Part shown: one piece after another, positions 1 through 64,000 of the stretch
Layout: each line of letters opens with the position of its first letter
Numbering within the stretch: position 1 is the stretch's first letter
Assembly (NCBI RefSeq): GCF_017377505.1
Contig: NZ_JAFREN010000015.1
Coordinates: 1 to 64,000 of the forward strand
Length of the DNA: 64,000 nucleotides
Reading direction: 5' to 3'
From: Enterococcus sp. DIV0212c
GTDB taxonomy: Bacteria; Bacillota; Bacilli; Lactobacillales; Enterococcaceae
The notes under the pieces: model-generated
What the model was told of the DNA's origin: nothing
Database searches by the model: none
The model's input: the letters and a program-made list of their open reading frames with translations, nothing else
Made by a program: the position numbers and the translations under genes

Positions 1-37
1 TGATTTACAGCTCTATTTTCTAGTTTAGAAAAGAATG

Positions 38-946
38 TTAGTATTTAAATAAACCAGTGGGAAAATCATTTTTATTGGTAACGGTGAAGTTACTGTGGGT
101 CAAGTATGTTACCTCTTTTTTTAATATTTTAGCTTGATGAACGTCACCAATATTTTCCAGCAATTTAATAAAATCATAAATATACTCCATGTATTGATGT
201 TCACCCGTTAATAGATATTCGAGCAAGTTATTTAAATATTGAAGATTCATACGGTAGTTATAATTTTTTCCATCCTTATCTTGCTTTTTAGCAATAGCTA
301 AATATTTTCTTGCACCAACGTAATCCTTCGCATGTATTCTAGAAGTAATTAAATTCGTAATCGTATTATAAGCAAAATTTTTAGTTGTTGCATCCCTCAG
401 ATCTTCATCCGCAATTGGAATAGCTCGCATAAGAATTAAATCTTGTTGTTTTTCGTTGAAGAATCTAACTGTGTTTGAAAGAATCAGATAATCATATTGT
501 TGATAATAATCTTTTTTTAATAAATAATCTATTATTTCTTTAATTTCTTTCTCGGTTAGTGGGGGGATTTCTTCCCAAAATTGAGAAAAATAAACCTTGA
601 TAACGATGTAATTTGAACGCTCTTTTAAATTGTACTGAAATTTAGCCAACTCTTGATAATAATCAATTAGTTTTTGTTTTGTTGATTTATTATTTAAATG
701 TTCCGCACAGTAGTAAAATAATGCTCTAAATTTTTTTTGTTCCTTATCTAAAGACACACGAGAAAAAAATTCTTCTGGTGAAAGTGACAATTTATTTAAA
801 ACTTCTGCCAATGTATCAATTCGTATAATTTGTTTTCCATGCTCAATGCGAGAATAAGATGAGGGATCTAGATGATTATCCAACATTTCTTTTTGCGTAA
901 GATGTAGTTTTTTTCTGAAAAAACGTAAAGTTTCACCGATATTCAT
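38..946 (-). CDS. Rgg/GadR/MutR-family transcriptional regulator
   Basis: 302 aa. Residues 1-60 form an XRE-type helix-turn-helix, and the run S-R-I-E-H-G-K followed by L-AEVLNKL-LS-EEFF is characteristic of Rgg proteins. The rest is all-helical and fits the TPR-like peptide-binding domain of the RRNPP family. I start it at the ATG at 946 because AGGAG lies 7 bases upstream; an in-frame GTG at 955 sits inside that ribosome binding site. Rgg proteins usually act as cytoplasmic receptors for short imported peptides and regulate a neighbouring promoter. Here the neighbour is a divergent 19-codon hydrophobic ORF at 1161-1220, so a peptide-sensing role is inferred. The family call is firm; the ligand and targets are not known. 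Confidence 0.85.
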   Translation of the reverse strand: MNIGETLRFFRKKLHLTQKEMLDNHLDPSSYSRIEHGKQIIRIDTLAEVLNKLSLSPEEFFSRVSLDKEQKKFRALFYYCAEHLNNKSTKQKLIDYYQELAKFQYNLKERSNYIVIKVYFSQFWEEIPPLTEKEIKEIIDYLLKKDYYQQYDYLILSNTVRFFNEKQQDLILMRAIPIADEDLRDATTKNFAYNTITNLITSRIHAKDYVGARKYLAIAKKQDKDGKNYNYRMNLQYLNNLLEYLLTGEHQYMEYIYDFIKLLENIGDVHQAKILKKEVTYLTHSNFTVTNKNDFPTGLFKY

Positions 947-1093
947 ATGATTCACTCCTAAAAATTGCAGGTATGAGATTAAAAATGAGAATTGTTAGAC
1001 AAAACTCAAATATTAAAAAAAATGCGTCTATTATTTGCTTTATATGCAATAAAATTAAGTAGTTGTTTATTTTGTTCTTTAAGTTTGTTATGG

Positions 1094-1121
1094 TTTACTT
1101 ATAGAAGTTTTATTATATAAA
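1094..1121 (+). promoter_or_regulatory. Possible promoter of the short peptide gene
   Basis: TTTACT (1094-1099), 16 bases, then TATAAA (1116-1121), about 40 bases upstream of the peptide ATG. It lies in the divergent region between the Rgg gene and the peptide, where Rgg operators normally lie. The match to consensus is moderate. Confidence 0.35.
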
Positions 1122-1160
1122 TTAACTTTTATAAATAGTTTATAGATTGGGGGAGTAAAA

Positions 1161-1220
1161 ATGTCTTTAAGTATTGCTGTTGTATTATTTAGTCTTTATG
1201 CTTTCACTGCCGGAACATAA
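1161..1220 (+). CDS. Short hydrophobic peptide (candidate Rgg-cognate pheromone precursor)
   Basis: A 19-codon ORF, MSLSIAVVLFSLYAFTAGT, starts with ATG 5 bases after GGGGGAG, a very strong ribosome binding site for such a short frame. The peptide is hydrophobic throughout. It is encoded divergently from the Rgg-type regulator, the arrangement of streptococcal SHP/Rgg pairs. Differences from classic SHPs: it lacks the usual lysines near the N-terminus and is slightly shorter than the common 21-23 residues. Translation is likely from the ribosome binding site; secretion, processing and signalling are inference. No further gene follows directly; an inverted repeat begins 7 bases after the stop. 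Confidence 0.5.
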   Translation: MSLSIAVVLFSLYAFTAGT

Positions 1221-1226
1221 AAACAC

Positions 1227-1282
1227 ATGCATCTCCTAACATATCAAAGCTTGGGGAAGTTTAACACTGTTAGAAGATGCAT
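1227..1282 (+). repeat. Inverted repeat downstream of the short peptide gene
   Basis: ATGCATCTCCTAACA (1227-1241) and TGTTAGAAGATGCAT (1268-1282) are complementary at 14 of 15 positions, with a 26-base loop. There is no clear T-run after the second arm, so it is not a textbook terminator. It could stabilise the short peptide transcript or bind a protein. From 1283 to 1546 I see no gene; there is a second AT-rich inverted repeat (ATATGAT/ATCATAT near 1310-1326) and a possible promoter TTGATC-16-TAAAAT (1414-1441) for the kinase-like gene. Confidence 0.6.
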
Positions 1283-1546
1283 AACAGTATTTCTAATAAA
1301 ATACCATTTATATGATTATATCATATGAATTACAAAAGGGAAGTTATTTTTTACCATTTTTTTAATTTGTTTTTTACAAGGTGATAATGAATATGCTTGC
1401 AAATTAATTTCGTTTGATCAATTATCAAAACTAAATAAAATACTTAATGGCAGACATGATTTAAATAAATATCATGGTTGTCTATTTCTTTATCGTTGAA
1501 GCTGGATTCTAGTTGTTGTATAGTGGCTGGTAAGGGGGAATGCAGA

Positions 1547-2131
1547 GTGGAAAGAAAAAAATTAAACCATCCATTCTTTGTTATCATCGGCCCAAGCGGT
1601 TCTGGGAAAACTAAGGTGGCAGAAGCTGTTTTTCCTGCAGCATACAAGGTGATCTCGCACACAACACGTCAGATGCGTAAAGAAGAACAAGATGGTGTTG
1701 ATTATTATTTTAAGACGAACGAGCAGTTTCAAGAGCTAGTAAGAACCAATGCTTTGGCAGAGCATGATACCTATCATGGAAATCAATATGGTGTAGGGAT
1801 TGACGAGTTACTTCAAAAAACAAGTAATCATTATGCGTATGATGTATTAACGATAAAAGGTTTTCAAGACATAGAAAAAAGATTTGGAAACATGGTTATT
1901 CCCATTTTTTTAGAAGTATCTAAAAAAAATGTATTAACAAGGCTGCAATCTCGTGAAGATGATGATGAGATTATTAAAGAACGTTCTGCTTTGTATGATC
2001 AAGAATATCAAAATAAAGACAAAGTGATGAACTATCAAAATTCTTATCTTATAAATGCAAATCAATCGTATGAAGAGGTTGTTAAAGATGTAAAACAAGC
2101 AGTAGATGAAGTGCTCAAAATAAATAGTTGA
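1547..2131 (+). CDS. Guanylate-kinase-like P-loop protein
   Basis: 194 aa from a GTG at 1547, chosen because AAGGGGG ends 8 bases upstream; the open frame continues to an ATG at 1478 that has no ribosome binding site. It shows the P-loop GPSGSGKT and the guanylate-kinase signature S-x-TTR-x-x-R-x-x-E-x-DG-x-DYYF, so nucleotide monophosphate phosphorylation is possible. The C-terminal half is poorly conserved by eye and rich in D, E and K. The housekeeping gmk of Firmicutes normally lies beside rpoZ, so this is probably an accessory paralogue. Its location next to an Rgg/peptide pair may or may not be functional. Confidence 0.75.
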   Translation: MERKKLNHPFFVIIGPSGSGKTKVAEAVFPAAYKVISHTTRQMRKEEQDGVDYYFKTNEQFQELVRTNALAEHDTYHGNQYGVGIDELLQKTSNHYAYDVLTIKGFQDIEKRFGNMVIPIFLEVSKKNVLTRLQSREDDDEIIKERSALYDQEYQNKDKVMNYQNSYLINANQSYEEVVKDVKQAVDEVLKINS

Positions 2132-2295
2132 AACTCCACAAGAATGCAAGACTCAGTAAATAAGCTGAGCGCATGATAAAGTGCAGAGCATGAGCCAAGT
2201 TGTAATAATGTCTATTCCATTTTTGATTTAATAGATGGATGTAAAAAGATAATAAAAAAATCCAATTATTTTTCCATATTTTAATTTTCCAATGG

Positions 2296-2313
2296 TATGA
2301 TGACAACGTGTCA
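2296..2313 (+). promoter_or_regulatory. Extended -10 plus operator-like palindrome before the tetR gene
   Basis: TGG-TATGAT (hexamer 2296-2301) is an extended -10. The palindrome TGACA-acg-TGTCA (2301-2313) overlaps it and the expected start of transcription. That position is typical of an autoregulatory TetR operator, about 38 bases before the tetR start codon. A weak -35 is present near 2272. Confidence 0.45.
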
Positions 2314-2350
2314 CATTTAAGTTGTTATGTATTGGAAAGGAATGTAAGAG

Positions 2351-2998
2351 ATGCCAAAAACTACTTTTTTTCATTTATCTGAAGAAAAACAGAGCAGGTT
2401 GTTAAACGCTGCGAAAAACGAATTTTCTAGAACATCATTAAAAGAGGCCTCAATTGCTAATATCGTAAAGCTAGCTGAAATACCAAGAGGAAGTTTTTAT
2501 CAATATTTTGAAAACAAAGAAGATCTTTACTATTATTACTTTGAATTACTAAGACAAGATAGTAAAAAGGATATTGAAAAATGTATTCAAAAAGCAGAGG
2601 GGAATTTGTTTGAAGGAATAAGGATATATTTTTCAAAAATTATTTCTGAGGTTCTAACTGGAGAGCATGCATTGTTTTATAAGAATTTTTTTATGAATAT
2701 GGATGATCAATCAACCAGTCGCGTGTCTCCTCGCTTCATTACAAGTAGTAAAAAAGGATCAGAAGACCAGAAAAAAAGACACGGGCATCAGATTTATGCG
2801 CGTATAGATTTTACTCAATTGAAGATTAATAATGAACTAGAATTTAAAATGCTCATGCAAATGATTATGAATAGTATCTTTTCCTCGATCACAGAGGGGT
2901 ATCGACAATTGGAAAAAGATTCCGAATACGATATTGAGGAACTTATCAATAATTTTAAAGTAAAATTAAATTGGTTAGAAAATGGCGTTAGTAAATAA
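2351..2998 (+). CDS. TetR/AcrR-family transcriptional regulator
   Basis: 215 aa. Residues 10-55 carry the TetR helix-turn-helix, with the run IPRGSFYQYFENKEDLYYYYF at its end that is diagnostic of the family. The C-terminal ligand domain is helical and not recognisable. An ATG follows GGAAAGGAATG. The palindrome over its own promoter suggests autoregulation. The target could be the downstream VOC protein and serine hydrolase, but 324 bases and a separate promoter lie between, so this is only a neighbourhood hint. Confidence 0.85.
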   Translation: MPKTTFFHLSEEKQSRLLNAAKNEFSRTSLKEASIANIVKLAEIPRGSFYQYFENKEDLYYYYFELLRQDSKKDIEKCIQKAEGNLFEGIRIYFSKIISEVLTGEHALFYKNFFMNMDDQSTSRVSPRFITSSKKGSEDQKKRHGHQIYARIDFTQLKINNELEFKMLMQMIMNSIFSSITEGYRQLEKDSEYDIEELINNFKVKLNWLENGVSK

Positions 2999-3322
2999 AA
3001 TGTGAGCTGTGACTGTTACCTGATAGTCAATAAGTCTCTTAATCGTCTAAAAGCGTAACATAAAAAAACATCGAATAAAATGATCATCTCGTTTTGTCTG
3101 ATTAAACCTGCAGTACATTGAATGTTCGTTGAGATATGTGTTTAAATGGATACAGACATGAATAAATGTTAGAACTTATTCAGTCAAATGGTATAGGTGG
3201 AAAAATCCATAATTCTCAAAGATTTCTTGTATGCCCTCATTTTTTGAAAAGAGCATTTGCTTGCCGAAATCAGTAGAGATGTTTAGAATAAATAGAGGGA
3301 GACATTCGGAGGGGGAAGACGG
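2999..3322. other. Gene-free stretch with a promoter for the VOC gene
   Basis: No credible coding frame. Near its end TTGCCG (3261-3266), 17 bases, TAGAAT (3284-3289) forms a reasonable promoter about 35 bases before the VOC-protein start. No strong terminator for tetR is visible. Confidence 0.45.
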
Positions 3323-4162
3323 ATGGAAAAGTTTCAACTATCAGAAGATGTATACGTGAAAACGATTGCGCTTCGAGTGAAAAATGTAGATAGCATGGTT
3401 AGCTTCTATAAGAATGTGTTAGGGTTTATTTTAAAGTTAGAAGAAAATAATTTATCATTATTTGGCTCTCAGAAAAAAGATAGCCGCTTGCTCATATTAG
3501 AAGAAACCGACTCACAAGAAGATCAAATGAGCTTTTTTGAGAAGGCTGTTTGTTTTTCTTTATTAATTCCAACTAAGGAAGAATTTGGTAGTATTTTAAG
3601 GCGGATCACAACACATAACTATCCAATTGACAGAGCAATAAAGCAGGGGAAGCGAAAAAGTGTATTTCTCAAAGATCCAGAAGGCAATGAACTTGAAGTT
3701 TGTTATCAAGAAGGTACAGCGGATCAAAGTATGAAAGAAATTGAACGATTAGATATCGACGCACTTGTACGCCAAAGCAACGTCTTGTATTCAAGTCTTT
3801 CGGCAGATGTACGTTTTGATCGAATCAAACTGAGTGTGAGAGATAAAGCGGAGCATCATAAGTTTTATCAAAGTATATTAGGGATGACTTCTCAGGGGAA
3901 AACAGCCGATAAATTATTGATGAATGAAGGAAATTTTTCGATTCATTTAGATGATTGGGTTAAAGAAAGTAGTGAAAAAGCAACTGAAGAAGAAGCGTTA
4001 GGCTTGGACTTTTTTGTTTTGACAATAGGACATAAAAAAGAGATGGAAAAGCTGAAGCAGCATTTAGAAGAGCAAAAACAAGAATTTTTTGTAGATAAAA
4101 AATTAACTATTTTAACCATCTATGATCCTAGTAAAATCGAATGGTGGTTTGTCAGAAATTAA
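3323..4162 (+). CDS. Two-domain VOC (glyoxalase/bleomycin-resistance/dioxygenase) protein, CatE-like
   Basis: 279 aa with two VOC folds. The first spans about residues 8-130 (IALRVKNVDSMVSFYKNVLGF near the start, DPEGNELEVCYQ at its end). The second spans about 170-279 (IKLSVRDKAEHHKFYQSILGM). The two-domain layout matches CatE-type extradiol dioxygenase relatives. The metal-ligand E of the first domain is in the GNELEV motif; the second ends in IEWWF. The substrate cannot be deduced. It has a strong ribosome binding site (GGAGGGGGA) and is followed 56 bases later by the serine hydrolase, probably in the same transcript. Confidence 0.8.
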   Translation: MEKFQLSEDVYVKTIALRVKNVDSMVSFYKNVLGFILKLEENNLSLFGSQKKDSRLLILEETDSQEDQMSFFEKAVCFSLLIPTKEEFGSILRRITTHNYPIDRAIKQGKRKSVFLKDPEGNELEVCYQEGTADQSMKEIERLDIDALVRQSNVLYSSLSADVRFDRIKLSVRDKAEHHKFYQSILGMTSQGKTADKLLMNEGNFSIHLDDWVKESSEKATEEEALGLDFFVLTIGHKKEMEKLKQHLEEQKQEFFVDKKLTILTIYDPSKIEWWFVRN

Positions 4163-4218
4163 GAAATAATTTCGATGATTTAAAAAATCTTGACATAAGG
4201 TTTAAATGAGGAAAAATA

Positions 4219-5259
4219 ATGATATATAAAGAGACGACAGAAAAAATCAAAGAATTGATGAATGAGGGAGTTTTTCCAGGTGTTAGTTTTTCTTTTATAA
4301 CAAAAGACAAAGTTGAAGATCATATTTGGGGGAATGCTCAAATATTACCCGCAGTCGAGCCTATGAATTGTTCGCTGCTATTTGATGTGGCCTCTTTGAC
4401 TAAAGTGATTTGTACGACAACCGTTGTTTTACAGTTGATGGAAACGGAAATCATAGACATTGACCAGCCGTTCAAAACATATTATCCAATATTTGAAGAT
4501 GAAAAAATAACGATTCGGCACCTTCTTACGCATACAGCGGATATTCAAAGTTACATTGAAAATCGTGATTCATTGTCAAAAGATGAATTGCGCGCGGCCT
4601 ACTCTCAGGTAAAATCTGGTGACCAGTTAGGAAAGCAAGTTGCTTACACAGATACAGGGACGATTTTACTTGGATTTATGTTGGAAGAATTAGTTGGAAA
4701 AGAGGCCATTGAGATCTTTGAGGAGAGAGTTTTACAACCTTTAGGAATGTCAGACAGTCTTTTTTTACCTGAAGATCCTTTAAAAACTATTCCAACTGAA
4801 ATCCATCCTGTGAGAGGATTGATCCGTGGTCAAACTCATGATCCAAAAGCGTTTGTCCTAGCTGAACATGCGGGAAATGCTGGCTTGTTCACCAATTTAA
4901 CGGATATGAAAAAATTTGTATCTATGTACTTGAATGAAGGATCATACAATAAAAATCAAGTATTAGAGAAGAATACGATCGATTTATTATTAAGAGATCA
5001 AACACCAAACGGAAAAGGGCGGCGTTCGTTAGGATGGGATTTGAAACGTGATTTCACCGATAGCCCCTTGTTGTTTCATACAGGTTATACAGGTACTTTT
5101 TTATTGATCGATCCTTTGGAAAAAGAAGGGTTTGTATTTTTATCCAACCGGGTTCATCCAAATGATAATAGAGCAGAATATATCAAAAAAAGAGACGAGC
5201 TTATTGAAATATATTTAAAAGAAAAAATAACAAACAAAGATGAATCGCTTTCTTTTTAG
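4219..5259 (+). CDS. Serine hydrolase, class C beta-lactamase/penicillin-binding-protein-like
   Basis: 346 aa. The S-x-x-K catalytic motif appears as SLTK in the run DVASLTKVICTT (about residue 58), the second motif as Y-T-D (about residue 145), and the third as HTGYTG (about residue 290). This is the PF00144 pattern also seen in esterases and D-aminopeptidases. There is no signal peptide or membrane segment, so it is probably cytoplasmic and not a resistance enzyme. It follows the VOC gene closely. Confidence 0.85.
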   Translation: MIYKETTEKIKELMNEGVFPGVSFSFITKDKVEDHIWGNAQILPAVEPMNCSLLFDVASLTKVICTTTVVLQLMETEIIDIDQPFKTYYPIFEDEKITIRHLLTHTADIQSYIENRDSLSKDELRAAYSQVKSGDQLGKQVAYTDTGTILLGFMLEELVGKEAIEIFEERVLQPLGMSDSLFLPEDPLKTIPTEIHPVRGLIRGQTHDPKAFVLAEHAGNAGLFTNLTDMKKFVSMYLNEGSYNKNQVLEKNTIDLLLRDQTPNGKGRRSLGWDLKRDFTDSPLLFHTGYTGTFLLIDPLEKEGFVFLSNRVHPNDNRAEYIKKRDELIEIYLKEKITNKDESLSF

Positions 5260-5268
5260 TGGTATAAT
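5260..5268 (+). promoter_or_regulatory. Extended -10 promoter of manA
   Basis: TGG-TATAAT (5260-5268), 33 bases upstream of the manA start codon, overlapping the end of the serine hydrolase gene. The -35 region is weak, as is common with an extended -10. Confidence 0.5.
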
Positions 5269-5301
5269 TGACGAGTATAAATGGAAGGGAGTCTCTAAAC
5301 T

Positions 5302-6276
5302 ATGCAGCAACCTTTATTTTTAAAACCAGTATTCCAAGAAAAAATTTGGGGTGGCGATCGTTTACACACTGTATTCGGTTTTGATCTACCAAGTAATAAG
5401 ATTGGTGAAGACTGGGCGATCAGCGCGCATCCTCATGGGATAAGTGTTGTAGAAAATGGTGAATTTTCTGGTCAAAAGTTAGACGAGCTATGGGCGAACC
5501 ATCGTGAGCTATTCGGTAATGTCGAAGGGGATGTTTTTCCTTTGTTAACCAAAATTTTAGATGCCGAAGATGATTTATCTGTACAAGTTCATCCAGATGA
5601 TACTTACGGTTTAGCTCATGAAGGCGAGCTTGGTAAAACTGAGTGCTGGTATATTATCGATGCTGAACCAGGAGCTACGATCATTTATGGTCATAATGCT
5701 CAAAGTCGGGAAGAACTTCACGAGATGATCAAGGAAGAGCGCTGGGATGATTTGTTGAAGAAAGTTCCAGTAAAAAAAGGCGACTTTTTCTATGTGCCGA
5801 GTGGAACGATCCATGCGATCGGTAAAGGGATCATGATTTTAGAAACACAACAAAGCAGTGATACAACTTATCGAGTGTATGATTATGATAGAAAAGATGA
5901 TCAAGGTCAGACTAGAGAATTGCATATCCAGCAATCAGTGGATGTAACGACAGTTCCAGCTAAGAATGCTGAATTATCGATTCAACAGCAAAATCAAGGA
6001 CAATCAAGCGTTGTTACGTATTTGAAAACACCATTTTTCAATGTGTATGAATGGCAGGTCAAAGGCGTATTGAAATTGAAAAAAAATGCTCCGTATACTT
6101 TAGCTACGGTTATAGATGGTATTGGTAATCTAATTATTGAAGACAGTGAGACAGTGAATTCTGAGAGTTATGAATTGACTAAAGGTACCAGCTTTATTTT
6201 GCCAAATGATATTACTAAATGGCGAGTTGAAGGTGACTTGACGATTATTGCTTCTGAACCTGGAGCAAAAGCTTAG
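5302..6276 (+). CDS. manA: Mannose-6-phosphate isomerase, class I
   Basis: 324 aa, the usual length for Firmicute type I enzymes. It interconverts fructose-6-phosphate and mannose-6-phosphate in the cytoplasm. The zinc-site motifs are visible: Q-V-H-P-D near residue 95, the G-K-T-E-C-W region near residue 115, and G-T-I-H-A-I-G-K-G near residue 170. The start is supported by GGAAGGGAG. It forms a single gene between the serine hydrolase and the convergent gatD-murT pair, with a bidirectional terminator downstream. Confidence 0.95.
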   Translation: MQQPLFLKPVFQEKIWGGDRLHTVFGFDLPSNKIGEDWAISAHPHGISVVENGEFSGQKLDELWANHRELFGNVEGDVFPLLTKILDAEDDLSVQVHPDDTYGLAHEGELGKTECWYIIDAEPGATIIYGHNAQSREELHEMIKEERWDDLLKKVPVKKGDFFYVPSGTIHAIGKGIMILETQQSSDTTYRVYDYDRKDDQGQTRELHIQQSVDVTTVPAKNAELSIQQQNQGQSSVVTYLKTPFFNVYEWQVKGVLKLKKNAPYTLATVIDGIGNLIIEDSETVNSESYELTKGTSFILPNDITKWRVEGDLTIIASEPGAKA

Positions 6277-6286
6277 AATAAAATAA

Positions 6287-6327
6287 AAAATGAGTGTAGG
6301 AAAAATTTTCCAGCACTCATTTTTTTA
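6287..6327. terminator. Bidirectional terminator between manA and gatD
   Basis: AAAATGAGTG ... CACTCATTTTTTT hairpin with an additional inner AAAA/TTTT pairing. It has T-runs in both directions and separates convergent genes. Confidence 0.85.
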
Positions 6328-6329
6328 TT

Positions 6330-7025
6330 TTATCCAACAATTAACATTTCTTTGGGTACATCTAATGGTTCGTTGTATTTTTTTTCTAAAGCTGTTTTGA
6401 TCAATCGGATGCCAAGATTCTCATTTCGAGCAAGAATTGGTCCATGGAAATAAGAACCAAAGACATTTTTATAAATCACACCTTCAGAACCATCTTCACT
6501 GTTATTTCCTTTACCTTGAACCACATTGCCTAAAGGACGTTCTCCTTTGCCCAAGAAGGTACGACCATTATGATTTTCAAAACCATAGTACGTTTCATTA
6601 AATTCTTCATTATGAATAACAATATCGCCAATGTAGCGGTTATTATCTTGACTGAGCGTATAGTGATCTAAAGCACCAATTCCATGGATTTTTTCACCTT
6701 TTGCGCCCATATAATAGTGACCTAACAATTGATAACCACCACAAATTGCCAGCATGACACCATCATTTTCAATATATTCAGTTAAGCTTTCTTTTTTTGT
6801 TTGGATATCTTCTGAAATGATCAACTGTTCAAAATCTTGACCGCCTCCAACAAAAACTAAATCATATTTATTTGGGTCAAATGGCTCATAAATACTGATG
6901 ATTTCAGAACGGAAAGTCACATTCATTTTTTCAGAAAGATATTTTAACATCAGTAAATTTCCATTATCGCCATAAGTGTTCAGTAAATTTCCGTATAAAT
7001 GACAAACAACTAATTCTTTAGGCAC
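6330..7025 (-). CDS. gatD: Lipid II isoglutaminyl synthase, glutaminase subunit GatD
   Basis: 231 aa class I glutamine amidotransferase of the cobyric-acid-synthase type. The nucleophile Cys lies in [10 protein letters not shown] (about residue 94) and the catalytic His in [12 protein letters not shown] (about residue 189). With MurT it amidates the alpha-carboxyl of D-Glu in lipid II, a step needed for efficient peptidoglycan cross-linking in enterococci and staphylococci. It follows murT by 28 bases on the same strand, as in other Firmicutes. Confidence 0.95.
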
Positions 7026-7053
7026 TGTTGATTCCTCCTCAATATAAACCCGT

Positions 7054-8391
7054 TTAGCTATTGATATAACCTTGTGCAGTTAATGATTTACGCAATTGTA
7101 ACACTGCTGTATACGTGGCTAAAATATAAACGTGTTCTGTTGGTAATTCTTTGATTGCTGTGATCACATCATCTAAATTAGGGATTTCTCTTAATTTATC
7201 TTCAGAGATTCCAGCAACTTTCATCCGTAATGCCATATCTGTATGGCGGTCACCACCAGCAATTACTTCTGGAATATCCATTTGTGCGAATGCTTCATGA
7301 TCACCATCCCAGATCCAACTAACGTCAATTCCATCAGCATAGTTTGCGTTTAATAATGATACAAGAGAGAATGAATAAGGGGCATGGCCCATCATATCGA
7401 TGACTTGATTTAAACCAACAGGATTTTTAACTAGGATTAAGGTACATAATTTACCGTCGATATTGATCGTTTCTTGGCGTCCAAAAACTTTTTCATCATA
7501 GCTTAGTCCTGCACGGATTTTCTCAGGTGCAACGCCGTAATGTTCAGCAACTGAGGCTGCAGCTAATGCATTATACACATTGTACATCCCGCCAACAGCA
7601 ATCCCATATTTAGCTCCGTCAATCACAAATTCAGCAGAAACATTGTCCATTGCAACCATTTCTGTTAATTGAACATCTAGCTCAGGACGATGGAAACCAC
7701 AGTTAGGACAATAGTATTTTCCAAGATTAGCGTAAGTGATCATTTTATAATGTAAAATATGATGACACTTCGGACAAAGTAAGCCGTCTGTATTGTAGTG
7801 AGCCATCTGTTCTTCATCAGGTTTATGGTTAAAGCCATAGTATTTCCTAGGATTGATTGTTTCAACTGAGTTAAAGATCGGTGAATCACCATTACAAAGA
7901 ATCGGTGCATTAGGCGCTGCTGCAGCACCATCAACAATTAACTTATATGTGGTATAAATTTCACCATATCGATCCATTTGGTCACGGAAAATATTCGTAA
8001 ATAAAAATAATTTCGGTTCAATATATTTTGTGACACGACTTAAACTAGCTTCATCAATTTCTAAAACGGCAAATTTTTTCTTTGCTCCATTGTTTTTAGC
8101 AGATAAGAAGGTCGAAACGATTCCTTGTTCCATATTAGCACCAGTTGGATTTGTCAAAACATGATCAAATTCTTGTCTTAAAATATTAACCGTTAAAGCC
8201 GTTGTCAATGTTTTACCGTTGGTACCAGTAACCACCACGATTTCATAATCTTTTGCTAACGTATCCAAAATCTTTGGATCGATTTTTAATGCTAATTTTC
8301 CTGGGTAGCTGCTGCCGCCTTTGAAAAAAGTTTGTAATACCCATTGAGAAGTTTTACCAGCCATGATTGCTACTTGACTTCTGATTCCCAT
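7054..8391 (-). CDS. murT: Lipid II isoglutaminyl synthase, Mur-ligase-like subunit MurT
   Basis: 445 aa from the ATG at 8391 (GGAGGG 6 bases upstream); the frame extends to an ATG at 8415, which would place that site inside the gene. Features: Mur ligase ATP-binding motif [12 protein letters not shown] (about residue 50), a four-cysteine zinc ribbon CPKC...CPNC inserted near residues 200-225, and a C-terminal DUF1727 domain. It activates the glutamate carboxylate with ATP while GatD supplies ammonia. It is the first gene of the murT-gatD operon. Confidence 0.95.
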
Positions 8392-8415
8392 AAAGTGCCC
8401 TCCAATTTCCATCAA

Positions 8416-8455
8416 TTATTGTTGTTATAATCAACAATAAACTCAATCTATAATA
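8416..8455 (-). promoter_or_regulatory. murT: murT promoter region with a hairpin in the leader
   Basis: On the minus strand an extended -10 TGG-TATTAT lies at 8450-8458. Just downstream, TTATTGTTG (8416-8424) and CAACAATAA (8432-8440) form a perfect 9-bp inverted repeat with a 7-base loop in the transcript leader, about 25 bases before the start codon. Confidence 0.4.
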
Positions 8456-8526
8456 CCACAATTAAAAAAAAAAATTAATTCCTTTTACTCTTTCTTACTA
8501 TATTATGAAGATTTTATGTTTAAGCT

Positions 8527-8568
8527 ATAAAAAAATAGACCCTTGCATTTTTTACGCAAGGGTCTACT
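8527..8568 (-). terminator. Terminator of the YheO-like regulator gene
   Basis: TAGACCCTTGC (8536-8546) and GCAAGGGTCTA (8556-8566) form a perfect 11-bp stem. The T-run lies on the minus strand, just after the stop of the regulator gene. Confidence 0.9.
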
Positions 8569-8592
8569 TCAATCATCATAGAACAATAAAGC

Positions 8593-9231
8593 TTATTTTG
8601 CATCGATATAGCTGTATAACGTATACTTGGAAATATTGAAGAAATTAGCGACTTTATCGCCAGATTTGGTTACAAGAAAAGCACCTTTACTATTTAAAAA
8701 CTGGATACATTTGATCTTATCGTCTTTGGTCATTAAAGGCACTGGTTTGCCTACTAATTTAACGGATTCTTCAATTAAATCATCTAAGAGCTCATTGATA
8801 TCTTGAGGAATATAATCTGGTTCTTTGTTATCATCATCTTCATCGATCGTAATAAGTGATTTTAAAGTTGATTCAGCAGCGATCAGTGCAGTGATGTCAT
8901 AATTGATTGCAAAAATACCATCTAGACTACCTGACTTATCTTTGAAGTAAACAGTACTTGATTTTAAAATACGACCATCATGCGTTCGTGTTAAATAATT
9001 AATATGATCGATCAAATCAGCAGGATCTTTTTTCAATGCTTCTAAAACGACTTGAGACGGTCCATCTCCAAGTTGACGAGAAGAAACATGACCGTTTTCA
9101 ATAGAAACGATTGTATTGTTGACATTATTTTCATTGATTTTATGGATGACTATCTCACAATTATCGCCGAATTGGCCTGCTAAAGCTTTGGCTACTTGAG
9201 TAAGAAAGTTTAATTTTTCATCTGAGAGCAT
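8593..9231 (-). CDS. YheO/DauR-family PAS-domain transcriptional regulator
   Basis: 212 aa. Residues 1-125 fit the PAS-like YheO domain (for example G-P-S-Q-V near 75 and the F-K-D-K-S-G-x-L-x-G-I-F-A-I-N-Y-D run near 105). Residues 150-212 fit the C-terminal HTH_22 domain (SKGAFL...VANFFNISKYTLYSYI). The start is at the ATG with AAAGGAG 7 bases upstream. It is divergent from the ssnA operon and separated by a 391-base regulatory region, so it is the most obvious local regulator of purine breakdown. The effector and operator are unknown. Confidence 0.85.
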   Translation of the reverse strand: MLSDEKLNFLTQVAKALAGQFGDNCEIVIHKINENNVNNTIVSIENGHVSSRQLGDGPSQVVLEALKKDPADLIDHINYLTRTHDGRILKSSTVYFKDKSGSLDGIFAINYDITALIAAESTLKSLITIDEDDDNKEPDYIPQDINELLDDLIEESVKLVGKPVPLMTKDDKIKCIQFLNSKGAFLVTKSGDKVANFFNISKYTLYSYIDAK

Positions 9232-9346
9232 AGGTTCACTCCTTTCTAAAAGAGGTTGATCAAACAGTTAAATTGATAGTTCTTTCAAAAAAACAGGTAT
9301 ATGTCATATCAGAAAGAAGCTAGTTTATCAATTAGCTTTGTGTGTA

Positions 9347-9375
9347 ATGATATCATGCGATAAATCATAATACAA
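9347..9375 (-). promoter_or_regulatory. Possible promoter of the YheO-like gene, with palindrome
   Basis: On the minus strand TTGTAT (9370-9375), 17 bases, TATCAT (9347-9352). The -10 overlaps a perfect 10-base palindrome ATGATATCAT (9347-9356). A further inverted repeat AAGCTA/TAGCTT spans 9317-9338 in the leader. Confidence 0.45.
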
Positions 9376-9393
9376 GACAATGGGCACACTGCA

Positions 9394-9411
9394 CTAAAAA
9401 ATATTTTTTAG
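9394..9411. promoter_or_regulatory. Perfect 18-bp AT-rich palindrome (candidate operator) upstream of ssnA
   Basis: CTAAAAAATATTTTTTAG is its own reverse complement. It lies just upstream of the -35 of the ssnA promoter. The right half (TTTTTTAGGT, 9404-9413) is repeated 20 bases downstream (9424-9433), two helical turns away. Near-identical sequences lie before xdh (26083-26100) and the flavodoxin operon (34098-34130). Confidence 0.55.
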
Positions 9412-9417
9412 GTAGCA

Positions 9418-9446
9418 TTGTTTTTTTTTAGGTTAGGTGGTATAAT
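9418..9446 (+). promoter_or_regulatory. Promoter of the ssnA-ygfK operon
   Basis: TTGTTT (9418-9423), 17 bases, TATAAT (9441-9446), with an extended -10 TGG. This is the best promoter match in the region. Transcription would start near 9453, giving a leader of about 170 bases. Confidence 0.75.
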
Positions 9447-9484
9447 TTACTCGAGTTAAAGGAAATTACTACTATAACTAATAT

Positions 9485-9581
9485 TGAGAGCGCTTTATTC
9501 ACGGGCGGATGAAAGTATTTTAAGTTATCTAACATCCGCTTTAGTGAATAATTGAACTATCTATATTTGAAAGCGATTTCT
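9485..9581 (+). promoter_or_regulatory. ssnA leader: two cre-like sites and a large hairpin
   Basis: TGAAAGCGATTTCT (9568-9581) matches the CcpA cre consensus TGNAANCGNTNNCA except at the last base. TGAGAGCGCTTTAT (9485-9498) is a weaker match. Between them a hairpin pairs TTATTCAC (9495-9502) with GTGAATAA (9544-9551), then GCGGATG (9505-9511) with CATCCGC (9533-9539). Both cre-like sites lie downstream of the promoter, as expected for roadblock-type carbon catabolite repression. I do not recognise a known riboswitch. Confidence 0.55.
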
Positions 9582-9625
9582 ATGTTGGTTGGAAAATAAA
9601 AACGAAATAAATAGGAGGGTCAATG

Positions 9626-10960
9626 ATGTTATTAGTAGGAAATGGACGGCTGATTGCCAGAGATAGTGAAGGCACGTTTTATGACGATGGCTGTGTTGCA
9701 ATGGAAGGACAATTAATTACACGTGTTGGAAATACTGCTGATTTGCGTAAAGAATTTCCTGAGGCTGATTTTATTGATGCTAAAGGTGGAGTAATCATGC
9801 CGGGATTCATCAATATGCATAACCATATTTACAGTACATTTGCCAGAGGCTTGAGTATCAATGGATATCATCCTAAAAATTTTATGGATATCTTAGAAGG
9901 ACAATGGTGGCGGATCGATCGAACACTGAATTTGCAAGATTCATATCACAGTGCAAAAATTGCTTACTTGGACAGTATCAAAAATGGCGTGACTACTGTC
10001 TTTGATCATCATGCCAGTTATGGAGCAATCGAAGGCAGCTTAACACAATTATCTAATGCGGCAGATGAATTAGGCGTTCGAACTTGTTTGTGTTATGAGG
10101 TTTCTGATCGAGATGGTGAAGAAAAGATGAAGGCAGCGGTGAGAGAAAATACTGATTTTATAAAAACGAGCAGTGCCAGAAAAGATGATATGCAAAAAGC
10201 TATGATGGGGATGCATGCGGCGTTTACTTTGTCAGATAAATCTATGGAATACTGTGCAGCAAATACACCAGAAGGCATTGGTTATCACATTCATATTGCT
10301 GAAGATATTGCGGATGTATATGATTCATTGGATAAATATGGGAAACCAATCGTTAATCGTTTGTACGACTTAGGTATTTTGGGTAAACAAACAATGGCAG
10401 GGCATTGCATCCATATCGGTCCACATGAAATGGAACTTTTACGTGACACAAATACAATGGTTGTGACCAATCCAGAATCGAATATGGGTAATGCAGTAGG
10501 GTGTCCACCAGCAATGCGCATGTTGAATGAATATGGCATTTTGATGGGACTTGGAACGGATGGCTATACCAATGATATTACTGAATCATATAAAGTAGGA
10601 AACATCATTCATAAGCATCACCTGGCAAACCCTAACGCCGCTTGGGCAGAAATTCCTAAGATGCTATTTACTAACAATGCACAAATGGCTAATCGTTATT
10701 TCAAAACAAAATTAGGTGTGCTGGAAGCAGGCGCTGCAGCAGATGTGATTGTTTTAGATTATAAAGGACCAACACCAATGAACAAAGATAATTATAATTC
10801 CCATATACTTTTCGGAATGAATGGCGGTGCAGTTACTGATACGATTATCAATGGTGAAATCCGCATGAAAAATAGAGAAGTACAAGGAATAGATGAGGAA
10901 AAAATTTGGAAGGATGCTCAAGCTCAAGCGCAATCACTTTGGACAAGAATCAACGGTTAG
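9626..10960 (+). CDS. ssnA: Putative aminohydrolase SsnA
   Basis: 444 aa from the ATG at 9626 (AGGAGGG ends 6 bases upstream; an adjacent ATG at 9623 is slightly too close). It is a metal-dependent amidohydrolase of the chlorohydrolase/guanine-deaminase type. Visible metal ligands are H-N-H in FINMHNHIYS (about residue 66), H-I-H in YHIHIAED, the His of AGHCIHIG, and the Asp of GLGTDGYTND. In purine-degrading gut bacteria ssnA is always found with ygfK, hyuA and the yge genes, and it is thought to act on a purine or ureide intermediate. The exact reaction is not readable from the sequence. First gene of the operon. Confidence 0.9.
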   Translation: MLLVGNGRLIARDSEGTFYDDGCVAMEGQLITRVGNTADLRKEFPEADFIDAKGGVIMPGFINMHNHIYSTFARGLSINGYHPKNFMDILEGQWWRIDRTLNLQDSYHSAKIAYLDSIKNGVTTVFDHHASYGAIEGSLTQLSNAADELGVRTCLCYEVSDRDGEEKMKAAVRENTDFIKTSSARKDDMQKAMMGMHAAFTLSDKSMEYCAANTPEGIGYHIHIAEDIADVYDSLDKYGKPIVNRLYDLGILGKQTMAGHCIHIGPHEMELLRDTNTMVVTNPESNMGNAVGCPPAMRMLNEYGILMGLGTDGYTNDITESYKVGNIIHKHHLANPNAAWAEIPKMLFTNNAQMANRYFKTKLGVLEAGAAADVIVLDYKGPTPMNKDNYNSHILFGMNGGAVTDTIINGEIRMKNREVQGIDEEKIWKDAQAQAQSLWTRING

Positions 10961-11002
10961 TCACATTAATAGACTAGAAAAAATAAAAAAGGAGTGACAA
11001 AC

Positions 11003-14000
11003 ATGAGTGACATCATGCATCCGATCTCGATCGACGGGTTACTGAACTGGATTTTAAACGAATATAAAAATGAATCAACTATTTTTGGTGTCAGAAAATT
11101 TTATCAAGCAGACGGAACAAAAACGATTCCTTTATTTGGCGAAAAAATGGAAACACCATGTGGCCCCGCAGCTGGTCCCCATACTCAATTATCACAAAAT
11201 ATTATTGCTTCTTATCTAACTGGGTCTCGTTTTTTTGAAGTTAAAACCGTTCAGATCATCGATGGCGAAGATTTGCCGGTGAGTAAACCTTGTATTACGG
11301 CAGCTGATGAATGTTACAACGTAGAATGGTCGACTGAGTTACGAGTGCCTCAAGCCTATGATGAATATGTAAAGGCATGGTTTATCTTGAAATTGCTAAG
11401 TAAAGAACTGAACTTAGGTGATCCTGATGGGTTTATCTTCAATATGAGTGTGGGCTATGATTTAGCAGGGATTCAATCACCAAAAGTAGATAAATACATT
11501 ACAGATATGCAAAATGCCGAAGAAACACCGATTTGGCAAGAATGTAAAAAAGCAGCATATAAATTCCTACCTCAATTTAAACGAATCGATCAAGAATATA
11601 TAGAAACGATCAGTCCAAAAGTTTGCCGCTCAATTACCCTTTCAACATTGCATGGTTGTCCATCAGATGAAATCGAACGAATTACTACTTATTTATTGGA
11701 AACTAAAGGCTTGAATTCATTTATCAAATGCAATCCAACGATGCTGGGTTATGAATATACACGTCAAACAATGGATGACTTAGGTTTTGATTATATGGTT
11801 TTTGATGATCATCATTTCTTAGAAGATTTACAGTTTGAAGATGCAGTTCCAATGCTGACACGTTTGCAAGCACTAGCCGATAGCAAAGGCCTGAGCTTTG
11901 GTGTGAAAATCACTAATACATTTCCAGTGGGGATCGCTGAAGAAGAATTGCCTGGCGATGAAATGTATATGTCAGGACGTTCGCTCTTTCCTCTAAGTAT
12001 TTCCTTAGCGAAAAAATTATCAGACGCTTTTGATGGGAAACTGCAAATTTCTTATTCAGGCGGAGCAGATATTTTTAATATTAAAGAAATTTTTGATGCT
12101 GGAATTTGGCCGATCACAATGGCAACAACATTATTGAAACCAGGTGGGTATCAGCGCATGAATCAAGTAGCCAATTTACTTGGAGACTCAGCTTACCCGA
12201 ACCAAGTTCAAGTTAACTTAGAAAAGCTTACGACGATTGTTGAAAAAGCGAAGAGTCAAGCTCGCTATAAGAAATCAATCAAATTACCTGAAAGTCCCAA
12301 ATTACGGACTACGGTACCCTTGACGAATTGTTATACAGCGCCTTGCCGTAGTGATGGTGGCTGTCCAATCAACCAAGACATTCCTGCGTATCTTCGTTAT
12401 GTGAGCGAAGGCAATTATTTAGAGGCGTTAAAAGTGATTGTGGATAAAAATCCGTTGCCGTTTATTACTGGAACAATTTGTGCCCATCCATGTATGACAA
12501 AATGTACACGCCAGTTTTATGAAGGATCAATCAAAATTCGTGAAGCTAAACTTGAAGCTGCTGAACATGCCTTTGACGAATTGATGGCTACAATGGAAAA
12601 ACCAATTCGGAAAGAAAATGCGCCTAAAACAGCAGTTGTCGGTGGTGGCCCAGCAGGCATTTCGGCTGGATTCTTACTTGCTCGTGAAGGAATGCCTGTC
12701 ACTGTATTTGAAAAAGCCGAAACGATTGGCGGTGTCTGCAGCCAAATTGTACCAGAATTTAGAATTTCAATGAAATCGGTTCAAAACGATGTTGAGATGG
12801 CTAAATTTATGGGCGCTGAATTTAAGACTGGACAAGCGGCACCAAGTATCGAATCTTTGCGTGAACAAGGATATACCAACGTTATCTATGCAATCGGTGC
12901 TTGGAAACACGGCAAACTAAGATTAGAAACAGGAGATACGTTAAACTCATTAGAATTCCTAAAAGCAAATCGTGAGAATCCAGAAGTTAATCCTTATGGA
13001 GAGCAAATCATAGTTGTTGGTGGCGGTAATACAGCAATGGATTGTGCGAGAGCTGCAACTACGTTACCAGGCGTTAAAAAAGTATCCGTAGTTTATCGGA
13101 GAGATAAACGAAATATGCCAGCAGATGAGGAAGAATTGTATTTTGCTTTAGAAGATGGTGTAGAATTTTTAGAATTACTGTCACCGATTAAATTAGAGAA
13201 TGGTAGCCTAACTTGTGAAAAAATGCGCTTAGGTGAACGTGATGGCTCTGGTCGTCGTAAACCTGTAGCAACTGGTGAATTTACAGCAGTTCCCGCTGAT
13301 ACAGTGATTGCCGCAGTTGGTGAAAAAGTGGATACTGATTTTTACCAATCAATCGGCATTACAACGGATCAATATGGAAAAGTCGTATCAAATCATGAAA
13401 CTTTAGAGACAAGCTTAAAAGATGTCTACGTGATCGGTGATGCAAATCTAGGACCAGCAACGATTGTTGAAGCTATTGCAGACGCAACAAAAGCAGCTGA
13501 TAATATTTGTCAAATCCACAACAATCATTATGAACAAACCAATCTTAACGATGATAGAGCATCTGTTCGTAATAAACGAGGCATCTTAGAAACCAACGAA
13601 GCACTTTGTGGACAAGCTGGAAACTGTTTAGAATGTTCAACGATTTGTGAATCGTGTATGGATGTTTGTCCAAATCGAGCGAATATCGTTGTAAATGTCA
13701 AAGGGCAACCGCAGATCGTCCATATTGATCGGATGTGTAATGAATGTGGGAACTGTGAGACCTTCTGTCCGTATGCAAGTGCACCTTACAAAGACAAATT
13801 CACATTATTTAATACAGAAGTTGATTTTGAAAATAGTACGAATTCAGGTTTTTATGTAATCAATACGAGAGAAAAAACATGTTTGGTTCGTTTATGGGGG
13901 AATACATCAACGATTTGTTTAGATGAACAAGGAGTAGATATTCCGGCAGATATTATTGATTTAATGGATACGATGATCGAAGAATATGAATACTGTATGC

Positions 14001-14008
14001 AAATGTAA
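11003..14008 (+). CDS. ygfK: YgfK, multidomain iron-sulfur flavoprotein oxidoreductase
   Basis: 1001 aa; start at the ATG at 11003 with GGAG 8 bases upstream. Domains: a dihydroorotate-dehydrogenase-like N-terminal region (about 1-430); a cysteine-rich GltD/dihydropyrimidine-dehydrogenase-type segment (about 440-530, with GGCPINQDIP and CAHPCMTKC); an FAD-binding fold (VVGGGPAGISAG, about 543); an NAD(P)-binding fold (VVGGGNTAMDCA, about 670); and a C-terminal ferredoxin-like region with two cysteine groups (about 867-925, CxxCxxxC-type). Often annotated as a selenate reductase subunit, it is now linked to anaerobic purine breakdown. The layout suggests it reduces a pyrimidine- or ureide-like ring, and it could also accept electrons from the FAD-less hydroxylase at 26172. 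That role is inference. Confidence 0.9.
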   Translation: MSDIMHPISIDGLLNWILNEYKNESTIFGVRKFYQADGTKTIPLFGEKMETPCGPAAGPHTQLSQNIIASYLTGSRFFEVKTVQIIDGEDLPVSKPCITAADECYNVEWSTELRVPQAYDEYVKAWFILKLLSKELNLGDPDGFIFNMSVGYDLAGIQSPKVDKYITDMQNAEETPIWQECKKAAYKFLPQFKRIDQEYIETISPKVCRSITLSTLHGCPSDEIERITTYLLETKGLNSFIKCNPTMLGYEYTRQTMDDLGFDYMVFDDHHFLEDLQFEDAVPMLTRLQALADSKGLSFGVKITNTFPVGIAEEELPGDEMYMSGRSLFPLSISLAKKLSDAFDGKLQISYSGGADIFNIKEIFDAGIWPITMATTLLKPGGYQRMNQVANLLGDSAYPNQVQVNLEKLTTIVEKAKSQARYKKSIKLPESPKLRTTVPLTNCYTAPCRSDGGCPINQDIPAYLRYVSEGNYLEALKVIVDKNPLPFITGTICAHPCMTKCTRQFYEGSIKIREAKLEAAEHAFDELMATMEKPIRKENAPKTAVVGGGPAGISAGFLLAREGMPVTVFEKAETIGGVCSQIVPEFRISMKSVQNDVEMAKFMGAEFKTGQAAPSIESLREQGYTNVIYAIGAWKHGKLRLETGDTLNSLEFLKANRENPEVNPYGEQIIVVGGGNTAMDCARAATTLPGVKKVSVVYRRDKRNMPADEEELYFALEDGVEFLELLSPIKLENGSLTCEKMRLGERDGSGRRKPVATGEFTAVPADTVIAAVGEKVDTDFYQSIGITTDQYGKVVSNHETLETSLKDVYVIGDANLGPATIVEAIADATKAADNICQIHNNHYEQTNLNDDRASVRNKRGILETNEALCGQAGNCLECSTICESCMDVCPNRANIVVNVKGQPQIVHIDRMCNECGNCETFCPYASAPYKDKFTLFNTEVDFENSTNSGFYVINTREKTCLVRLWGNTSTICLDEQGVDIPADIIDLMDTMIEEYEYCMQM

Positions 14009-14057
14009 CAAGACATGAGTTGCGCAAAAACAACTTCTGAATGATGGAGGTTAAAAA

Positions 14058-15437
14058 ATGTCTATTCTTTTAAAAGGCGGAGTCGTTGTGTCCGTCCATG
14101 GTCGCCGTCAAGTAGATGTAAGAATCGATGGCGAAAAAATTGTTGAAGTAGGTACTAATTTAAAAGCAAAAGATTCTAGAGAAGAAGATGTTTCAGGATG
14201 TTTTCTTCTGCCAGGATTTATCGATGCCCATACTCATTTAGAGCTAAATAATGGCAAAGGATCAATGGGCACTGCAGATAATTTTTACACAGGAAGCAAA
14301 GCAGCTGTCGCTAAAGGTACAACTGCTGTGATCGATATGGCGACACCAAGTAAAGGCAGTTCACTAAAGGAATGTCTAGCTACATGGAATCATCTGGCTA
14401 GTGGTAATAGCTCGTGTGACTATACGTATCACATGTCGATCATTGAGTGGAATCCCAGTATAAAAAAAGAAATCGGAGAAATGCTTGAAGCTGGAATCAC
14501 GTCATTTAAGATGTATATGGCTTATGACAATTTAAGAACAACCGATGCTGAAATTTTTGAAGCGATGAGAGAAATCCAGAAGTATCAAGGGATGCTAGGC
14601 ATTCATTGCGAAAATGGGGATATGGTCAATGAGATGATCGCAAAATTTGTAGCGGAAGGGAAACTGTCGCCTCATTATCATCCTTTGACTAGACCCGATT
14701 CAGTCGAAGCAGAAGCTGTTGAACGCTACTTAATGATCGCCGATTTAGCAGGTTTACCAGTTAATATTGTTCACTTAAGTACGAAACGATCTTTAGAAGC
14801 TGTAAAACGAGCAAGAGCGCATAATCAAAAAGTCTATGTGGAAACCTGTCCGCAATATTTAGTTTTGGACGATCATTTATATGATGGACCTGATTTTGAA
14901 GGGGCAAAATATGTCTGCTCACCGCCATTACGTAGTATTAGTGATCAAAATGCTTTATGGGAAGGTGTAATCAATGGTCAAGTCAATACGATTTCAACTG
15001 ATCATTGTAGCTTTGATTTTGATGGACAAAAAACGATTGGAAAAGATGATTTTAGCAAAATTCCAAATGGTATGCCTGGCGTAGAAACTCGTCCAGAGTT
15101 GATTTATACCTATGGCGTGACAACTGGAAAAATCAGTTTGGAACGTATGGTAGGACTGCTTTCAGAAGACATTGCCAAACAATTTGCTTTATATCCGCAA
15201 AAAGGTGTAATTCAAGTTGGCAGTGATGCAGATATCGTTGTTTGGGATCCACAGACGGCAGGTGTTATTTCAGCGACAACGCAATTGCAAAATGTCGATT
15301 ATACACCCTATGATGGCATGCAGACCAAAGGCAGCGCGAGATCAGTGTATCTAAGAGGTCAAAAAGTTGCTGAACATGGTCAGGTTATCGTAGAAAAACA
15401 AGGGAAATTTATTTTTCGGGAAATAGCTACTAATTAA
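14058..15437 (+). CDS. hyuA: Dihydropyrimidinase/D-hydantoinase family hydrolase (HyuA-like)
   Basis: 459 aa cyclic amidohydrolase. Metal ligands are in GFIDAHTHLE (H-T-H, about residue 60), the carboxylated-lysine site in SFKMYMAYDN (about 153), later His in GIHCEN and NIVHLST, and the Asp region STDHCSFD. It opens cyclic ureides between N and C=O. Lying between ygfK and dpaL, it probably opens the reduced ring made by YgfK to a ureido acid. The family is certain; the substrate is inferred from context. Confidence 0.9.
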   Translation: MSILLKGGVVVSVHGRRQVDVRIDGEKIVEVGTNLKAKDSREEDVSGCFLLPGFIDAHTHLELNNGKGSMGTADNFYTGSKAAVAKGTTAVIDMATPSKGSSLKECLATWNHLASGNSSCDYTYHMSIIEWNPSIKKEIGEMLEAGITSFKMYMAYDNLRTTDAEIFEAMREIQKYQGMLGIHCENGDMVNEMIAKFVAEGKLSPHYHPLTRPDSVEAEAVERYLMIADLAGLPVNIVHLSTKRSLEAVKRARAHNQKVYVETCPQYLVLDDHLYDGPDFEGAKYVCSPPLRSISDQNALWEGVINGQVNTISTDHCSFDFDGQKTIGKDDFSKIPNGMPGVETRPELIYTYGVTTGKISLERMVGLLSEDIAKQFALYPQKGVIQVGSDADIVVWDPQTAGVISATTQLQNVDYTPYDGMQTKGSARSVYLRGQKVAEHGQVIVEKQGKFIFREIATN

Positions 15438-15494
15438 CAAAAGGAATCAATCAACCTGTGTTGATTTAAATAAATAGATGGAGGGGAAAATTTT

Positions 15495-16688
15495 TTGGAA
15501 AAAATAAAATGGACGGCAAATGAAATGCCCAAAACAAATGATCAGTATTTAACACTGATGTTAAAGGAAACAATCGAAAAAGCCTTAGCTTTTCATCGTA
15601 GTTTCCCTCAATACAATCAGACGCCATTAGCTGAATTAAAAAATATGGCTGAACATTTAGGATTAAAGGATTTCTTTGTCAAAGATGAATCATATCGTTT
15701 TGGTTTAAACGCATTTAAGGTACTTGGTGGTTCGTTTGCTATGGCAAATTATATCGCCGAAAAACTAGGGAAAGATGTTGCTGACTTGACCTATGATGTT
15801 TTAACTTCTGATAAACTTCGAGATGAATTTGGCCAAGCGACATTCTTCACGGCCACAGATGGCAATCACGGTCGTGGTGTGGCTTGGGCAGCGAATAAAT
15901 TAGGACAAAAAGCAGTGGTCTTGATGCCGAAAGGTTCGACACAAACGCGCAAAGAAAATATCGAAAAAGAAGGCGCAAAAGTGACCATCGAAGAAGTCAA
16001 TTACGATGAATGTGTGCGCATGGCTAATAAAATGGCTGAAGAAACTGAAAACGGTGTCATGGTGCAAGATACGGCTTGGGATGGTTATGAAAAAATTCCA
16101 ACATGGATCATGCAAGGTTATGGAACGATGGCATTAGAGGCTTCACAACAACTAAAAGAAGCTGATAAAGAACGTCCTACACATGTTTTTGTTCAAGCGG
16201 GTGTTGGGAGTTTAGCGGGAGCTGTTGTTGGCTATTTTGCTAATCTTTATCCTGATAATCCACCAAAAATGATCGTTGTTGAAGCGCAAGCAGCAGATTG
16301 TTTGTATAAATCGGCAATCGAAAAAGATGGCAAGATTCGCTTTGTTGAAGGTGATTTGCAGACGATCATGGCAGGTCTGGCTTGTGGCGAACCAAATACG
16401 ATTTCATTTGATATTTTAGAAAACCATACATCAGTCTTTGTTTCAGCACCAGACTGGGTTTCAGAAAAAGGGATGAGAATGCTTGGCGCACCATTAAAAG
16501 GGGATCCGCAAGTCATTTCAGGAGAATCAGGAGCGGTAGCGATGGGCTTAGTGGCAACAGCAATGCAAGATCCTGACTATAAAGAGTTACGTGATGCACT
16601 GGAACTTGATGAAAATTCAACTGTTCTAATGTTCTCAACAGAAGGCGATACAGATCCAGATAACTATAAAAAAATCTTATGGAGGTAA
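15495..16688 (+). CDS. dpaL: 2,3-diaminopropionate ammonia-lyase (YgeX/DpaL)
   Basis: 397 aa PLP enzyme of fold type II. The PLP lysine is K75 in the run FGLNAFKVLGGS, followed by the ATDGNHGRGVAW motif. It converts 2,3-diaminopropionate to pyruvate and two ammonia. The start is a TTG (15495) with GGAGGGG upstream, an uncommon start that may limit its yield. It lies between the hydantoinase and ygeY genes (5-base gap to ygeY), so diaminopropionate is the expected product of the upstream steps. Confidence 0.93.
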   Translation: MEKIKWTANEMPKTNDQYLTLMLKETIEKALAFHRSFPQYNQTPLAELKNMAEHLGLKDFFVKDESYRFGLNAFKVLGGSFAMANYIAEKLGKDVADLTYDVLTSDKLRDEFGQATFFTATDGNHGRGVAWAANKLGQKAVVLMPKGSTQTRKENIEKEGAKVTIEEVNYDECVRMANKMAEETENGVMVQDTAWDGYEKIPTWIMQGYGTMALEASQQLKEADKERPTHVFVQAGVGSLAGAVVGYFANLYPDNPPKMIVVEAQAADCLYKSAIEKDGKIRFVEGDLQTIMAGLACGEPNTISFDILENHTSVFVSAPDWVSEKGMRMLGAPLKGDPQVISGESGAVAMGLVATAMQDPDYKELRDALELDENSTVLMFSTEGDTDPDNYKKILWR

Positions 16689-16693
16689 TATAA

Positions 16694-18010
16694 ATGGATT
16701 TCAATGAAATTAACAAAACAGCAGAAGGTTACAGAGAGGACATGATCAAATTTTTACGTGATTTAGTCAAAATTCCAGGAGAAAGTGCCGAAGAAGGCGC
16801 AAAAATGGATCGTGCGAAAGCCGAAATGACTAAATTAGGCTTTGATAAAATCGAAGTCGATCCTCAAGGAAATTTACTAGGATATATGGGAACAGGTAAA
16901 AAATTGATTGCATTTGATGGTCACATGGATACAGTTGGCATTGGTGAAATGAGCAACTGGGAATTTGATCCATATGATGGCTATGAAACGGATACTGAAA
17001 TTGGCGGACGCGGGACTTCCGACCAAGAAGGCGGCATCGTTTCTGCTGTTTACGGTGCGAAAATCATGAAAGATTTAGGACTGCTAAATGAAAAATATAC
17101 AGCACTAGTAACTGTTACCGTTCAAGAAGAAGATTGTGATGGATTATGCTGGCAATATATTATTCAAGAAGATAAGATTCGTCCAGAATTTGTAGTCTCA
17201 ACTGAACCAACGGATGGCGGAATTTATCGTGGTCAACGTGGTCGGATGGAAATTAAAGTTGAAGTCAAAGGTGTCTCTTGTCACGGATCAGCTCCTGAGC
17301 GTGGAGACAATGCTATTTATAAAATGGCTGATATTTTACAAGATGTTCGTGCATTAAACAATAATGGCGATACTGAAAGCACAGTGATTAGAGGCTTAGT
17401 CCGTATGCTTGATGAAAAATATAACCCTGAATGGAAAGAAGCACGTTTCTTAGGAAAAGGAACGGTGACAGCTTCACAAATCTTCCATTCGTCACCAAGC
17501 CGTTGTGCGGTAGCAGATGGTTGTACGGTTTCATTAGACCGTCGAATGACTGCTGGTGAAACATGGGAAAGCTGTTTAGAAGAAATTCGTCAATTACCTG
17601 CTGTTAAAAAGTATGGAGATGATGTTGTTGTCTCAATGTATGACTATGATCGTCCATCTTATACAGGTTTAACGTATCCAATCGAATGTTACTTCCCAAC
17701 TTGGGTGATTCCAGAAGAACATGGTGTAACAAAAGCGTTGATGGAAACCCATAGAAATCTATATGGCGAAGAACGTAAAGGATCGAAAGAAACGATCGAT
17801 ATGCGTAAAGCTCGTCCACTATTAGATAAATGGACATTCTCAACAAATGGTGTATCGATCATGGGCCGTAATGGGATTCCTTGTATTGGCTTTGGACCAG
17901 GAGCTGAAGCACAAGCACATGCACCAAATGAAAAAACATGGAAAGACGATTTAGTACGTTGTGCCGCAGTATATGCCGCATTGCCAACTGTATATTGTGA
18001 AAATAACTAA
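16694..18010 (+). CDS. ygeY: YgeY, M20-family metallohydrolase
   Basis: 438 aa. M20 motifs: FDGHMDTVG (metal His and Asp, about residue 76), [10 protein letters not shown] (bridging Asp, about 112), VQEEDCDG (catalytic and metal Glu, about 145), VVSTEPTD, and a late His in [10 protein letters not shown]20 enzymes include amidases that remove N-carbamoyl groups. Here it sits between the diaminopropionate lyase and the carbamoyltransferase-like YgeW, which suggests de-carbamoylation of a ureido-diaminopropionate intermediate. That is inference from context. The start codon follows GGAGG by 6 bases, and the gene is tightly linked to dpaL. Confidence 0.9.
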
Positions 18011-18026
18011 TCATCATTACTAAAAA

Positions 18027-18080
18027 CATCAGGTAAAAACGAACCGATATTCTGATGGGTAAAGGACATTAGGATATCGG
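18027..18080 (+). other. Interleaved inverted repeats between ygeY and ygeW
   Basis: CATCAG (18027-18032) pairs with CTGATG (18052-18057), while CCGATAT (18044-18050) pairs with ATATCGG (18074-18080). The arms interleave, so the two helices form a pseudoknot or compete. It lies in the 102-base gap before ygeW. Confidence 0.4.
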
Positions 18081-18112
18081 CTATCGTATTATTCATATAG
18101 AGGAGAAATGAC

Positions 18113-19306
18113 ATGGAAACTTTTAATGACTATATTGCAAAATTGGACAAATTAGAATTTGATAAAATGTATGAAAACGACTTTTTCTTAACATGGGAAA
18201 AAACACGTGATGAATTAGAAGCAGTCTTCACTGTAGCAGATACGTTACGTTATTTAAGAGAAAATAATATTTCAACAAAGATTTTTGACAGCGGTCTAGG
18301 AATCTCTTTATTCCGAGACAACTCAACGAGAACGCGTTTTAGTTTTGCTTCTGCGTGTAATCTTTTAGGGCTAGAAGTACAAGATTTGGATGAAGGAAAA
18401 AGTCAAATTTCTCATGGTGAAACCGTTCGTGAAACAGCGAACATGATTTCATTCATGGCAGATATTATTGGGATTCGTGATGATATGTATATTGGTAAAG
18501 GTAACACGTACATGCGTGAAGTCTCTGAATCCGTTCAAGAAGGACATAAAGATGGCGTGTTAGAACAACGTCCAACGTTAGTTAATTTACAATGTGATAT
18601 CGATCACCCAACTCAAGCGATGGCAGATGCATTACATTTAATCCACGAATTTGGTGGAGTTGAAAACTTAAAAGGAAAAAAAGTAGCAATGACTTGGGCA
18701 TATTCACCGTCATATGGTAAACCATTATCAGTACCGCAAGGAATTGTCGGATTAATGACACGACTTGGGATGGATGTTGTGTTAGCCCATCCAGAAGGCT
18801 ATGAAATTATGCCGGAAGTTGAAGAAGTTGCGAAGAAAAATGCAACAGAAGCTGGCGGTTCATTTACCAAAACCAATAGCATGGCTGAAGCCTTTAAAGA
18901 TGCGGATGTTGTTTATCCTAAGAGCTGGGCCCCATTTGCGGCAATGGAAAAACGCACGCAATTATATGGTGAAGGTGATCAAGCTGGTATCGATAAATTA
19001 GAAAAAGAATTACTTGCTCAAAATACCAACCATAAAGATTGGGAATGTACAGAAGAGTTAATGAAAACAACGAAAGATGGAAAAGCCTTGTACATGCATT
19101 GCTTACCTGCTGATATTACTGGTGTTAGCTGTGAGGAAGGTGAAGTTTCAGCCTCTGTCTTTGACCGTTATCGTGTTGAACTTTATAAAGAAGCTAGTTA
19201 TAAACCTTATATCATTGCGGCAATGATCTTCTTAAGCAAAGTGAAAAGCCCGCAAGCAACATTAAAAGAACTTGAAAAAAAAGCAACACCACGAGAAGTA
19301 AAATAA
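18113..19306 (+). CDS. ygeW: YgeW, knotted carbamoyltransferase
   Basis: 397 aa of the aspartate/ornithine carbamoyltransferase superfamily. The carbamoyl-phosphate motif STRTR is at residues 71-75, the HPTQA motif near 164, and HCLPA near 329. The typical ornithine-binding motif is absent, as in YgeW enzymes. Used in the phosphorolytic direction it would release carbamoyl phosphate from a ureido compound, which the carbamate kinase encoded next would turn into ATP. Its start has AGAGGAG upstream. Confidence 0.9.
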   Translation: METFNDYIAKLDKLEFDKMYENDFFLTWEKTRDELEAVFTVADTLRYLRENNISTKIFDSGLGISLFRDNSTRTRFSFASACNLLGLEVQDLDEGKSQISHGETVRETANMISFMADIIGIRDDMYIGKGNTYMREVSESVQEGHKDGVLEQRPTLVNLQCDIDHPTQAMADALHLIHEFGGVENLKGKKVAMTWAYSPSYGKPLSVPQGIVGLMTRLGMDVVLAHPEGYEIMPEVEEVAKKNATEAGGSFTKTNSMAEAFKDADVVYPKSWAPFAAMEKRTQLYGEGDQAGIDKLEKELLAQNTNHKDWECTEELMKTTKDGKALYMHCLPADITGVSCEEGEVSASVFDRYRVELYKEASYKPYIIAAMIFLSKVKSPQATLKELEKKATPREVK

Positions 19307-19629
19307 AGGTGTGCTGAATTAGGCATGAAGTGAGATGCTTTCTCGATTGCTGATGATAGCAGTAGACAAAATAAGTGATTCTCTTTTTAAAAATCAAACA
19401 ATATAAAATGATAAATAAGACCTTTCCAAGTCCATTTATGGATACTGTCCGTTAAGAATAAGACTGACTTAAAATGAATCTGCTGTCCACAGATTCTGAC
19501 GACTTCATGCAATGTTTAGTTTTAACTTAACGAACATCAACGTGATTTATTGGAAGAGAAAGCATCTTACTTTTAAAATAATCAATTGTTAAAAATAAAA
19601 ATAAAGTTGAAATTGAGGTGAATAGCTGA
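19307..19629 (+). other. Gene-free gap between ygeW and arcC with a possible promoter
   Basis: 323 bases without a credible gene. TTGGAA (19550-19555), 18 bases, TAAAAT (19574-19579) is a possible promoter for the arcC-ridA-permease group. A small hairpin GAATCTG/CAGATTC lies at 19476-19496. No strong terminator after ygeW, so read-through is possible. Confidence 0.4.
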
Positions 19630-20568
19630 ATGGTAAAACGAGTTGTAGTCGCTCTTGGTGGCAATGCCTTAGGCGATAATTTAACAGAGCAAATGACAGC
19701 AGTCAAAGAAACGTCAAAAGCCATTGCGGATTTGATTGAAGCAGGATACGAAGTTATTTTGTCTCATGGAAATGGTCCTCAAGTAGGGATGATTCAATTG
19801 GCGATGGAAGAGCTGTCGTTAAGTAATCCAACTAAATATCCAACGATTCCATTGTCCGTTTGTGTGGCGATGAGTCAAAGTTATATTGGCTATGATTTAC
19901 AAAATGCTTTACGGGAAGAATTAGTGAGTCGTAATCTCAAACAAGCCGTTGGAACAGTAATTACACAAGTTGCTGTTGATCCAAAAGATCCAGCTTTTGA
20001 ACATCCTGCAAAACCAATTGGGCGTTTTATGTCCAAAGAAGAAGCAGACGAACTTGTACAAGAAAAACAAGTAACCGTTGTTGAAGATTCAGGACGGGGC
20101 TACCGTCAAGTTGTGGCATCACCAAAACCGAAAGAAATCATTGAAATTAAAACGATCACTTCTCTGATTGATTCAGGTCAAACAGTAATTGCCTGTGGTG
20201 GTGGCGGAATTCCAGTTGCCAAAGAAGGCAATCATTTAAGCGGAATCGCAGCCGTAATTGATAAAGATTTTTGTAGTGAATTATTAGCTGAGATGGTCGA
20301 TGCAGATTTATTGATCATTTTGACCGCTGTTGAAAAGGTTTGTATCGATTTTGGTAAACCAACACAAAAAGAATTAAGCCAAGTCTCAACTAGTGAGATG
20401 AAAAAACATGCAGCAGATGGTCAGTTTGCGCCAGGTTCAATGTTGCCGAAAGTAGAAGCTGCGATTCAATTTGCAGAATCAAAACCGGGACGTAAGACGT
20501 TGATCACCTTATTAGAAAAAGCCAAAGACGGAATCGTTGGAAAAACGGGAACGATCATTGAGCAATAA
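19630..20568 (+). CDS. arcC: Carbamate kinase
   Basis: 312 aa, amino-acid-kinase fold. The N-terminal ALGGNALG loop, SHGNGPQVG (about residue 42) and the ACGGGGIP stretch (about 190) are carbamate kinase motifs. It makes ATP from ADP and carbamoyl phosphate, giving ammonia and CO2. The arginine deiminase genes arcA and arcB are not in this window; the partner here is YgeW, so this copy probably serves ureide breakdown. Confidence 0.95.
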   Translation: MVKRVVVALGGNALGDNLTEQMTAVKETSKAIADLIEAGYEVILSHGNGPQVGMIQLAMEELSLSNPTKYPTIPLSVCVAMSQSYIGYDLQNALREELVSRNLKQAVGTVITQVAVDPKDPAFEHPAKPIGRFMSKEEADELVQEKQVTVVEDSGRGYRQVVASPKPKEIIEIKTITSLIDSGQTVIACGGGGIPVAKEGNHLSGIAAVIDKDFCSELLAEMVDADLLIILTAVEKVCIDFGKPTQKELSQVSTSEMKKHAADGQFAPGSMLPKVEAAIQFAESKPGRKTLITLLEKAKDGIVGKTGTIIEQ

Positions 20569-20598
20569 ATCAAAATAAATAAGAGAAGGAGTGAGTCG

Positions 20599-20979
20599 AT
20601 GACAAACAAAATGGTCAATTCAACAAACGCACCAGCAGCGGTCGGACCTTATTCACATTCGGTTTTGGCTGGACAAACACAGTATATTTCAGGTCAATTG
20701 GGATTAGATCCAGTTACTGGAGAGATGAAAGAAACAGTGGAACAACAAGCAGAACAGGCGTTGATCAATTTAGGTGCAATCTTAAAAGAAACAGGTATGA
20801 CATATGACAATGTTGTTAAAACAACAGTCTTCTTAAAAAACATGTCAGACTTCGGTAAAATCAATGATATTTATGGGAAATACTTCTCAAACACTCTTCC
20901 TGCTCGTTCTTGTGTAGAAGTATGCAAATTACCTAAGGATGGACTTTTTGAAGTAGAAGCTATTGCAGTCAATAATTAA
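20599..20979 (+). CDS. ridA: RidA-family enamine/imine deaminase
   Basis: 126 aa, the standard YjgF/YER057c/UK114 length. Conserved features: the G-P-Y-S-H motif (about residue 16), the F-L-K-N-M-S-D-F run, and the substrate-binding Arg in LPARSCVEV (about residue 104). RidA hydrolyses 2-aminoacrylate to pyruvate and ammonia. Because DpaL generates this reactive enamine from diaminopropionate, its presence in the cluster makes biochemical sense. It is preceded by GAAGGAGTG and lies 30 bases after arcC. Confidence 0.93.
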   Translation: MTNKMVNSTNAPAAVGPYSHSVLAGQTQYISGQLGLDPVTGEMKETVEQQAEQALINLGAILKETGMTYDNVVKTTVFLKNMSDFGKINDIYGKYFSNTLPARSCVEVCKLPKDGLFEVEAIAVNN

Positions 20980-21078
20980 TTTTTGAGAAATTCCTGAGCC
21001 AAGAAAAGGGTTGCGGATTTTATTACTCGGATAAGTGCAGTCCTTTTTAAAATAAAAAGTGAAGAAGGAAACTTGCCT

Positions 21079-22398
21079 ATGAGTGAAAAAGAAGAAAAAG
21101 CATTGTTTGATTACGATGCCAAGTTATCGATCAAAGAAGCCGTTCCAATGGGCTTACAGCACGTAGTAGCAGCAGTAGTGGGAATTGTCACGCCAGGTAT
21201 CATGATTGCCAAAGTTTGCAATCTAAGTTCTGCCGATACGACGATCATGATTCAAACGTCACTGATTTTCTCAGCCGTAGCAACATTCATTCAGCTGTTT
21301 CCGATTTTCGGCAAAGTTGGATCAAGGTTGCCAGTTATGATGGGTGCAAGTTTTGCTTATGTGCCGATTTTAATGGCAATTGGCGGCGATTTTGGGATTG
21401 CAGCGATTTTTGGCGCACAGTTAGTTGGCAGTATTTTAGTCATTTTAGTTGGATTATCAATAAAGAAAATTCGAATATTGTTCCCGCCTTTAGTGACGGG
21501 CACGGTTATTTTGAGTATTGGCTTGTCTCTTTTTCCAGTTGCGATTAAATATATGGCTGGTGGAGCTGGAAGTCCAGATTTTGGATCAGCGCAAAATTGG
21601 TTAGTCGCATTATTGACGTTTGGCGTAGTGTTTTATTTTAACTATTTTTCAAAAGGTTTTCTTAAATTGTCATCCATCTTAAATGGGATGATTATTGGTT
21701 ATATTGTCTCTTTAGTTTTAGGTATGGTCAATTTTACTCCAGTTAAAGAAGCAGCTGTTTTTCAAGTGATCACACCGCTTTACTTTGGTTTGGATTTTCA
21801 AATCGTACCGATTTTGACGTTAGTTGTAATGTTTATTGTTGATGCAGTCCAAGCAATCGGTCAGTTTACTGCCACAACTGTTGGGGCAATGGATCGAGAA
21901 CCTACAGATAAAGAACTTTCCGGTGGTATTATGGGGAGCGGTCTTTCCAACTTTATCGGCAGTTTCTTTGGTTCAGTTCCTGTCGCAACGTTTGGGCAAA
22001 ATGTCGGTTTAGTCACAGTGACTAGAGTAATCAATAAGTATGTCATGGTATTTGCTTCGGTTATTTTACTAGTGGCCGGCTTTGTCCCTAAAGTTGCGTC
22101 GATTTTGACCACGATTCCTTATGCGGTGATTGGTGGAGCAACCGTTTCTGTTTTTGCTTCGATTTCAATGACTGGTGTACGGATGATTTCTTCTCAGGAA
22201 TTGACGCCTAGAAATACTGGTGTTGTGGGAATTTCCTTGGCATTTGGCATTGGCATCACGTTGTCTGTTGGGTGTTTAAGCGGATTTCCACCTTGGGTAA
22301 CCACTATTTTTGGTAATTCAGAAGTTATTTTGACTACGATCGTTGCAGTTATTTTGAATGTTTTGCTTAAAGAAGAGAAGCATTTGGCAATCGAATAG
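21079..22398 (+). CDS. NCS2-family xanthine/uracil-type permease (PbuX-like)
   Basis: 439 aa membrane protein with about 12-14 hydrophobic segments. The signature QNVGLVTVTR (about residue 310) follows the NCS2 xanthine-permease pattern Q-N-x-G-x-x-x-x-T-R/K. I start it at the ATG at 21079, since GAAGGAA is 8 bases upstream; an in-frame TTG at 21073 is less likely. The location at the end of the purine-degradation genes indicates import of xanthine or uric acid. Confidence 0.9.
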   Translation: MSEKEEKALFDYDAKLSIKEAVPMGLQHVVAAVVGIVTPGIMIAKVCNLSSADTTIMIQTSLIFSAVATFIQLFPIFGKVGSRLPVMMGASFAYVPILMAIGGDFGIAAIFGAQLVGSILVILVGLSIKKIRILFPPLVTGTVILSIGLSLFPVAIKYMAGGAGSPDFGSAQNWLVALLTFGVVFYFNYFSKGFLKLSSILNGMIIGYIVSLVLGMVNFTPVKEAAVFQVITPLYFGLDFQIVPILTLVVMFIVDAVQAIGQFTATTVGAMDREPTDKELSGGIMGSGLSNFIGSFFGSVPVATFGQNVGLVTVTRVINKYVMVFASVILLVAGFVPKVASILTTIPYAVIGGATVSVFASISMTGVRMISSQELTPRNTGVVGISLAFGIGITLSVGCLSGFPPWVTTIFGNSEVILTTIVAVILNVLLKEEKHLAIE

Positions 22399-22424
22399 AA
22401 GGAATGAATTTTTCCTTAAAAGAG

Positions 22425-22608
22425 ATGCAAAGAGGATGGGACAGAAGTGTTTAACCTCGAGAAATAAGAGGGAATTCACGAAAATTGCTCTTTAAATTTT
22501 TGTGAATTTCAGCTTATTTCCGAAGAGGTTACTTCTGTTTCCACCGTTTATTCGTAGTTAGTGTGTGAAAAAAAAGTGCTTTTTACTTTTGTCCCCCCCA
22601 CTTTGCAT
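22425..22608 (+). repeat. 184-bp nested inverted-repeat element ending in a T-run
   Basis: Outer arms ATGCAAAG (22425-22432) and CTTTGCAT (22601-22608). Inside, GGGACAGAAGT (22438-22448) can pair with ACTTCTGTTTCC (22531-22542) or with ACTTTTGTCCC (22585-22595). Further nested pairs are AACCTC/GAGGTT, AATAAG/CTTATT and GAATTCACGAAAA/TTTTTGTGAATTTC. A T-run follows. Enterococcal chromosomes carry interspersed elements with GGGACAGAAGT-type ends, and this looks like one. It can also terminate the permease transcript. Confidence 0.7.
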
Positions 22609-22634
22609 TATTTTTATTAAGAAATATTTTTTTG

Positions 22635-22665
22635 GTTATCGTTATCTTTTTTGAGTATAACGAAA
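22635..22665. promoter_or_regulatory. ModE-type operator overlapping the modE-like gene leader
   Basis: CGTTAT (22640-22645), 11 bases, ATAACG (22657-22662), flanked as TTATCGTTAT...TATAACGAAA. This resembles the E. coli ModE box (ATCGNTATATA-N6-TATATAACGAT). It abuts the ribosome binding site AAAGGAGG of a ModE-like gene, so autoregulation is likely. Confidence 0.6.
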
Positions 22666-22677
22666 GGAGGCTATGAA

Positions 22678-23064
22678 ATGAAGGCGCAAGAAGCATTTAA
22701 TTATACGCTTAATTTGAAGTTACGGACGAATCGAATTTTCTTTGGACCAGGCGTAGTCGAGTTGCTTCAACGAATTTCACAAACTGGCTCACTGAATACT
22801 GCTGCCAAGCAAATGAGGATGTCGTATAACAAAGCTTGGCGGATGATCAAAAAAGCCGAAGAAGAGCTTGGATATCCACTAATCAATAAAAGTGTTGGCG
22901 GCAGTAACGGTGGCGGTTCCACGGTGACGAGTCAAGGCAAACATTTGACAGAAAAATTTCTACTTTTTCAAAAAAAGACGTATCAAATCACGAACCAATA
23001 TTTTGCAGAAATTTTCAGTGATGAATTACATCCAGAATCAGTAGAGTTGGAGGAAAGAGAATGA
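22678..23064 (+). CDS. Stand-alone ModE N-terminal-type (LysR-like winged helix) regulator
   Basis: 128 aa from the ATG 7 bases after AAAGGAGG. Residues 20-110 form the winged helix of ModE/LysR type (ISQTGSLNTAAKQMRMSYNKAWRMIKKAEEELG, then the glycine-rich GGSNGGGSTVT wing). The molybdate-binding TOBE/Mop domains of E. coli ModE are absent, so it either does not sense molybdate or does so with a partner. Its stop overlaps the xdhC start (ATGA). As first gene before xdhC and the yjiM/yjiL-like genes, it probably controls the Mo/Se hydroxylase set. Confidence 0.85.
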   Translation: MKAQEAFNYTLNLKLRTNRIFFGPGVVELLQRISQTGSLNTAAKQMRMSYNKAWRMIKKAEEELGYPLINKSVGGSNGGGSTVTSQGKHLTEKFLLFQKKTYQITNQYFAEIFSDELHPESVELEERE

Positions 23065-24092
23065 GAGAACTTTTTCTACGATTGAATGAAGCGATCAAAC
23101 AAAATGAAGAGACAGTTTTAGTTACCGTCACAGCAAGTTCTGGTTCTACACCAAGAAGTGCGGGAGCTCGAATGTTAGTTGGGAAATCTGGCCGTCTAGC
23201 AGGAACGATCGGTGGCGGTGCTATTGAGTTTCGTGCTGAAAAAATCGCTAAACAAGTCTTGGAAAAAAAAGAGTCAAAAGCAGAAAAATTTATTTTAGCG
23301 CCAAATGACATTGCTGACCTTGGGATGATCTGCGGCGGAAATGTGGAACTCTTTTTTCAATACATTACTTGGAAAGATCCAGTAATTCACGATATTTGTG
23401 AAGAAATCTTAAGACATTTTGAATGCAATCAACAATGCTGGTTGTTTACAGAACTAAGTGCTGAAGGAGAAAACGGTTTTGGCTTGTATAGTTTGGAAAA
23501 AGGACTAATTGGGAACATAACTACTAAGCTGCAGGAGGGAATATTTAAAAGTGGGCAATCGGTAGTAGAAATTGAGGGTCGAATTTATTCAGTTGAATCA
23601 GTACTCCAATCTGGGAAAGTTTTTATCTTTGGTGGCGGGCATGTGGCACAAGCGTTGGTACCAGTTTTGAAAAGGTTAGAATTTTACTGTGTTGTTTTAG
23701 ATGATCGCGAACAATTTTTAACTGAAGCAATTTTTCCAGATGCAGATCAGCGGCTGATGATTGACCTAGCCAATATCAAAAAGTCGATCCAAATAACCGA
23801 GGCAGATTATGCAATTGTTATGACGCGAGGACATCAATTTGATTTTGTCTTGGCAAAACAATTGCTGGAAACAAACGCTCATTATATTGGCGTGATGGGT
23901 AGTAAACAAAAAATCGCTGTTCAAATCAGCCGCTTAAAAGAAAGTGGATTTTCGATAAAGGAGATTGAGCGAATAAATATGCCGATCGGTTTAAAAATAA
24001 AAGCAGAAACGCCTTCAGAACTTGCAATCAGTGTTGCTGGAGAATTAATTAAAAAAAGAGCAGAATTATCAAAAGAAAATCGGACTAAATAG
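23061..24092 (+). CDS. xdhC: XdhC/CoxI-family molybdenum hydroxylase maturation protein
   Basis: 343 aa. The N-terminal XdhC_CoxI domain includes the SSGSTPRSAGARMLV run near residue 28 and GTIGGGAIEFRA near residue 55. The C-terminal Rossmann-like domain starts at FIFGGGHVAQAL (about residue 190) and contains GVMGSKQK. XdhC binds molybdenum cofactor, helps its sulfuration and inserts it into xanthine dehydrogenase. Here it is expected to serve the hydroxylase at 26172. It is translationally coupled to the ModE-like gene by a 4-base overlap. Confidence 0.9.
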   Translation: MRELFLRLNEAIKQNEETVLVTVTASSGSTPRSAGARMLVGKSGRLAGTIGGGAIEFRAEKIAKQVLEKKESKAEKFILAPNDIADLGMICGGNVELFFQYITWKDPVIHDICEEILRHFECNQQCWLFTELSAEGENGFGLYSLEKGLIGNITTKLQEGIFKSGQSVVEIEGRIYSVESVLQSGKVFIFGGGHVAQALVPVLKRLEFYCVVLDDREQFLTEAIFPDADQRLMIDLANIKKSIQITEADYAIVMTRGHQFDFVLAKQLLETNAHYIGVMGSKQKIAVQISRLKESGFSIKEIERINMPIGLKIKAETPSELAISVAGELIKKRAELSKENRTK

Positions 24093-24155
24093 AAGTGAGT
24101 TAAAATAACCCTAACCAATGCACAATAGAATTTACCTATTAATGGGAGGTATTTT

Positions 24156-25325
24156 ATGAAAATCAAGACAGAGTTACCTGAAATTTTTGCCGAGTTTGAT
24201 GATGCGAGACGTCAGGGATTTATCCAAGTCAAAGAACTAAAAGAACAAGGAGTGCCAGTTGTTGGAGTTTATTGTACATTTATGCCGGAAGAAATTATCT
24301 TAGCAGCTGATGCGATCCAAATTAGTTTGTGCTCAACCTCTGATGAAACAATTTTGGCAGCAGAAGAGGATCTACCCAGAAATCTTTGCCCATTGATTAA
24401 ATCCAGTTACGGGTTCGGGAAAACTGATAAATGCCCATTCTTCTATTTTTCTGATTTAGTGGTAGGAGAAACAACGTGTGATGGCAAGAAAAAAATGTAT
24501 GAATATATGGAAGAATTTAAGCCGCTATATTTAATGAATTTACCGAATGCCCGCAACTCGGCAGCAGCATTTACCTTATGGAAAGATGAAATCATCCGTT
24601 TTAAAGAAAAAGTAGAAACATTCCTAGATGTAACGATTACAGAAGAGAGAATACGTGAAGCGATTCGCCAAAAAAACAGAGAACGAACTGCTAGAAAAAA
24701 CTTTTATGGACTGGGCAAACTAAATCCACCTGCAATCGAAGGCTCCGAAATTTTCAAAGTCATGTACGGTGCAAATTATACTTTTGATAAGGAAAGTCTG
24801 ATCCAAAAATTAGATGAAACAACAGAAAAAATTTTAGCACAATACCCTGAAAAACATCAGCCAAAGGGTAAACCTAGAATTTTGATCACCGGCTCACCAA
24901 TGGGCGGCGTAACCGAAAAAGTTATTCGTGCCATCGAAGAAAATGGCGGCACGATTGTTGGCTTTGAAAATTGTACGGTTGCTAAAGCCGTTGAACGATT
25001 AGTCGATGAGAAAAAAGAAGATGCTTATGAAGCGTTAGCAGAAAAATACATCGATATCGGTTGTGCTTGTATGTCCAATAACACTAGCCGTTTTGATTTG
25101 TTAAGCCAAATGATTGACGAGTATCAAGTAGATGGAGTCTTAGACATGGTGTTACAATCGTGCCATCCATATTCGATCGAAGCGTTAAAAGTCAGACGAT
25201 TTTGTCAATCAGAAAAAAATGTGCCCTATTTGTATTTAGAGACTGATTATTCTACGGCAGATAACGAACAAATCAATACCCGAGTGACAGCGTTTATAGA
25301 AATGTTGGGGGATCGATCATCATGA
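24156..25325 (+). CDS. yjiM: 2-hydroxyacyl-CoA dehydratase-like / double-cubane cluster protein (YjiM type)
   Basis: 389 aa, similar to HgdB-type dehydratase subunits and to E. coli YjiM. Conserved cysteines are visible at GVYCTFMPEEI (about 38), LCPLIKSSYGF (about 82), DKCPFF (about 93), ETTCDGKKK (about 107), IGCACMS (about 305) and LQSCHPYS (about 333). There is no partner HgdA-type subunit, which fits double-cubane reductases rather than true dehydratases. Paired with the ATPase encoded next, it would carry out an ATP-driven low-potential reduction. Its substrate here is unknown; location within the selenium/molybdenum cluster suggests a cofactor or purine-pathway role. Confidence 0.8.
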   Translation: MKIKTELPEIFAEFDDARRQGFIQVKELKEQGVPVVGVYCTFMPEEIILAADAIQISLCSTSDETILAAEEDLPRNLCPLIKSSYGFGKTDKCPFFYFSDLVVGETTCDGKKKMYEYMEEFKPLYLMNLPNARNSAAAFTLWKDEIIRFKEKVETFLDVTITEERIREAIRQKNRERTARKNFYGLGKLNPPAIEGSEIFKVMYGANYTFDKESLIQKLDETTEKILAQYPEKHQPKGKPRILITGSPMGGVTEKVIRAIEENGGTIVGFENCTVAKAVERLVDEKKEDAYEALAEKYIDIGCACMSNNTSRFDLLSQMIDEYQVDGVLDMVLQSCHPYSIEALKVRRFCQSEKNVPYLYLETDYSTADNEQINTRVTAFIEMLGDRSS

Positions 25326-26086
25326 ACGTTATTGGTCTAGATAGTGGATCGACTACGACAAAAGGAGTTCTCTTTGAACAAAATCAACTGGTAAAACAAT
25401 TTTTGGTACTAACAGCAGGTGATCCCAAAAGAGCAGCTAACCAGGTTCTGACAGCATTAGGCGGCAATGAACAGTCCAAAGTAATTACAACAGGCTATGG
25501 TCGCAAGTTATTAAAAGCCGATAAAGCATATACTGAAATCACATGTCATGCTAAGGGAGCTTCTTATTTGAGACCAGGGATTCAAAATGTAATCGATATT
25601 GGTGGACAAGATAGTAAAGCTATTTGCATGGACACTGTCGGACATGTGTTGGATTTTAATATGAATGACAAATGTGCAGCTGGAACGGGTCGTTTTGTAG
25701 AAGTCTTGATGCAGACTTTGGGTGAAGAAATTGATCAGATTGATTCCTTTGTTGCTTTAGCAAAACCCTTAAAAATCAATAGCATGTGCACTGTATTTGC
25801 AGAATCAGAAGTTATCAGCTTGATTGGAAAAGGAGAAAAAAGAGAAGATATAGCCTTAGGCGTGTTACATTCGATTGCTACTCGAATCAGTAATCAACAT
25901 AGACAAATCAAATCTGATCATGGACCAATCTTCTTTTCAGGAGGTTTATCCCGCAGTAAGAAAATCATAGAACTAGTTGCTGAATATACCCAAAAAGAAG
26001 TATACTATGACCAAGAACTTTCACCATATGCAGGTGCAATCGGAGCTGCATTGCTTGGTATTCAACAAAAAAAGTTTTTTCACTAA
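25322..26086 (+). CDS. yjiL: CoA-dehydratase activator-type ATPase (YjiL type)
   Basis: 254 aa of the ASKHA ATPase family. Phosphate loops GLDSGSTTTKG (residues 5-15) and DIGGQDSKA (about 98) are clear. The two cysteines that bridge a [4Fe-4S] cluster between subunits of the dimer are in NDKCAAGTG (about 120) and SMCTVFAESE (about 158). It overlaps the yjiM-like gene by 4 bases (ATGA). It reduces its partner using ATP hydrolysis and is normally fed by ferredoxin or flavodoxin, both plausible here. Confidence 0.87.
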   Translation: MNVIGLDSGSTTTKGVLFEQNQLVKQFLVLTAGDPKRAANQVLTALGGNEQSKVITTGYGRKLLKADKAYTEITCHAKGASYLRPGIQNVIDIGGQDSKAICMDTVGHVLDFNMNDKCAAGTGRFVEVLMQTLGEEIDQIDSFVALAKPLKINSMCTVFAESEVISLIGKGEKREDIALGVLHSIATRISNQHRQIKSDHGPIFFSGGLSRSKKIIELVAEYTQKEVYYDQELSPYAGAIGAALLGIQQKKFFH

Positions 26087-26121
26087 AAAATAATTTTTAG
26101 ACTGAAATTTTATGGTATAAT
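26083..26121 (+). promoter_or_regulatory. AT-rich operator-like palindrome and promoter of the xdh operon
   Basis: CTAAAAAATAATTTTTAG (26083-26100) is almost the same as the perfect palindrome before ssnA. Sixteen bases on is TGG-TATAAT (hexamer 26116-26121). No good -35 is present; the palindrome occupies its place, which could mean activation or repression at that site. Confidence 0.55.
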
Positions 26122-26171
26122 CATAGTGATTAAAAGCTATACTTATAACAGAAATTGAGGTGTAAAGAAAA

Positions 26172-28748
26172 ATGTATTCATTAGTAGTAAATGGGAAGAC
26201 GGAAACTTGTGGTACAAATAAGAAGCTGATGGACTTTCTTCGTGAAGATTTAAGGTTGACTGGAACCAAGGATGGGTGTAATCAAGGCTCTTGCGGTGCT
26301 TGTACGGTGTTGATAAATGGAAGGGTTTCCAAAGCGTGTTTATTCAGCTTAGAAAAACTAGAAGGTAAAGAAGTTCTCACGGTCGAAGGGCTAAGTCAGC
26401 GCCAAAAAGATGTGTATGCTTACGCTTTTGCTAAAACTGGCGCTGTTCAATGTGGCTATTGTATTCCTGGGATCGTGATTTCAGCTCATGGATTGCTTAA
26501 TAAAAAAGCAGAACCTAGTGATGAAGAAATCCGAAAAGCCATTCGTGGAAATATCTGCCGTTGTACAGGCTATGTAAAAATTGTTGAAGCCATTCAGCTA
26601 GCTGCTAAAATGTTTCGTGAAGAGTTGAGCATTCCAGACGAGCATTCAAATGGAAAACTAGGTGAAGATTTCAAACGAGTAGATGCAGTTGAAAAAACGT
26701 TAGGCACAGGGCTATATGTGGATGATATCACGGTTGAAGGAATGCTTCATGCATCAGCTGTCCGAAGTGAATATCCACGAGCTAAAGTCTTAAAGATCAA
26801 TACAAGCAAAGCTAGAGAACATCCAGAATGTGTGGCAGTGCTGACCGCTAAAGATGTGCCAGGAAATAATAAAATTGGTCATTTAGAGTTCATTTCTGAT
26901 TGGGACGTCATGATACCAGAAGGCGAAATCACTCGTTATGTGGGTGACGCAATTGCATTAGTTGTTTCAAAAAGTAAAGAAGCTTTAGAGGAGATCAAAG
27001 AGCTAGTGGAAGTTGATTATGAAGAGCTGACACCAATAATCACATGTGAAGAGGCCTTAGCAGAAAATGCGGCATTGATCCATGAAAAAGGCAATATTTT
27101 ATCTCATGAGCATCTTACTCGCGGAAATGCTGACGAGCAGTTGGCCGCATCAAAACATGTGGTGACCCAACATTATTCCGTTCCAATCAATGAACACGCA
27201 TTCATGGAACCGGAGTGTGCAATTGCAATGCCGGAAGGTGAATCGGGCATTTTACTTTATAGCGCAGGTCAAAGTATCTATGATGAACAGCGGGAAGTTG
27301 CTCGGATGTTAGGTGTCGAAAAAGAAAACATTCATGTTCAAGCCAAACTTGTGGGTGGTGGTTTTGGTGGAAAAGAAGATATGAGTGTTCAGCATCATGC
27401 CTCACTTGCAGCTTGGTGTTTGCAAAAGCCAGTGAAAGTATTACTTAGTCGTCAAGAAAGCTTGATGATTCATCCTAAACGGCATGGCATGGAAATGGAC
27501 TTTACTACAGGTTGTGATGCTGAAGGGAATTTAACTGCGATGAAAGCTGTGATTTATGCTGATACTGGGGCATATGCTTCTTTAGGTGGTCCAGTTCTTC
27601 AACGGGCATGTACACATGCGGCCGGTCCGTACAAATATCAAGATATTGACGTGGAAGGATTTGCTGTATATACGAATAATCCGCCAGCGGGAGCTTTTAG
27701 AGGGTTCGGCGTTTGCCAAACTGCGTTTGCGATTGAAAGTAATCTCAATTTGTTAGCAGAAAAAGTCGGGATCTCTCAATGGGATATCCGTTATAAGAAT
27801 GCAGTTGAACCAGGTGATTCTTTACCAAATGGTCAGTTGGTTTCAAAAAATGCAGCGTTGAAAGAAACGTTATTAGCTGTTAAAGAAGCCTATGAAAATA
27901 CTGAGATTGCTGGAATTTCCTGTTTCTTTAAAAATAGCGGGATCGGTGTTGGTTTATCTGATGTTGGTCGTTGTATTGTTTCAGTAGAAGAAGGTAAAGT
28001 CCACGTAAGAACCAGTGCGGCTTGTATCGGTCAAGGCATGGCAACTGTAACAACACAAGTTGCCTGTGAAACATTGGATCTACCACCAGAAATGATCATT
28101 GCAGAAGCACCAGATACGCGTCGAACACCAGATTCTGGTACAACAACAGCTTCTAGACAATCCTTGTTTACGGGTGAAGCAACGAGAAGAGCTGCGATGC
28201 AATTGCGCTATGAGCTAGATATGGGACGTGCTTTATCTGATTTAGAAGGACAAGAATTTTACGGAGAATATTCAGCTAAGACAGATCCATTGATCAATGA
28301 TAAGAAAAGTCCCGTTAGTCACGCAGGTTATGGATATGCAGCTGAAGTGGCAATATTAGATGAAAAAGGCAAAGTCGAAAAATTTGTTGCCGCTTATGAT
28401 ATGGGTCAAGTCGTTAATCCAAAAGCCGCAGAAGGACAAATCGAAGGTGGAATCGTGATGGGTATGGGATATGCTTTAACAGAAAAATTTGTTATGGAAG
28501 ATGGGTATGTTAAGGCAAAATATGCTACGTTAGGTCTACTAAATGCGGCCCAAGTACCACCAATCGAGACAATTTTAGTTCAAGCCAAAAACATTCATGA
28601 TGGTTTAGCTTATGGGATCAAAGGTGTAGGAGAATTGGCAACGATTCCGACTGCACCAGCTTTAGCAGGTGCTTACTATGCTTTAGACGGAAAATTAAGA
28701 CCTACATTACCAATGGAAGACACGTTCTACCAAAAAAAGAAAAAATAA
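26172..28748 (+). CDS. xdh: Selenium-dependent molybdenum hydroxylase (xanthine dehydrogenase-type)
   Basis: 858 aa. Residues 1-155 are the [2Fe-2S] part: C36, C41, C44 and C56 in the plant-type cluster, then CGYC (about 95) and CRCTGY (about 130). The molybdopterin domain follows from about 165, with GGGFGGKEDM (about 394), AGAFRGFGVCQ (about 506) and the catalytic glutamate region GVGELATIP (about 820). No FAD domain is fused and no FAD subunit is encoded nearby, so the electron acceptor is unclear. Its neighbours selD, yqeB and yqeC mark it as using a labile selenium cofactor. It has no selenocysteine codon; selenium is expected as a ligand on molybdenum. Expected reaction: hydroxylation of xanthine or hypoxanthine. 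Confidence 0.92.
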   Translation: MYSLVVNGKTETCGTNKKLMDFLREDLRLTGTKDGCNQGSCGACTVLINGRVSKACLFSLEKLEGKEVLTVEGLSQRQKDVYAYAFAKTGAVQCGYCIPGIVISAHGLLNKKAEPSDEEIRKAIRGNICRCTGYVKIVEAIQLAAKMFREELSIPDEHSNGKLGEDFKRVDAVEKTLGTGLYVDDITVEGMLHASAVRSEYPRAKVLKINTSKAREHPECVAVLTAKDVPGNNKIGHLEFISDWDVMIPEGEITRYVGDAIALVVSKSKEALEEIKELVEVDYEELTPIITCEEALAENAALIHEKGNILSHEHLTRGNADEQLAASKHVVTQHYSVPINEHAFMEPECAIAMPEGESGILLYSAGQSIYDEQREVARMLGVEKENIHVQAKLVGGGFGGKEDMSVQHHASLAAWCLQKPVKVLLSRQESLMIHPKRHGMEMDFTTGCDAEGNLTAMKAVIYADTGAYASLGGPVLQRACTHAAGPYKYQDIDVEGFAVYTNNPPAGAFRGFGVCQTAFAIESNLNLLAEKVGISQWDIRYKNAVEPGDSLPNGQLVSKNAALKETLLAVKEAYENTEIAGISCFFKNSGIGVGLSDVGRCIVSVEEGKVHVRTSAACIGQGMATVTTQVACETLDLPPEMIIAEAPDTRRTPDSGTTTASRQSLFTGEATRRAAMQLRYELDMGRALSDLEGQEFYGEYSAKTDPLINDKKSPVSHAGYGYAAEVAILDEKGKVEKFVAAYDMGQVVNPKAAEGQIEGGIVMGMGYALTEKFVMEDGYVKAKYATLGLLNAAQVPPIETILVQAKNIHDGLAYGIKGVGELATIPTAPALAGAYYALDGKLRPTLPMEDTFYQKKKK

Positions 28749-28793
28749 CTAAACGATTCTGTGATGCGCTTAAAAAACGACGCACAAAGGCGC

Positions 28794-28832
28794 AAAAAAC
28801 GCATCCGATTAAAATAAAATTGGGTGCGTTTT
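28794..28832 (+). terminator. Terminator after xdh
   Basis: AACGCATCCGATT pairs with AATTGGGTGCGTT (two G-T wobbles), followed by TTTTT. It lies between xdh and mocA, so the cofactor genes are partly uncoupled from xdh. Confidence 0.8.
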
Positions 28833-28868
28833 TATCATAATGATTGAATAAATCAAAGGAGCAGACGA

Positions 28869-29513
28869 ATGCTGAAAATAAGTGCAATCATCATGGCATC
28901 AGGATGTTCTTCAAGAATGGGGACAAATAAGCTATTTCTTGATTATCAAGGAGAAAGCTTTTTAGAGCGCACACTAAAACTTACGAAAGAAGTTGCTTTT
29001 TTTGAACGAATTTTAGTCATTTCACCTGAGAATTTGCAGGGATTAACTCTGCCTAAAGATCTAAAAGTTATTCAAAATACAGAAGCAAAAAAAGGGCAAA
29101 GTTCAAGTGTTCGTTTAGGAACAAAAGTTGCTTCAGGACAGGGCTATCTCTATCTTCCAATCGATCAGCCGTTATTAAATCAAGAATTACTTGAATCCCT
29201 TTTTTCTGCGTATTCAAAAGAGACGATCGTTTTTCCTGTGGATCAACTAGATGCTCCGTGCAGCCCAATTTTCTTTGGTGAAAAGTTTCGCTCGGAATTA
29301 CTTAAGGTCACTGGAAGTGCCGGTGGACGTTGTGTTCGTAAGAATCATCCAGAAGCTTGGCGAAAAATCCAAGTAAAAACTCCTGAATACTTGATAGATA
29401 TCGATACACCAGAAGAATATCAACGATTGATCGATCAAAATGCTGGGAAAGGAAATGGAAATGAAGCAGCCAGTTTATTTAAATCATGCAGCCACGTCAA
29501 ACCACAAATTTAA
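28869..29513 (+). CDS. mocA: Molybdenum cofactor cytidylyltransferase-like NTP transferase (MocA)
   Basis: 214 aa with the nucleotidyltransferase N-terminus MASGCSSRMGTNKLFL (LAxGxSxRMG-NK pattern) and an IDQP motif near residue 98. MocA makes the cytosine dinucleotide form of molybdopterin used by xanthine dehydrogenases. The last 50 bases overlap the next gene in another frame. The G-to-S change in the usual LAAG/LAGG loop (MASG) is seen but tolerated in the family. Confidence 0.85.
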   Translation: MLKISAIIMASGCSSRMGTNKLFLDYQGESFLERTLKLTKEVAFFERILVISPENLQGLTLPKDLKVIQNTEAKKGQSSSVRLGTKVASGQGYLYLPIDQPLLNQELLESLFSAYSKETIVFPVDQLDAPCSPIFFGEKFRSELLKVTGSAGGRCVRKNHPEAWRKIQVKTPEYLIDIDTPEEYQRLIDQNAGKGNGNEAASLFKSCSHVKPQI

Positions 29514-30618
29514 GGCGACAGTCAATGAATTGTGCCAATACTTAGTGACCAATAACAATTTAAATCCAAATCGTAGTTCACAAAATATAGATGAACTTGA
29601 ATTGATTTTTGAAACTCGTCAATCTTTAGCCAAGTTTTTCAACGCACCTGATCCAGCACATATTATTTTTACGGCAAACGCAACGATGTCGCTAAACATG
29701 ATTTTAAATGGTTTATTAAAATCCGGGGATCATGTTTTGACGACAGCGGTAGAGCATAATGCTGTTGCCCGACCGTTGTATTTGCTGGAAACTGAGCATA
29801 ATGTTTCTGTGACACATTTATTTTGTGAAACAGATGGACAGCTTGATCCTAGACAAATCGAATCGATGATCCGTCCAGAAACCAAAGTTATGGTGATGAC
29901 TCATGCTTCGAACGTTTTAGGAACGATTTTGCCCGTGAAAGAGTGTTTTAAAATAGCGAAGTTCCATGGCATCCTAACCGTTTTGGACAGTGCGCAAACA
30001 GCAGGTTTTTTGCCGATAGATATGGAAGCTATGTTTATTGATGTTTTAGCGTTCACAGGACATAAAAGTTTGATGGGAATTTCTGGTATCGGTGGATTTG
30101 CTTTAGGTAAAAATGTAGAAAACTTACTCGATCCTTGGGTGAGTGGCGGAACAGGCAGCGCTTCGTTATCTTTTAGGCAACCTGATTTTTTACCTGATAA
30201 ATTTGAACCAGGGACACTGAATACATTAGGAATTTTAAGCTTAAAAAGTTCACTTCAAGAGATTCAAAATATTGGGTTAAAGACGATTGCAATGCATGAA
30301 AGAACATTAACAGAACGATTTTTAACTGGGTTACAAGGATTACCAATTCGTATTTTAGGTGGGAAGAATGCAATCAATTCTGTACCTGTGGTTTCGGTCA
30401 CAGTCCCAAATATTGATCCAGGAGAACTAGCTCAGTTGTTATTTGACCGCTATCAAATCATTACTAGATCGGGGTTACATTGCTCACCTTTAGCACATCA
30501 AACAGCTGGCACCGTACAAAGTGGGGCTGTTCGCTTTAGTTTTGGTTGGCAAACAACGACTGAGGAAATCGATTATACATTAGCAGCATTAAAAGACATT
30601 TTATTAGAAAATCGGTAA
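29461..30618 (+). CDS. Class V aminotransferase, cysteine desulfurase/selenocysteine lyase-like
   Basis: 385 aa from the ATG at 29461, 7 bases after AAAGGA; an in-frame ATG at 29440 lacks a site. The PLP lysine is in AFTGHKSLMG (about residue 202), and the active-site cysteine in SGLHCSPLAH (about 340). It overlaps mocA by 53 bases, an unusually long coding overlap. The setting (selD next) suggests it mobilises selenium, or sulfur, for the selenium cofactor of the hydroxylase. Which of the two it prefers cannot be read from the sequence. Confidence 0.87.
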   Translation: MKQPVYLNHAATSNHKFKATVNELCQYLVTNNNLNPNRSSQNIDELELIFETRQSLAKFFNAPDPAHIIFTANATMSLNMILNGLLKSGDHVLTTAVEHNAVARPLYLLETEHNVSVTHLFCETDGQLDPRQIESMIRPETKVMVMTHASNVLGTILPVKECFKIAKFHGILTVLDSAQTAGFLPIDMEAMFIDVLAFTGHKSLMGISGIGGFALGKNVENLLDPWVSGGTGSASLSFRQPDFLPDKFEPGTLNTLGILSLKSSLQEIQNIGLKTIAMHERTLTERFLTGLQGLPIRILGGKNAINSVPVVSVTVPNIDPGELAQLLFDRYQIITRSGLHCSPLAHQTAGTVQSGAVRFSFGWQTTTEEIDYTLAALKDILLENR

Positions 30619-30630
30619 AGGAGAAAAAAG

Positions 30631-31653
30631 ATGGATTTTTTATCTCAATGTACATCTGGCGGGTGTGGAGCTAAGATTGGCCCCGATGAATTAGCTGGTT
30701 TTTTAAGCAAATTGCCTAAATTTTCAGATGACAAACTTATAGTAGATTTTGATTCAGCAGATGATGCCGCCATTTACCAAATATCTGAAAATCTGGCTTT
30801 GATTTCTACGGTAGATTTTTTCTCTCCCATGGTGGAAGATCCGCGCACATTTGGTAGAATTGCTGCAGCCAATGCAATGAGTGATGTGTATGCGATGGGT
30901 GGCGAGGTGCTCTTTGCTTTAAATCTTGTGTGTTTTCCAGAAAAGCTAGACAAACAGGTTCTTTCAGAAATTCTTTATGGAGGGGCTGAAAAACTAAAAG
31001 AAGCACAAGCCTCATTAGCTGGCGGACATTCGATTTATGATCATGAACCTAAGTATGGATTAGCTGTGACAGGTCAAGTCGATCCTCAAAAAATAATTCA
31101 TAATAATACGCCTAAAGTGGGCGATGTTTTGATTCTTACCAAAGCACTTGGTGTTGGGTTGATTCAGTCTGCAGTTAGAGGCGGAGTGGCTACCCGAAAA
31201 GCAGAACAAGCCGCAATTGCTTCTATGGAGCGGTTAAATAAATATGCTGCAGAAAAGATGCGTGCGTTTTCTGTCAATGCTTGTACAGATGTTACTGGAT
31301 TTGGTCTGCTGGTACATGCATCAGAAATGGCTGGAGAAACAGTCACCTTTGTAATTGATACAGAGCAATTACCACTTTTACCTGAGGCATATATGTATGC
31401 GGAAGAATTTTTAGCGACTGCTGCAGGACAGAGAAATCGTCAATTTATGGAAGAAAAAATTGATTTAACTAATGTTAAACCAGCTTTCCAAGAGCTGTTG
31501 TTCGATCCGCAAACTTCGGGTGGTTTATTGCTAAGTATTCCAGCAGAACAAGCTGTAGAATGCCTTGAATCCATCCAAAAAGATGATCCAATAGCGACGA
31601 TCATTGGGGAAGTTTGCGAAAAAGAATCCAATCAGTCCATCATTATTTTATGA
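30631..31653 (+). CDS. selD: Selenophosphate synthetase
   Basis: 340 aa. The N-terminal active-site motif is T-S-G-G-C-G-A-K, with C12 and K15 matching the essential Cys and Lys of E. coli SelD. It uses Cys, not selenocysteine. It makes selenophosphate from selenide and ATP. No selA, selB or selC is in this window, in line with the orphan SelD trait in which selenium serves only molybdenum hydroxylases. The start follows AAAGGAG and the gene sits 12 bases after the lyase-like gene. Confidence 0.95.
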   Translation: MDFLSQCTSGGCGAKIGPDELAGFLSKLPKFSDDKLIVDFDSADDAAIYQISENLALISTVDFFSPMVEDPRTFGRIAAANAMSDVYAMGGEVLFALNLVCFPEKLDKQVLSEILYGGAEKLKEAQASLAGGHSIYDHEPKYGLAVTGQVDPQKIIHNNTPKVGDVLILTKALGVGLIQSAVRGGVATRKAEQAAIASMERLNKYAAEKMRAFSVNACTDVTGFGLLVHASEMAGETVTFVIDTEQLPLLPEAYMYAEEFLATAAGQRNRQFMEEKIDLTNVKPAFQELLFDPQTSGGLLLSIPAEQAVECLESIQKDDPIATIIGEVCEKESNQSIIIL

Positions 31654-31669
31654 GAAAGAAGGAACCAAG

Positions 31670-32260
31670 ATGAAAAAGATCAATGCGCTAGGAAAACCTT
31701 GTCCAATTCCTGTGATCGAAGCCAAAAAAGCGATTCGAGAGATACAAAGCATTGGAGGAACTGTAGAAATTTTAGTTGATAATGAAGTTGCTGTTAAAAA
31801 TATTGAGAAAATGACTACGGGATTAGGCCTAAAAACTACTCATGAGACGCTGGATTTAAATGAAATCTTGATTGAAATAACAGTACCAAATGAACAAGAA
31901 CAAAACAGACCAGAAAATACTGCAAGTGAAATAGTGATTGCTTTTGGTAGAAAAACAATGGGTGATGGCGATCCAAATTTAGGGGAAGTATTACTAAAGA
32001 GCTACATTTATTCTTTGACGGAATTAGATACGCCGCCAGAACATTTACTATTTTTCAATAGCGGGGCGTTTTTAACGAATCAACATTCTAGTGTGTTGAA
32101 CGATTTAAAGGTTTTGTTGGAAAAGGGGACGCAAATAAGTACGTGCGGTGCTTGTTTGGACTTTTACCAGCTCAAAGAAACGTTAGCTATTGGAGAAATA
32201 ACGAATATGTATGGAATCACAGAAGTAATGGCACAAGCAAAAAAAGTTATTAATTTTTAA
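31670..32260 (+). CDS. yedF: Selenium metabolism protein YedF
   Basis: 196 aa from the ATG at 31670 (GAAGGA 8 bases upstream; longer frames run into selD). Residues 1-75 are a TusA/SirA domain with the persulfide cysteine C11 in GKPCPIPV. The rest is a DsrE-like domain with STCGACLDF near residue 165, two cysteines that could carry selenium or sulfur. YedF proteins co-occur with orphan SelD and are thought to deliver selenium. The reading frame starts 16 bases after selD. Confidence 0.9.
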   Translation: MKKINALGKPCPIPVIEAKKAIREIQSIGGTVEILVDNEVAVKNIEKMTTGLGLKTTHETLDLNEILIEITVPNEQEQNRPENTASEIVIAFGRKTMGDGDPNLGEVLLKSYIYSLTELDTPPEHLLFFNSGAFLTNQHSSVLNDLKVLLEKGTQISTCGACLDFYQLKETLAIGEITNMYGITEVMAQAKKVINF

Positions 32261-32273
32261 TGAGGTGAAAAAA

Positions 32274-32531
32274 ATGGATTATCTATTAACTTTTCAAAAT
32301 ACTCATTACGCCATTCATGGTGAAAAAACATTAATGAATACAAATATTTCTGTTTCGGTGATGGCTTTACCAGCTAGTCTAGGTGATTTTTGTGGGATTT
32401 GTCTACGGTTAGCGGCGCAAGATTTAGCCGTTGGGTGTGAATGTTTGAAAGCTGAAAATGTACCGATTGAAGGTATTTTTAAAATCGAGAGCAGAAATAA
32501 TGAAAGGACGTATACGCCATGTCTCCTTTGA
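32274..32531 (+). CDS. DUF3343 small protein
   Basis: 85 aa starting at the ATG 6 bases after GAGGTG; the GTG within that site at 32265 is rejected. It has the DUF3343 pattern: an N-terminal DYLLTFQNTHYAI run, then ALPASLGDFCGICLRL (a C-G-I-C pair) and a later C-E-C. The paired cysteines suggest selenium or sulfur transfer. It is typically found beside yedF in selenium-cofactor clusters. It overlaps yqeC by 13 bases. Confidence 0.8.
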   Translation: MDYLLTFQNTHYAIHGEKTLMNTNISVSVMALPASLGDFCGICLRLAAQDLAVGCECLKAENVPIEGIFKIESRNNERTYTPCLL

Positions 32532-33247
32532 TCGACTGTTTTGAATTTCAAAAACATCATGTCATTTCATTGATTGGCAGTGGGGGAAAAACAAGCTTAA
32601 TGTGGTATCTAGCTAATGGCTATCGAAAAGAAAAAGTTTTGGTTAGTACAACCACGAAAATCGGATATCCTATTGATCGGCCGTATGATTATTTTTATAG
32701 TGAAAATTTTTCAAACATGGGTCAAGATGGGCAAGGCATTACATTAGCAGGAGCGTATACAGCTAATAAATATAAATTAAGCGCACCACCCATTGATTTT
32801 CAGGAATCTTTTCATAAATTTGACAAGGTCTTTCTTGAAGCAGATGGTTCCAAGCAGTTGCCGTTAAAAGGCTGGGAGACTTTCGAACCTGTTATTTTAC
32901 TAGAAACAACTGTAACGGTCGGTTTACTTCCAATTTCAGTTTTAGGCAAGACAGTTGACCAAACAACGGTTCATCGATTGCCACTTTTTACACGAGCAAC
33001 TGGCATCGAAGCTGGCGAAAAAATCAAAGAGGAAACGTTAGCAGAAATCATTTCCAGCCCTACAGGATTATTTGCAAAAAGCCAAGGGCAGCGCATTTTA
33101 TGTATCAATCAAGTAGAAACATCCGAACAACTATTTCAGGCAAAAAAAGTGTTTTCTTTACTTCCAAATATGTTATTAAAACGATTGAGTAAAGTGATAG
33201 CTTGTAATATTCAGTCAGGAGAAGGGACAATCTTATGGAAAAGGTGA
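32519..33247 (+). CDS. yqeC: Selenium-dependent Mo cofactor protein YqeC
   Basis: 242 aa with an N-terminal P-loop SLIGSGGKTSLMWYLA (about residue 16) and an LEADGSKQLPLKG motif (about residue 104), both typical of the YqeC family. Its exact role is unsettled; genetic association places it in making or inserting the selenium-modified molybdenum cofactor. It overlaps DUF3343 and yqeB genes at both ends, so it is surely co-translated. Confidence 0.9.
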   Translation: MSPLIDCFEFQKHHVISLIGSGGKTSLMWYLANGYRKEKVLVSTTTKIGYPIDRPYDYFYSENFSNMGQDGQGITLAGAYTANKYKLSAPPIDFQESFHKFDKVFLEADGSKQLPLKGWETFEPVILLETTVTVGLLPISVLGKTVDQTTVHRLPLFTRATGIEAGEKIKEETLAEIISSPTGLFAKSQGQRILCINQVETSEQLFQAKKVFSLLPNMLLKRLSKVIACNIQSGEGTILWKR

Positions 33248-34065
33248 AATCAGGAATATCTGACACGATCATTGCTGTTCGCGGTGGTGGAGACTTAGCC
33301 ACGGGCGTTATCCAAAAATTAGTTCACGTAGGTTTTAAAGTAGTCGTTTTAGAAACAGCCCAACCCCTTGCGATTCGTCGAACTGTAGCATTATGTAATG
33401 CTGTCTTTCAAAATAAACAGCAAGTAGAAGATCTAGAAGCAGTTTTAGTTACCTCCGTTCAAGAATGCTATGAGAGTTGGCGAAAGAATCAAGTTCCGGT
33501 GCTGATCGATCCCAATGCGAATTCGCTAGCGATGCTCAACCCGCTAGTTTTAGTCGATGCAATTTTAGCTAAAAAAAATTTAGGTACAAAAAAATCAATG
33601 GCTCCTATCACAATTGCTTTAGGACCAGGATTTTCAGCACCAACAGATGTTGATGTCGTGATTGAAACGATGAGAGGACATTACTTAGGGCGCTTATATT
33701 TTGAGGGTGGAGCTATACCTAATACTGGAATTCCTGGAGAAATTGGCGGAAAAAGTGCAGAACGAGTCATTCACTCACCAGCATCAGGCAATGTCAAACA
33801 TGCTAAAAAGATTGGCGATGTCGTCAAAAAAGGGGAAGTGCTTTGTTATGTTGATCAAATGGCCGTTCACTCTCCATTGGATGGTGTTCTAAGAGGCTTG
33901 ATTTCAGATCAAGTCAATTGTTCAGAAGGCTTAAAATGTGGTGATGTAGATCCACGGCCGGCCGAACAAGTCGACTGCTTTACGATATCAGATAAAGCTA
34001 GGGCATTGGGTGGTGCAGTTTTGGAAGCTGTTTTCATGTTAGGCAGGCAGAAAAAGTTATTTTAA
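33235..34065 (+). CDS. yqeB: Selenium-dependent Mo hydroxylase maturation protein YqeB
   Basis: 276 aa. The N-terminal IIAVRGGGDLATGVIQKL motif (about residue 11) marks the YqeB family, and the C-terminal part has a biotinyl-like KIGDVVKKGEVL segment near residue 195. YqeB is one of the most specific markers of selenium-dependent molybdenum hydroxylases. It starts 13 bases inside yqeC and ends the operon. There is no clear terminator in the AT-rich sequence after it. Confidence 0.9.
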   Translation: MEKVKSGISDTIIAVRGGGDLATGVIQKLVHVGFKVVVLETAQPLAIRRTVALCNAVFQNKQQVEDLEAVLVTSVQECYESWRKNQVPVLIDPNANSLAMLNPLVLVDAILAKKNLGTKKSMAPITIALGPGFSAPTDVDVVIETMRGHYLGRLYFEGGAIPNTGIPGEIGGKSAERVIHSPASGNVKHAKKIGDVVKKGEVLCYVDQMAVHSPLDGVLRGLISDQVNCSEGLKCGDVDPRPAEQVDCFTISDKARALGGAVLEAVFMLGRQKKLF

Positions 34066-34097
34066 AAAATATAGAATTTAACTATTAAAAAAAGAAA

Positions 34098-34157
34098 CTA
34101 AAAATTATTTTTTTTACCTAAAAAATATTGTTACTGAGGATAAATGTATGGTATAGT
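34098..34157 (+). promoter_or_regulatory. Operator-like palindromes and promoter of the flavodoxin-nifJ operon
   Basis: CTAAAAATTATTTTTT (34098-34113) and ACCTAAAAAATATT (34116-34129) repeat the motif seen before ssnA and xdh. TGG-TATAGT (hexamer 34152-34157) is a likely extended -10, about 34 bases from the second copy, the same spacing as before xdh. Confidence 0.5.
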
Positions 34158-34194
34158 GTAAGTGAAGTTTTATGAATATACTGTTTTTTAAAAA

Positions 34195-34328
34195 AGAAAG
34201 CGTTTTTTTATTCTCTGATATGTGAAAAAGGTAATTTGAATAGAGAACGTCTTTCAAAGATTCTCAGGTTAAAGAGTTTTTGCTAATAAGTATGAAAAGA
34301 ATGAAAAGGGTTACAAATGACCTTTTTA
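34195..34328 (+). promoter_or_regulatory. Leader of the flavodoxin operon: cre-like site and terminator-like hairpin
   Basis: AGAAAGCGTTTTTT (34195-34208) is a partial cre match. AAAAGGGT...ACCTTTTTATT (34304-34328) is a terminator-like hairpin with a T-run within the 210-base leader, before the flavodoxin start at 34372. This may attenuate the operon. The rest of the 306-base gap 34066-34371 shows no gene. Confidence 0.4.
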
Positions 34329-34371
34329 TTCTTAAAAATATTTTGTAAAAAAGATGAGAGGATGAGTAAAT

Positions 34372-34815
34372 ATGGCACTAGTAAAAATCGTTTATGCAAG
34401 TATGACTGGAAATACAGAGGAGATTTCAGAAATTTTGGAAAATACTGTCCAAGAAGCAGGATTTGATGTAGAAAGAGAAGAATGTTCTGAAGTAGATGTT
34501 GATTTTTTTGATGATGCTGATGCATGTGTGATCGCAACCTATACTTATGGTGACGGTGAATTACCGTTTGAGTTTGAAGATTTTTATGATGAATTAGAAG
34601 AAAAAGATTTAGCAGGAAAAATATTCGGTGTTGTTGGGTCTGGTGATCGTGAATATGGGGATTTATTCTGTAAATCTGCTCATGATTTTGTGGCAACATT
34701 GGAGAAAACAGGAGCGAAAAAAGTAGCCGAAACGGTTGAAATCGAAAATAATGCAGAAGAAGAAGACATTGATGCACTGAAAAAATTTGTAAAAGAATTA
34801 ACAGCGGGTTTGTAA
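34372..34815 (+). CDS. Flavodoxin
   Basis: 147 aa, short-chain flavodoxin. The FMN phosphate loop SMTGNTEE is at residues 9-16; TYTYGDGELP (about 61-70) and GSGDREYGDLFC (about 88) are the other FMN contacts. Very acidic, as expected of an electron carrier. It is placed before the Nfn-like pair and nifJ, so it probably carries electrons from pyruvate oxidation. Start supported by GAGAGGATG. Confidence 0.95.
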   Translation: MALVKIVYASMTGNTEEISEILENTVQEAGFDVEREECSEVDVDFFDDADACVIATYTYGDGELPFEFEDFYDELEEKDLAGKIFGVVGSGDREYGDLFCKSAHDFVATLEKTGAKKVAETVEIENNAEEEDIDALKKFVKELTAGL

Positions 34816-34879
34816 AGAGAAGCTAAAGTCGTATGAAAGAAGGAAATGTGAATGCATTCATTCATTTACGGTAGTCCAT

Positions 34880-35719
34880 ATGTATAAGATAACCCGAAGT
34901 GAGCAACTTTCAAAAAATGAATACGATTTTTGGATCGAAGCCCCTCGAATTGCTGCTAAAGCTCAACCAGGTCAATTTGTTATTTTGCGGATCAATGAAC
35001 TTGGCGAACGAATTCCATTGACGATCGCAGATACTGAACCTTCTAAAGGAATTATTCGTTTGGTTTTTCAAGTAATCGGCAAGACAACAGCTGAACTTGG
35101 CAAACTTAGTACAGGCGATTCCATTTTAGATTTAACTGGACCGCTAGGCATGCCAACAGAAATAAAAAATTACGGTACAGTGATGATCGTAGGAGGCGGC
35201 GTAGGAATTGCAGCGATTTTCCCAATCTTAAAAAGCTTGAAAAAAGCTGGAAATCGAGTGGTTACAATTCTCGGTGCCAAAACTTCGGAACTAGTTATTC
35301 TTCAAGAAGAATGCCGTCAATACTCTGATGAATTGATTATCACAACAGATGACGGCACGCTAGGAATGAAAGGACTTGTAACGCAAGCTATGGAACAAGT
35401 GATTGCAAAAGAATCGATCAACTGTAGTTGGGCGATTGGACCAAGCGTGATGATGAAATTTTGTACAATGACTGCAACCAAACATGATTTACCAATCTAT
35501 GTTTCTTTGAATCCAATCATGATCGACGGAACTGGGATGTGCGGTGGTTGTCGTGTAACTATTGATGGCACCATCAAATTTGCCTGTGTTGATGGTCCAG
35601 AATTTAAAGGAACAGAAGTCAATTGGGCTGAATTTATCAGTCGAATGAAACAATATGCGACCGAAGAAGAAACATCCTTGGTAGATTATCAAAAAGCGCA
35701 GGTGATCTCTCATGGCTAG
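34880..35719 (+). CDS. FAD/NAD-binding, [2Fe-2S] subunit of ferredoxin:NADP reductase type (NfnA/PyrK-like)
   Basis: 279 aa. It has a ferredoxin-reductase fold with RIPLTIAD (about residue 50) and the nucleotide loop VGGGVGIAAIFP (about 105). C-terminal cysteines MCGGCR ... ACVDGPEF (about 217-235) bind the [2Fe-2S] cluster. It overlaps the next gene by 8 bases. The pair resembles NfnAB, which couples NADH, NADPH and ferredoxin, but members of this family also serve as sulfide or glutamate dehydrogenase-type reductases, so true electron bifurcation is not proved. Confidence 0.8.
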   Translation: MYKITRSEQLSKNEYDFWIEAPRIAAKAQPGQFVILRINELGERIPLTIADTEPSKGIIRLVFQVIGKTTAELGKLSTGDSILDLTGPLGMPTEIKNYGTVMIVGGGVGIAAIFPILKSLKKAGNRVVTILGAKTSELVILQEECRQYSDELIITTDDGTLGMKGLVTQAMEQVIAKESINCSWAIGPSVMMKFCTMTATKHDLPIYVSLNPIMIDGTGMCGGCRVTIDGTIKFACVDGPEFKGTEVNWAEFISRMKQYATEEETSLVDYQKAQVISHG

Positions 35720-37145
35720 AAGAAGCAGAACTAAAACACCAATCGCTGAACAAAAACCAGCAATTCGAAAATCTAATTTTGACGAAGTCTGTTTAGGCTA
35801 TACGATTGAAGAAGGACAAGCTGAAGCAATTCGTTGTCTACAATGCAAAAACGCACCATGTATTGCTAGCTGCCCAGTGATGATCGATATTCCAGGATTT
35901 ATAGTAGCGATTAAAGAAGGGAATATGAAAGAAGCAGCAGCTGTTTTAGGCAAATATACCAATCTCCCAGCAATCTGCGGGAGAGTTTGTCCTCAGGAAA
36001 AGCAATGTGAGAAAGTCTGTAAATTAGGAATGGCTAAAAATTTTGAACCAGTAGCGATTGGTAAACTTGAGCGCTTAGTGGCTGATTGGGCTTTAGAAAA
36101 TCAAGATTTTTCTAAACTTAAACTTATCCAAAGTGATCAGCCAAAAATCGGCAAAATCGCTGTGATTGGCTCCGGTCCGTCTGGATTGACAGTTGCAGGT
36201 GATTTAGCCAAATTGAATTATGAAGTTATCATTTACGAAGCTTTACATGAATCTGGTGGTGTCTTGACTTATGGCATACCAGAATTTAGATTGCCTAAAA
36301 GAATTGTAAAAAAAGAAATCGAGAGTATTGAAGCTTTAGGTGTGACGATCGAAACCAATGTTGTTGTTGGAAAGACAATCACTATGGAAGAAATCATTAC
36401 CGAATTTGATGCTTGTTACATTTCTGTTGGAGCTGGAGCGCCTAACTTTATGGGGATTCCCGGAACAGCTTTGAATGGAGTCTATTCTTCTAGTGAATAT
36501 TTGACACGAATCAATTTGATGCATAGTTATGAGTTTCCAAACTATGATACACCAATCAAACGATCCAAAAATGTTGTTGTGATCGGCGGCGGAAATGTTG
36601 CTATGGATGCAGCACGATCAGCGAAACGTTTAGGTGCAGAAAAAGTTAGTATTGTCTATCGCAGATCGCTTGAAGAACTGCCGGCACGTATTGAAGAATA
36701 TCATCATTCTGTCGAAGAAGAGATCGAATATTATTGGCTAACAAATCCAATTGAATATATGAACAACGGCAATGGTGATTTAAATGGTGTGAAATGTATC
36801 AAAATGGAGCTAGGCGAACCAGATGAATCAGGAAGGCGCCGTCCTGTTCCAATTAAAAATAGTGAATTTATTATCGAAGCTGACACAGTGATCGAAGCAA
36901 TCGGTCAAGGGTCCAATAAAGTGTTGTTATCCACTTTCCCAGAACTTAAATTAACAAAATGGGGTTACATTGAGGCGGATCCAAAAACGGGAGCAACATC
37001 GATTCCCGGCATCTTTGCCGGCGGAGATATCGTTACAGGCGCAGCAACAGTGATTTTGGCCATGGGTGCTGGAAAAGTTGCTGCTGTAGAGATCGACAAT
37101 TATGTGCGAGAAAAAGAGAAAACGCCCGTAACAACAAAAGTCTGA
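35712..37145 (+). CDS. NfnB/GltD-like NADPH-dependent oxidoreductase
   Basis: 477 aa. N-terminal cysteine groups CLQCKNAPCIASCP (about 43) and CGRVCPQEKQCEKVC (about 87) bind [4Fe-4S] clusters. An FAD fold starts at VIGSGPSGLTVA (about 151), an NADPH fold at VIGGGNVAMDAA (about 290), and the C-terminal FAD motif is FAGGDIVTGAA (about 436). Often annotated glutamate synthase small subunit. With no large subunit nearby, and with the NfnA-like gene overlapping it, an Nfn-type partner role is more likely. Confidence 0.85.
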   Translation: MARRSRTKTPIAEQKPAIRKSNFDEVCLGYTIEEGQAEAIRCLQCKNAPCIASCPVMIDIPGFIVAIKEGNMKEAAAVLGKYTNLPAICGRVCPQEKQCEKVCKLGMAKNFEPVAIGKLERLVADWALENQDFSKLKLIQSDQPKIGKIAVIGSGPSGLTVAGDLAKLNYEVIIYEALHESGGVLTYGIPEFRLPKRIVKKEIESIEALGVTIETNVVVGKTITMEEIITEFDACYISVGAGAPNFMGIPGTALNGVYSSSEYLTRINLMHSYEFPNYDTPIKRSKNVVVIGGGNVAMDAARSAKRLGAEKVSIVYRRSLEELPARIEEYHHSVEEEIEYYWLTNPIEYMNNGNGDLNGVKCIKMELGEPDESGRRRPVPIKNSEFIIEADTVIEAIGQGSNKVLLSTFPELKLTKWGYIEADPKTGATSIPGIFAGGDIVTGAATVILAMGAGKVAAVEIDNYVREKEKTPVTTKV

Positions 37146-37168
37146 GGAAAGATAAAAGGTGAGAAGAA

Positions 37169-40100
37169 ATGAAAACGACAAAGACAATGGATGGAAATAC
37201 CGCAGCAGCTTATATTTCCTACGCCTTTACAGAGGTAGCGGCGATTTATCCAATTACGCCAAGTTCCACAATGGCGGAATTGGTAGACGAATGGGCTGAA
37301 AATGGACTGAAAAATATCTATGGACAAAAAGTCCAAGTCATTGAAATGCAGTCAGAAGCAGGAGCCGCAGGTGTTGTTCATGGTTCTTTAAAAACAGGTG
37401 CCTTAACAACAACGTATACTGCCTCACAAGGTTTGTTATTGATGATTCCAAATATGTACAAAATAGCAGGAGAACTTTTACCAGCTGTTTTCCACGTAGC
37501 AGCTAGAGCAATCACAACCAGCGCTTTGAGTATTTTTGGCGATCATGGAGATGTGATGGCCACTCGTCAAACAGGTTTTTGTATGCTAGCAGAATCTAGT
37601 GTCCAAGAAGTCATGGATCTTTCTGCAGTAGCTCATTTAGCGAGCCTCGAAGGCAGTTTACCATTCGTTAATTTTTTTGATGGATTCAGAACGAGTCATG
37701 AATTACAAAAAATCGAAGTGCTTGATTATGATGATCTAAAAGGAATGCTTGACCAAGATGCGGTGGATCGATTTAGAAATAGAGGAATGAATCCAAATCA
37801 CCCAACGGTCTCAGGAACAGCTCAAAATCCAGACATCCATTTTCAACAAAGAGAAACAGTTAACGCAAATTACGAAGCAATGCCAAGAATCGTTCAAAAA
37901 TACATGAACCAAATCAATGAATTACGCGGCACTAATTATGATTTAACGGATTACTATGGAGCAGAAGATGCAACAGAAGTCATTATTTCAATGGGGTCAG
38001 CTTCACCAGTTATTCAACAAACGGTGGATTATTTAAATCAACAAGGGCGAAAGGTCGGACTGATCAATATTCATTTATATCGTCCATTCCCAACAGAGAA
38101 TCTATTAGAAAAATTACCAAAAACAGTAGAAAAAATTGCTGTCTTAGATCGAACGAAAGAAGCAGGTGCAGATGGGGAACCATTGCTTTTAGATGTTCAA
38201 AGTGCATTATATCAACATTCCAATCGTCCAATTGTGATCGGCGGACGTTATGGCTTAGGTTCAAAAGATGTGACGCCTAATCAAATCAAAGCAGTTTATG
38301 ATCATTTACTATTGCCTTTTGCTGAATTAAAACAACGCTTTACCATTGGTATCGTAGATGATGTGACGTACCGTTCATTACCACAAGGAGAAATCTTAGA
38401 TTTAACTCCAAACTCAACGTTCCAAGCAAAATTCTGGGGATTTGGCTCAGATGGAACAGTTGGTGCAAATAAACAAGCAATCAAAATAATTGGAGACAAT
38501 ACTGATCTATACGCCCAAGCATATTTTAGCTATGATTCTAAAAAATCAGGGGGCTTAACTGTTTCTCACTTACGTTTTGGTGAAGAACCGATTACATCCA
38601 CTTATTTAGTAGAACAAGCTGATTTTATTGCCTGTCACAATGCTTCTTATATCCATAATTATGATTTACTAAAAGGCTTGAAAGATGGCGGAACCTTCTT
38701 ATTGAATACCATTTGGGATAAAGAAAAGGTCTATCGTTTACTTCCAGCTAAACTAAAAAAATATATTGCAGAACACGCTATTCAATTTTACATCATCAAT
38801 GCCGTAGAATTGGCGCGAGAAATTGGTTTAGGCCGTAGAATCAATACAGTGATGTCCACCGCCTTTTTTGAAGTGACAGATATTATGACGCGCGATGAAT
38901 ATATGCCGTTATTAAAAGCTGAGGTCCAAAAAACATACGGGAAAAAATCAATGGAGATCGTAGAAAAAAACTTCCAAGCGATCGATAGGACATTTGACTC
39001 GTTACAAAAAATCGAAGTTCCATCTGAATGGGCAGCACTTGTTATTAAACCTGAGGAAAAAGATTCCACCTTACCAAAATACATTACCAACATTTTACAG
39101 CCAATCAATCGTCAAGAAGGAAATGAGTTAACGGTAGGGGATTTGATCGAAAATGGCATGAAGACTGGAGAAATGCCGATGGGCACTGCAGCCTATGAAA
39201 AGCGTGGAATCGCCTTAGAGGTTCCCGAGTGGCAGATGGATAAATGTACAATGTGTAATGAATGTGCCTTTGTCTGTCCTCATGCGGCAATTCGACCATT
39301 TTTGGCAGACGAAGCGGAGATGGAAGAAGCTCCAGCAGGATTTCTTGCAAGAGAAATGCGTGGCGCAGATGGCTTGATGTACCGGATTCAAGTATCTTTA
39401 GAGGATTGTACAGGCTGTGGTCTTTGTGTCCAAGCTTGCCCGGTCAAAGAAAAAGCTATTTTGATGAAACCTTATGAAGAACAAAAAGAACAAGCAATCA
39501 ATTGGGCATTTGCGATGACCTTACAGCAAAAAGAAAATCCAGTCAGAAAATTATCGGTGAAAGGATCTCAATTCAATCAGCCATTAATGGAATTTTCTGG
39601 TGCGTGTGAAGGCTGTGGAGAAACACCGTACATCAAGTTACTCACTCAATTATTTGGCGATCGAATGATGATGGCTAATGCAACGGGGTGTTCATCTATT
39701 TGGGGCGGCTCATCTCCTGTAACTCCATACACGACAAATGAATGTGGACAAGGTCCAGCATGGAGTAATTCGTTATTTGAAGATAATGCTGAATATGGCT
39801 ATGGAATGTACGTAGCGAATAAGACCAAACGACAATACCTAGCAGATCAAGTACAAGTTGCTGTAGATAAACATTTAGGATCAGAAGAACTTCAAGCATT
39901 GATGCAAGATTGGCTGGTACATTATCTTGAAGGTGATGGCACGCAGCAACGGGCAACCAAGCTAGCAGCTGCTTTGAGTGGAGAGTATCAATCCGATCCA
40001 CTTTTAGAACAAATCTACAAACAAAGTGATTTACTTGTGAAAACGAGTCAGTGGATCGTCGGCGGTGATGGTTGGGCGTATGACATTGGTTTTAGCGGAA

Positions 40101-40708
40101 TCGACCACGTTTTAGCAAGTGGAGCCGATGTAAACATCTTTGTTATGGATAACGAAGTGTATGCGAATACTGGTGGTCAAACATCCAAAGCCACTCCAGC
40201 CGCTGCTATCGCCAAATTTTCTGCTGGCGGTAAACAAACATCTAAAAAAGATTTAGGGATGATGGCGATGACATACGGAAATGTATACGTCGCTCAAATC
40301 GCTTTAGGTGCCAATTCAATGCAGACGATCAAAGCAATCGATGAAGCCGAGCGTTACCCTGGTCCCTCTCTGATCATTGGTTACACACCTTGTATCAATC
40401 ATGGGGTCAAAGGCGGTATGATCGAAACACTTTCTTTAGCAAAAGAAGCGGTTGAGTCAGGATATTGGCAACTATATCGTTATAATCCGCAATTGATAGA
40501 AAAAGGCAAAGATCCAATGGTGATCGATTACAAAAAAGCTGATTTCTCAAAAATACGCGATTTCCTTGAAAAACAAACTCGTTTCTCTGCCCTTCATACA
40601 ATCAAGGACAATCAAGAAGTCGTTGAACATCTTTTAACGAAAACCAAAGATGATGCAGAAGATCGATCAGATAATTATGTTAAATTAGTGAGCCAAAGCA
40701 AGAAATAA
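37169..40708 (+). CDS. nifJ: Pyruvate:ferredoxin (flavodoxin) oxidoreductase
   Basis: 1179 aa, the usual single-chain length. N-terminal pyruvate-binding part (YPITPSSTMAE, about 28; TYTASQGLLLM, about 86), an inserted two-cluster ferredoxin domain (CTMCNECAFVCP, about 692; CTGCGLCVQACP, about 746), and a C-terminal TPP domain (GDGWAYDIGF, about 965; ANTGGQTSKATP, about 995). A further cluster is bound by CEGCGE (about 813). It oxidises pyruvate to acetyl-CoA and reduces flavodoxin or ferredoxin. It lies 23 bases after the NfnB-like gene, and is the likely sink for pyruvate from DpaL. Confidence 0.96.
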   Translation: MKTTKTMDGNTAAAYISYAFTEVAAIYPITPSSTMAELVDEWAENGLKNIYGQKVQVIEMQSEAGAAGVVHGSLKTGALTTTYTASQGLLLMIPNMYKIAGELLPAVFHVAARAITTSALSIFGDHGDVMATRQTGFCMLAESSVQEVMDLSAVAHLASLEGSLPFVNFFDGFRTSHELQKIEVLDYDDLKGMLDQDAVDRFRNRGMNPNHPTVSGTAQNPDIHFQQRETVNANYEAMPRIVQKYMNQINELRGTNYDLTDYYGAEDATEVIISMGSASPVIQQTVDYLNQQGRKVGLINIHLYRPFPTENLLEKLPKTVEKIAVLDRTKEAGADGEPLLLDVQSALYQHSNRPIVIGGRYGLGSKDVTPNQIKAVYDHLLLPFAELKQRFTIGIVDDVTYRSLPQGEILDLTPNSTFQAKFWGFGSDGTVGANKQAIKIIGDNTDLYAQAYFSYDSKKSGGLTVSHLRFGEEPITSTYLVEQADFIACHNASYIHNYDLLKGLKDGGTFLLNTIWDKEKVYRLLPAKLKKYIAEHAIQFYIINAVELAREIGLGRRINTVMSTAFFEVTDIMTRDEYMPLLKAEVQKTYGKKSMEIVEKNFQAIDRTFDSLQKIEVPSEWAALVIKPEEKDSTLPKYITNILQPINRQEGNELTVGDLIENGMKTGEMPMGTAAYEKRGIALEVPEWQMDKCTMCNECAFVCPHAAIRPFLADEAEMEEAPAGFLAREMRGADGLMYRIQVSLEDCTGCGLCVQACPVKEKAILMKPYEEQKEQAINWAFAMTLQQKENPVRKLSVKGSQFNQPLMEFSGACEGCGETPYIKLLTQLFGDRMMMANATGCSSIWGGSSPVTPYTTNECGQGPAWSNSLFEDNAEYGYGMYVANKTKRQYLADQVQVAVDKHLGSEELQALMQDWLVHYLEGDGTQQRATKLAAALSGEYQSDPLLEQIYKQSDLLVKTSQWIVGGDGWAYDIGFSGIDHVLASGADVNIFVMDNEVYANTGGQTSKATPAAAIAKFSAGGKQTSKKDLGMMAMTYGNVYVAQIALGANSMQTIKAIDEAERYPGPSLIIGYTPCINHGVKGGMIETLSLAKEAVESGYWQLYRYNPQLIEKGKDPMVIDYKKADFSKIRDFLEKQTRFSALHTIKDNQEVVEHLLTKTKDDAEDRSDNYVKLVSQSKK

Positions 40709-40718
40709 GAAAATAAGT

Positions 40719-40761
40719 AATTGGAATCAAACTAGTCGTTAGTTGATTTCAATTGCTTTTT
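40719..40761 (+). terminator. Terminator after nifJ
   Basis: AATTGGAATCAA (40719-40730) and TTGATTTCAATT (40743-40754) form a 12-bp stem with one G-T wobble, followed by GCTTTTTAT. Confidence 0.8.
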
Positions 40762-40794
40762 ATATGTAAAAAATAAAAAAATGTTCAGAAATTA

Positions 40795-41035
40795 CAAAAA
40801 GCGCTTCCAATATGTTATTCTTACAGTGTTACAATTTAGGTAAAAAATAATTTTATTAGGTATATGTATTTATTTTCTATCAGAGTTGCTCTGGTTCATT
40901 GTGCTATGGGTTATATAGCTACGCAGGAAAAGTATAAAAAAACTGCCTGTGACAAAAAGCATCACAATCTATTTCACCTAATTTTTAGTCAAAGCCGGGC
41001 GAGCCTGTTCAGCTTTTAATTTAAGGAGGACGTTC
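40795..41035 (+). promoter_or_regulatory. Long leader of the second NCS2 permease gene
   Basis: AAAAAGCGCTTCCA (40797-40810) is a partial cre match. TTTAGGTAAAAAATAATTTTATTAGGTA (in the stretch 40835-40862) is a looser copy of the purine-operon palindrome. The remaining 170 bases contain GCAGG...CCTGT and a terminator-like AAAGC...GCTTTT hairpin (40991-41016) just before the AAGGAGG site. I compared it by eye with guanine, preQ1 and guanidine riboswitches and could not assign it. Confidence 0.35.
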
Positions 41036-42310
41036 ATGTTTCATTGGAAAAAGCTTAAAAAAGAAGAGTTAAAACGAGAAATACTAGCAGGGACAACTTC
41101 ATTTTTCGCCATTTCATATATCATTATGGTAAATACAGTGATCTTAGCTGAGGCGGGGATGCCAAAAGAATTAACGATTTTTGGTACGATTTTTATTTCC
41201 ATTATCGGGTCGATTTTGATGGGATTAGTTGCAGATGCGCCAATTGTACTGACAACTGGGATGGGTGTTAATTCATTTTTCACCTACACATTAGTGCTCT
41301 CATTAGGTTTGACTTGGCAGCAAGCATTAGCTGTTAGTTTTTGCGCAGGTATAGTTTATTTACTAGTTGCTTTTACGAAGCTAAGTAAATTATTTGCAGA
41401 AGTTGTGCCGGAAACGCTAAAAACTGGGATCACTGTGGGAATTGGTTTTTTTCTTGTGTTGATTGGTTTGGAAAAAGGGCATTTGATTTTAAGAGGAGAG
41501 CATACTTTTTTGCAGCTTGCCTCTTTAAATAATAGTTTAACTATGCTAACTTTATTCTCATTGATTTTGACTGTAATTCTGTTTGTGAAAGGGATTCAAG
41601 GGAGCTTTTTCATTGGTATCGTAGCCGTAACTCTGATTGCTAACCTTTTTGGAATGGTAACACCAACGGAACATTTTTCCTTGAGCGGGCTAGGCAATTA
41701 TTCTAATATTTTTTTACAATTAGATTTCAGCACTTTTTTTTCTAAGAGCTTTTTACTAGGCGTGTTTGCGTTATCGATGATTTTGATTTTTGAATCGATG
41801 GGTTTGCTTAAAGGATTGATGCCAGAAGCAGACGAGAAAAAATATTTACGCGCTTATCGTGTAACAGGTTTTATTACGTTACTATCTAGCATCTTTGGGA
41901 CAAGCCCGACTGTGGCAGCGGCTGAAAGTGCAACAGGTATTGAAGAAGGCGGAAAAACAGGCATAACATCGATCACTAGTGGTATCTGTTTCTTTTTAGC
42001 GTTATTAGCCTTACCGTTTCTTTCCTACATTCCTGATTCGGCGTTGGCACCGGCGATTATTATAACGGGGTTCTTGATGATTCAACAGATCAAAACACTA
42101 CATTTTGAAGATTTCAGTGACTATTTTCCTGCGATGCTGATGATTGTTTTGATTCCATTTACAATGAATATTTCTGATGGTATGGCTTTTGGTTTTGTGG
42201 CATATCCATTAACAAAATGGGTTGCAGGGAAAAAATCAGAACTATCGCTACCAATGTGGTTTATTTCAGGTTTATTCTTGATTTATTTGATTGTTAATGT
42301 ACTGATTTAA
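41036..42310 (+). CDS. NCS2 purine permease, AzgA (adenine/guanine/hypoxanthine) type
   Basis: 424 aa, about 12-13 membrane segments. N-terminal ILAGTTSFFAISYIIMVN and GMGVNSFFTYT (about 75), then the TSPTVAAAESATGIEEGGKTG-like signature split here as FGTSPTVAAAES and TGIEEGGKTG (about 285-305), are hallmarks of AzgA/PbuG transporters. It probably imports guanine, hypoxanthine or adenine. A copy of the purine-operon palindrome in its leader suggests co-regulation with the degradation genes. Start follows AAGGAGG. Confidence 0.9.
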   Translation: MFHWKKLKKEELKREILAGTTSFFAISYIIMVNTVILAEAGMPKELTIFGTIFISIIGSILMGLVADAPIVLTTGMGVNSFFTYTLVLSLGLTWQQALAVSFCAGIVYLLVAFTKLSKLFAEVVPETLKTGITVGIGFFLVLIGLEKGHLILRGEHTFLQLASLNNSLTMLTLFSLILTVILFVKGIQGSFFIGIVAVTLIANLFGMVTPTEHFSLSGLGNYSNIFLQLDFSTFFSKSFLLGVFALSMILIFESMGLLKGLMPEADEKKYLRAYRVTGFITLLSSIFGTSPTVAAAESATGIEEGGKTGITSITSGICFFLALLALPFLSYIPDSALAPAIIITGFLMIQQIKTLHFEDFSDYFPAMLMIVLIPFTMNISDGMAFGFVAYPLTKWVAGKKSELSLPMWFISGLFLIYLIVNVLI

Positions 42311-42317
42311 TAAATAA

Positions 42318-42408
42318 GTAAGTGGGACATAACTCTTTGAGTCATATCCCACTTACATGGAATCCGGATAAACGGTTGGAGCGGAAGCAATCCCTTCTGC
42401 TCCAACCG
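42318..42408. repeat. Double hairpin between convergent genes (interspersed repeat / terminator)
   Basis: GTAAGTGGGA (42318-42327) pairs with TCCCACTTAC (42347-42356), and CGGTTGGAGC (42373-42382) with GCTCCAACCG (42399-42408), followed by CATTTTTT. The GTGGGACATAA...TCCCAC core resembles enterococcal interspersed elements, including the GGGACAGAAGT element at 22425. It ends transcription of the permease and, in reverse, the potassium transporter. Confidence 0.75.
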
Positions 42409-42416
42409 TGCATTTT

Positions 42417-43817
42417 TTAACCAATAATAATTTTTTCAGAAGGATACTCATACCCAATATCACGTGTTTCTTTCGGTACAAATAACATCAAGGTATACAA
42501 CATACCGATACGTCCAATAAACATTAAAAGAGCGATCATTAATTTACCTACCGTTGTTAAATCAGAGGTAATGCCTAAAGACAAACCAGTTGTTCCAAAG
42601 GCGGAAGCAACTTCAACGATAATTGCAATCAGCGGATGATCTTCAGTAGCTGTTAAAAATAAAACCGCAAAGAAACACATGATCAGTGAAAGCATAAAGA
42701 CAACAATTGATTTTTTTACATCATCATCATCGATTCGTCGACCAAAGACATTGATCTTGTCTTCGCTTTTCAAAAAAGCATACAAGTATAAACCGATGAT
42801 CGCAACCGTTGTTGTCCGAATTCCGCCACCGACTGAACTAGGGCTACAGCCGATAAACATCAATAGCGAAAATACGATCAATGTAGTCACTTGAAAATCA
42901 CCTAAATCATTGATCTGTAAACCAGCATTCCGAGTTGTCATAGAATAAAACATTGACGTGATCCAGCGCTGAACTTCGCCCATTCCCACAAATAAATGAT
43001 CTTTTTCCAATAAATAAATCAAAATCGTTCCGCCAACAAACAAAATCACAAATGCCAATACTGCAATCTTGCTGAACAGTGAAAAACGGAACGGCAGACC
43101 ACGTTTTTTCTTCTTAAAAAACAACCATTCACGAAATTCCATCAAAACAGGGAACCCGATCCCACCGACAAAAATCAAAAACATGATCACGATCAAAAAA
43201 ACATAGTCATTAGCAAAAGGCATGATTGAATCACCAGTAACATCGAATCCTGAGTTAGTCACAGCTGAAATGGATTGATAAAAACCAAAGAAAATCGCTT
43301 GCGACCAGCTTTTATAATAACCAGAAAAATAAAAATAGATAGAAAAAAAAGTTCCGAAAATCACTTGAAACCATAAAATAATCGTAAATGTGATTCGAAT
43401 CAAACGAACAATACCACTCAATTTAGGCTGATTCATATCTGTCATGATCAATTGCCGCTGCTTTAAAGAAATTCTGCGTTTTGACAGAATAATAAAAGCT
43501 GTCGAAATCATCATGATCCCCAAACCACCGATTTGAAAAAGAACTTCCATCAAAATGACCCCACGATCATTAAAGACAGAATTAATATCAAACGTTGATA
43601 AACCAGTCACACTTACCGTACTGATTGCCATAAACAACATGTCGATAAAACCCACATGAGAATCTGGTTCTCTGAAAAATGGTAGGCAAAAGAGTAGATA
43701 AGAAATCACAGTCATAATAATATAGTATGAAACAATAATTTGTATAGAAGAAAAATTATTGGAAATAAAACGCCTTCCTTTGCGTTGAGCCAACCATAAA
43801 AGCCGCATTTGATTCAT
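42417..43817 (-). CDS. ktrB: Trk/Ktr-type potassium transporter membrane subunit (KtrB)
   Basis: 466 aa from the ATG at 43817, with GGGAGG 6 bases upstream. The frame extends 44 codons further without a site. Four pore-loop repeats are visible: STVSVTGLSTF, SAVTNSGFDV, MTTRNAGLQI and SAFGTTGLSL, giving the selectivity-filter glycines. Membrane segments surround each. KtrB forms potassium channels gated by a cytoplasmic KtrA RCK protein; no ktrA is adjacent, as is common in Firmicutes. It faces the permease gene. Confidence 0.92.
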   Translation of the reverse strand: MNQMRLLWLAQRKGRRFISNNFSSIQIIVSYYIIMTVISYLLFCLPFFREPDSHVGFIDMLFMAISTVSVTGLSTFDINSVFNDRGVILMEVLFQIGGLGIMMISTAFIILSKRRISLKQRQLIMTDMNQPKLSGIVRLIRITFTIILWFQVIFGTFFSIYFYFSGYYKSWSQAIFFGFYQSISAVTNSGFDVTGDSIMPFANDYVFLIVIMFLIFVGGIGFPVLMEFREWLFFKKKKRGLPFRFSLFSKIAVLAFVILFVGGTILIYLLEKDHLFVGMGEVQRWITSMFYSMTTRNAGLQINDLGDFQVTTLIVFSLLMFIGCSPSSVGGGIRTTTVAIIGLYLYAFLKSEDKINVFGRRIDDDDVKKSIVVFMLSLIMCFFAVLFLTATEDHPLIAIIVEVASAFGTTGLSLGITSDLTTVGKLMIALLMFIGRIGMLYTLMLFVPKETRDIGYEYPSEKIIIG

Positions 43818-44013
43818 AACGGACCTCCCGAATATCATTAAATCAAGTATAGCAGAAAATAAAAGATGGGCAAACAAAGAATAAACGCTTAAAGGAAATA
43901 AGAAATTGATTAAAAAAAGCGAGAATATAGCACAAATCAAACGGAACATGCTATTTTATTGAAAGGAGAATAACATCTAAGCTTGTAATCAGATTGTTAG
44001 GGCTTAATTACTT

Positions 44014-44031
44014 ATGTGATTAATTTCACAT
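44014..44031. promoter_or_regulatory. Palindromic TGTGA-N6-TCACA site before frdA (Rex- or Crp/Fnr-like)
   Basis: ATGTGATTAATTTCACAT is a perfect 18-base palindrome. The halves TGTGA (44015-44019) and TCACA (44026-44030) match Crp/Fnr-family sites, and 14 of 18 bases match a Rex-like TTGTGAAATATTTCACAA. It lies 70 bases upstream of the fumarate reductase start, in the right place for redox control. Confidence 0.65.
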
Positions 44032-44100
44032 TTTTAGTTGATTTGAACTGAAAAATAAAAAAGTTTGTTTTGGTTAAAATGTACAAGAGGTGGGAAAAAG

Positions 44101-45618
44101 ATGAAAAAAGTAATCATGAGTTTACTATCATTAAGTTTATTTGTAGGAGTCGCAGCAGGTTGTACGAGCGATCAAGAAAAAACAACCAAGAAAAGCAAAG
44201 AATCAAAAGAAAGCACTGAAGTTACTTCAGGTGCGTCAGCCAATGGCTATACAGATTTAAGTGAATTAAAAGACAAATATGATATTGTTATTGTTGGTGC
44301 TGGCGGTGCAGGTATGACAGCAGCTTTACAAGCAAAAGAAGCAGGCATGAACCCAGTGATTTTAGAAAAAATGCCAGTTGCTGGTGGAAATACGATCAAA
44401 TCTTCTTCTGGAATGAACGCATCACAAACTAAATTCCAAAAAGAAGACGGCATCACAGACAGCAATGACAAATTTTTTGAAGAAACATTAAAAGGCGGAA
44501 AAGGCACAAATGATAAAGAATTACTACGCTTTTTCGTTGATCATTCAGCAGATGCAATCGATTGGTTAGACAGTAAAGGCATTGTTCTTAGCAATCTAAC
44601 GATCACTGGAGGAATGAGTGAAAAACGTACCCATCGTCCAGCAGACGGTTCTGCAATTGGCGGCTACTTAGTTGATGGACTGGTCCGTAATGTCAAAGAA
44701 GAAAAAATTCCTCTGTTTGTTAATGCAGACGTGACAGAATTACTTGAAAAAGATGGTCAAGTAGATGGCGTTAAAGTAAAATTAAACGACAAAGAAACAA
44801 AAGAAATCGAAACCAATGCAGTTATCGTTACAACTGGCGGATTCGGTGCAAATAAAGAAATGCTTGAAGAATACGATCCAAAATTAAAAGATTACGTAAC
44901 AACAAACCAAGAAGGTACAACTGGTGACGGTATCAAGATGATCGAAAAATTAGGCGGCGCAACTGTTGATATGAAAGAAATTCAAATTCATCCAACCGTT
45001 CAACAAGACAAATCATTCTTAATCGGTGAAGTGGTTCGTGGCGAAGGTGCTATCTTAGCTTCACATGAAGGAACACGTTTTGTCAATGAAATGGATACTC
45101 GCGATAAAGTTTCTGCTGCAATTACAGCACTACCTGAAAAATCAGCATACTTGGTATTTGACCAAGGTGTTCGTGATCGTGCTAAAGCTATCGATTTTTA
45201 TGATGAACAAGGCTTTGTTGTTGAGGGAAAAACAATCGAAGAACTTGCTAAAAAAATCGATATGCCAGAAGCAAAACTAAAAGAAACTTTAGATCAATGG
45301 AACAAAGATGTTGCAGCTAAATCTGATACTCAATTTGGCCGCAAAACAGGAATGGACAACGATTTATCAACTGGTCCTTACTACGCAATCAAAATCGCAC
45401 CAGGTATTCACCACACAATGGGTGGCGTGAAAATCAATACTAAGACAGAAGTACTAAAAGAAGATGGAACTCCAATCAAAGGATTGTACGCATCGGGTGA
45501 AGTTACTGGCGGATTACATGGTGCAAACCGTATCGGCGGAAACGCTGTAGCAGACATCATTATCTTTGGTCGCCAATCTGGAACTGAAGCAGCAAATTTT
45601 GCGTCAGCACAAAAATAA
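44101..45618 (+). CDS. Lipoprotein flavoprotein fumarate reductase (flavocytochrome-c-like)
   Basis: 505 aa from the ATG at 44101 (AGAGGTGGG upstream). Residues 1-21 are a lipoprotein signal ending in the lipobox VAAGC, so the enzyme is probably anchored outside the membrane. A Lys/Ser/Thr-rich linker contains SGAS (43-46), which resembles an ApbE flavinylation site. The FAD fold starts at VIVGAGGAGMTAA (about 64); HRPADGSAIGG (about 180) and HHTMGGVKI (about 440) are fumarate reductase active-site regions. It has no heme motif. It probably takes electrons from an extracellular electron transfer chain to reduce fumarate. Covalent FMN is inference. Confidence 0.88.
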   Translation: MKKVIMSLLSLSLFVGVAAGCTSDQEKTTKKSKESKESTEVTSGASANGYTDLSELKDKYDIVIVGAGGAGMTAALQAKEAGMNPVILEKMPVAGGNTIKSSSGMNASQTKFQKEDGITDSNDKFFEETLKGGKGTNDKELLRFFVDHSADAIDWLDSKGIVLSNLTITGGMSEKRTHRPADGSAIGGYLVDGLVRNVKEEKIPLFVNADVTELLEKDGQVDGVKVKLNDKETKEIETNAVIVTTGGFGANKEMLEEYDPKLKDYVTTNQEGTTGDGIKMIEKLGGATVDMKEIQIHPTVQQDKSFLIGEVVRGEGAILASHEGTRFVNEMDTRDKVSAAITALPEKSAYLVFDQGVRDRAKAIDFYDEQGFVVEGKTIEELAKKIDMPEAKLKETLDQWNKDVAAKSDTQFGRKTGMDNDLSTGPYYAIKIAPGIHHTMGGVKINTKTEVLKEDGTPIKGLYASGEVTGGLHGANRIGGNAVADIIIFGRQSGTEAANFASAQK

Positions 45619-45633
45619 ATGAGTTTAAAAGAG

Positions 45634-45676
45634 CCAATAGATTGAACGTCTGCGTTTGTCTATTGGTTTCTTTTTA
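45634..45676 (+). terminator. Terminator after the fumarate reductase gene
   Basis: CCAATAGA (45634-45641) and TCTATTGG (45659-45666) stem with TTTCTTTTTAT after it. Confidence 0.8.
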
Positions 45677-45791
45677 TACATAAATAGACCTATAATCAAA
45701 AACTAAGAAAGCAATTTTTCAAAAATACTGCTTTTTTGTTGAAAATATAGTAAAATACGAGAGGAACTAAACGAGAGGTGACGACGGACAA

Positions 45792-46385
45792 ATGGCACAA
45801 TTATTTTTTAAGTATGGCGCAATGAACAGTGGTAAAACGATTGAAATATTAAAAGTAGCGCACAATTATGAAGAACAAGACAAACCTGTTGTGATTATGA
45901 CAAGCGGACTTGATACTAGAGATGGTATTGGTGTCGTTTCCAGCCGTATCGGCCTTAGAAGAGAAGCTACACCGATCTTTAAAGAGACAAATGTTTATGA
46001 ACTGATCCAAAATTTAGACTATCAGCCTTATTGTATCCTAGTAGATGAATCACAATTTCTAGAAAAAAAACATGTGATCGAATTTGCCAAGGTTGTGGAT
46101 GAATTGAATATTCCAGTCATGGCATTTGGCTTGAAGAACGATTTTCGTAATGAACTATTTGAAGGCTCAAAATATTTGATGCTTTATGCAGATAAACTAG
46201 AAGAACTAAAAACGATTTGTTGGTTCTGCCACAAAAAAGCTACGATGAATCTGCATTATATCAATGGTCAACCTGTTTATGAAGGAACACAAGTCCAAAT
46301 CGGCGGCAATGAAGCCTATTATCCAGTCTGTCGCAATCACTATTTCCATCCACCAATTGACGGTGAACAGGAAAAAAATAATTAG
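45792..46385 (+). CDS. tdk: Thymidine kinase
   Basis: 197 aa, type II thymidine kinase. P-loop GAMNSGKT (residues 9-16), the DESQFL motif (about 78-83) and the zinc-binding pair CWFCHKKA (about 141) are all present; the C-terminal zinc ligand region is CRNHYF. It phosphorylates thymidine in the salvage pathway. First gene of the conserved tdk-prfA-prmC-tsaC-glyA order. Confidence 0.95.
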
Positions 46386-46442
46386 CTAAGAAAAAATGAA
46401 AAATAAACGATACCTATTAAATAAAAAGAGGAGCAACTAACT

Positions 46443-47516
46443 ATGTACGATCAGTTACAATCAATCGAAGATCGCTATGAAGAATTGGGCGAGTTATTAA
46501 GCGATCCAGAAGTTATTAGTGATACAAAACGTTTTATGCAATTATCCAAAGAAGAAGCGAATACTCGTGAAACAGTCGACGTTTATCGTCGCTACAAGCA
46601 AGTAGTCGATGGAATCAGTGACACCGAAGAATTACTAGGTGAAAAACTAGATGCTGAAATGGCTGAAATGGCCAAAGAAGAACTTTCAGAATTAAAGAAA
46701 GAAAAAGAAGTGTTAGAAGAACGAATCAAAATTTTACTATTGCCAACAGATCCAAATGATGACAAAAATATCATCATGGAAATCCGTGGAGCAGCAGGCG
46801 GCGATGAAGCTGCTTTATTTGCTGGTGATTTATTTGGGATGTACCAAAAATATGCGGAATCACAAGGCTGGAAAACAGATGTGATGGAAGCTAGCATCAC
46901 TGGTATCGGCGGCTACAAAGAAGTAATCATGATGATTTCAGGAGACAACGTTTTCTCTAAGCTAAAATATGAAAGTGGTGCACACCGCGTTCAACGTGTT
47001 CCATCAACTGAGTCACAAGGTCGTATCCATACATCAACAGCTACTGTGGTTGTTTTACCAGAGGCTGAAGAAGTAGAACTAGATCTTGCGGATAAAGATA
47101 TACGTACAGATATCTATCATGCAAGTGGCGCTGGTGGTCAGCACGTCAATAAAACCGCTTCTGCTGTTCGTTTGACTCACATACCAACTGGAATTGCTGT
47201 TGCGATGCAAGATGAACGTTCGCAAATCAAAAACCGTGAAAAAGCTATGAAAATTTTACGTGCCAGAGTGTACGATCAAATGCAACAAGAAGCACAAAGC
47301 GAATACGATGCAAATCGTAAATCAGCTGTTGGTACAGGCGATCGTTCTGAACGAATCCGCACCTACAACTTCCCACAAAATCGTGTAACGGATCACCGCA
47401 TTGGTTTAACGATCCAAAAACTAGACCAAATTCTAGCTGGGAAATTAGATGAAATCGTAGATGCATTAGTCTTATACGATCAAACATCAAAATTAGAAGA
47501 GATGCAAAATGGGTAA
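46443..47516 (+). CDS. prfA: Peptide chain release factor 1
   Basis: 357 aa, standard length. The catalytic GGQ lies in [16 protein letters not shown] (about residue 232); the stop-codon recognition motif of RF1 would lie in the preceding domain ([13 protein letters not shown], PxT-type, about 185). It releases peptides at UAA and UAG. The GGQ glutamine is expected to be methylated by PrmC, whose gene overlaps its end by 8 bases. Confidence 0.97.
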
Positions 47517-48342
47517 CCGTTATTTTGAAGTCCTTGAACGGGCTTCTTCTTTTTTAGAAAAACAAGGCAAAGAAGGCTATAGTATTTTATTCGTTTTCCT
47601 TGAAAGAAAAGGCTGGACAAAAACAGATTGGCTGCTTCATCTAAAAGAAGAAATTTCACCAGAAGATGAGCAACAACTTAATAACGACCTAAAACGGCTT
47701 GCAGAAAATTATCCACCGCAATATTTATTAGGCTATAGCAATTTTTATGACCATCGTTTTCTAGTCAATGAGCATACATTGATTCCTAGACCAGAAACGG
47801 AAGAATTAGTTGACCGCTGCTTAAAAGAAGATCCTAACGGACAGCTGAATGTTGTTGATGTGGGAACTGGAACAGGGGCAATCGCAATCAGTTTGAAATT
47901 CGCTCGACCTGATTGGCAAATAACAGCAATCGATATTTCAGAAGAAGCATTGAAGGTTGCAGAAAAAAATGCCCAGCTTTTAGAAGCGCCGATTCAATTT
48001 ATTCATGGAGATGGACTAAAACCAATGAGTGATCAAAGAATCGATATCTTGATTTCAAATCCTCCTTACATCAGTAATACTGAATGGGACTTAATGGATG
48101 AAAGTGTTCGGACATTTGAACCGAAAACGGCACTTTTCGCAGAAAATGAAGGCTTAGCGATTTATCAGCAACTAGCCGAAGAAGCAAAAGATATACTGAA
48201 TCCCGACGGTAAAATTTATTTAGAAATTGGTTTTCAACAAGGAGAATCTGTAAAGAAGATTTTCCAGCAAACATTCCCGCAAAAACAAGTACGCGTTGCT
48301 CAAGACTTATCGGGAAATGATCGAATGGTAATCATTTCATAA
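47509..48342 (+). CDS. prmC: Release factor glutamine methyltransferase
   Basis: 277 aa. SAM-binding motif [14 protein letters not shown] (about residue 117) and the catalytic NPPYIS motif (about 183). It methylates the GGQ glutamine of release factors. The reading frame begins 8 bases inside prfA, so translation is coupled. Confidence 0.96.
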
Positions 48343-48361
48343 AAAAGAGGAGGGATAAAAA

Positions 48362-49399
48362 TTGGAGACAAAACAATTTACAGGTGACGAGATCGACCAA
48401 GCCTCAGCGTTGATTTGTAAAGGAGAATTGATCGCTTTTCCAACTGAAACAGTTTATGGACTTGGTGCAAATGCATTAGATGAGCATGCCGTGAAACAAG
48501 TTTACGCAGTCAAAGGACGTCCCAGCGATAATCCGCTGATTGTTCATGTCAGCGATTTTGAGATGGTTAAACAATATGTAACTGATTTCCCCTCAAACAC
48601 CAAAGCGTTAGTGGATTCCTTTTGGCCCGGCCCTTTAACATTAATCTTCACTGTAAAACCAAATACATTTTCATCTACTGTCACTGGCGGTCTAAAAACA
48701 GTTGCTTTTCGGATGCCTAAAAATGATAAAACATTAGCGCTGATTAATAAAGCTGGCGTGCCATTGGTAGGTCCAAGCGCTAATACTTCTGGCAAACCGA
48801 GTCCAACAACAGCTCAACATGTGTTTCATGATTTACATGGGAAAATCGCGGGTATCTTAGATGACGGAGCGACTCAGATTGGTGTGGAATCAACGGTGTT
48901 GGACTTAACCGCTGCAGATGGAGTTCCAGTTATTTTAAGACCAGGAGCAATCACCAAAGAAAGTTTGGAAGAAGTTGTCGGTAAGGTACGTGTAGATCAG
49001 CATTTAATCAGTGAAAAAGAAGCCCCTAAAGCACCAGGGATGAAGTATAAACATTATTCCCCAGATACTCCTGTATGGATTGTTGATGGCAATCTGGATG
49101 TATTTGAAAAAGCGATAACATGGGCTAAAAACAAAAACCAACGAATTGGTTTATTTGCGGATAATCAAATTATATCAGCATTTTCTGATGAAATAGATGA
49201 AGGCTTTTCTTTTGGAGAAGATTCGGTTGAACAGGCAACTAAGCTATTATTTGCTGGACTTCGATCGTTAGATGAAAAAAATATCGACATAATTTTTGCC
49301 CAAGCGTTTCCAGAAACTGGATTGGGTATCGCTTACATGAATCGACTGAAGAAAGCTGCAAACCAAAATATTTTAAAAATTGATTCGATTTTCGAGTAG
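48362..49399 (+). CDS. L-threonylcarbamoyladenylate synthase (Sua5/TsaC2 type)
   Basis: 345 aa. The N-terminal YrdC domain shows [13 protein letters not shown] (about residue 26), [14 protein letters not shown] and [12 protein letters not shown] (about 136). The C-terminal Sua5 domain (from about 235, after [11 protein letters not shown]) makes it the long form. It forms threonylcarbamoyl-AMP for the t6A modification of ANN-reading tRNAs. The start codon is TTG at 48362, 8-9 bases after GAGGAGGG. It follows prmC closely. Confidence 0.93.
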
Positions 49400-49454
49400 A
49401 GAGCTTTTAAGTATGATACAATCGGTACAAACAAATGAAATGGAGGCTTGTTTA

Positions 49455-50693
49455 ATGGATTATAAAACATTTGATCCTGATTTATGGGATGCAATTGCAA
49501 AAGAAAATGATCGTCAAGAAAACAATCTGGAGCTGATTGCATCAGAAAACGTTGTTTCTAAAGGTGTTATGGCAGCACAGGGAAGTATTCTTACAAATAA
49601 GTATGCAGAAGGCTATCCTGGCAAACGTTATTATGGAGGTTGCGAGTTTATTGATATCGTTGAAGATTTAGCAATTGACCGTGCCAAAGAATTGTTTGGT
49701 GCAAAATTTGCGAATGTTCAGCCTCACTCAGGCTCTCAAGCGAATACAGCTGCATATCTTTCATTGATTGAACCAGGGGATACCGTTTTAGGGATGGATT
49801 TGTCTGCGGGAGGACATTTAACTCACGGTTCACCAGTCAATTTTAGTGGGAAAACTTATAACTTTGTGAGCTACGGCGTTGATCCGACAACAGAAGTGAT
49901 CGATTATAATGTTGTGCGTATTTTAGCGCGTGAACATCAGCCTAAATTGATCGTTGCAGGAGCCAGTGCGTATTCTCGTACGATCGACTTTGAAAAATTC
50001 CGTGAAATCGCAGATGAAGTCGGCGCAAAATTAATGGTAGATATGGCTCATATTGCAGGGCTTGTAGCAGCTGGCTTACATCCTAATCCAGTACCATATG
50101 CTGATATCACAACATCAACAACACATAAAACTCTACGCGGACCTCGTGGTGGACTTATTTTAACAAATGACGAAGATTTAGCGAAAAAAATCAATAGCAA
50201 TATTTTCCCTGGTATTCAGGGCGGACCATTAGAACATGTCATTGCCGGTAAAGCAGTTGCTTTTAAAGAAGCACTAGACATTACCTTTAAAGAATATAGC
50301 GAACAAGTCATTGAAAATGCTAAAGCGATGACCAAAGTTTTCAATCAAACACCAGAAGCTCGTTTAGTGAGCGGTTCAACAGACAATCATTTATTATTGA
50401 TCGATGTTAGTGGTTTTGGTTTAAACGGAAAAGAAGCAGAAGCGATTTTAGATAGCGTGAATATCACGGCTAATAAAAACTCAATTCCATTTGAACAGCT
50501 TAGTCCTTTTAAAACAAGTGGTATTCGTATTGGTACACCTGCAATCACGACTCGAGGATTTAAAGAAGACGATTGTGTGGAAGTGGCTAAATTAATCGTG
50601 AAAGCTTTAAATGATCATGAAAATGAAGCAACTCTTTCTGAGGTTCGTGCCTCTGTTAGTGAGCTGACAAAAAAATATCCACTTTATAAGTAA
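49455..50693 (+). CDS. glyA: Serine hydroxymethyltransferase
   Basis: 412 aa from the ATG at 49455 with TGGAGG upstream; the longer frame from 49380 overlaps the previous gene and lacks a site. The PLP lysine is in [13 protein letters not shown] (about 225), and [10 protein letters not shown] and VDMAHIAGL are conserved. It converts serine and tetrahydrofolate into glycine and methylene-tetrahydrofolate. Confidence 0.97.
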
Positions 50694-50698
50694 AAGTT

Positions 50699-50735
50699 TC
50701 GAGTGATTGACTAGTCAATCGCTCGATTTTGTTTT
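50699..50735 (+). terminator. Terminator after glyA
   Basis: TCGAGTGATTGA (50699-50710) and TCAATCGCTCGA (50715-50726) form a 12-bp stem with one mispair and a 4-base loop, then TTTTGTTTT. Confidence 0.85.
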
Positions 50736-50772
50736 ACAATAGGAAGGAATAAATTATTGAAGGAGAATGAGC

Positions 50773-51402
50773 ATGGGAAAATTCCAAGTTATTGATCATC
50801 CACTGATCCAACACAAATTAACAATCATTAGAGATAAGGATTGTGGTACAAAGGTTTTTCGTGAAGTCGTGAATGAGATTGCAATGCTTATGGCATATGA
50901 AGTTTCAAGAGATATGCCTTTAGAAGACGTTGTTATTGAGACACCAATCTGCAAATCAACACAAAAAACATTATCTGGTAAAAAGGTAGCAATCGTGCCT
51001 ATTTTACGCGCAGGTATTGGAATGGTAGATGGTATTTTGGAATTGATTCCAGCAGCAAAAGTTGGACATATCGGTTTATACCGTGATCATGATACATTAG
51101 AACCAGTTGAATATTTTGTGAAAATGCCTGAAGATATCGATGCACGTCAATTATTCGTCGTTGATCCAATGTTAGCAACAGGCGGATCTGCAATTATGGC
51201 GATCGATGCATTAAAAGCACGTGGCGGCAGCAACATTAAATTTGTTTGTTTAGTTGCAGCGCCAGAAGGTGTGAAAGCTTTACAAGAAGCTCATCCAGAT
51301 ATCGATATTTATACTGCAGCATTAGATGAATATTTAGATAAAGATGGCTACATCGTTCCTGGTTTAGGGGATGCTGGTGATCGTTTGTTTGGAACAAAAT
51401 AA
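50773..51402 (+). CDS. upp: Uracil phosphoribosyltransferase
   Basis: 209 aa; I take the ATG at 50773 because GAAGGAGA is 7-8 bases upstream, and the ATG at 50767 is too near. The PRPP-binding loop [10 protein letters not shown] (about residue 131) and the uracil site PEGVKAL...[13 protein letters not shown] are intact. It salvages uracil to UMP. Confidence 0.96.
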
Positions 51403-51413
51403 TTAAACGATTT

Positions 51414-51460
51414 AATAGCTGATCAGAAATAGTTTCATATTTCTGATCAGCTATTTTTTT
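51414..51460. terminator. Terminator between upp and the DUF2187 gene
   Basis: ATAGCTGATCAGAAAT (51415-51430) and ATTTCTGATCAGCTAT (51439-51454) are a perfect 16-bp stem with an 8-base loop and T-run. Confidence 0.9.
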
Positions 51461-51500
51461 ATAAACAAAAAATCCATCCAATAATAATGGATGGAAGAAG

Positions 51501-51737
51501 CTATACTTTTTTTAGTTTTTTGTAATTGATGACGATCACACCATTACTTTTAACCATTAAATCTGTGTTATCAGAGTTTTCATCAATTTCCACAACAGCA
51601 GAATTATTTAATTGTTTAGTGATAATTCCAGTTTGTGGCTGACCATGCATCAAGAAAGTGACCTGAGTATCAACAGTGAATAAATCCCCCTCCGCAGAAG
51701 GCTCAACAGGACGATTAAAGTTACCGAAATTAGACAT
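51501..51737 (-). CDS. DUF2187 (KOW-like) small protein
   Basis: 78 aa. The central segment, V-T-F-L-x-H-G-Q-P-Q-T-G-I-I-x-K-Q-L-x-N-S-A-V-V-E-I-D split over residues 25-53, and the C-terminal VINYKKLKKV end fit DUF2187, small beta-barrel proteins related to KOW domains. Function unknown; some relatives are linked to cell envelope or RNA binding. Start ATG with GGAAG upstream. It lies alone, in reverse, between upp and the tRNA. Confidence 0.7.
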   Translation of the reverse strand: MSNFGNFNRPVEPSAEGDLFTVDTQVTFLMHGQPQTGIITKQLNNSAVVEIDENSDNTDLMVKSNGVIVINYKKLKKV

Positions 51738-51875
51738 TCAAAAAAACTTCCTTTCTTAACTAACTCTATTATACCATAAATGAAGAAAAATTTCAGAAAA
51801 CTAATTTTATTTTAAAAAAGGAACAGTTTCTACCTTTACAAAAGGTAGGTTTAGTTTTATAATTTTGAGTGTATC

Positions 51876-51948
51876 GCCAGCTTAGCTCAGTCGGTAGAGC
51901 AACGCACTCGTAACGCGTAGGTCGTAGGTTCGATTCCTACAGCTGGCA
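51876..51948 (+). tRNA. tRNA-Thr (anticodon CGU)
   Basis: 73 bases, with GCCAGCT/AGCTGGC acceptor arm, D-loop AGTCGGTA, anticodon loop CTCGTAA (anticodon CGT in DNA) and T-arm TAGGTTCGATTCCTA. The anticodon stem ACGCA/CGCGT has one A-C mismatch next to the loop. No CCA is encoded. Confidence 0.95.
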
Positions 51949-51961
51949 TTAATTAAAAGAG

Positions 51962-52011
51962 AAACAGGCATATCAAAGTTTTTGAACTTTCGGTATGTCT
52001 GTTTTATTTTT
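51962..52011 (+). terminator. Terminator after the tRNA-Thr gene
   Basis: AACAGGCATA ... TATGTCTGTT (one G-T pair), with inner AAAGTT/AACTTT, then TTATTTTTAT. Confidence 0.75.
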
Positions 52012-52129
52012 ATGTTAACTAAAACAAAGTGTTCTATTATTTCATTTTATTAAAATAAAAAAACAGGATTGAAGAGAATACTGTGTTACGATCTTTTTGA
52101 CAAAATAATAGAAAAGTGAGAGGTTACAG

Positions 52130-53590
52130 ATGAAAAAAATTTTGCACTGTATAGGATTCCTAGTAATAGGAGCTTTGATGTTTTATTCTTCATCAGCTTT
52201 TGCACAAGGAAATGTATCTAGTTCTGGAATGAAAACTTCTGATGACGGGACAGACTATGTTCTTGTGGGAAAGGCTTTTCATGATATTTTCTCTGAACCG
52301 ACGGAAATAGACTTAAACACAAATAAGTTAGTTTATTTCCAACAAGAATTAACAGTCAATAACGGAACTATGACGAAGTATTTAGCAAAATTTACAAACC
52401 AAGACAGCACAGGAGATTCTTGGTTTCAATTTGCCTCGTATCCTACAGTCACTAAAGGGAATGCTAAGTTAACGTATACCACAGACGGAATAAATTATAG
52501 TGATATACTACCCGATTTAAATGATCTAGTTGGTTATAAGATGGAGCTTACGCAAGCGATCGTCCATCCAGATGATGGAAACAACCGAGAGCCGGATTTA
52601 CTTATTTCATTTACAATGACGCCAAAAAGAGACTTTATTCTTGAAAATAATGCCTTGAATAAAGATATTGTTCCTTTTAGCGGTGGATATGATTCGGGTG
52701 GTTATGGTACCTATATTGATTGGAGATTTGGAAGAGGGGTACATTTTACTAATATCCCAATACTTGGGGAAGATGTTCAGGTCGTTTATGAAGAGGAAGA
52801 TGGCACCGTAATTCATGAGCCTCAATTAGTGAAGGGCAATATTGGTGATATGTATGATGCTACTACAGATCAATATAAATTGGTCATTCCAGGCTATACC
52901 TTAAATCAAAATAAACTTCCAGCTAATGCCATAGGTCTTTTTACCGCCGAAAAACAAAGCGTAAAATATGTATATAGTAAAGATCCCGTTGCTGCAGCAG
53001 ATGTAACAGTAAAATATCAAGATACAAATGGAAAAAGCCTTGCGGATGCGATTGTTAAGACAGGAAACATTGGCGATTTGTATTCTACAGAACAAAAAGA
53101 GTTTGATGGTTATACATTTAAAGAGGTTCAGGGAAATACTACAGGGATATTCATGGATGAAGCTCAAACAGTAATTTATATCTATGAAAAAAATCCATCT
53201 AAGATATCGAATGTAATAGTAAAATATCAAGATACCGATGGAAATAATTTAAGTGCCGAAGTGGTGAAAATTGGAGTAATTGGCGATTCATATACCACTG
53301 AACAAAGAGAATTTGATGGCTATACATTTAAAGAAGTTCGAGGAATAGCAAAAGGAGCTTTTACAGATAACGTTCAGGTTGTAACGTATGTTTATGAAAG
53401 AAAGATAGAAGCAATGACCAATAATCAATCAAACACTAAACCTGCACAAAAAACCACGCTATTTCCGCCATTGGGTGAAAACAATCAATATTCAAAAGTA
53501 TTAATGATACTTGGAAATGTGCTAACTATGTGCGTGCTTATATTTTGGATAGGATTAGTGAAGAGGAAAAACAGGAACAATCATGGATAA
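52130..53590 (+). CDS. Surface protein with three MucBP repeats and a degenerate sorting signal
   Basis: 486 aa. Signal peptide to SSAFA (cut after about residue 25); an N-terminal domain of unknown type (about 30-205); three MucBP-like repeats (about 215-285, 290-352, 360-425), the last two sharing V-K-Y-Q-D-T-x-G and E-F-D-G-Y-T-F-K-E-V; a linker; and a C-terminal membrane segment (about 455-477) with positive tail KRKNRNN. Where LPxTG is expected there is FPPLGE (about 445), so sortase anchoring is uncertain. MucBP repeats are usual in adhesins. The gene sits directly after tRNA-Thr, typical of a variable locus. Confidence 0.85.
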   Translation: MKKILHCIGFLVIGALMFYSSSAFAQGNVSSSGMKTSDDGTDYVLVGKAFHDIFSEPTEIDLNTNKLVYFQQELTVNNGTMTKYLAKFTNQDSTGDSWFQFASYPTVTKGNAKLTYTTDGINYSDILPDLNDLVGYKMELTQAIVHPDDGNNREPDLLISFTMTPKRDFILENNALNKDIVPFSGGYDSGGYGTYIDWRFGRGVHFTNIPILGEDVQVVYEEEDGTVIHEPQLVKGNIGDMYDATTDQYKLVIPGYTLNQNKLPANAIGLFTAEKQSVKYVYSKDPVAAADVTVKYQDTNGKSLADAIVKTGNIGDLYSTEQKEFDGYTFKEVQGNTTGIFMDEAQTVIYIYEKNPSKISNVIVKYQDTDGNNLSAEVVKIGVIGDSYTTEQREFDGYTFKEVRGIAKGAFTDNVQVVTYVYERKIEAMTNNQSNTKPAQKTTLFPPLGENNQYSKVLMILGNVLTMCVLIFWIGLVKRKNRNNHG

Positions 53591-53624
53591 GTTATTTCAG
53601 AGATATTTTATCTAAATAAAATGT

Positions 53625-53664
53625 AAACTCAAAACCGTACTTATTGAAGGTTTTGAGTTTTTTT
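53625..53664 (+). terminator. Terminator after the MucBP gene
   Basis: AAACTCAAAACC and GGTTTTGAGTTT with a run of T's; stem 12 bp, loop 12 bases. Confidence 0.85.
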
Positions 53665-53768
53665 AACTATTTTCCATCTATATAAAGAGAATCTATTCAT
53701 AATCTTTGTATATTTACAAAAAAGAGCCTACACTAAATTTATAACTAATTATATAGGAGGAATGCATC

Positions 53769-53954
53769 ATGTCAGAAAAAATTGATAAAATCAATAAATT
53801 AGCCAATGAAGCAAAGAAAGAAGTCGAGCGCTTAGAAGACAAACGTCAAGAAAGTCTTGGAAACTCTATCAATTATATTGAAAATGAATTGCAGGTCCAA
53901 CGTTTATATGCACAAATCGAAGCTTATGAAAAAGTTTTGGATATTGTAAAATAA
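53769..53954 (+). CDS. Small helical (coiled-coil) protein of unknown function
   Basis: 61 aa, nearly all charged and helix-forming residues with a heptad-like pattern (I-x-x-L-x-x-L and V-x-R-L, then L-x-Y-A-x-I-x-A-Y). Strong ribosome binding site ATAGGAGG. It has a strong terminator downstream (54000-54045), so it is a single transcribed gene. I do not recognise a family. It is close to the tail module but has its own terminator, so there is no evidence that it belongs to it. Confidence 0.6.
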   Translation: MSEKIDKINKLANEAKKEVERLEDKRQESLGNSINYIENELQVQRLYAQIEAYEKVLDIVK

Positions 53955-53999
53955 TTAAGGTCATGCAAAAATGTTCCGTATAAAATAATTTTTTAGATA

Positions 54000-54047
54000 A
54001 ATAGGCCATACAAAATGAATTTAGTTTTGTATGGCCTATTTTTTGTC
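54000..54047 (+). terminator. Strong terminator before the tail module
   Basis: AATAGGCCATACAAAA (54000-54015) and TTTTGTATGGCCTATT (54025-54040) are a perfect 16-bp stem with T-run. It isolates the tail module from upstream transcription. Confidence 0.9.
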
Positions 54048-54189
54048 GAATTTATTTCAACGAATAAAAATTACCAATAGAAAGGTGAAAGAATAATGGG
54101 AGGATTGTGAACGGTAGCTTCCCATAAAATAAATTAATATTAGTTCATAGCAATTGCCGAGATAAACTTGCAAAAGGGAGAGAGTTAAA

Positions 54190-54477
54190 ATCGGGGGAAA
54201 TCAAGAATATAAGTATACAGATGCTGATGTAGATAGAATCGTCAAACAAAAGCATCATCGTTGGCAAAAAAGGAGAAAAGCAAAAGATATTTATAAAAAC
54301 CAAGAGAAAAAACCGTCTTCTTCATATAACGAAGCGGCCGCTATTTTTTTTAAAAATAATCTACCCTTGGATATAGATATTATTGAGTGTGTTGCTAATG
54401 AGAGCGTGGAAGTGACTAAAAAAAATGCACAAGCAATTGTAAAATTTGTTTCTTCTATAAGTAAAGAAAGAGTTTGA
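54190..54477 (+). pseudogene. 95-codon frame without a usual start codon at the edge of the tail module
   Basis: An open frame of 95 codons (lysine-rich, containing YTDADVDRIVKQKHHRW and later VTKKNAQAIVKFVSS) runs from a point just after an AAGGGAG site to a TGA, but contains no ATG or GTG near that site; the codon about 9 bases after it is ATC. It also contains the palindrome AGCGGCCGCT, unusual in this AT-rich DNA. It is probably the truncated remains of a phage gene, or a gene using a rare ATC start. I cannot name the family. Confidence 0.4.
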
Positions 54478-54580
54478 TCGAAGGACTCACCGTCCAAGCA
54501 TTGATGACATAAAAAGCAATGGAAACGTGCAAGCATTTATCCACGTAAAAAGGTCTGGTAAAGTAGCTAAGCTGCAATAA
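54461..54580 (+). pseudogene. Short out-of-frame coding remnant before the tail genes
   Basis: In the +1 frame relative to the previous fragment, 39 codons (including RRTHRPSIDDIKSN and FIHVKRSGKVAKLQ) run open to a TAA with no start codon. It looks like the end of another phage structural gene, or a frameshifted continuation of the preceding frame. The 5' edge of the tail module is therefore probably decayed. Confidence 0.3.
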
Positions 54581-54611
54581 AAAATAAGCAATCAAGAGGA
54601 GAGAATCAATT

Positions 54612-55169
54612 ATGGAAAAAGCAATTCATGGTAAAAATGTCAAATTAATGTTTCGTTTATTAAAGGAACGTGCACACAAAAAAGCGGGGTTACTAGCATT
54701 AGAAATGAGTCATACGTATAACCGCGAAACAAACGTAGAAACACAAGCGACTAAAGATGGAAGTGTAGCTACCGGCGGCAGTATCGAATCAAATATCGAA
54801 ATGGAATTTCTAAAAACAAATACAGAGGTTTTCAGTATGCTAGAGTATGCTTATGAAAATGGTGAAGAGATCGAAGTATGGCGAATTTTCTTTGACAATC
54901 CAGTAGAAGGTGTAAAACGTAAGTATAAAGCGCAATACGGTACTGGTATCTTAGGAAACTTCCCAGATGCTGCAGAAGCTGAAAGTAATGCATCTGTTTC
55001 GACGATGTTAAATCTAAATGGTTTATTAGTGAATGGAGAAGCGACAGTGGACGCTGAAAATGATGAGCTAGCGAAAGCATTCTTCTACGATACTGTGGTA
55101 GATGCTAAACCAGAAGAACCCAAAGCTATTTACGAGCCACAAACAACACCAACAGCGCCAGCTGAATAA
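54612..55169 (+). CDS. Major tail (tube) protein, TP901-1 family
   Basis: 185 aa, the typical size of TP901-1-type major tail proteins. The N-terminal GKNVKLMFRL, the T-K-D-G-S-V-A-T-G-G stretch (about 55-66), and MEFLKTNTEVFSML (about 73) fit the family. It would form the tail tube. GAGGAGAG precedes the ATG. It is first intact gene of the module; no head or portal genes are upstream. Confidence 0.87.
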   Translation: MEKAIHGKNVKLMFRLLKERAHKKAGLLALEMSHTYNRETNVETQATKDGSVATGGSIESNIEMEFLKTNTEVFSMLEYAYENGEEIEVWRIFFDNPVEGVKRKYKAQYGTGILGNFPDAAEAESNASVSTMLNLNGLLVNGEATVDAENDELAKAFFYDTVVDAKPEEPKAIYEPQTTPTAPAE

Positions 55170-55257
55170 ATATTGATTTAATCAAACATGACGATGTAGA
55201 GGCAAGACTCGTTCAGTTTTGTCTCTCATTGTTAAAAAACTTATTGGAGGAATAACC

Positions 55258-55665
55258 ATGGCTAAAAAAGCAACGAAAGCAGTAGTAACGATCGCAGACA
55301 AAAAATATCCTTTGATTTTTGGATTCAAATTTTTAAATGAAATCAATGCACTTCCAAAAGAGTCGGAACAAGTAGATAATTTAACACTATTGATCGGTGG
55401 ATTGATTGATGGTGATCCTAACGCATTAAAATTAGTTCTAATTGCAAGTTTAAGCACGTATGATGAGTTGGACGAACGTGACATCATTGAATACTTAGAA
55501 ACGTCAGATGAGGTTGAAGTACTTTTTGAAAATTTTATCGAGTTCTTAACATCGGCGCCGTTGTTGAAAAAACGAACGATGAAGATCAAAGCGACGATCG
55601 AACAAATGATGAAAACGGTCGAAGCGCAAGCCAAAGCCGGTTTGGAGCAAGCTATGACGAAATAG
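55258..55665 (+). CDS. Tail assembly chaperone, N-terminal (gpG-like) frame
   Basis: 135 aa from the ATG at 55258 (GGAGG 7 bases before). The beginning, with YPLIFGFKFLNEIN (about 17), matches the TAC_12-type chaperones of siphophages. In lambda-like phages this gene makes a second, longer product by -1 frameshifting into the next frame. Here the next frame (ending at 56024) is open backwards into this gene, past its own ATG. A possible slip site is G-AAA-AAA at 55566-55572. The chaperones coat the tape measure during tail assembly. Confidence 0.82.
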   Translation: MAKKATKAVVTIADKKYPLIFGFKFLNEINALPKESEQVDNLTLLIGGLIDGDPNALKLVLIASLSTYDELDERDIIEYLETSDEVEVLFENFIEFLTSAPLLKKRTMKIKATIEQMMKTVEAQAKAGLEQAMTK

Positions 55666-55718
55666 TTCTTAGCTGTTTTCGTTATTTTTCAGATATAACA
55701 TTAAAAGAAATCGAGCGA

Positions 55719-56024
55719 ATGACTCCTTGGGAATATTCATTGAGAACGAAAGCTTATTTACTGAACGAAAATGAAAAAGAACGAAGAGTATATGCGACCG
55801 CTTTTGCTAATCGTTTATTTAAGGCGGAGAAAAAGGGACGTTTCGCTATAAAAGATGTAAAAAGTATTTATGATTACGAGAAAAATGAGCAAAGGATTTT
55901 AGCGGATTTTAAACAAAAAAGTATTCAAAAACAGGAGAATACTGAAGATTTGTATGAAATGCGTAAACGTCTTTTACTAGCAAAAGAAGTAGTGGCAAAA
56001 AAGAACAAGGGAGGAGGTAAATAA
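55719..56024 (+). CDS. Tail assembly chaperone, second (gpT-like) frame
   Basis: 101 aa if started at the ATG at 55719. The frame is open upstream from about 55540, and the stretch just before the ATG, YDEIVLSCFRYFSDITLKEIER, looks coding (with the following TPWEYSL). There is no ribosome binding site at 55719. It is therefore probably expressed as a -1 frameshift extension of the preceding chaperone. Its stop overlaps the tape measure start (TAATG). Confidence 0.75.
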   Translation: MTPWEYSLRTKAYLLNENEKERRVYATAFANRLFKAEKKGRFAIKDVKSIYDYEKNEQRILADFKQKSIQKQENTEDLYEMRKRLLLAKEVVAKKNKGGGK

Positions 56025-59000
56025 TGGAAAAAACAAACGAATTAAAAAGTTCGATTACCCAGACAACTCAATTTTTAGAGGCGTTTTCGAAAACAGCACA
56101 ATCGGTTAGTCAGGTAAGTATTCAGTTAGGTAATGATATAGGAACAGTTGCAGGATCTATGGATTTGCTAGGTGCTTCAACTGGTTTAGTATCGAATATT
56201 TTAAAAGAATATGGGGAATCTAGAGAGACTTTTAGTAATGTTAAAGATGGTTTAGTGATTTTGAATCAAACACTTGGTAGTGATTTTTTAAATAGTATTT
56301 CAAGTACAGGGAGTAAGATTTCAGAATTTTTCTCAAACATTGAATCATCAGCAACAACAGCAATGTCCAACTTTCGTTCTACTATCGAAGAATCTGGTGG
56401 ATCTATTCTTTTTTTTCAAGATAAAATCAGTGGAATGGCTACAAGTACAACTGAATTATTTGGAAGTATGGGTTCTTTTGTCACATCTTCAATGAGTAGT
56501 CTAGGAGCTGCAATGAAAGAGGCAGGCGGAGTCGTTCCCTTCTTTCAAAGTACACTTGGAAATATGGCAACAAGTGCAATAGGTTCTATGAAAAATATAG
56601 GTCAATCAGCCATGATCGGAATGACTGGTTTCAAACTTTCGATTGCAAATGCAGGAGGGATCATGCCCGTTTTTCAAACTCAGATTGCCAATATGACTAC
56701 TGGGGCAATGGGAATCTTTAAAGCACTTGGAGCTTTTCTACTAGGTAATCCAATTGGACTTGGGCTAGCTTTGATTATTGCCGCCGTTGCAGCAATGACA
56801 GTTGCTTGGAAATCAAACTTCAATAATATTCAAGGGTTTGTCTCTTCTGCCTTTGACGTTATCAAGGGATCGGTTACAAGTTTAGCACCTGTCTTTAATC
56901 AGCTAATGTCTGTATTAAAACCAGTGGGCGCTTTTTTAATTGAGACTCTAGTGGTTGCGGCAGCAGCGGTAGTTGACGCCTTCAGATTTTTAGTGGTGTC
57001 TGTTATGTCTGTTGTGAATGGCTTTATGACACTATTAACACTAGGAAAGAGTGTTTGGAAACTTCTAACGGGTGATTTCAAAGGTGCTGATGAGGAATTT
57101 AGTAAAGTCAAAGATAGTATCAGTGGAATTGTCGACGATTTCAAAAATTTAGGCGAGAATTCAGCTGTTAAAGGTGTATTGACTGAATCAACGAAAGAAC
57201 TTGGAAAAGAAGCCGCCATCACAGGTGAGCAAGTCAAAGAAATGGGTGAATCCTACAAGACAAGTTTAGATGAAGCTGGAACGAGGATTGACAGCTTAAA
57301 ATCTAAATATTCCGAAGTTGGACAAGCAGCAATTACAGCCTTTTCAGGTGAAGGAATGGAACAATCAACAGCCCGTTATGAAGCAGCAGAACAAATCATG
57401 GGACGACATGCTGATACTATGAAATCAATGAAAGAAAAAGTTGGCGAAGAACTTGCAAAAGCTGATGAATTAACAGGTGAAAAACAAATTGCTGCACAGA
57501 GTAATGCCTATTCAATGATGATTACTGAAGCTAGTATCGGCTCTAGTGAAATGTTGACCATTGCAAATGCGAACAAAGAAATGCTGCTAAGCAATAAAAC
57601 TCTTGAAGGTCAGGAACTATCCGAAGAACAACGGAAAACACTACAAGAGCAAAATAACGTAGTTCGTGAAGGTTTAATGGAACAACAACAATTACTCATA
57701 GAAGCAAGCCAAAATAAATTGAAATTAGGCCAACAACTAAGTGAAACTGAACTACAAGCAACAGTTAGTGCTACGCAAGCTCTTTATCAAAATAGAAAAG
57801 AGCAGATGGTCACGAATGAAGAAGAAATTGCTTCTTTACAAAATCAAATCAATGAAACATCTGATGAAGTACAAAAAGCAAATTTAAATCAGCAACTTAC
57901 AGCTTTATCATTACACAATGAACAAGCCAAAGAGCAACAAACTCAAGCTGGTGTCGACATGTTGACGATGTTACAGCAAAATGAACAGCTAAAAGCTGAA
58001 ACAGTCTCTAATGGTCTAAAAGGGATGGGCGAAATGACGGGGCAAGAATTGGCCTATATTGTAAGCAAATATGGTGAATCAAATAATAGTGTCAACGATC
58101 AAATGACCGTGCTTGCTGGGATTTTACAAAGTAGAGGACTTGAAGCTAATGACAGTCTTGTAACAGCTTTACAAAGTGGTGATCTGACTCAAGTTGGCGC
58201 ACAATTAAGTCAAAATGCAGTAGCTGGAATCAGTAGCCTGCCAGATGAATTATTTCTACAAGGTGATATTGGGAAGAATAAATTGATTGAGGGATTGAAA
58301 TCAGGAGAGCTAGATGCTAATGAGGTCGGGGCATTGTTGATTAGTTCAATGAATACTGGTTCAGCTTCTAAAATCGGAGATGTTCAAACTGGAAGTAAAT
58401 TAATTTCAACAGCTGCAACGGATACATTGAAACAAAGAGATACCCAATTTAATGCAGCCGGTGGAGGTAATACAGGTGCTTATGCCGTAGGGGTTGTACA
58501 ACATAAAGATCAAGCAGAAAGTGCTGGGCGTGAAATTGGGATAGCTGCTAGTAATGCAGCAAAATCAGTAGATTTTAATTCAGTAGGCTCAAATATGGCA
58601 GCTGGTGTTGCTGCAGGGATAAATGAAGGAAGAGAAACAGCTGTTGAAGCGATGCGTCAATTGGTAAATGCAGTAAACGAAGAAGCGAAGAAAAAAGCTA
58701 TAATCAAATCCCCTTCAAGACTATTTAGAGATACTGTGGGTAAATTTATCGCACAAGGTGTGGCAGTCGGCATCGAAGAAGATACAGACGTTGCAGTTGC
58801 AAGCGCCAGAAATATGGTCACTGAAATTCAAAATGCTGTATCAAATACCAATGCCAATACACCTACAGCAACAGTAAAAGTAGAACATGATGTGCAAAAT
58901 AGTATGGTCAATCAAATACATGAGATGATCGAAACTATCAAAAATATGAAAGTCGTTTTAGAAAGTGGTGCCTTGGTTGGCGGAATTGGCAATCAAATGG

Positions 59001-59047
59001 ACGGCTTTTTAGGAAATCAAGCAGGCTTTACAGGGAGGTATCGCTAA
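56024..59047 (+). CDS. Tail tape measure protein
   Basis: 1007 aa. It has predicted helical, Gln/Ser/Thr/Ala-rich sequence, a hydrophobic region (about 230-262 and 290-345) usual in tape measures, and a C-terminal IKSPSRLFRDTVGKFIAQG motif (about 900) seen in many siphophages. Near the start are three repeats of about 44 residues ending in GG-x-x-x-FFQ or VFQ (about 125, 170 and 212). The rule of about 1.5 angstrom per residue would give a tail near 150 nm. GGAGGAGG precedes the start, which overlaps the previous stop. Confidence 0.92.
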   Translation: MEKTNELKSSITQTTQFLEAFSKTAQSVSQVSIQLGNDIGTVAGSMDLLGASTGLVSNILKEYGESRETFSNVKDGLVILNQTLGSDFLNSISSTGSKISEFFSNIESSATTAMSNFRSTIEESGGSILFFQDKISGMATSTTELFGSMGSFVTSSMSSLGAAMKEAGGVVPFFQSTLGNMATSAIGSMKNIGQSAMIGMTGFKLSIANAGGIMPVFQTQIANMTTGAMGIFKALGAFLLGNPIGLGLALIIAAVAAMTVAWKSNFNNIQGFVSSAFDVIKGSVTSLAPVFNQLMSVLKPVGAFLIETLVVAAAAVVDAFRFLVVSVMSVVNGFMTLLTLGKSVWKLLTGDFKGADEEFSKVKDSISGIVDDFKNLGENSAVKGVLTESTKELGKEAAITGEQVKEMGESYKTSLDEAGTRIDSLKSKYSEVGQAAITAFSGEGMEQSTARYEAAEQIMGRHADTMKSMKEKVGEELAKADELTGEKQIAAQSNAYSMMITEASIGSSEMLTIANANKEMLLSNKTLEGQELSEEQRKTLQEQNNVVREGLMEQQQLLIEASQNKLKLGQQLSETELQATVSATQALYQNRKEQMVTNEEEIASLQNQINETSDEVQKANLNQQLTALSLHNEQAKEQQTQAGVDMLTMLQQNEQLKAETVSNGLKGMGEMTGQELAYIVSKYGESNNSVNDQMTVLAGILQSRGLEANDSLVTALQSGDLTQVGAQLSQNAVAGISSLPDELFLQGDIGKNKLIEGLKSGELDANEVGALLISSMNTGSASKIGDVQTGSKLISTAATDTLKQRDTQFNAAGGGNTGAYAVGVVQHKDQAESAGREIGIAASNAAKSVDFNSVGSNMAAGVAAGINEGRETAVEAMRQLVNAVNEEAKKKAIIKSPSRLFRDTVGKFIAQGVAVGIEEDTDVAVASARNMVTEIQNAVSNTNANTPTATVKVEHDVQNSMVNQIHEMIETIKNMKVVLESGALVGGIGNQMDGFLGNQAGFTGRYR

Positions 59048-59766
59048 TGGCCATTGAAATAAATGAATATATCGAAATGGGTCGCTTCAATAGTAAAGAT
59101 GCTGGTTATTATGTTTTAGAACACGATGCCCCCAGTCCAGATGAACAAGAAATTATTGAAAGTGTTCCTTTTATGCAAGGGATTTATGATTTTTCAAGGT
59201 TATTGGGTGAACGTGTTTTTGATAATCGCAAGCTCACAGTGAAATTATATCGTCCGTTAACAAATTATGAGGAACGAAAGCGTTTAGAACAAGAAGCCAA
59301 AGAACAGTTGATGTTAAATGACATATCGGCAATCACTGATTCATGGTTGGATGGGTGTCACTGGTTAGGTAAATGTACAAGTGTAAGTGCAGAGGACGAT
59401 CAGAGTCGAAATTCACTGACATTAACGTTAAGCTTTGATTGTTATCCATTTGCTTTGAAAGATGCTGCCGGATATACTGACGAATTCGATGTTGATTGTT
59501 TTGTCGACGGCGTAGATCAGTGGACTGGTTTTTGGGTGAAAGGTCAACGAACTATTTTGTTGATCAATGAAGGTGTAAATGCAACGAGCCCAATTATTAC
59601 GGCAACTGAAAAAATGCAATTGATTACAGAAGCTGGGGAATCATTAGATATTCAAAAAGGGCAAAACCAAGATTTGTTCTTTAAATTAAAAAGAGGAGAA
59701 AATCGCCTCACGATTCTTGGAAACGGCCATATTCGATTTATTACTGAGACTGAGGTGATGGTGTAA
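59047..59766 (+). CDS. Distal tail protein (Dit)
   Basis: 239 aa of the Sipho_tail family. It has the typical N-terminal NSKDAGYYVLEHDAPSP and RVFDNRKLTVKL (about 60), with a second, galectin-like domain from about 150. Dit forms the hub that joins the tail tube to the baseplate. It begins by TAATG overlap with the tape measure gene and ends by TAATG overlap with the next gene, so the three are translationally coupled. Confidence 0.87.
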   Translation: MAIEINEYIEMGRFNSKDAGYYVLEHDAPSPDEQEIIESVPFMQGIYDFSRLLGERVFDNRKLTVKLYRPLTNYEERKRLEQEAKEQLMLNDISAITDSWLDGCHWLGKCTSVSAEDDQSRNSLTLTLSFDCYPFALKDAAGYTDEFDVDCFVDGVDQWTGFWVKGQRTILLINEGVNATSPIITATEKMQLITEAGESLDIQKGQNQDLFFKLKRGENRLTILGNGHIRFITETEVMV

Positions 59767-61178
59767 TGTACCGGGTAACGCTTTTCAAGGATGCTCAAGA
59801 TAAAAAAGGAACAGTGATACATGAACCAGCCAATTTCGGAAATAAAGTGAACTCAGGTGATTTGGAACTTTCTTTGGAAGGATTAGGGATCAGTACGTTT
59901 GAATTTTCGATCAATGTCAATAATCCCTTATATAGAAAAGCAGAGCCTATCGTTAATTTAGTCACGGTTTCTGATCGAAATGGCCAATTATTCAAAGGAA
60001 GAGTTGCAAAAATTTCTAATGTGATGAACAGTCAAGGCCATTTTATCGAAAAAATATTGTGTGAAGATCAAAAAGCATTTCTGTATGACAGTACGCAAAA
60101 ATATATGAAATCTAAAGTAATGACTGTTCGTCAGTTTTTAGAAAAGATATTGAATGAACACAATACTCAAGTAGAATCGTATAAAAAGATTTATATAGGG
60201 ACTGTAACTGTCACAGATTCTGAACAAATTTACCGTGGTTCAGACTATGGTAAAACAGCAGAAGTGATTAAAAATCAGTTGCTTGATCGTTTAGGCGGAT
60301 ATTTGATTCTTAGAGAAAAAAATGACCAATTGTATTTAGATTATTTAGCAGATTATGGTTCAACGTCTAACACTCCGTTACAAATCGCCCGTAATTTAAA
60401 AAGTGCTAGCCGTGAAATCGATATTTCGGAATTAGCTACGAGAATCGTACCTACAGGTAAAGATTTAGAAACAGACAGTACAACAGATGCGCAAACGAAT
60501 CAATTTCGTCCTAAAACTACGATTGAGAGTGTCAATGATGGCAAAAACTTTTTAGAAGATGCATCACTTGTTAAAAAATTTGGCGTGATTCAATCAATCG
60601 TCGACTTTCCTAATATAACCGATAAAAATACTTTAAAACTTAGAGCACAGGAATATCTCAACAATCAACGTTTGATGCTGGTTACCTGGAGTGCAGAAGT
60701 AGTCGAACTAGGTTTACTAGACAATCGCTATGAAATCATTAAGTTGGGGAATTCATATCCAGTATCCAATCCTTATTTGTACGAAAAAGAAACATTGCAA
60801 GTAATCGAGAAAAAAATCGATATTTTAAATCCGCAAAAAATCAGATTAACGATTGGTAGTGGAAAAAAGACATTTTCCCAATATCAGTTAGAGTATAAAG
60901 GAATGCGGGAAACATTAGAAACAGTAAAGACAAACGTCGGAGCAAGCAGTCGAACAATTGATAACTTAAAAATACAAGCGCAACAGTTAGAAAATCAGAC
61001 CGCTATTTTACCACATGTCGAACAAACTTTAAATCAACAACAAGAAGGATTACAAGAACAATCCAATACGTTGAATGAGCAAAAAGAAAGGATTCAAACA
61101 CAAGAAATACAATTAACAGAACAACAAAAGAAAATAGAAGAACTCTATACATTAGTAAAAGAATTACAGAAAAAGTAG
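59766..61178 (+). CDS. Tail-associated protein (Prophage_tail/endopeptidase-like), Tal type
   Basis: 470 aa. The N-terminal about 380 residues match the Prophage_tail (gp18-like) hub domain (for example SASREIDISELATRIVPTG, near 215). The C-terminal about 80 residues are a Gln/Glu-rich coiled coil. No lytic (CHAP, lysozyme, NlpC) domain is fused, so wall degradation is not evident. It would form the tip baseplate hub. Confidence 0.82.
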   Translation: MYRVTLFKDAQDKKGTVIHEPANFGNKVNSGDLELSLEGLGISTFEFSINVNNPLYRKAEPIVNLVTVSDRNGQLFKGRVAKISNVMNSQGHFIEKILCEDQKAFLYDSTQKYMKSKVMTVRQFLEKILNEHNTQVESYKKIYIGTVTVTDSEQIYRGSDYGKTAEVIKNQLLDRLGGYLILREKNDQLYLDYLADYGSTSNTPLQIARNLKSASREIDISELATRIVPTGKDLETDSTTDAQTNQFRPKTTIESVNDGKNFLEDASLVKKFGVIQSIVDFPNITDKNTLKLRAQEYLNNQRLMLVTWSAEVVELGLLDNRYEIIKLGNSYPVSNPYLYEKETLQVIEKKIDILNPQKIRLTIGSGKKTFSQYQLEYKGMRETLETVKTNVGASSRTIDNLKIQAQQLENQTAILPHVEQTLNQQQEGLQEQSNTLNEQKERIQTQEIQLTEQQKKIEELYTLVKELQKK

Positions 61179-61186
61179 GTGGAAAA

Positions 61187-61918
61187 ATGCCGGAACAAAA
61201 ATTTTATGACACTCAACCCACAGGTGAAAATCATGAGGTCGACTACAAAGATCCTACAGATGTAGACGAAATCGAAGAAGCTATTAAATTCGGTGTCATA
61301 GATCCATTAACGCAAAAATACGCATTGTGGGTAAGAACCAAAATGTGGCGGCGTCATGTAAGGGAAGCTATTGCTAGAATTTCGGAATACTCTAGCGTTT
61401 TATTTAATCGAATCAAAGAAATTGCTGAAAAAACTGAAAAAAGACAAACTCAAGTTGAACAGCGACAAACGATAATAGAAGATCAATTTAGAGAGGTTCA
61501 ACAGAATGCAACGGTAGATAGTGAATTGATTAATGCGAGAAGCAGTGAACTGTATGGGAAATTTCCAGTGTTGGATGATCGATTAGAAAATATTGAGCAG
61601 TTACTTGTTAAATTCTTACCAATAGGTTTTGATATAACTCTTCAACATGATCTGGGTATACAGCCAGAAATCAACGTTCGAACATGGACACATGGAATTG
61701 GAGTCATGGATATAGGAACAGAACCTGTAGGACTATTCGGAGGTTCGGCAAGTCAGTCTATACCTTGTCAGATTACACATGTTGGTGCTAGTGAAAGTAT
61801 TGTGTCGCTACCAGTTGAATATAAAACGGATGCAAAAATTATGATGATAGATGAATTGAATTATATGCTCGTTGACGAGGAGAATCTACGTTCGATTATG
61901 TTTGAACTACGTAAATAA
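61187..61918 (+). CDS. Baseplate/tail structural protein (BppU-like)
   Basis: 243 aa. The N-terminal PTDVDEIEEAIKFGV...LWVRTKMWRRHVREAIARISEYS portion is common in enterococcal and listerial baseplate proteins, followed by a coiled coil (about 85-145) and a beta-rich C-terminal domain. It probably links the hub to the receptor-binding protein. The family name is a guess from position and pattern. Confidence 0.6.
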   Translation: MPEQKFYDTQPTGENHEVDYKDPTDVDEIEEAIKFGVIDPLTQKYALWVRTKMWRRHVREAIARISEYSSVLFNRIKEIAEKTEKRQTQVEQRQTIIEDQFREVQQNATVDSELINARSSELYGKFPVLDDRLENIEQLLVKFLPIGFDITLQHDLGIQPEINVRTWTHGIGVMDIGTEPVGLFGGSASQSIPCQITHVGASESIVSLPVEYKTDAKIMMIDELNYMLVDEENLRSIMFELRK

Positions 61919-61933
61919 GAAGGGGGAAAAAAG

Positions 61934-62545
61934 ATGGAATTAGAAAAGATTTATAGAGGAATGGAAAATGGAGCAGAAACGATTCAGGGTAATTTTGAAA
62001 ACACTGTAACAAAAACAAGTGATCAAGATATCACAGGGTCTAAGAATTTTATTCAAGCACCTTTATTTGCAGGGATGAAATTATTAGATGAAGGTAATTT
62101 TCAGCTATCTGTTGTAGATGGAAAGGAAGGGCAACTATCGGGTACAGCTTTGAATGGGAAGATAGTTGGGTTTGGTAATACTGTTGGTAATCTTTTGGGA
62201 GCATCTGGGCAAACGCCTGTTACAGTAAACAAAACAACGCATGAAGCCATTGTTAATAAAGATGGGTATTATGCAATTTTGATTCAATCTTGGTGTCAAC
62301 CATCAGGGACTGTTGATGGTTATTGGTACTATAATTTTGTTAAAAATGGTGTGAGAGCAGGCGGTGAAGATCGAATTGCAGGTTGGGGATCAAATGCTTG
62401 GAAGAATAGAAATGATGGTTTTGGAATTTATTATGGTAGACTAAAAAAAGGAGATCGCTTAGGAGCAACGATTGAAACTAATATTACAGGACAGATAATT
62501 AGTTGTGGCCTAAAAACGGCTATTTTTGTTAGATTGCAAGATTAG
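61934..62545 (+). CDS. Tail fibre/receptor-binding protein with C1q-like tip
   Basis: 203 aa. Residues 1-75 give a short phage collar/fibre stem (SDQDITGSKNFIQAPLF, about 30). The C-terminal about 110 residues form a beta-rich domain with NKDGYYAILIQSW, GGEDRIAGW and LKKGDRLGATIET, patterned like C1q/TNF-type jelly rolls found on phage tips. It would bind the target cell. The last gene of the module; a terminator follows. Confidence 0.65.
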   Translation: MELEKIYRGMENGAETIQGNFENTVTKTSDQDITGSKNFIQAPLFAGMKLLDEGNFQLSVVDGKEGQLSGTALNGKIVGFGNTVGNLLGASGQTPVTVNKTTHEAIVNKDGYYAILIQSWCQPSGTVDGYWYYNFVKNGVRAGGEDRIAGWGSNAWKNRNDGFGIYYGRLKKGDRLGATIETNITGQIISCGLKTAIFVRLQD

Positions 62546-62574
62546 GAGTAGCTATATAAAATTTTATAAATTAA

Positions 62575-62620
62575 AAAGAGTGAGATAATAATGATTTTTT
62601 CTGATTATCTCACTCTTTAA
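62575..62620 (+). terminator. Terminator after the tail module
   Basis: AAAGAGTGAGATAAT (62575-62589) and ATTATCTCACTCTTT (62604-62618) are a perfect 15-bp stem. No lysis gene lies between the last tail gene and it. Confidence 0.85.
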
Positions 62621-62750
62621 TTGGTAATTAAAATAAACTCAAATTGATAATTTCCCTAAAGTTTTTCCAAAATCATCAAGTCTATACTTTCTTTTCTTCC
62701 TATAGAAAGTTATAATAAAAGGCGTATGATTTAAGGAAAAGGGATGACGA

Positions 62751-63935
62751 ATGAATAAAAATAAATTAATGCGCAACTTAGATAATAGAATTGATTATGG
62801 TGTAATCTTACCTGTGTTCCTTCTTTCGATCATCGGTATACTGTCACTTTATGTAGCTTTAAGTAATGATCCAAACCGACCAGAAATCGGCAATATGTTA
62901 ATGAAACAAGGCCTATGGTATTTAGTCGGTGGTGTCAGTATTGTGATTGTTATGAATTTTAGCTCTAAACTTCTCTGGCGGTTAACCCCTGTGTTTTATG
63001 TAATTGGTTTGATCATGATGGGATTGCTTTTAAAGTTTTATGACCCATATTTAGAAGCGCAAACGGGTTCTAAAAACTGGATCAGTATTGGTGGAACAAC
63101 TTTTCAGCCTTCAGAGTTAATGAAAGTGGCTTTTATTTTGATGCTGGCCTATGTTGTAACGATGCACAACGTGAAGAATATCAACCGAACGATCAAATCT
63201 GATTTTTGGTTGATTGGAAAAATGTTGCTGGTCACAATGCCAGTGATCATCCTAATTTTACTTCAAGATGACTTTGGAACAATGTTAGTTTTCTTAGCTA
63301 TTTTTGGCGGTGTGTTCTTGATGTCAGGGATTTCTTGGAAAATTATTTTGCCAACGTTTTTGGCGGCATTATTATTGGGAGCGGGTACGATTTATTTAGT
63401 AACAACGACTACTGGACGTGAATTTTTGTATTCAGTTGGTTTTAAACCGTATCAGTTTGACCGAATCGATTTATGGATGAATCCTTTCCATCATGACCCG
63501 GATCGTTCTTTCCAACCAGCTTTAGCAATCACAGCGATTGGTTCTGGCGGTTTGCTTGGTAAGGGATTTAATGTCAGCGATGTATATGTACCTGTTAGAG
63601 AATCGGATATGATTTTCACTGTTGTAGGTGAAAACTTTGGGTTCATTGGCGGATGTTTTATTATTTTGCTATACTTTATCTTGATTTACCGCATGATTCG
63701 TGTTTGTTTCGAGACGAATAATGAATTTTATGCCTACATTGCAACAGGAATCATCATGATGATTTTATTCCACGTGTTTGAAAATATTGGAGCTAATATT
63801 GGACTATTACCTTTAACAGGGATTCCGTTACCATTTATCAGCCAAGGTGGTTCCTCGATTTTAGGCAACATGCTAGGGGTAGGATTGATTATGTCAATGA
63901 AATATCAAAAAGAAGCAACGATCGAAGAATATTAA
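62751..63935 (+). CDS. rodA: FtsW/RodA/SpoVE-family peptidoglycan polymerase (RodA-like)
   Basis: 394 aa with ten or so membrane segments. The SEDS signature is at the C-terminal GIPLPFISQGGSS (about 360), and the extracellular loop motif WMNPFHHDP (about 243) is present. SEDS proteins polymerise glycan chains from lipid II with a partner PBP. An extended -10 type TATAAT (62711-62716) lies 35 bases upstream. A housekeeping gene that marks the right border of the accessory region. Confidence 0.9.
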   Translation: MNKNKLMRNLDNRIDYGVILPVFLLSIIGILSLYVALSNDPNRPEIGNMLMKQGLWYLVGGVSIVIVMNFSSKLLWRLTPVFYVIGLIMMGLLLKFYDPYLEAQTGSKNWISIGGTTFQPSELMKVAFILMLAYVVTMHNVKNINRTIKSDFWLIGKMLLVTMPVIILILLQDDFGTMLVFLAIFGGVFLMSGISWKIILPTFLAALLLGAGTIYLVTTTTGREFLYSVGFKPYQFDRIDLWMNPFHHDPDRSFQPALAITAIGSGGLLGKGFNVSDVYVPVRESDMIFTVVGENFGFIGGCFIILLYFILIYRMIRVCFETNNEFYAYIATGIIMMILFHVFENIGANIGLLPLTGIPLPFISQGGSSILGNMLGVGLIMSMKYQKEATIEEY

Positions 63936-63953
63936 ATGAAAGAAGGCGTTAAA

Positions 63954-64000
63954 ATGTACACATTTTTCTGGTATCCAAAATGTTCAACTTGTAAGAAAGC
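63954..64000 (+). CDS. ArsC/Spx-family protein (partial, runs off the window)
   Basis: Only 15 codons are visible, starting MYTFFWYPKCSTCKK. The C-x-x-C pair in a thioredoxin-like first strand is typical of the arsenate reductase/Spx family. GAAGG precedes the ATG. It lies 19 bases after rodA. Confidence 0.7.
   Translation, partial: MYTFFWYPKCSTCKK

Follow-up and report, generated by a model that had tools for sequence, protein, structure and literature searches.

A headless phage tail operon beside rodA in Enterococcus and its possible place in a dispersed tailocin

Results

The window analysed here is a stretch of 64,000 nucleotides from Enterococcus sp. DIV0212c, and at 54612-62545 it encodes a complete TP901-1-like non-contractile tail, referred to below as tail A. 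All eight ORFs lie on the forward strand, are intact and follow the phage order. They encode a major tail (tube) protein of TP901-1 type (54612..55169; PF06199, TIGR02126), the G frame of a tail assembly chaperone (TAC; 55258..55665; PF12363), a second chaperone frame (55719..56024), a tape measure protein of 1007 aa (56024..59047; PHROG match), the distal tail protein Dit (59047..59766; phrog_33), a Tal of 470 aa (59766..61178; PF06605) in which Pfam finds no lysozyme or CHAP domain, a BppU-like upper baseplate protein (61187..61918; PF18667, matching ORF48 in PDB) and a terminal fibre (61934..62545). The second chaperone frame belongs to the -1 frame, open from about 55530, and is a probable frameshift product; its overlap with TAC is 133 nt in five of five copies. 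The fibre has a BppL-type N-terminus that matches phage receptor-binding and baseplate proteins in PDB (best E = 5.6e-5), followed by a C-terminal head that is exchanged between species. The C1q tip assigned to it in the preliminary description finds no support, as no Pfam family is matched and the AlphaFold2 model is poor (pLDDT 42.8).

Among ORFs of at least 60 aa from the upstream 61-aa gene to rodA, no head, lysis, integrase or repressor gene is recognisable, and neither lysis genes nor a regulator of its own can be recognised in 53955-62750. Pfam and PHROGs detect no contractile sheath family in the eight module proteins, and the module has no connector genes. The module is complete, headless and lysis-less, as first described. 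Like an F-type tailocin it has the genes of a non-contractile tail and none for a head, but not the lysis genes and regulator that such clusters carry; the head, packaging, integrase and lysis genes of a complete prophage are likewise missing from the locus. No phage DNA resembles the module at megablast sensitivity, and the phage relatives of Tal share 38-40% identity among the matches listed.

Inverted repeats with T runs lie on both sides, one separating the 61-aa gene from the module (53983..54057) and one before rodA (62575..62618). Both are probably terminators, judging from the repeats and T runs, although a simple terminator scan lists neither. The module had been placed between tRNA-Thr and rodA; rodA does follow, but a MucBP surface-protein gene and the 61-aa gene stand between tRNA-Thr (51876-51948) and the module. 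The 5′ edge, previously regarded as broken, consists of a promoter, then a scaffold-like ORF (54190..54477, forward strand), then a head-operon leader (54492..54558, forward strand) that in other prophages of this genus lies immediately before the scaffold-like gene. The ORF, of the DUF4355 family in its relatives (PF14265 reaching the cut-off in three of four), has no ATG, GTG or TTG start in the window and is a weakly constrained head-gene relic (dN/dS 0.2-0.44). The leader was also considered as a conserved RNA fold, but this was rejected, since Rfam offers no credible match and the z-score of the fold is +0.47.

Tail A occupies the same rodA site in 4 of the 22 genus genomes and another locus in E. 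rivorum, and is headless each time. The same gene set, with all ORFs open, is found in five species. In a fifth genome (G074) the rodA site holds a deleted fossil of tail A, which shows loss by deletion. Over the tail genes dN/dS is about 0.01-0.15. When the genes for the major tail protein, TAC, tape measure, Dit, Tal and BppU are compared with the window copy, it is 0.01-0.13 (0.01-0.02 for the major tail protein), with one TAC pair left aside as uninformative (0.52 at a dS of 0.03), and dS falls mostly within the range of rodA. The ratios that the preliminary description had proposed as a check, those of the tape measure (0.09-0.11) and the tip proteins Dit, Tal and BppU (within 0.01-0.13), agree with this pattern. 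On these substitution ratios the tail A genes are under strong purifying selection. Compared between species, the fibre C-termini of E. quebecensis and E. rivorum prove unrelated. The history of tail A may be a single acquisition followed by losses, or transfer within the genus; the tree was built on nucleotides and has low crown support (35-79). Related genomes with head, lysis and integration genes at precisely this position had been named as the mark of a decaying prophage. In four outgroup genomes the rodA interval does contain lysis genes, as part of an unrelated tail element, and in one genome it contains two lysins, but none of these is an intact version of the tail A module.

The promoter of tail A (54075..54140, forward strand) lies behind the left inverted repeat and consists of four hexamer units spaced by 11 bp (54075, 54086, 54097 and 54108), which end 21 nt before a -10-like hexamer (54135-54140). 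A canonical -35/-10 scan gives no promoter excess over shuffles (33 vs 30.6) and none at this position. The same architecture precedes the holin gene of an unlinked control cassette, a second tail operon (tail B) and stand-alone phage lysins, and the repeat units and -10 are better kept than the 21-nt spacer. We then compared these sites by position weight matrices in a hold-out scan of 213,264 bp of the genome on both strands. With a matrix from 17 holin sites, the window site ranks first among untrained sites (23.4; next -4.0). A matrix from 17 tail B sites ranks the holin site first among untrained sites (5.7; next 2.6) and scores tail A sites badly (-13 to -30), and one from five tail A sites alone places the holin site only sixth (-4.7) and tail B outside the best eight. 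When 15 lysin sites, themselves found with the holin/tail B profile, are added, the window site scores 22.8 (next untrained 19.5, a lipoprotein promoter, and 9.7), a value reached by none of 5000 Markov sequences, and all six tail A copies, including that of E. rivorum at its other locus, score 17.3-22.8. Lysin sites alone put the window site fifth (9.0).

On its own, the window site is a weak match in the genome-wide profile: it scores 16.0 bits (E = 0.051) and ranks fourth in its own genome, and noise in other genera reaches 19.9 bits. All 18 untrained matches of at least 18 bits in the genus were inspected, and 11 of them closely precede a gene in which Pfam recognises a peptidoglycan hydrolase. 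Three others look like chance matches, in G073 (no gene in place), G075 (ABC transporter) and G074 (at 1635521, inside a gene), as were two weaker ones in G079 and G083. None of the four matches listed for the window's own genome precedes a lysin. Some lysin promoters with the motif adjoin a RinA-family regulator rather than ArpU.

The cassette, found in its minimal form (repressor, ImmA, ArpU and holin) in 17 of 22 genus genomes, has an XRE repressor and an ImmA-type protease divergent from an ArpU-family activator (101 bits to TIGR01637) and a holin (88.7 bits to TIGR01593). Since the shared-architecture holin promoter adjoins arpU, we infer from position and motif that the cassette ArpU may recognise the motif. 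Tail B, which is distinct from tail A, lies near rplU with the same left flank, also in 17 of 22 genomes, and ORF listing reveals no head, holin or endolysin gene with it in any of them. Its fibre, judged by eye, combines one N-terminus with many C-terminal heads. At the tip, one of the two tail lineages has lysozyme and CHAP and the other has neither. Cassette and tail B occur together in 16 of the 18 genomes having either, all members of a single clade; of the two exceptions, G083 lacks the cassette and G078 lacks tail B. Several species also carry stand-alone phage lysins. The late regulators of the outgroup elements, of an element in G001 and of a remnant in G076 were considered as ArpU-like and rejected, the three tested (G075, G001, G076) being of the RinA family.

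The window's own genome has no match anywhere to the capsid and portal families PF05065, PF04860 and PF05133. It does contain a prophage remnant with a holin, a weak terminase small-subunit match (below cut-off) and a 247-aa ORF with 35% similarity to one from the lysis region of a prophage; the stretch read holds no structural genes.

Discussion

The preliminary description left the choice between a fresh prophage remnant and a domesticated tail particle. Because headless copies stand at the same site in other species, the genes are under purifying selection and the promoter is kept in all six copies examined, the fresh remnant is unsupported, and the same observations favour domestication. 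A silent, decaying prophage remnant that is intact by chance also seems improbable to us. It would account for the head-gene relics at the 5′ edge, the relaxed scaffold-like ORF without a standard start, the patchy distribution and the deletion in G074, but not for low tail-gene dN/dS at rodA-like dS, one gene set across five species and the maintained promoter. We give about as little credence to tail piracy, in which the operon would be no weapon but a source of tails for satellites or defective phages whose capsids lack them. Its leader and scaffold relic do indicate descent from a head/tail operon of the genus prophages, and a prophage remnant is present in the same genome; against this, the genome has none of the three capsid and portal families and the module lacks connector genes.

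A domesticated tail may also have inherited its promoter from a phage ancestor and serve as an adhesin on the cell surface, as a decoy or as a blocker of phage receptors, with no holin co-regulation. This is unlikely, though less so than the two preceding alternatives. In prophage-like remnants that carry a RinA-family regulator the motif likewise precedes lysins, so the late promoters are possibly of common ancestry. However, the tail A, tail B and holin sites differ in gene context yet keep the repeats, the 21-nt spacing and the -10 while their spacers diverge, and the examined prophage stretches of G077, G091 and G080 lack a profile match. Least probable is a dispersed gene transfer agent with its head cluster elsewhere. 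In RcGTA a single activator, GafA, drives the structural genes and the lysis cassette (PMC6363796), which resembles the single activator for structural and lysis promoters that we infer here. RcGTA has heads and packages DNA, whereas the genome studied here has no match to the three head-gene families tested.

We think it rather probable that tail A is instead a domesticated tail operon forming one part of a chromosomally dispersed F-type tailocin that is released by co-induced lysis. Tail A would be transcribed from its own activator-dependent late promoter, within a regulon scattered over the chromosome as the control cassette, tail A, tail B and, in several species, lysins. By analogy with the Listeria monocin, damage or stress would relieve the repressor via ImmA, and ArpU would then be made, bind and activate the promoters of the holin, tail A and tail B. 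Tails would assemble in the cytoplasm, holin and lysin would open the cell, and the released particles would bind relatives via their exchangeable heads of BppL type and, by opening the membrane, kill them. At about 1.5 angstrom per residue, the particles would be flexible tubes of about 150 nm for tail A (1007 aa) and 100 nm for tail B of the window's genome (666 aa). Release by another route, as first proposed, has a candidate in the unlinked ArpU-holin cassette with its matching promoter architecture.

The monocin is a phage-tail-like particle with a CI-like repressor and metalloprotease, two opposed promoters and lysis by holin and endolysin (PMC6872733). The likeness lies in the tail-like particle (here predicted from genes), the repressor/metalloprotease module with oppositely directed promoters and the holin/endolysin lysis (here proposed); the monocin, however, is one contiguous 17-gene cluster, whereas here the regulator with its holin, the two tail operons and the lysins each have a locus of their own. 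The pp2 element of E. faecalis V583 (ef1276-ef1293) is described as having tail and lysis genes without integrase or head, as never detected to excise and as part of the species core genome (PMC3675006). It resembles tail A in its tail genes without integrase or head, but combines regulators and lysis genes of its own in a single block. An element arranged in this way, likewise contiguous and with a RinA-family regulator and a holin, lies in G001, flanked by what we take to be rbfA and truB (the species is likewise presumed); its tail proteins resemble those of tails A and B distantly (23-42% where BLAST yields an alignment). In TP901-1 the tail-tip order is Dit, Tal, BppU, BppL, the same as in the module. 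The BppU-like protein matches TP901-1 ORF48, and the fibre N-terminus matches BPP and related PDB entries; unlike TP901-1, the module has no phage head, a short Tal, exchangeable fibre heads and a fixed chromosomal place.

More tentatively, and with somewhat less than even confidence, we propose that a fully dispersed tailocin, passed on vertically, belongs to the enterococci of this genus. In it a single switch of ArpU type, together with its holin, would fire unlinked operons of two unrelated tail lineages, together with species-specific stand-alone lysins and possibly immunity lipoproteins, and fibre heads would be exchanged like warheads. Each piece alone would be taken for a prophage remnant, and the promoter motif offers a handle for detecting further members. 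If the pieces are one regulon, phage-derived weapons can be dispersed over a chromosome and yet still work, and environmental enterococci would allow tests of a genus-wide antagonism system whose target specificity is modular.

Gene content, distribution and evolution of tail A

Within the 3.54-Mb genome of Enterococcus sp. DIV0212c, of which the window is contig 7, an ORF listing together with Pfam, PHROG and NCBIfam family searches showed that the eight ORFs of 54612-62545 (tail A) follow phage order. The major tail protein and two chaperone frames come first, a tape measure of 1007 aa, Dit and Tal are next, and a BppU-like protein and a fibre complete the set. In all five copies of this module the second chaperone frame lies in -1 and shares 133 nt with the first, as expected of a putative programmed frameshift. 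The tip is of the TP901-1 type: the BppU-like protein matches ORF48 and the N-terminus of the fibre matches phage receptor-binding and baseplate entries. The C1q head assigned to the fibre in the preliminary description received no support.

Tal matches were found in 15 of the 105 family genomes searched, at full length and at least 70% identity in five: the own genome, E. ureasiticus DSM 23328, E. quebecensis LMG 26306, E. rivorum LMG 25899 and the compared genome G079. Four of the five carry the module at the identical upp-rodA site, and the E. rivorum copy lies at another place. The listed stretches of the copies show, within the module and next to it, no recognisable gene for head, lysis or integration other than a scaffold-like relic. 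The comparison set comprised 22 genus genomes, each with upp and rodA. In G074, a fossil of the 5′ part of the module is fused to the rodA flank, a loss by deletion. Six module-less genomes (L084, L085, L087, L092, L093 and L094) have, directly before rodA and on the opposite strand, a gene for a lipoprotein-like product of about 250 aa.

The upp-rodA interval of four outgroup genomes (27-51 kb) holds a tail element unrelated to tail A, with regulators and lysis genes (L109-L111 in G086, L104-L105 in G072, L102-L103 in G075 and L106-L108 in G085). A family search of the G075 element alone identified XRE-type and RinA-family regulators, a holin and an Amidase_5 endolysin; one protein of these outgroup elements belongs to a PHROG labelled head and packaging. 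In the G086 element, copies of the tape-measure C-terminus are interleaved with a family of small lipoproteins, an alternation that suggests an exclusion or immunity array.

Pairwise dN/dS values (Nei-Gojobori, with some pairs near saturation) are 0.01-0.02 for the major tail protein, 0.03-0.13 for TAC_G, 0.09-0.11 for the tape measure, 0.04-0.07 for Dit, 0.08-0.11 for Tal, 0.05-0.06 for BppU, 0.10-0.15 for the fibre in same-head pairs, and 0.01-0.05 for rodA. TAC_GT gives 0.06-0.08 in two pairs, the third (0.52 at dS 0.03) being uninformative. The fibre reaches 0.67 against E. quebecensis because the head there is a different domain (Gp10_C). Since dS is mostly 0.4-1.5 in the module versus 0.8-1.1 in rodA, the copies date from roughly the time of the species splits, and some recombination has occurred.

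A leader of about 70 nt lies immediately 5′ of a scaffold-like gene in prophages of G077, G091 and G080 and in one phage contig from G087. In E. rivorum the leader comes first, followed by the scaffold-like ORF and then the major tail protein; in the rodA copies the scaffold-like ORF precedes the leader, and the major tail protein is again third. The module thus probably arose from such a phage operon by losing the capsid and connector genes. In all four rodA copies the scaffold-like ORF is open but lacks a standard start codon at the conserved position; its dN/dS is 0.2-0.44. At 54190 in the window and at the equivalent positions of L019, L021 and L023, an AUC or AUA codon, downstream of a ribosome-binding-like sequence, stands where ATG, GTG or TTG is absent.

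A second tail operon and an unlinked cassette

Two portal families and the HK97 capsid family have no match anywhere in the own genome, and its sole other tail-tube family match is on contig 34. This match belongs to tail B, a headless operon distinct from tail A (about 73443-82531, minus strand; L029), whose own copy has no recognisable head or lysis genes. Tape-measure relatives occur in 17 of the 22 genus genomes, own included (57-100% identity, several over partial length). The left flank is the same in all 17, the right flank, where read, runs to rplU/rpmA, and head, holin and endolysin genes were listed in none of the 17 operons. The tail B Tal carries Phage_lysozyme2 and CHAP domains, whereas that of tail A does not. 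Measured against the own copy, eight genes have a median dN/dS of 0.03-0.15; the tape measure has 0.26, a small coil ORF 0.28 and the terminal fibre 0.61. This fibre has a constant N-terminus and a C-terminus of many forms (heads judged by eye), and its heads have been exchanged between species.

The putative control and lysis cassette consists of four genes on contig 39 (about 67760-70220; L303 7761-10220), with XRE and ImmA/M78 on one strand and ArpU and a holin divergent from them, and has no other phage genes beside it. ArpU is named a packaging/lysis transcriptional regulator in NCBIfam. Relatives are present in 17 of the 22 genus genomes: all 17 have ArpU and XRE, 16 have the same holin, and ImmA is present in all nine fetched loci long enough to reveal it. 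In G077 and E. rivorum the holin is followed by an Amidase_5 endolysin. Of the 18 genomes that have the cassette or tail B, 16 have both. Separately, a prophage remnant on contig 6 (about 70195-71998; L304 10196-11999) contains a weak match to a terminase small subunit. A holin and a lysis-region-like ORF come directly after it, no structural gene intervening, and an ArpU-like ORF slightly under the family cut-off lies upstream.

Shared promoter architecture

Tandem hexamers spaced by 11 bp, the last ending 21 nt before the -10, lie upstream of the holin, tail B and tail A (54075-54140, plus strand, in the window). A gap-free alignment of 66 columns covers the 34 holin and tail-B sites, and within each promoter class the repeat units and -10 are more conserved than the spacer. 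In hold-out PWM scans (213,264 bp, both strands), the window site was the top untrained site with holin training (23.4; next -4.0) and with holin plus tail-B training (16.0; next -4.2). Tail-B training placed the holin site first (5.7; next 2.6) and tail-A sites low; tail-A training placed the holin site just sixth (-4.7) and tail B outside the best eight. In a profile search of 525,268 bp, six of eight untrained matches fell where the tail-A promoter lies, a single one in each copy. Taken alone in the genome-wide profile, the window site has an E of 0.051, inside the noise range of other genera.

All 18 untrained profile matches of at least 18 bits in the genus were inspected. Eleven are immediately upstream of a Pfam-recognised peptidoglycan hydrolase, several without another phage gene nearby; some motif-bearing lysins are within remnants with a RinA-family regulator. 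Of the other seven, three lie at chance-like places, and four precede genes for a beta-helix protein, for a Fic protein and for a lipoprotein, and an ORF that has no Pfam match and is followed by a lysozyme gene. After retraining with 15 lysin sites, the window scored 22.8 and the six tail-A copies ranged from 17.3 to 22.8; none of 5000 simulated upstream regions reached 22.8. With a lysin-only PWM, the window (9.0) ranked fifth in the own-genome scan, after the sites of tail B, the holin and the lipoprotein and one further place.

Several motif-bearing loci were recorded in their own right. Pairs of Amidase_5 and Phage_lysozyme2 lysin genes have one motif copy each (L096 3269-4899 at the rodA site of G087; L365 3231-4915 in G074). 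The motif also precedes a Fic-domain protein (L369 3380-4770, G077) and a beta-helix protein (L367 3506-5430, G087), which are possible cargo or extra tip proteins. On contig 37 it precedes a 150-aa lipoprotein gene (11190-11835; L360 4191-4836), a candidate immunity gene with a G076 relative in L378.

Comparison with known systems

Passages of the monocin report (PMC6872733) describe a CI-like repressor and a metalloprotease, oppositely directed promoters, and tail and lysis modules, together with induction by the SOS response, lysis and the killing of related bacteria. Monocin serves as a model: comparable functions are predicted in this genome, but they are unlinked. For RcGTA, part of PMC6363796 describes a single activator, GafA, for structural and lysis promoters. 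By analogy, ArpU would bind the promoter repeats, and the tail particles would kill. E. faecalis pp2 is presented in excerpts of PMC3675006 as a core-genome element with tail and lysis genes, no integrase and undetected excision. Among the listed titles and opening lines of abstracts, with subscription papers outside this scope, no report of a split tail system appeared for Enterococcus tailocins or dispersed or domesticated tails. These ordinary parts in an unusual arrangement are read as a putative variant of the F-type tailocin, for which the support from conservation is strong and that from the shared promoter architecture is good but not conclusive.
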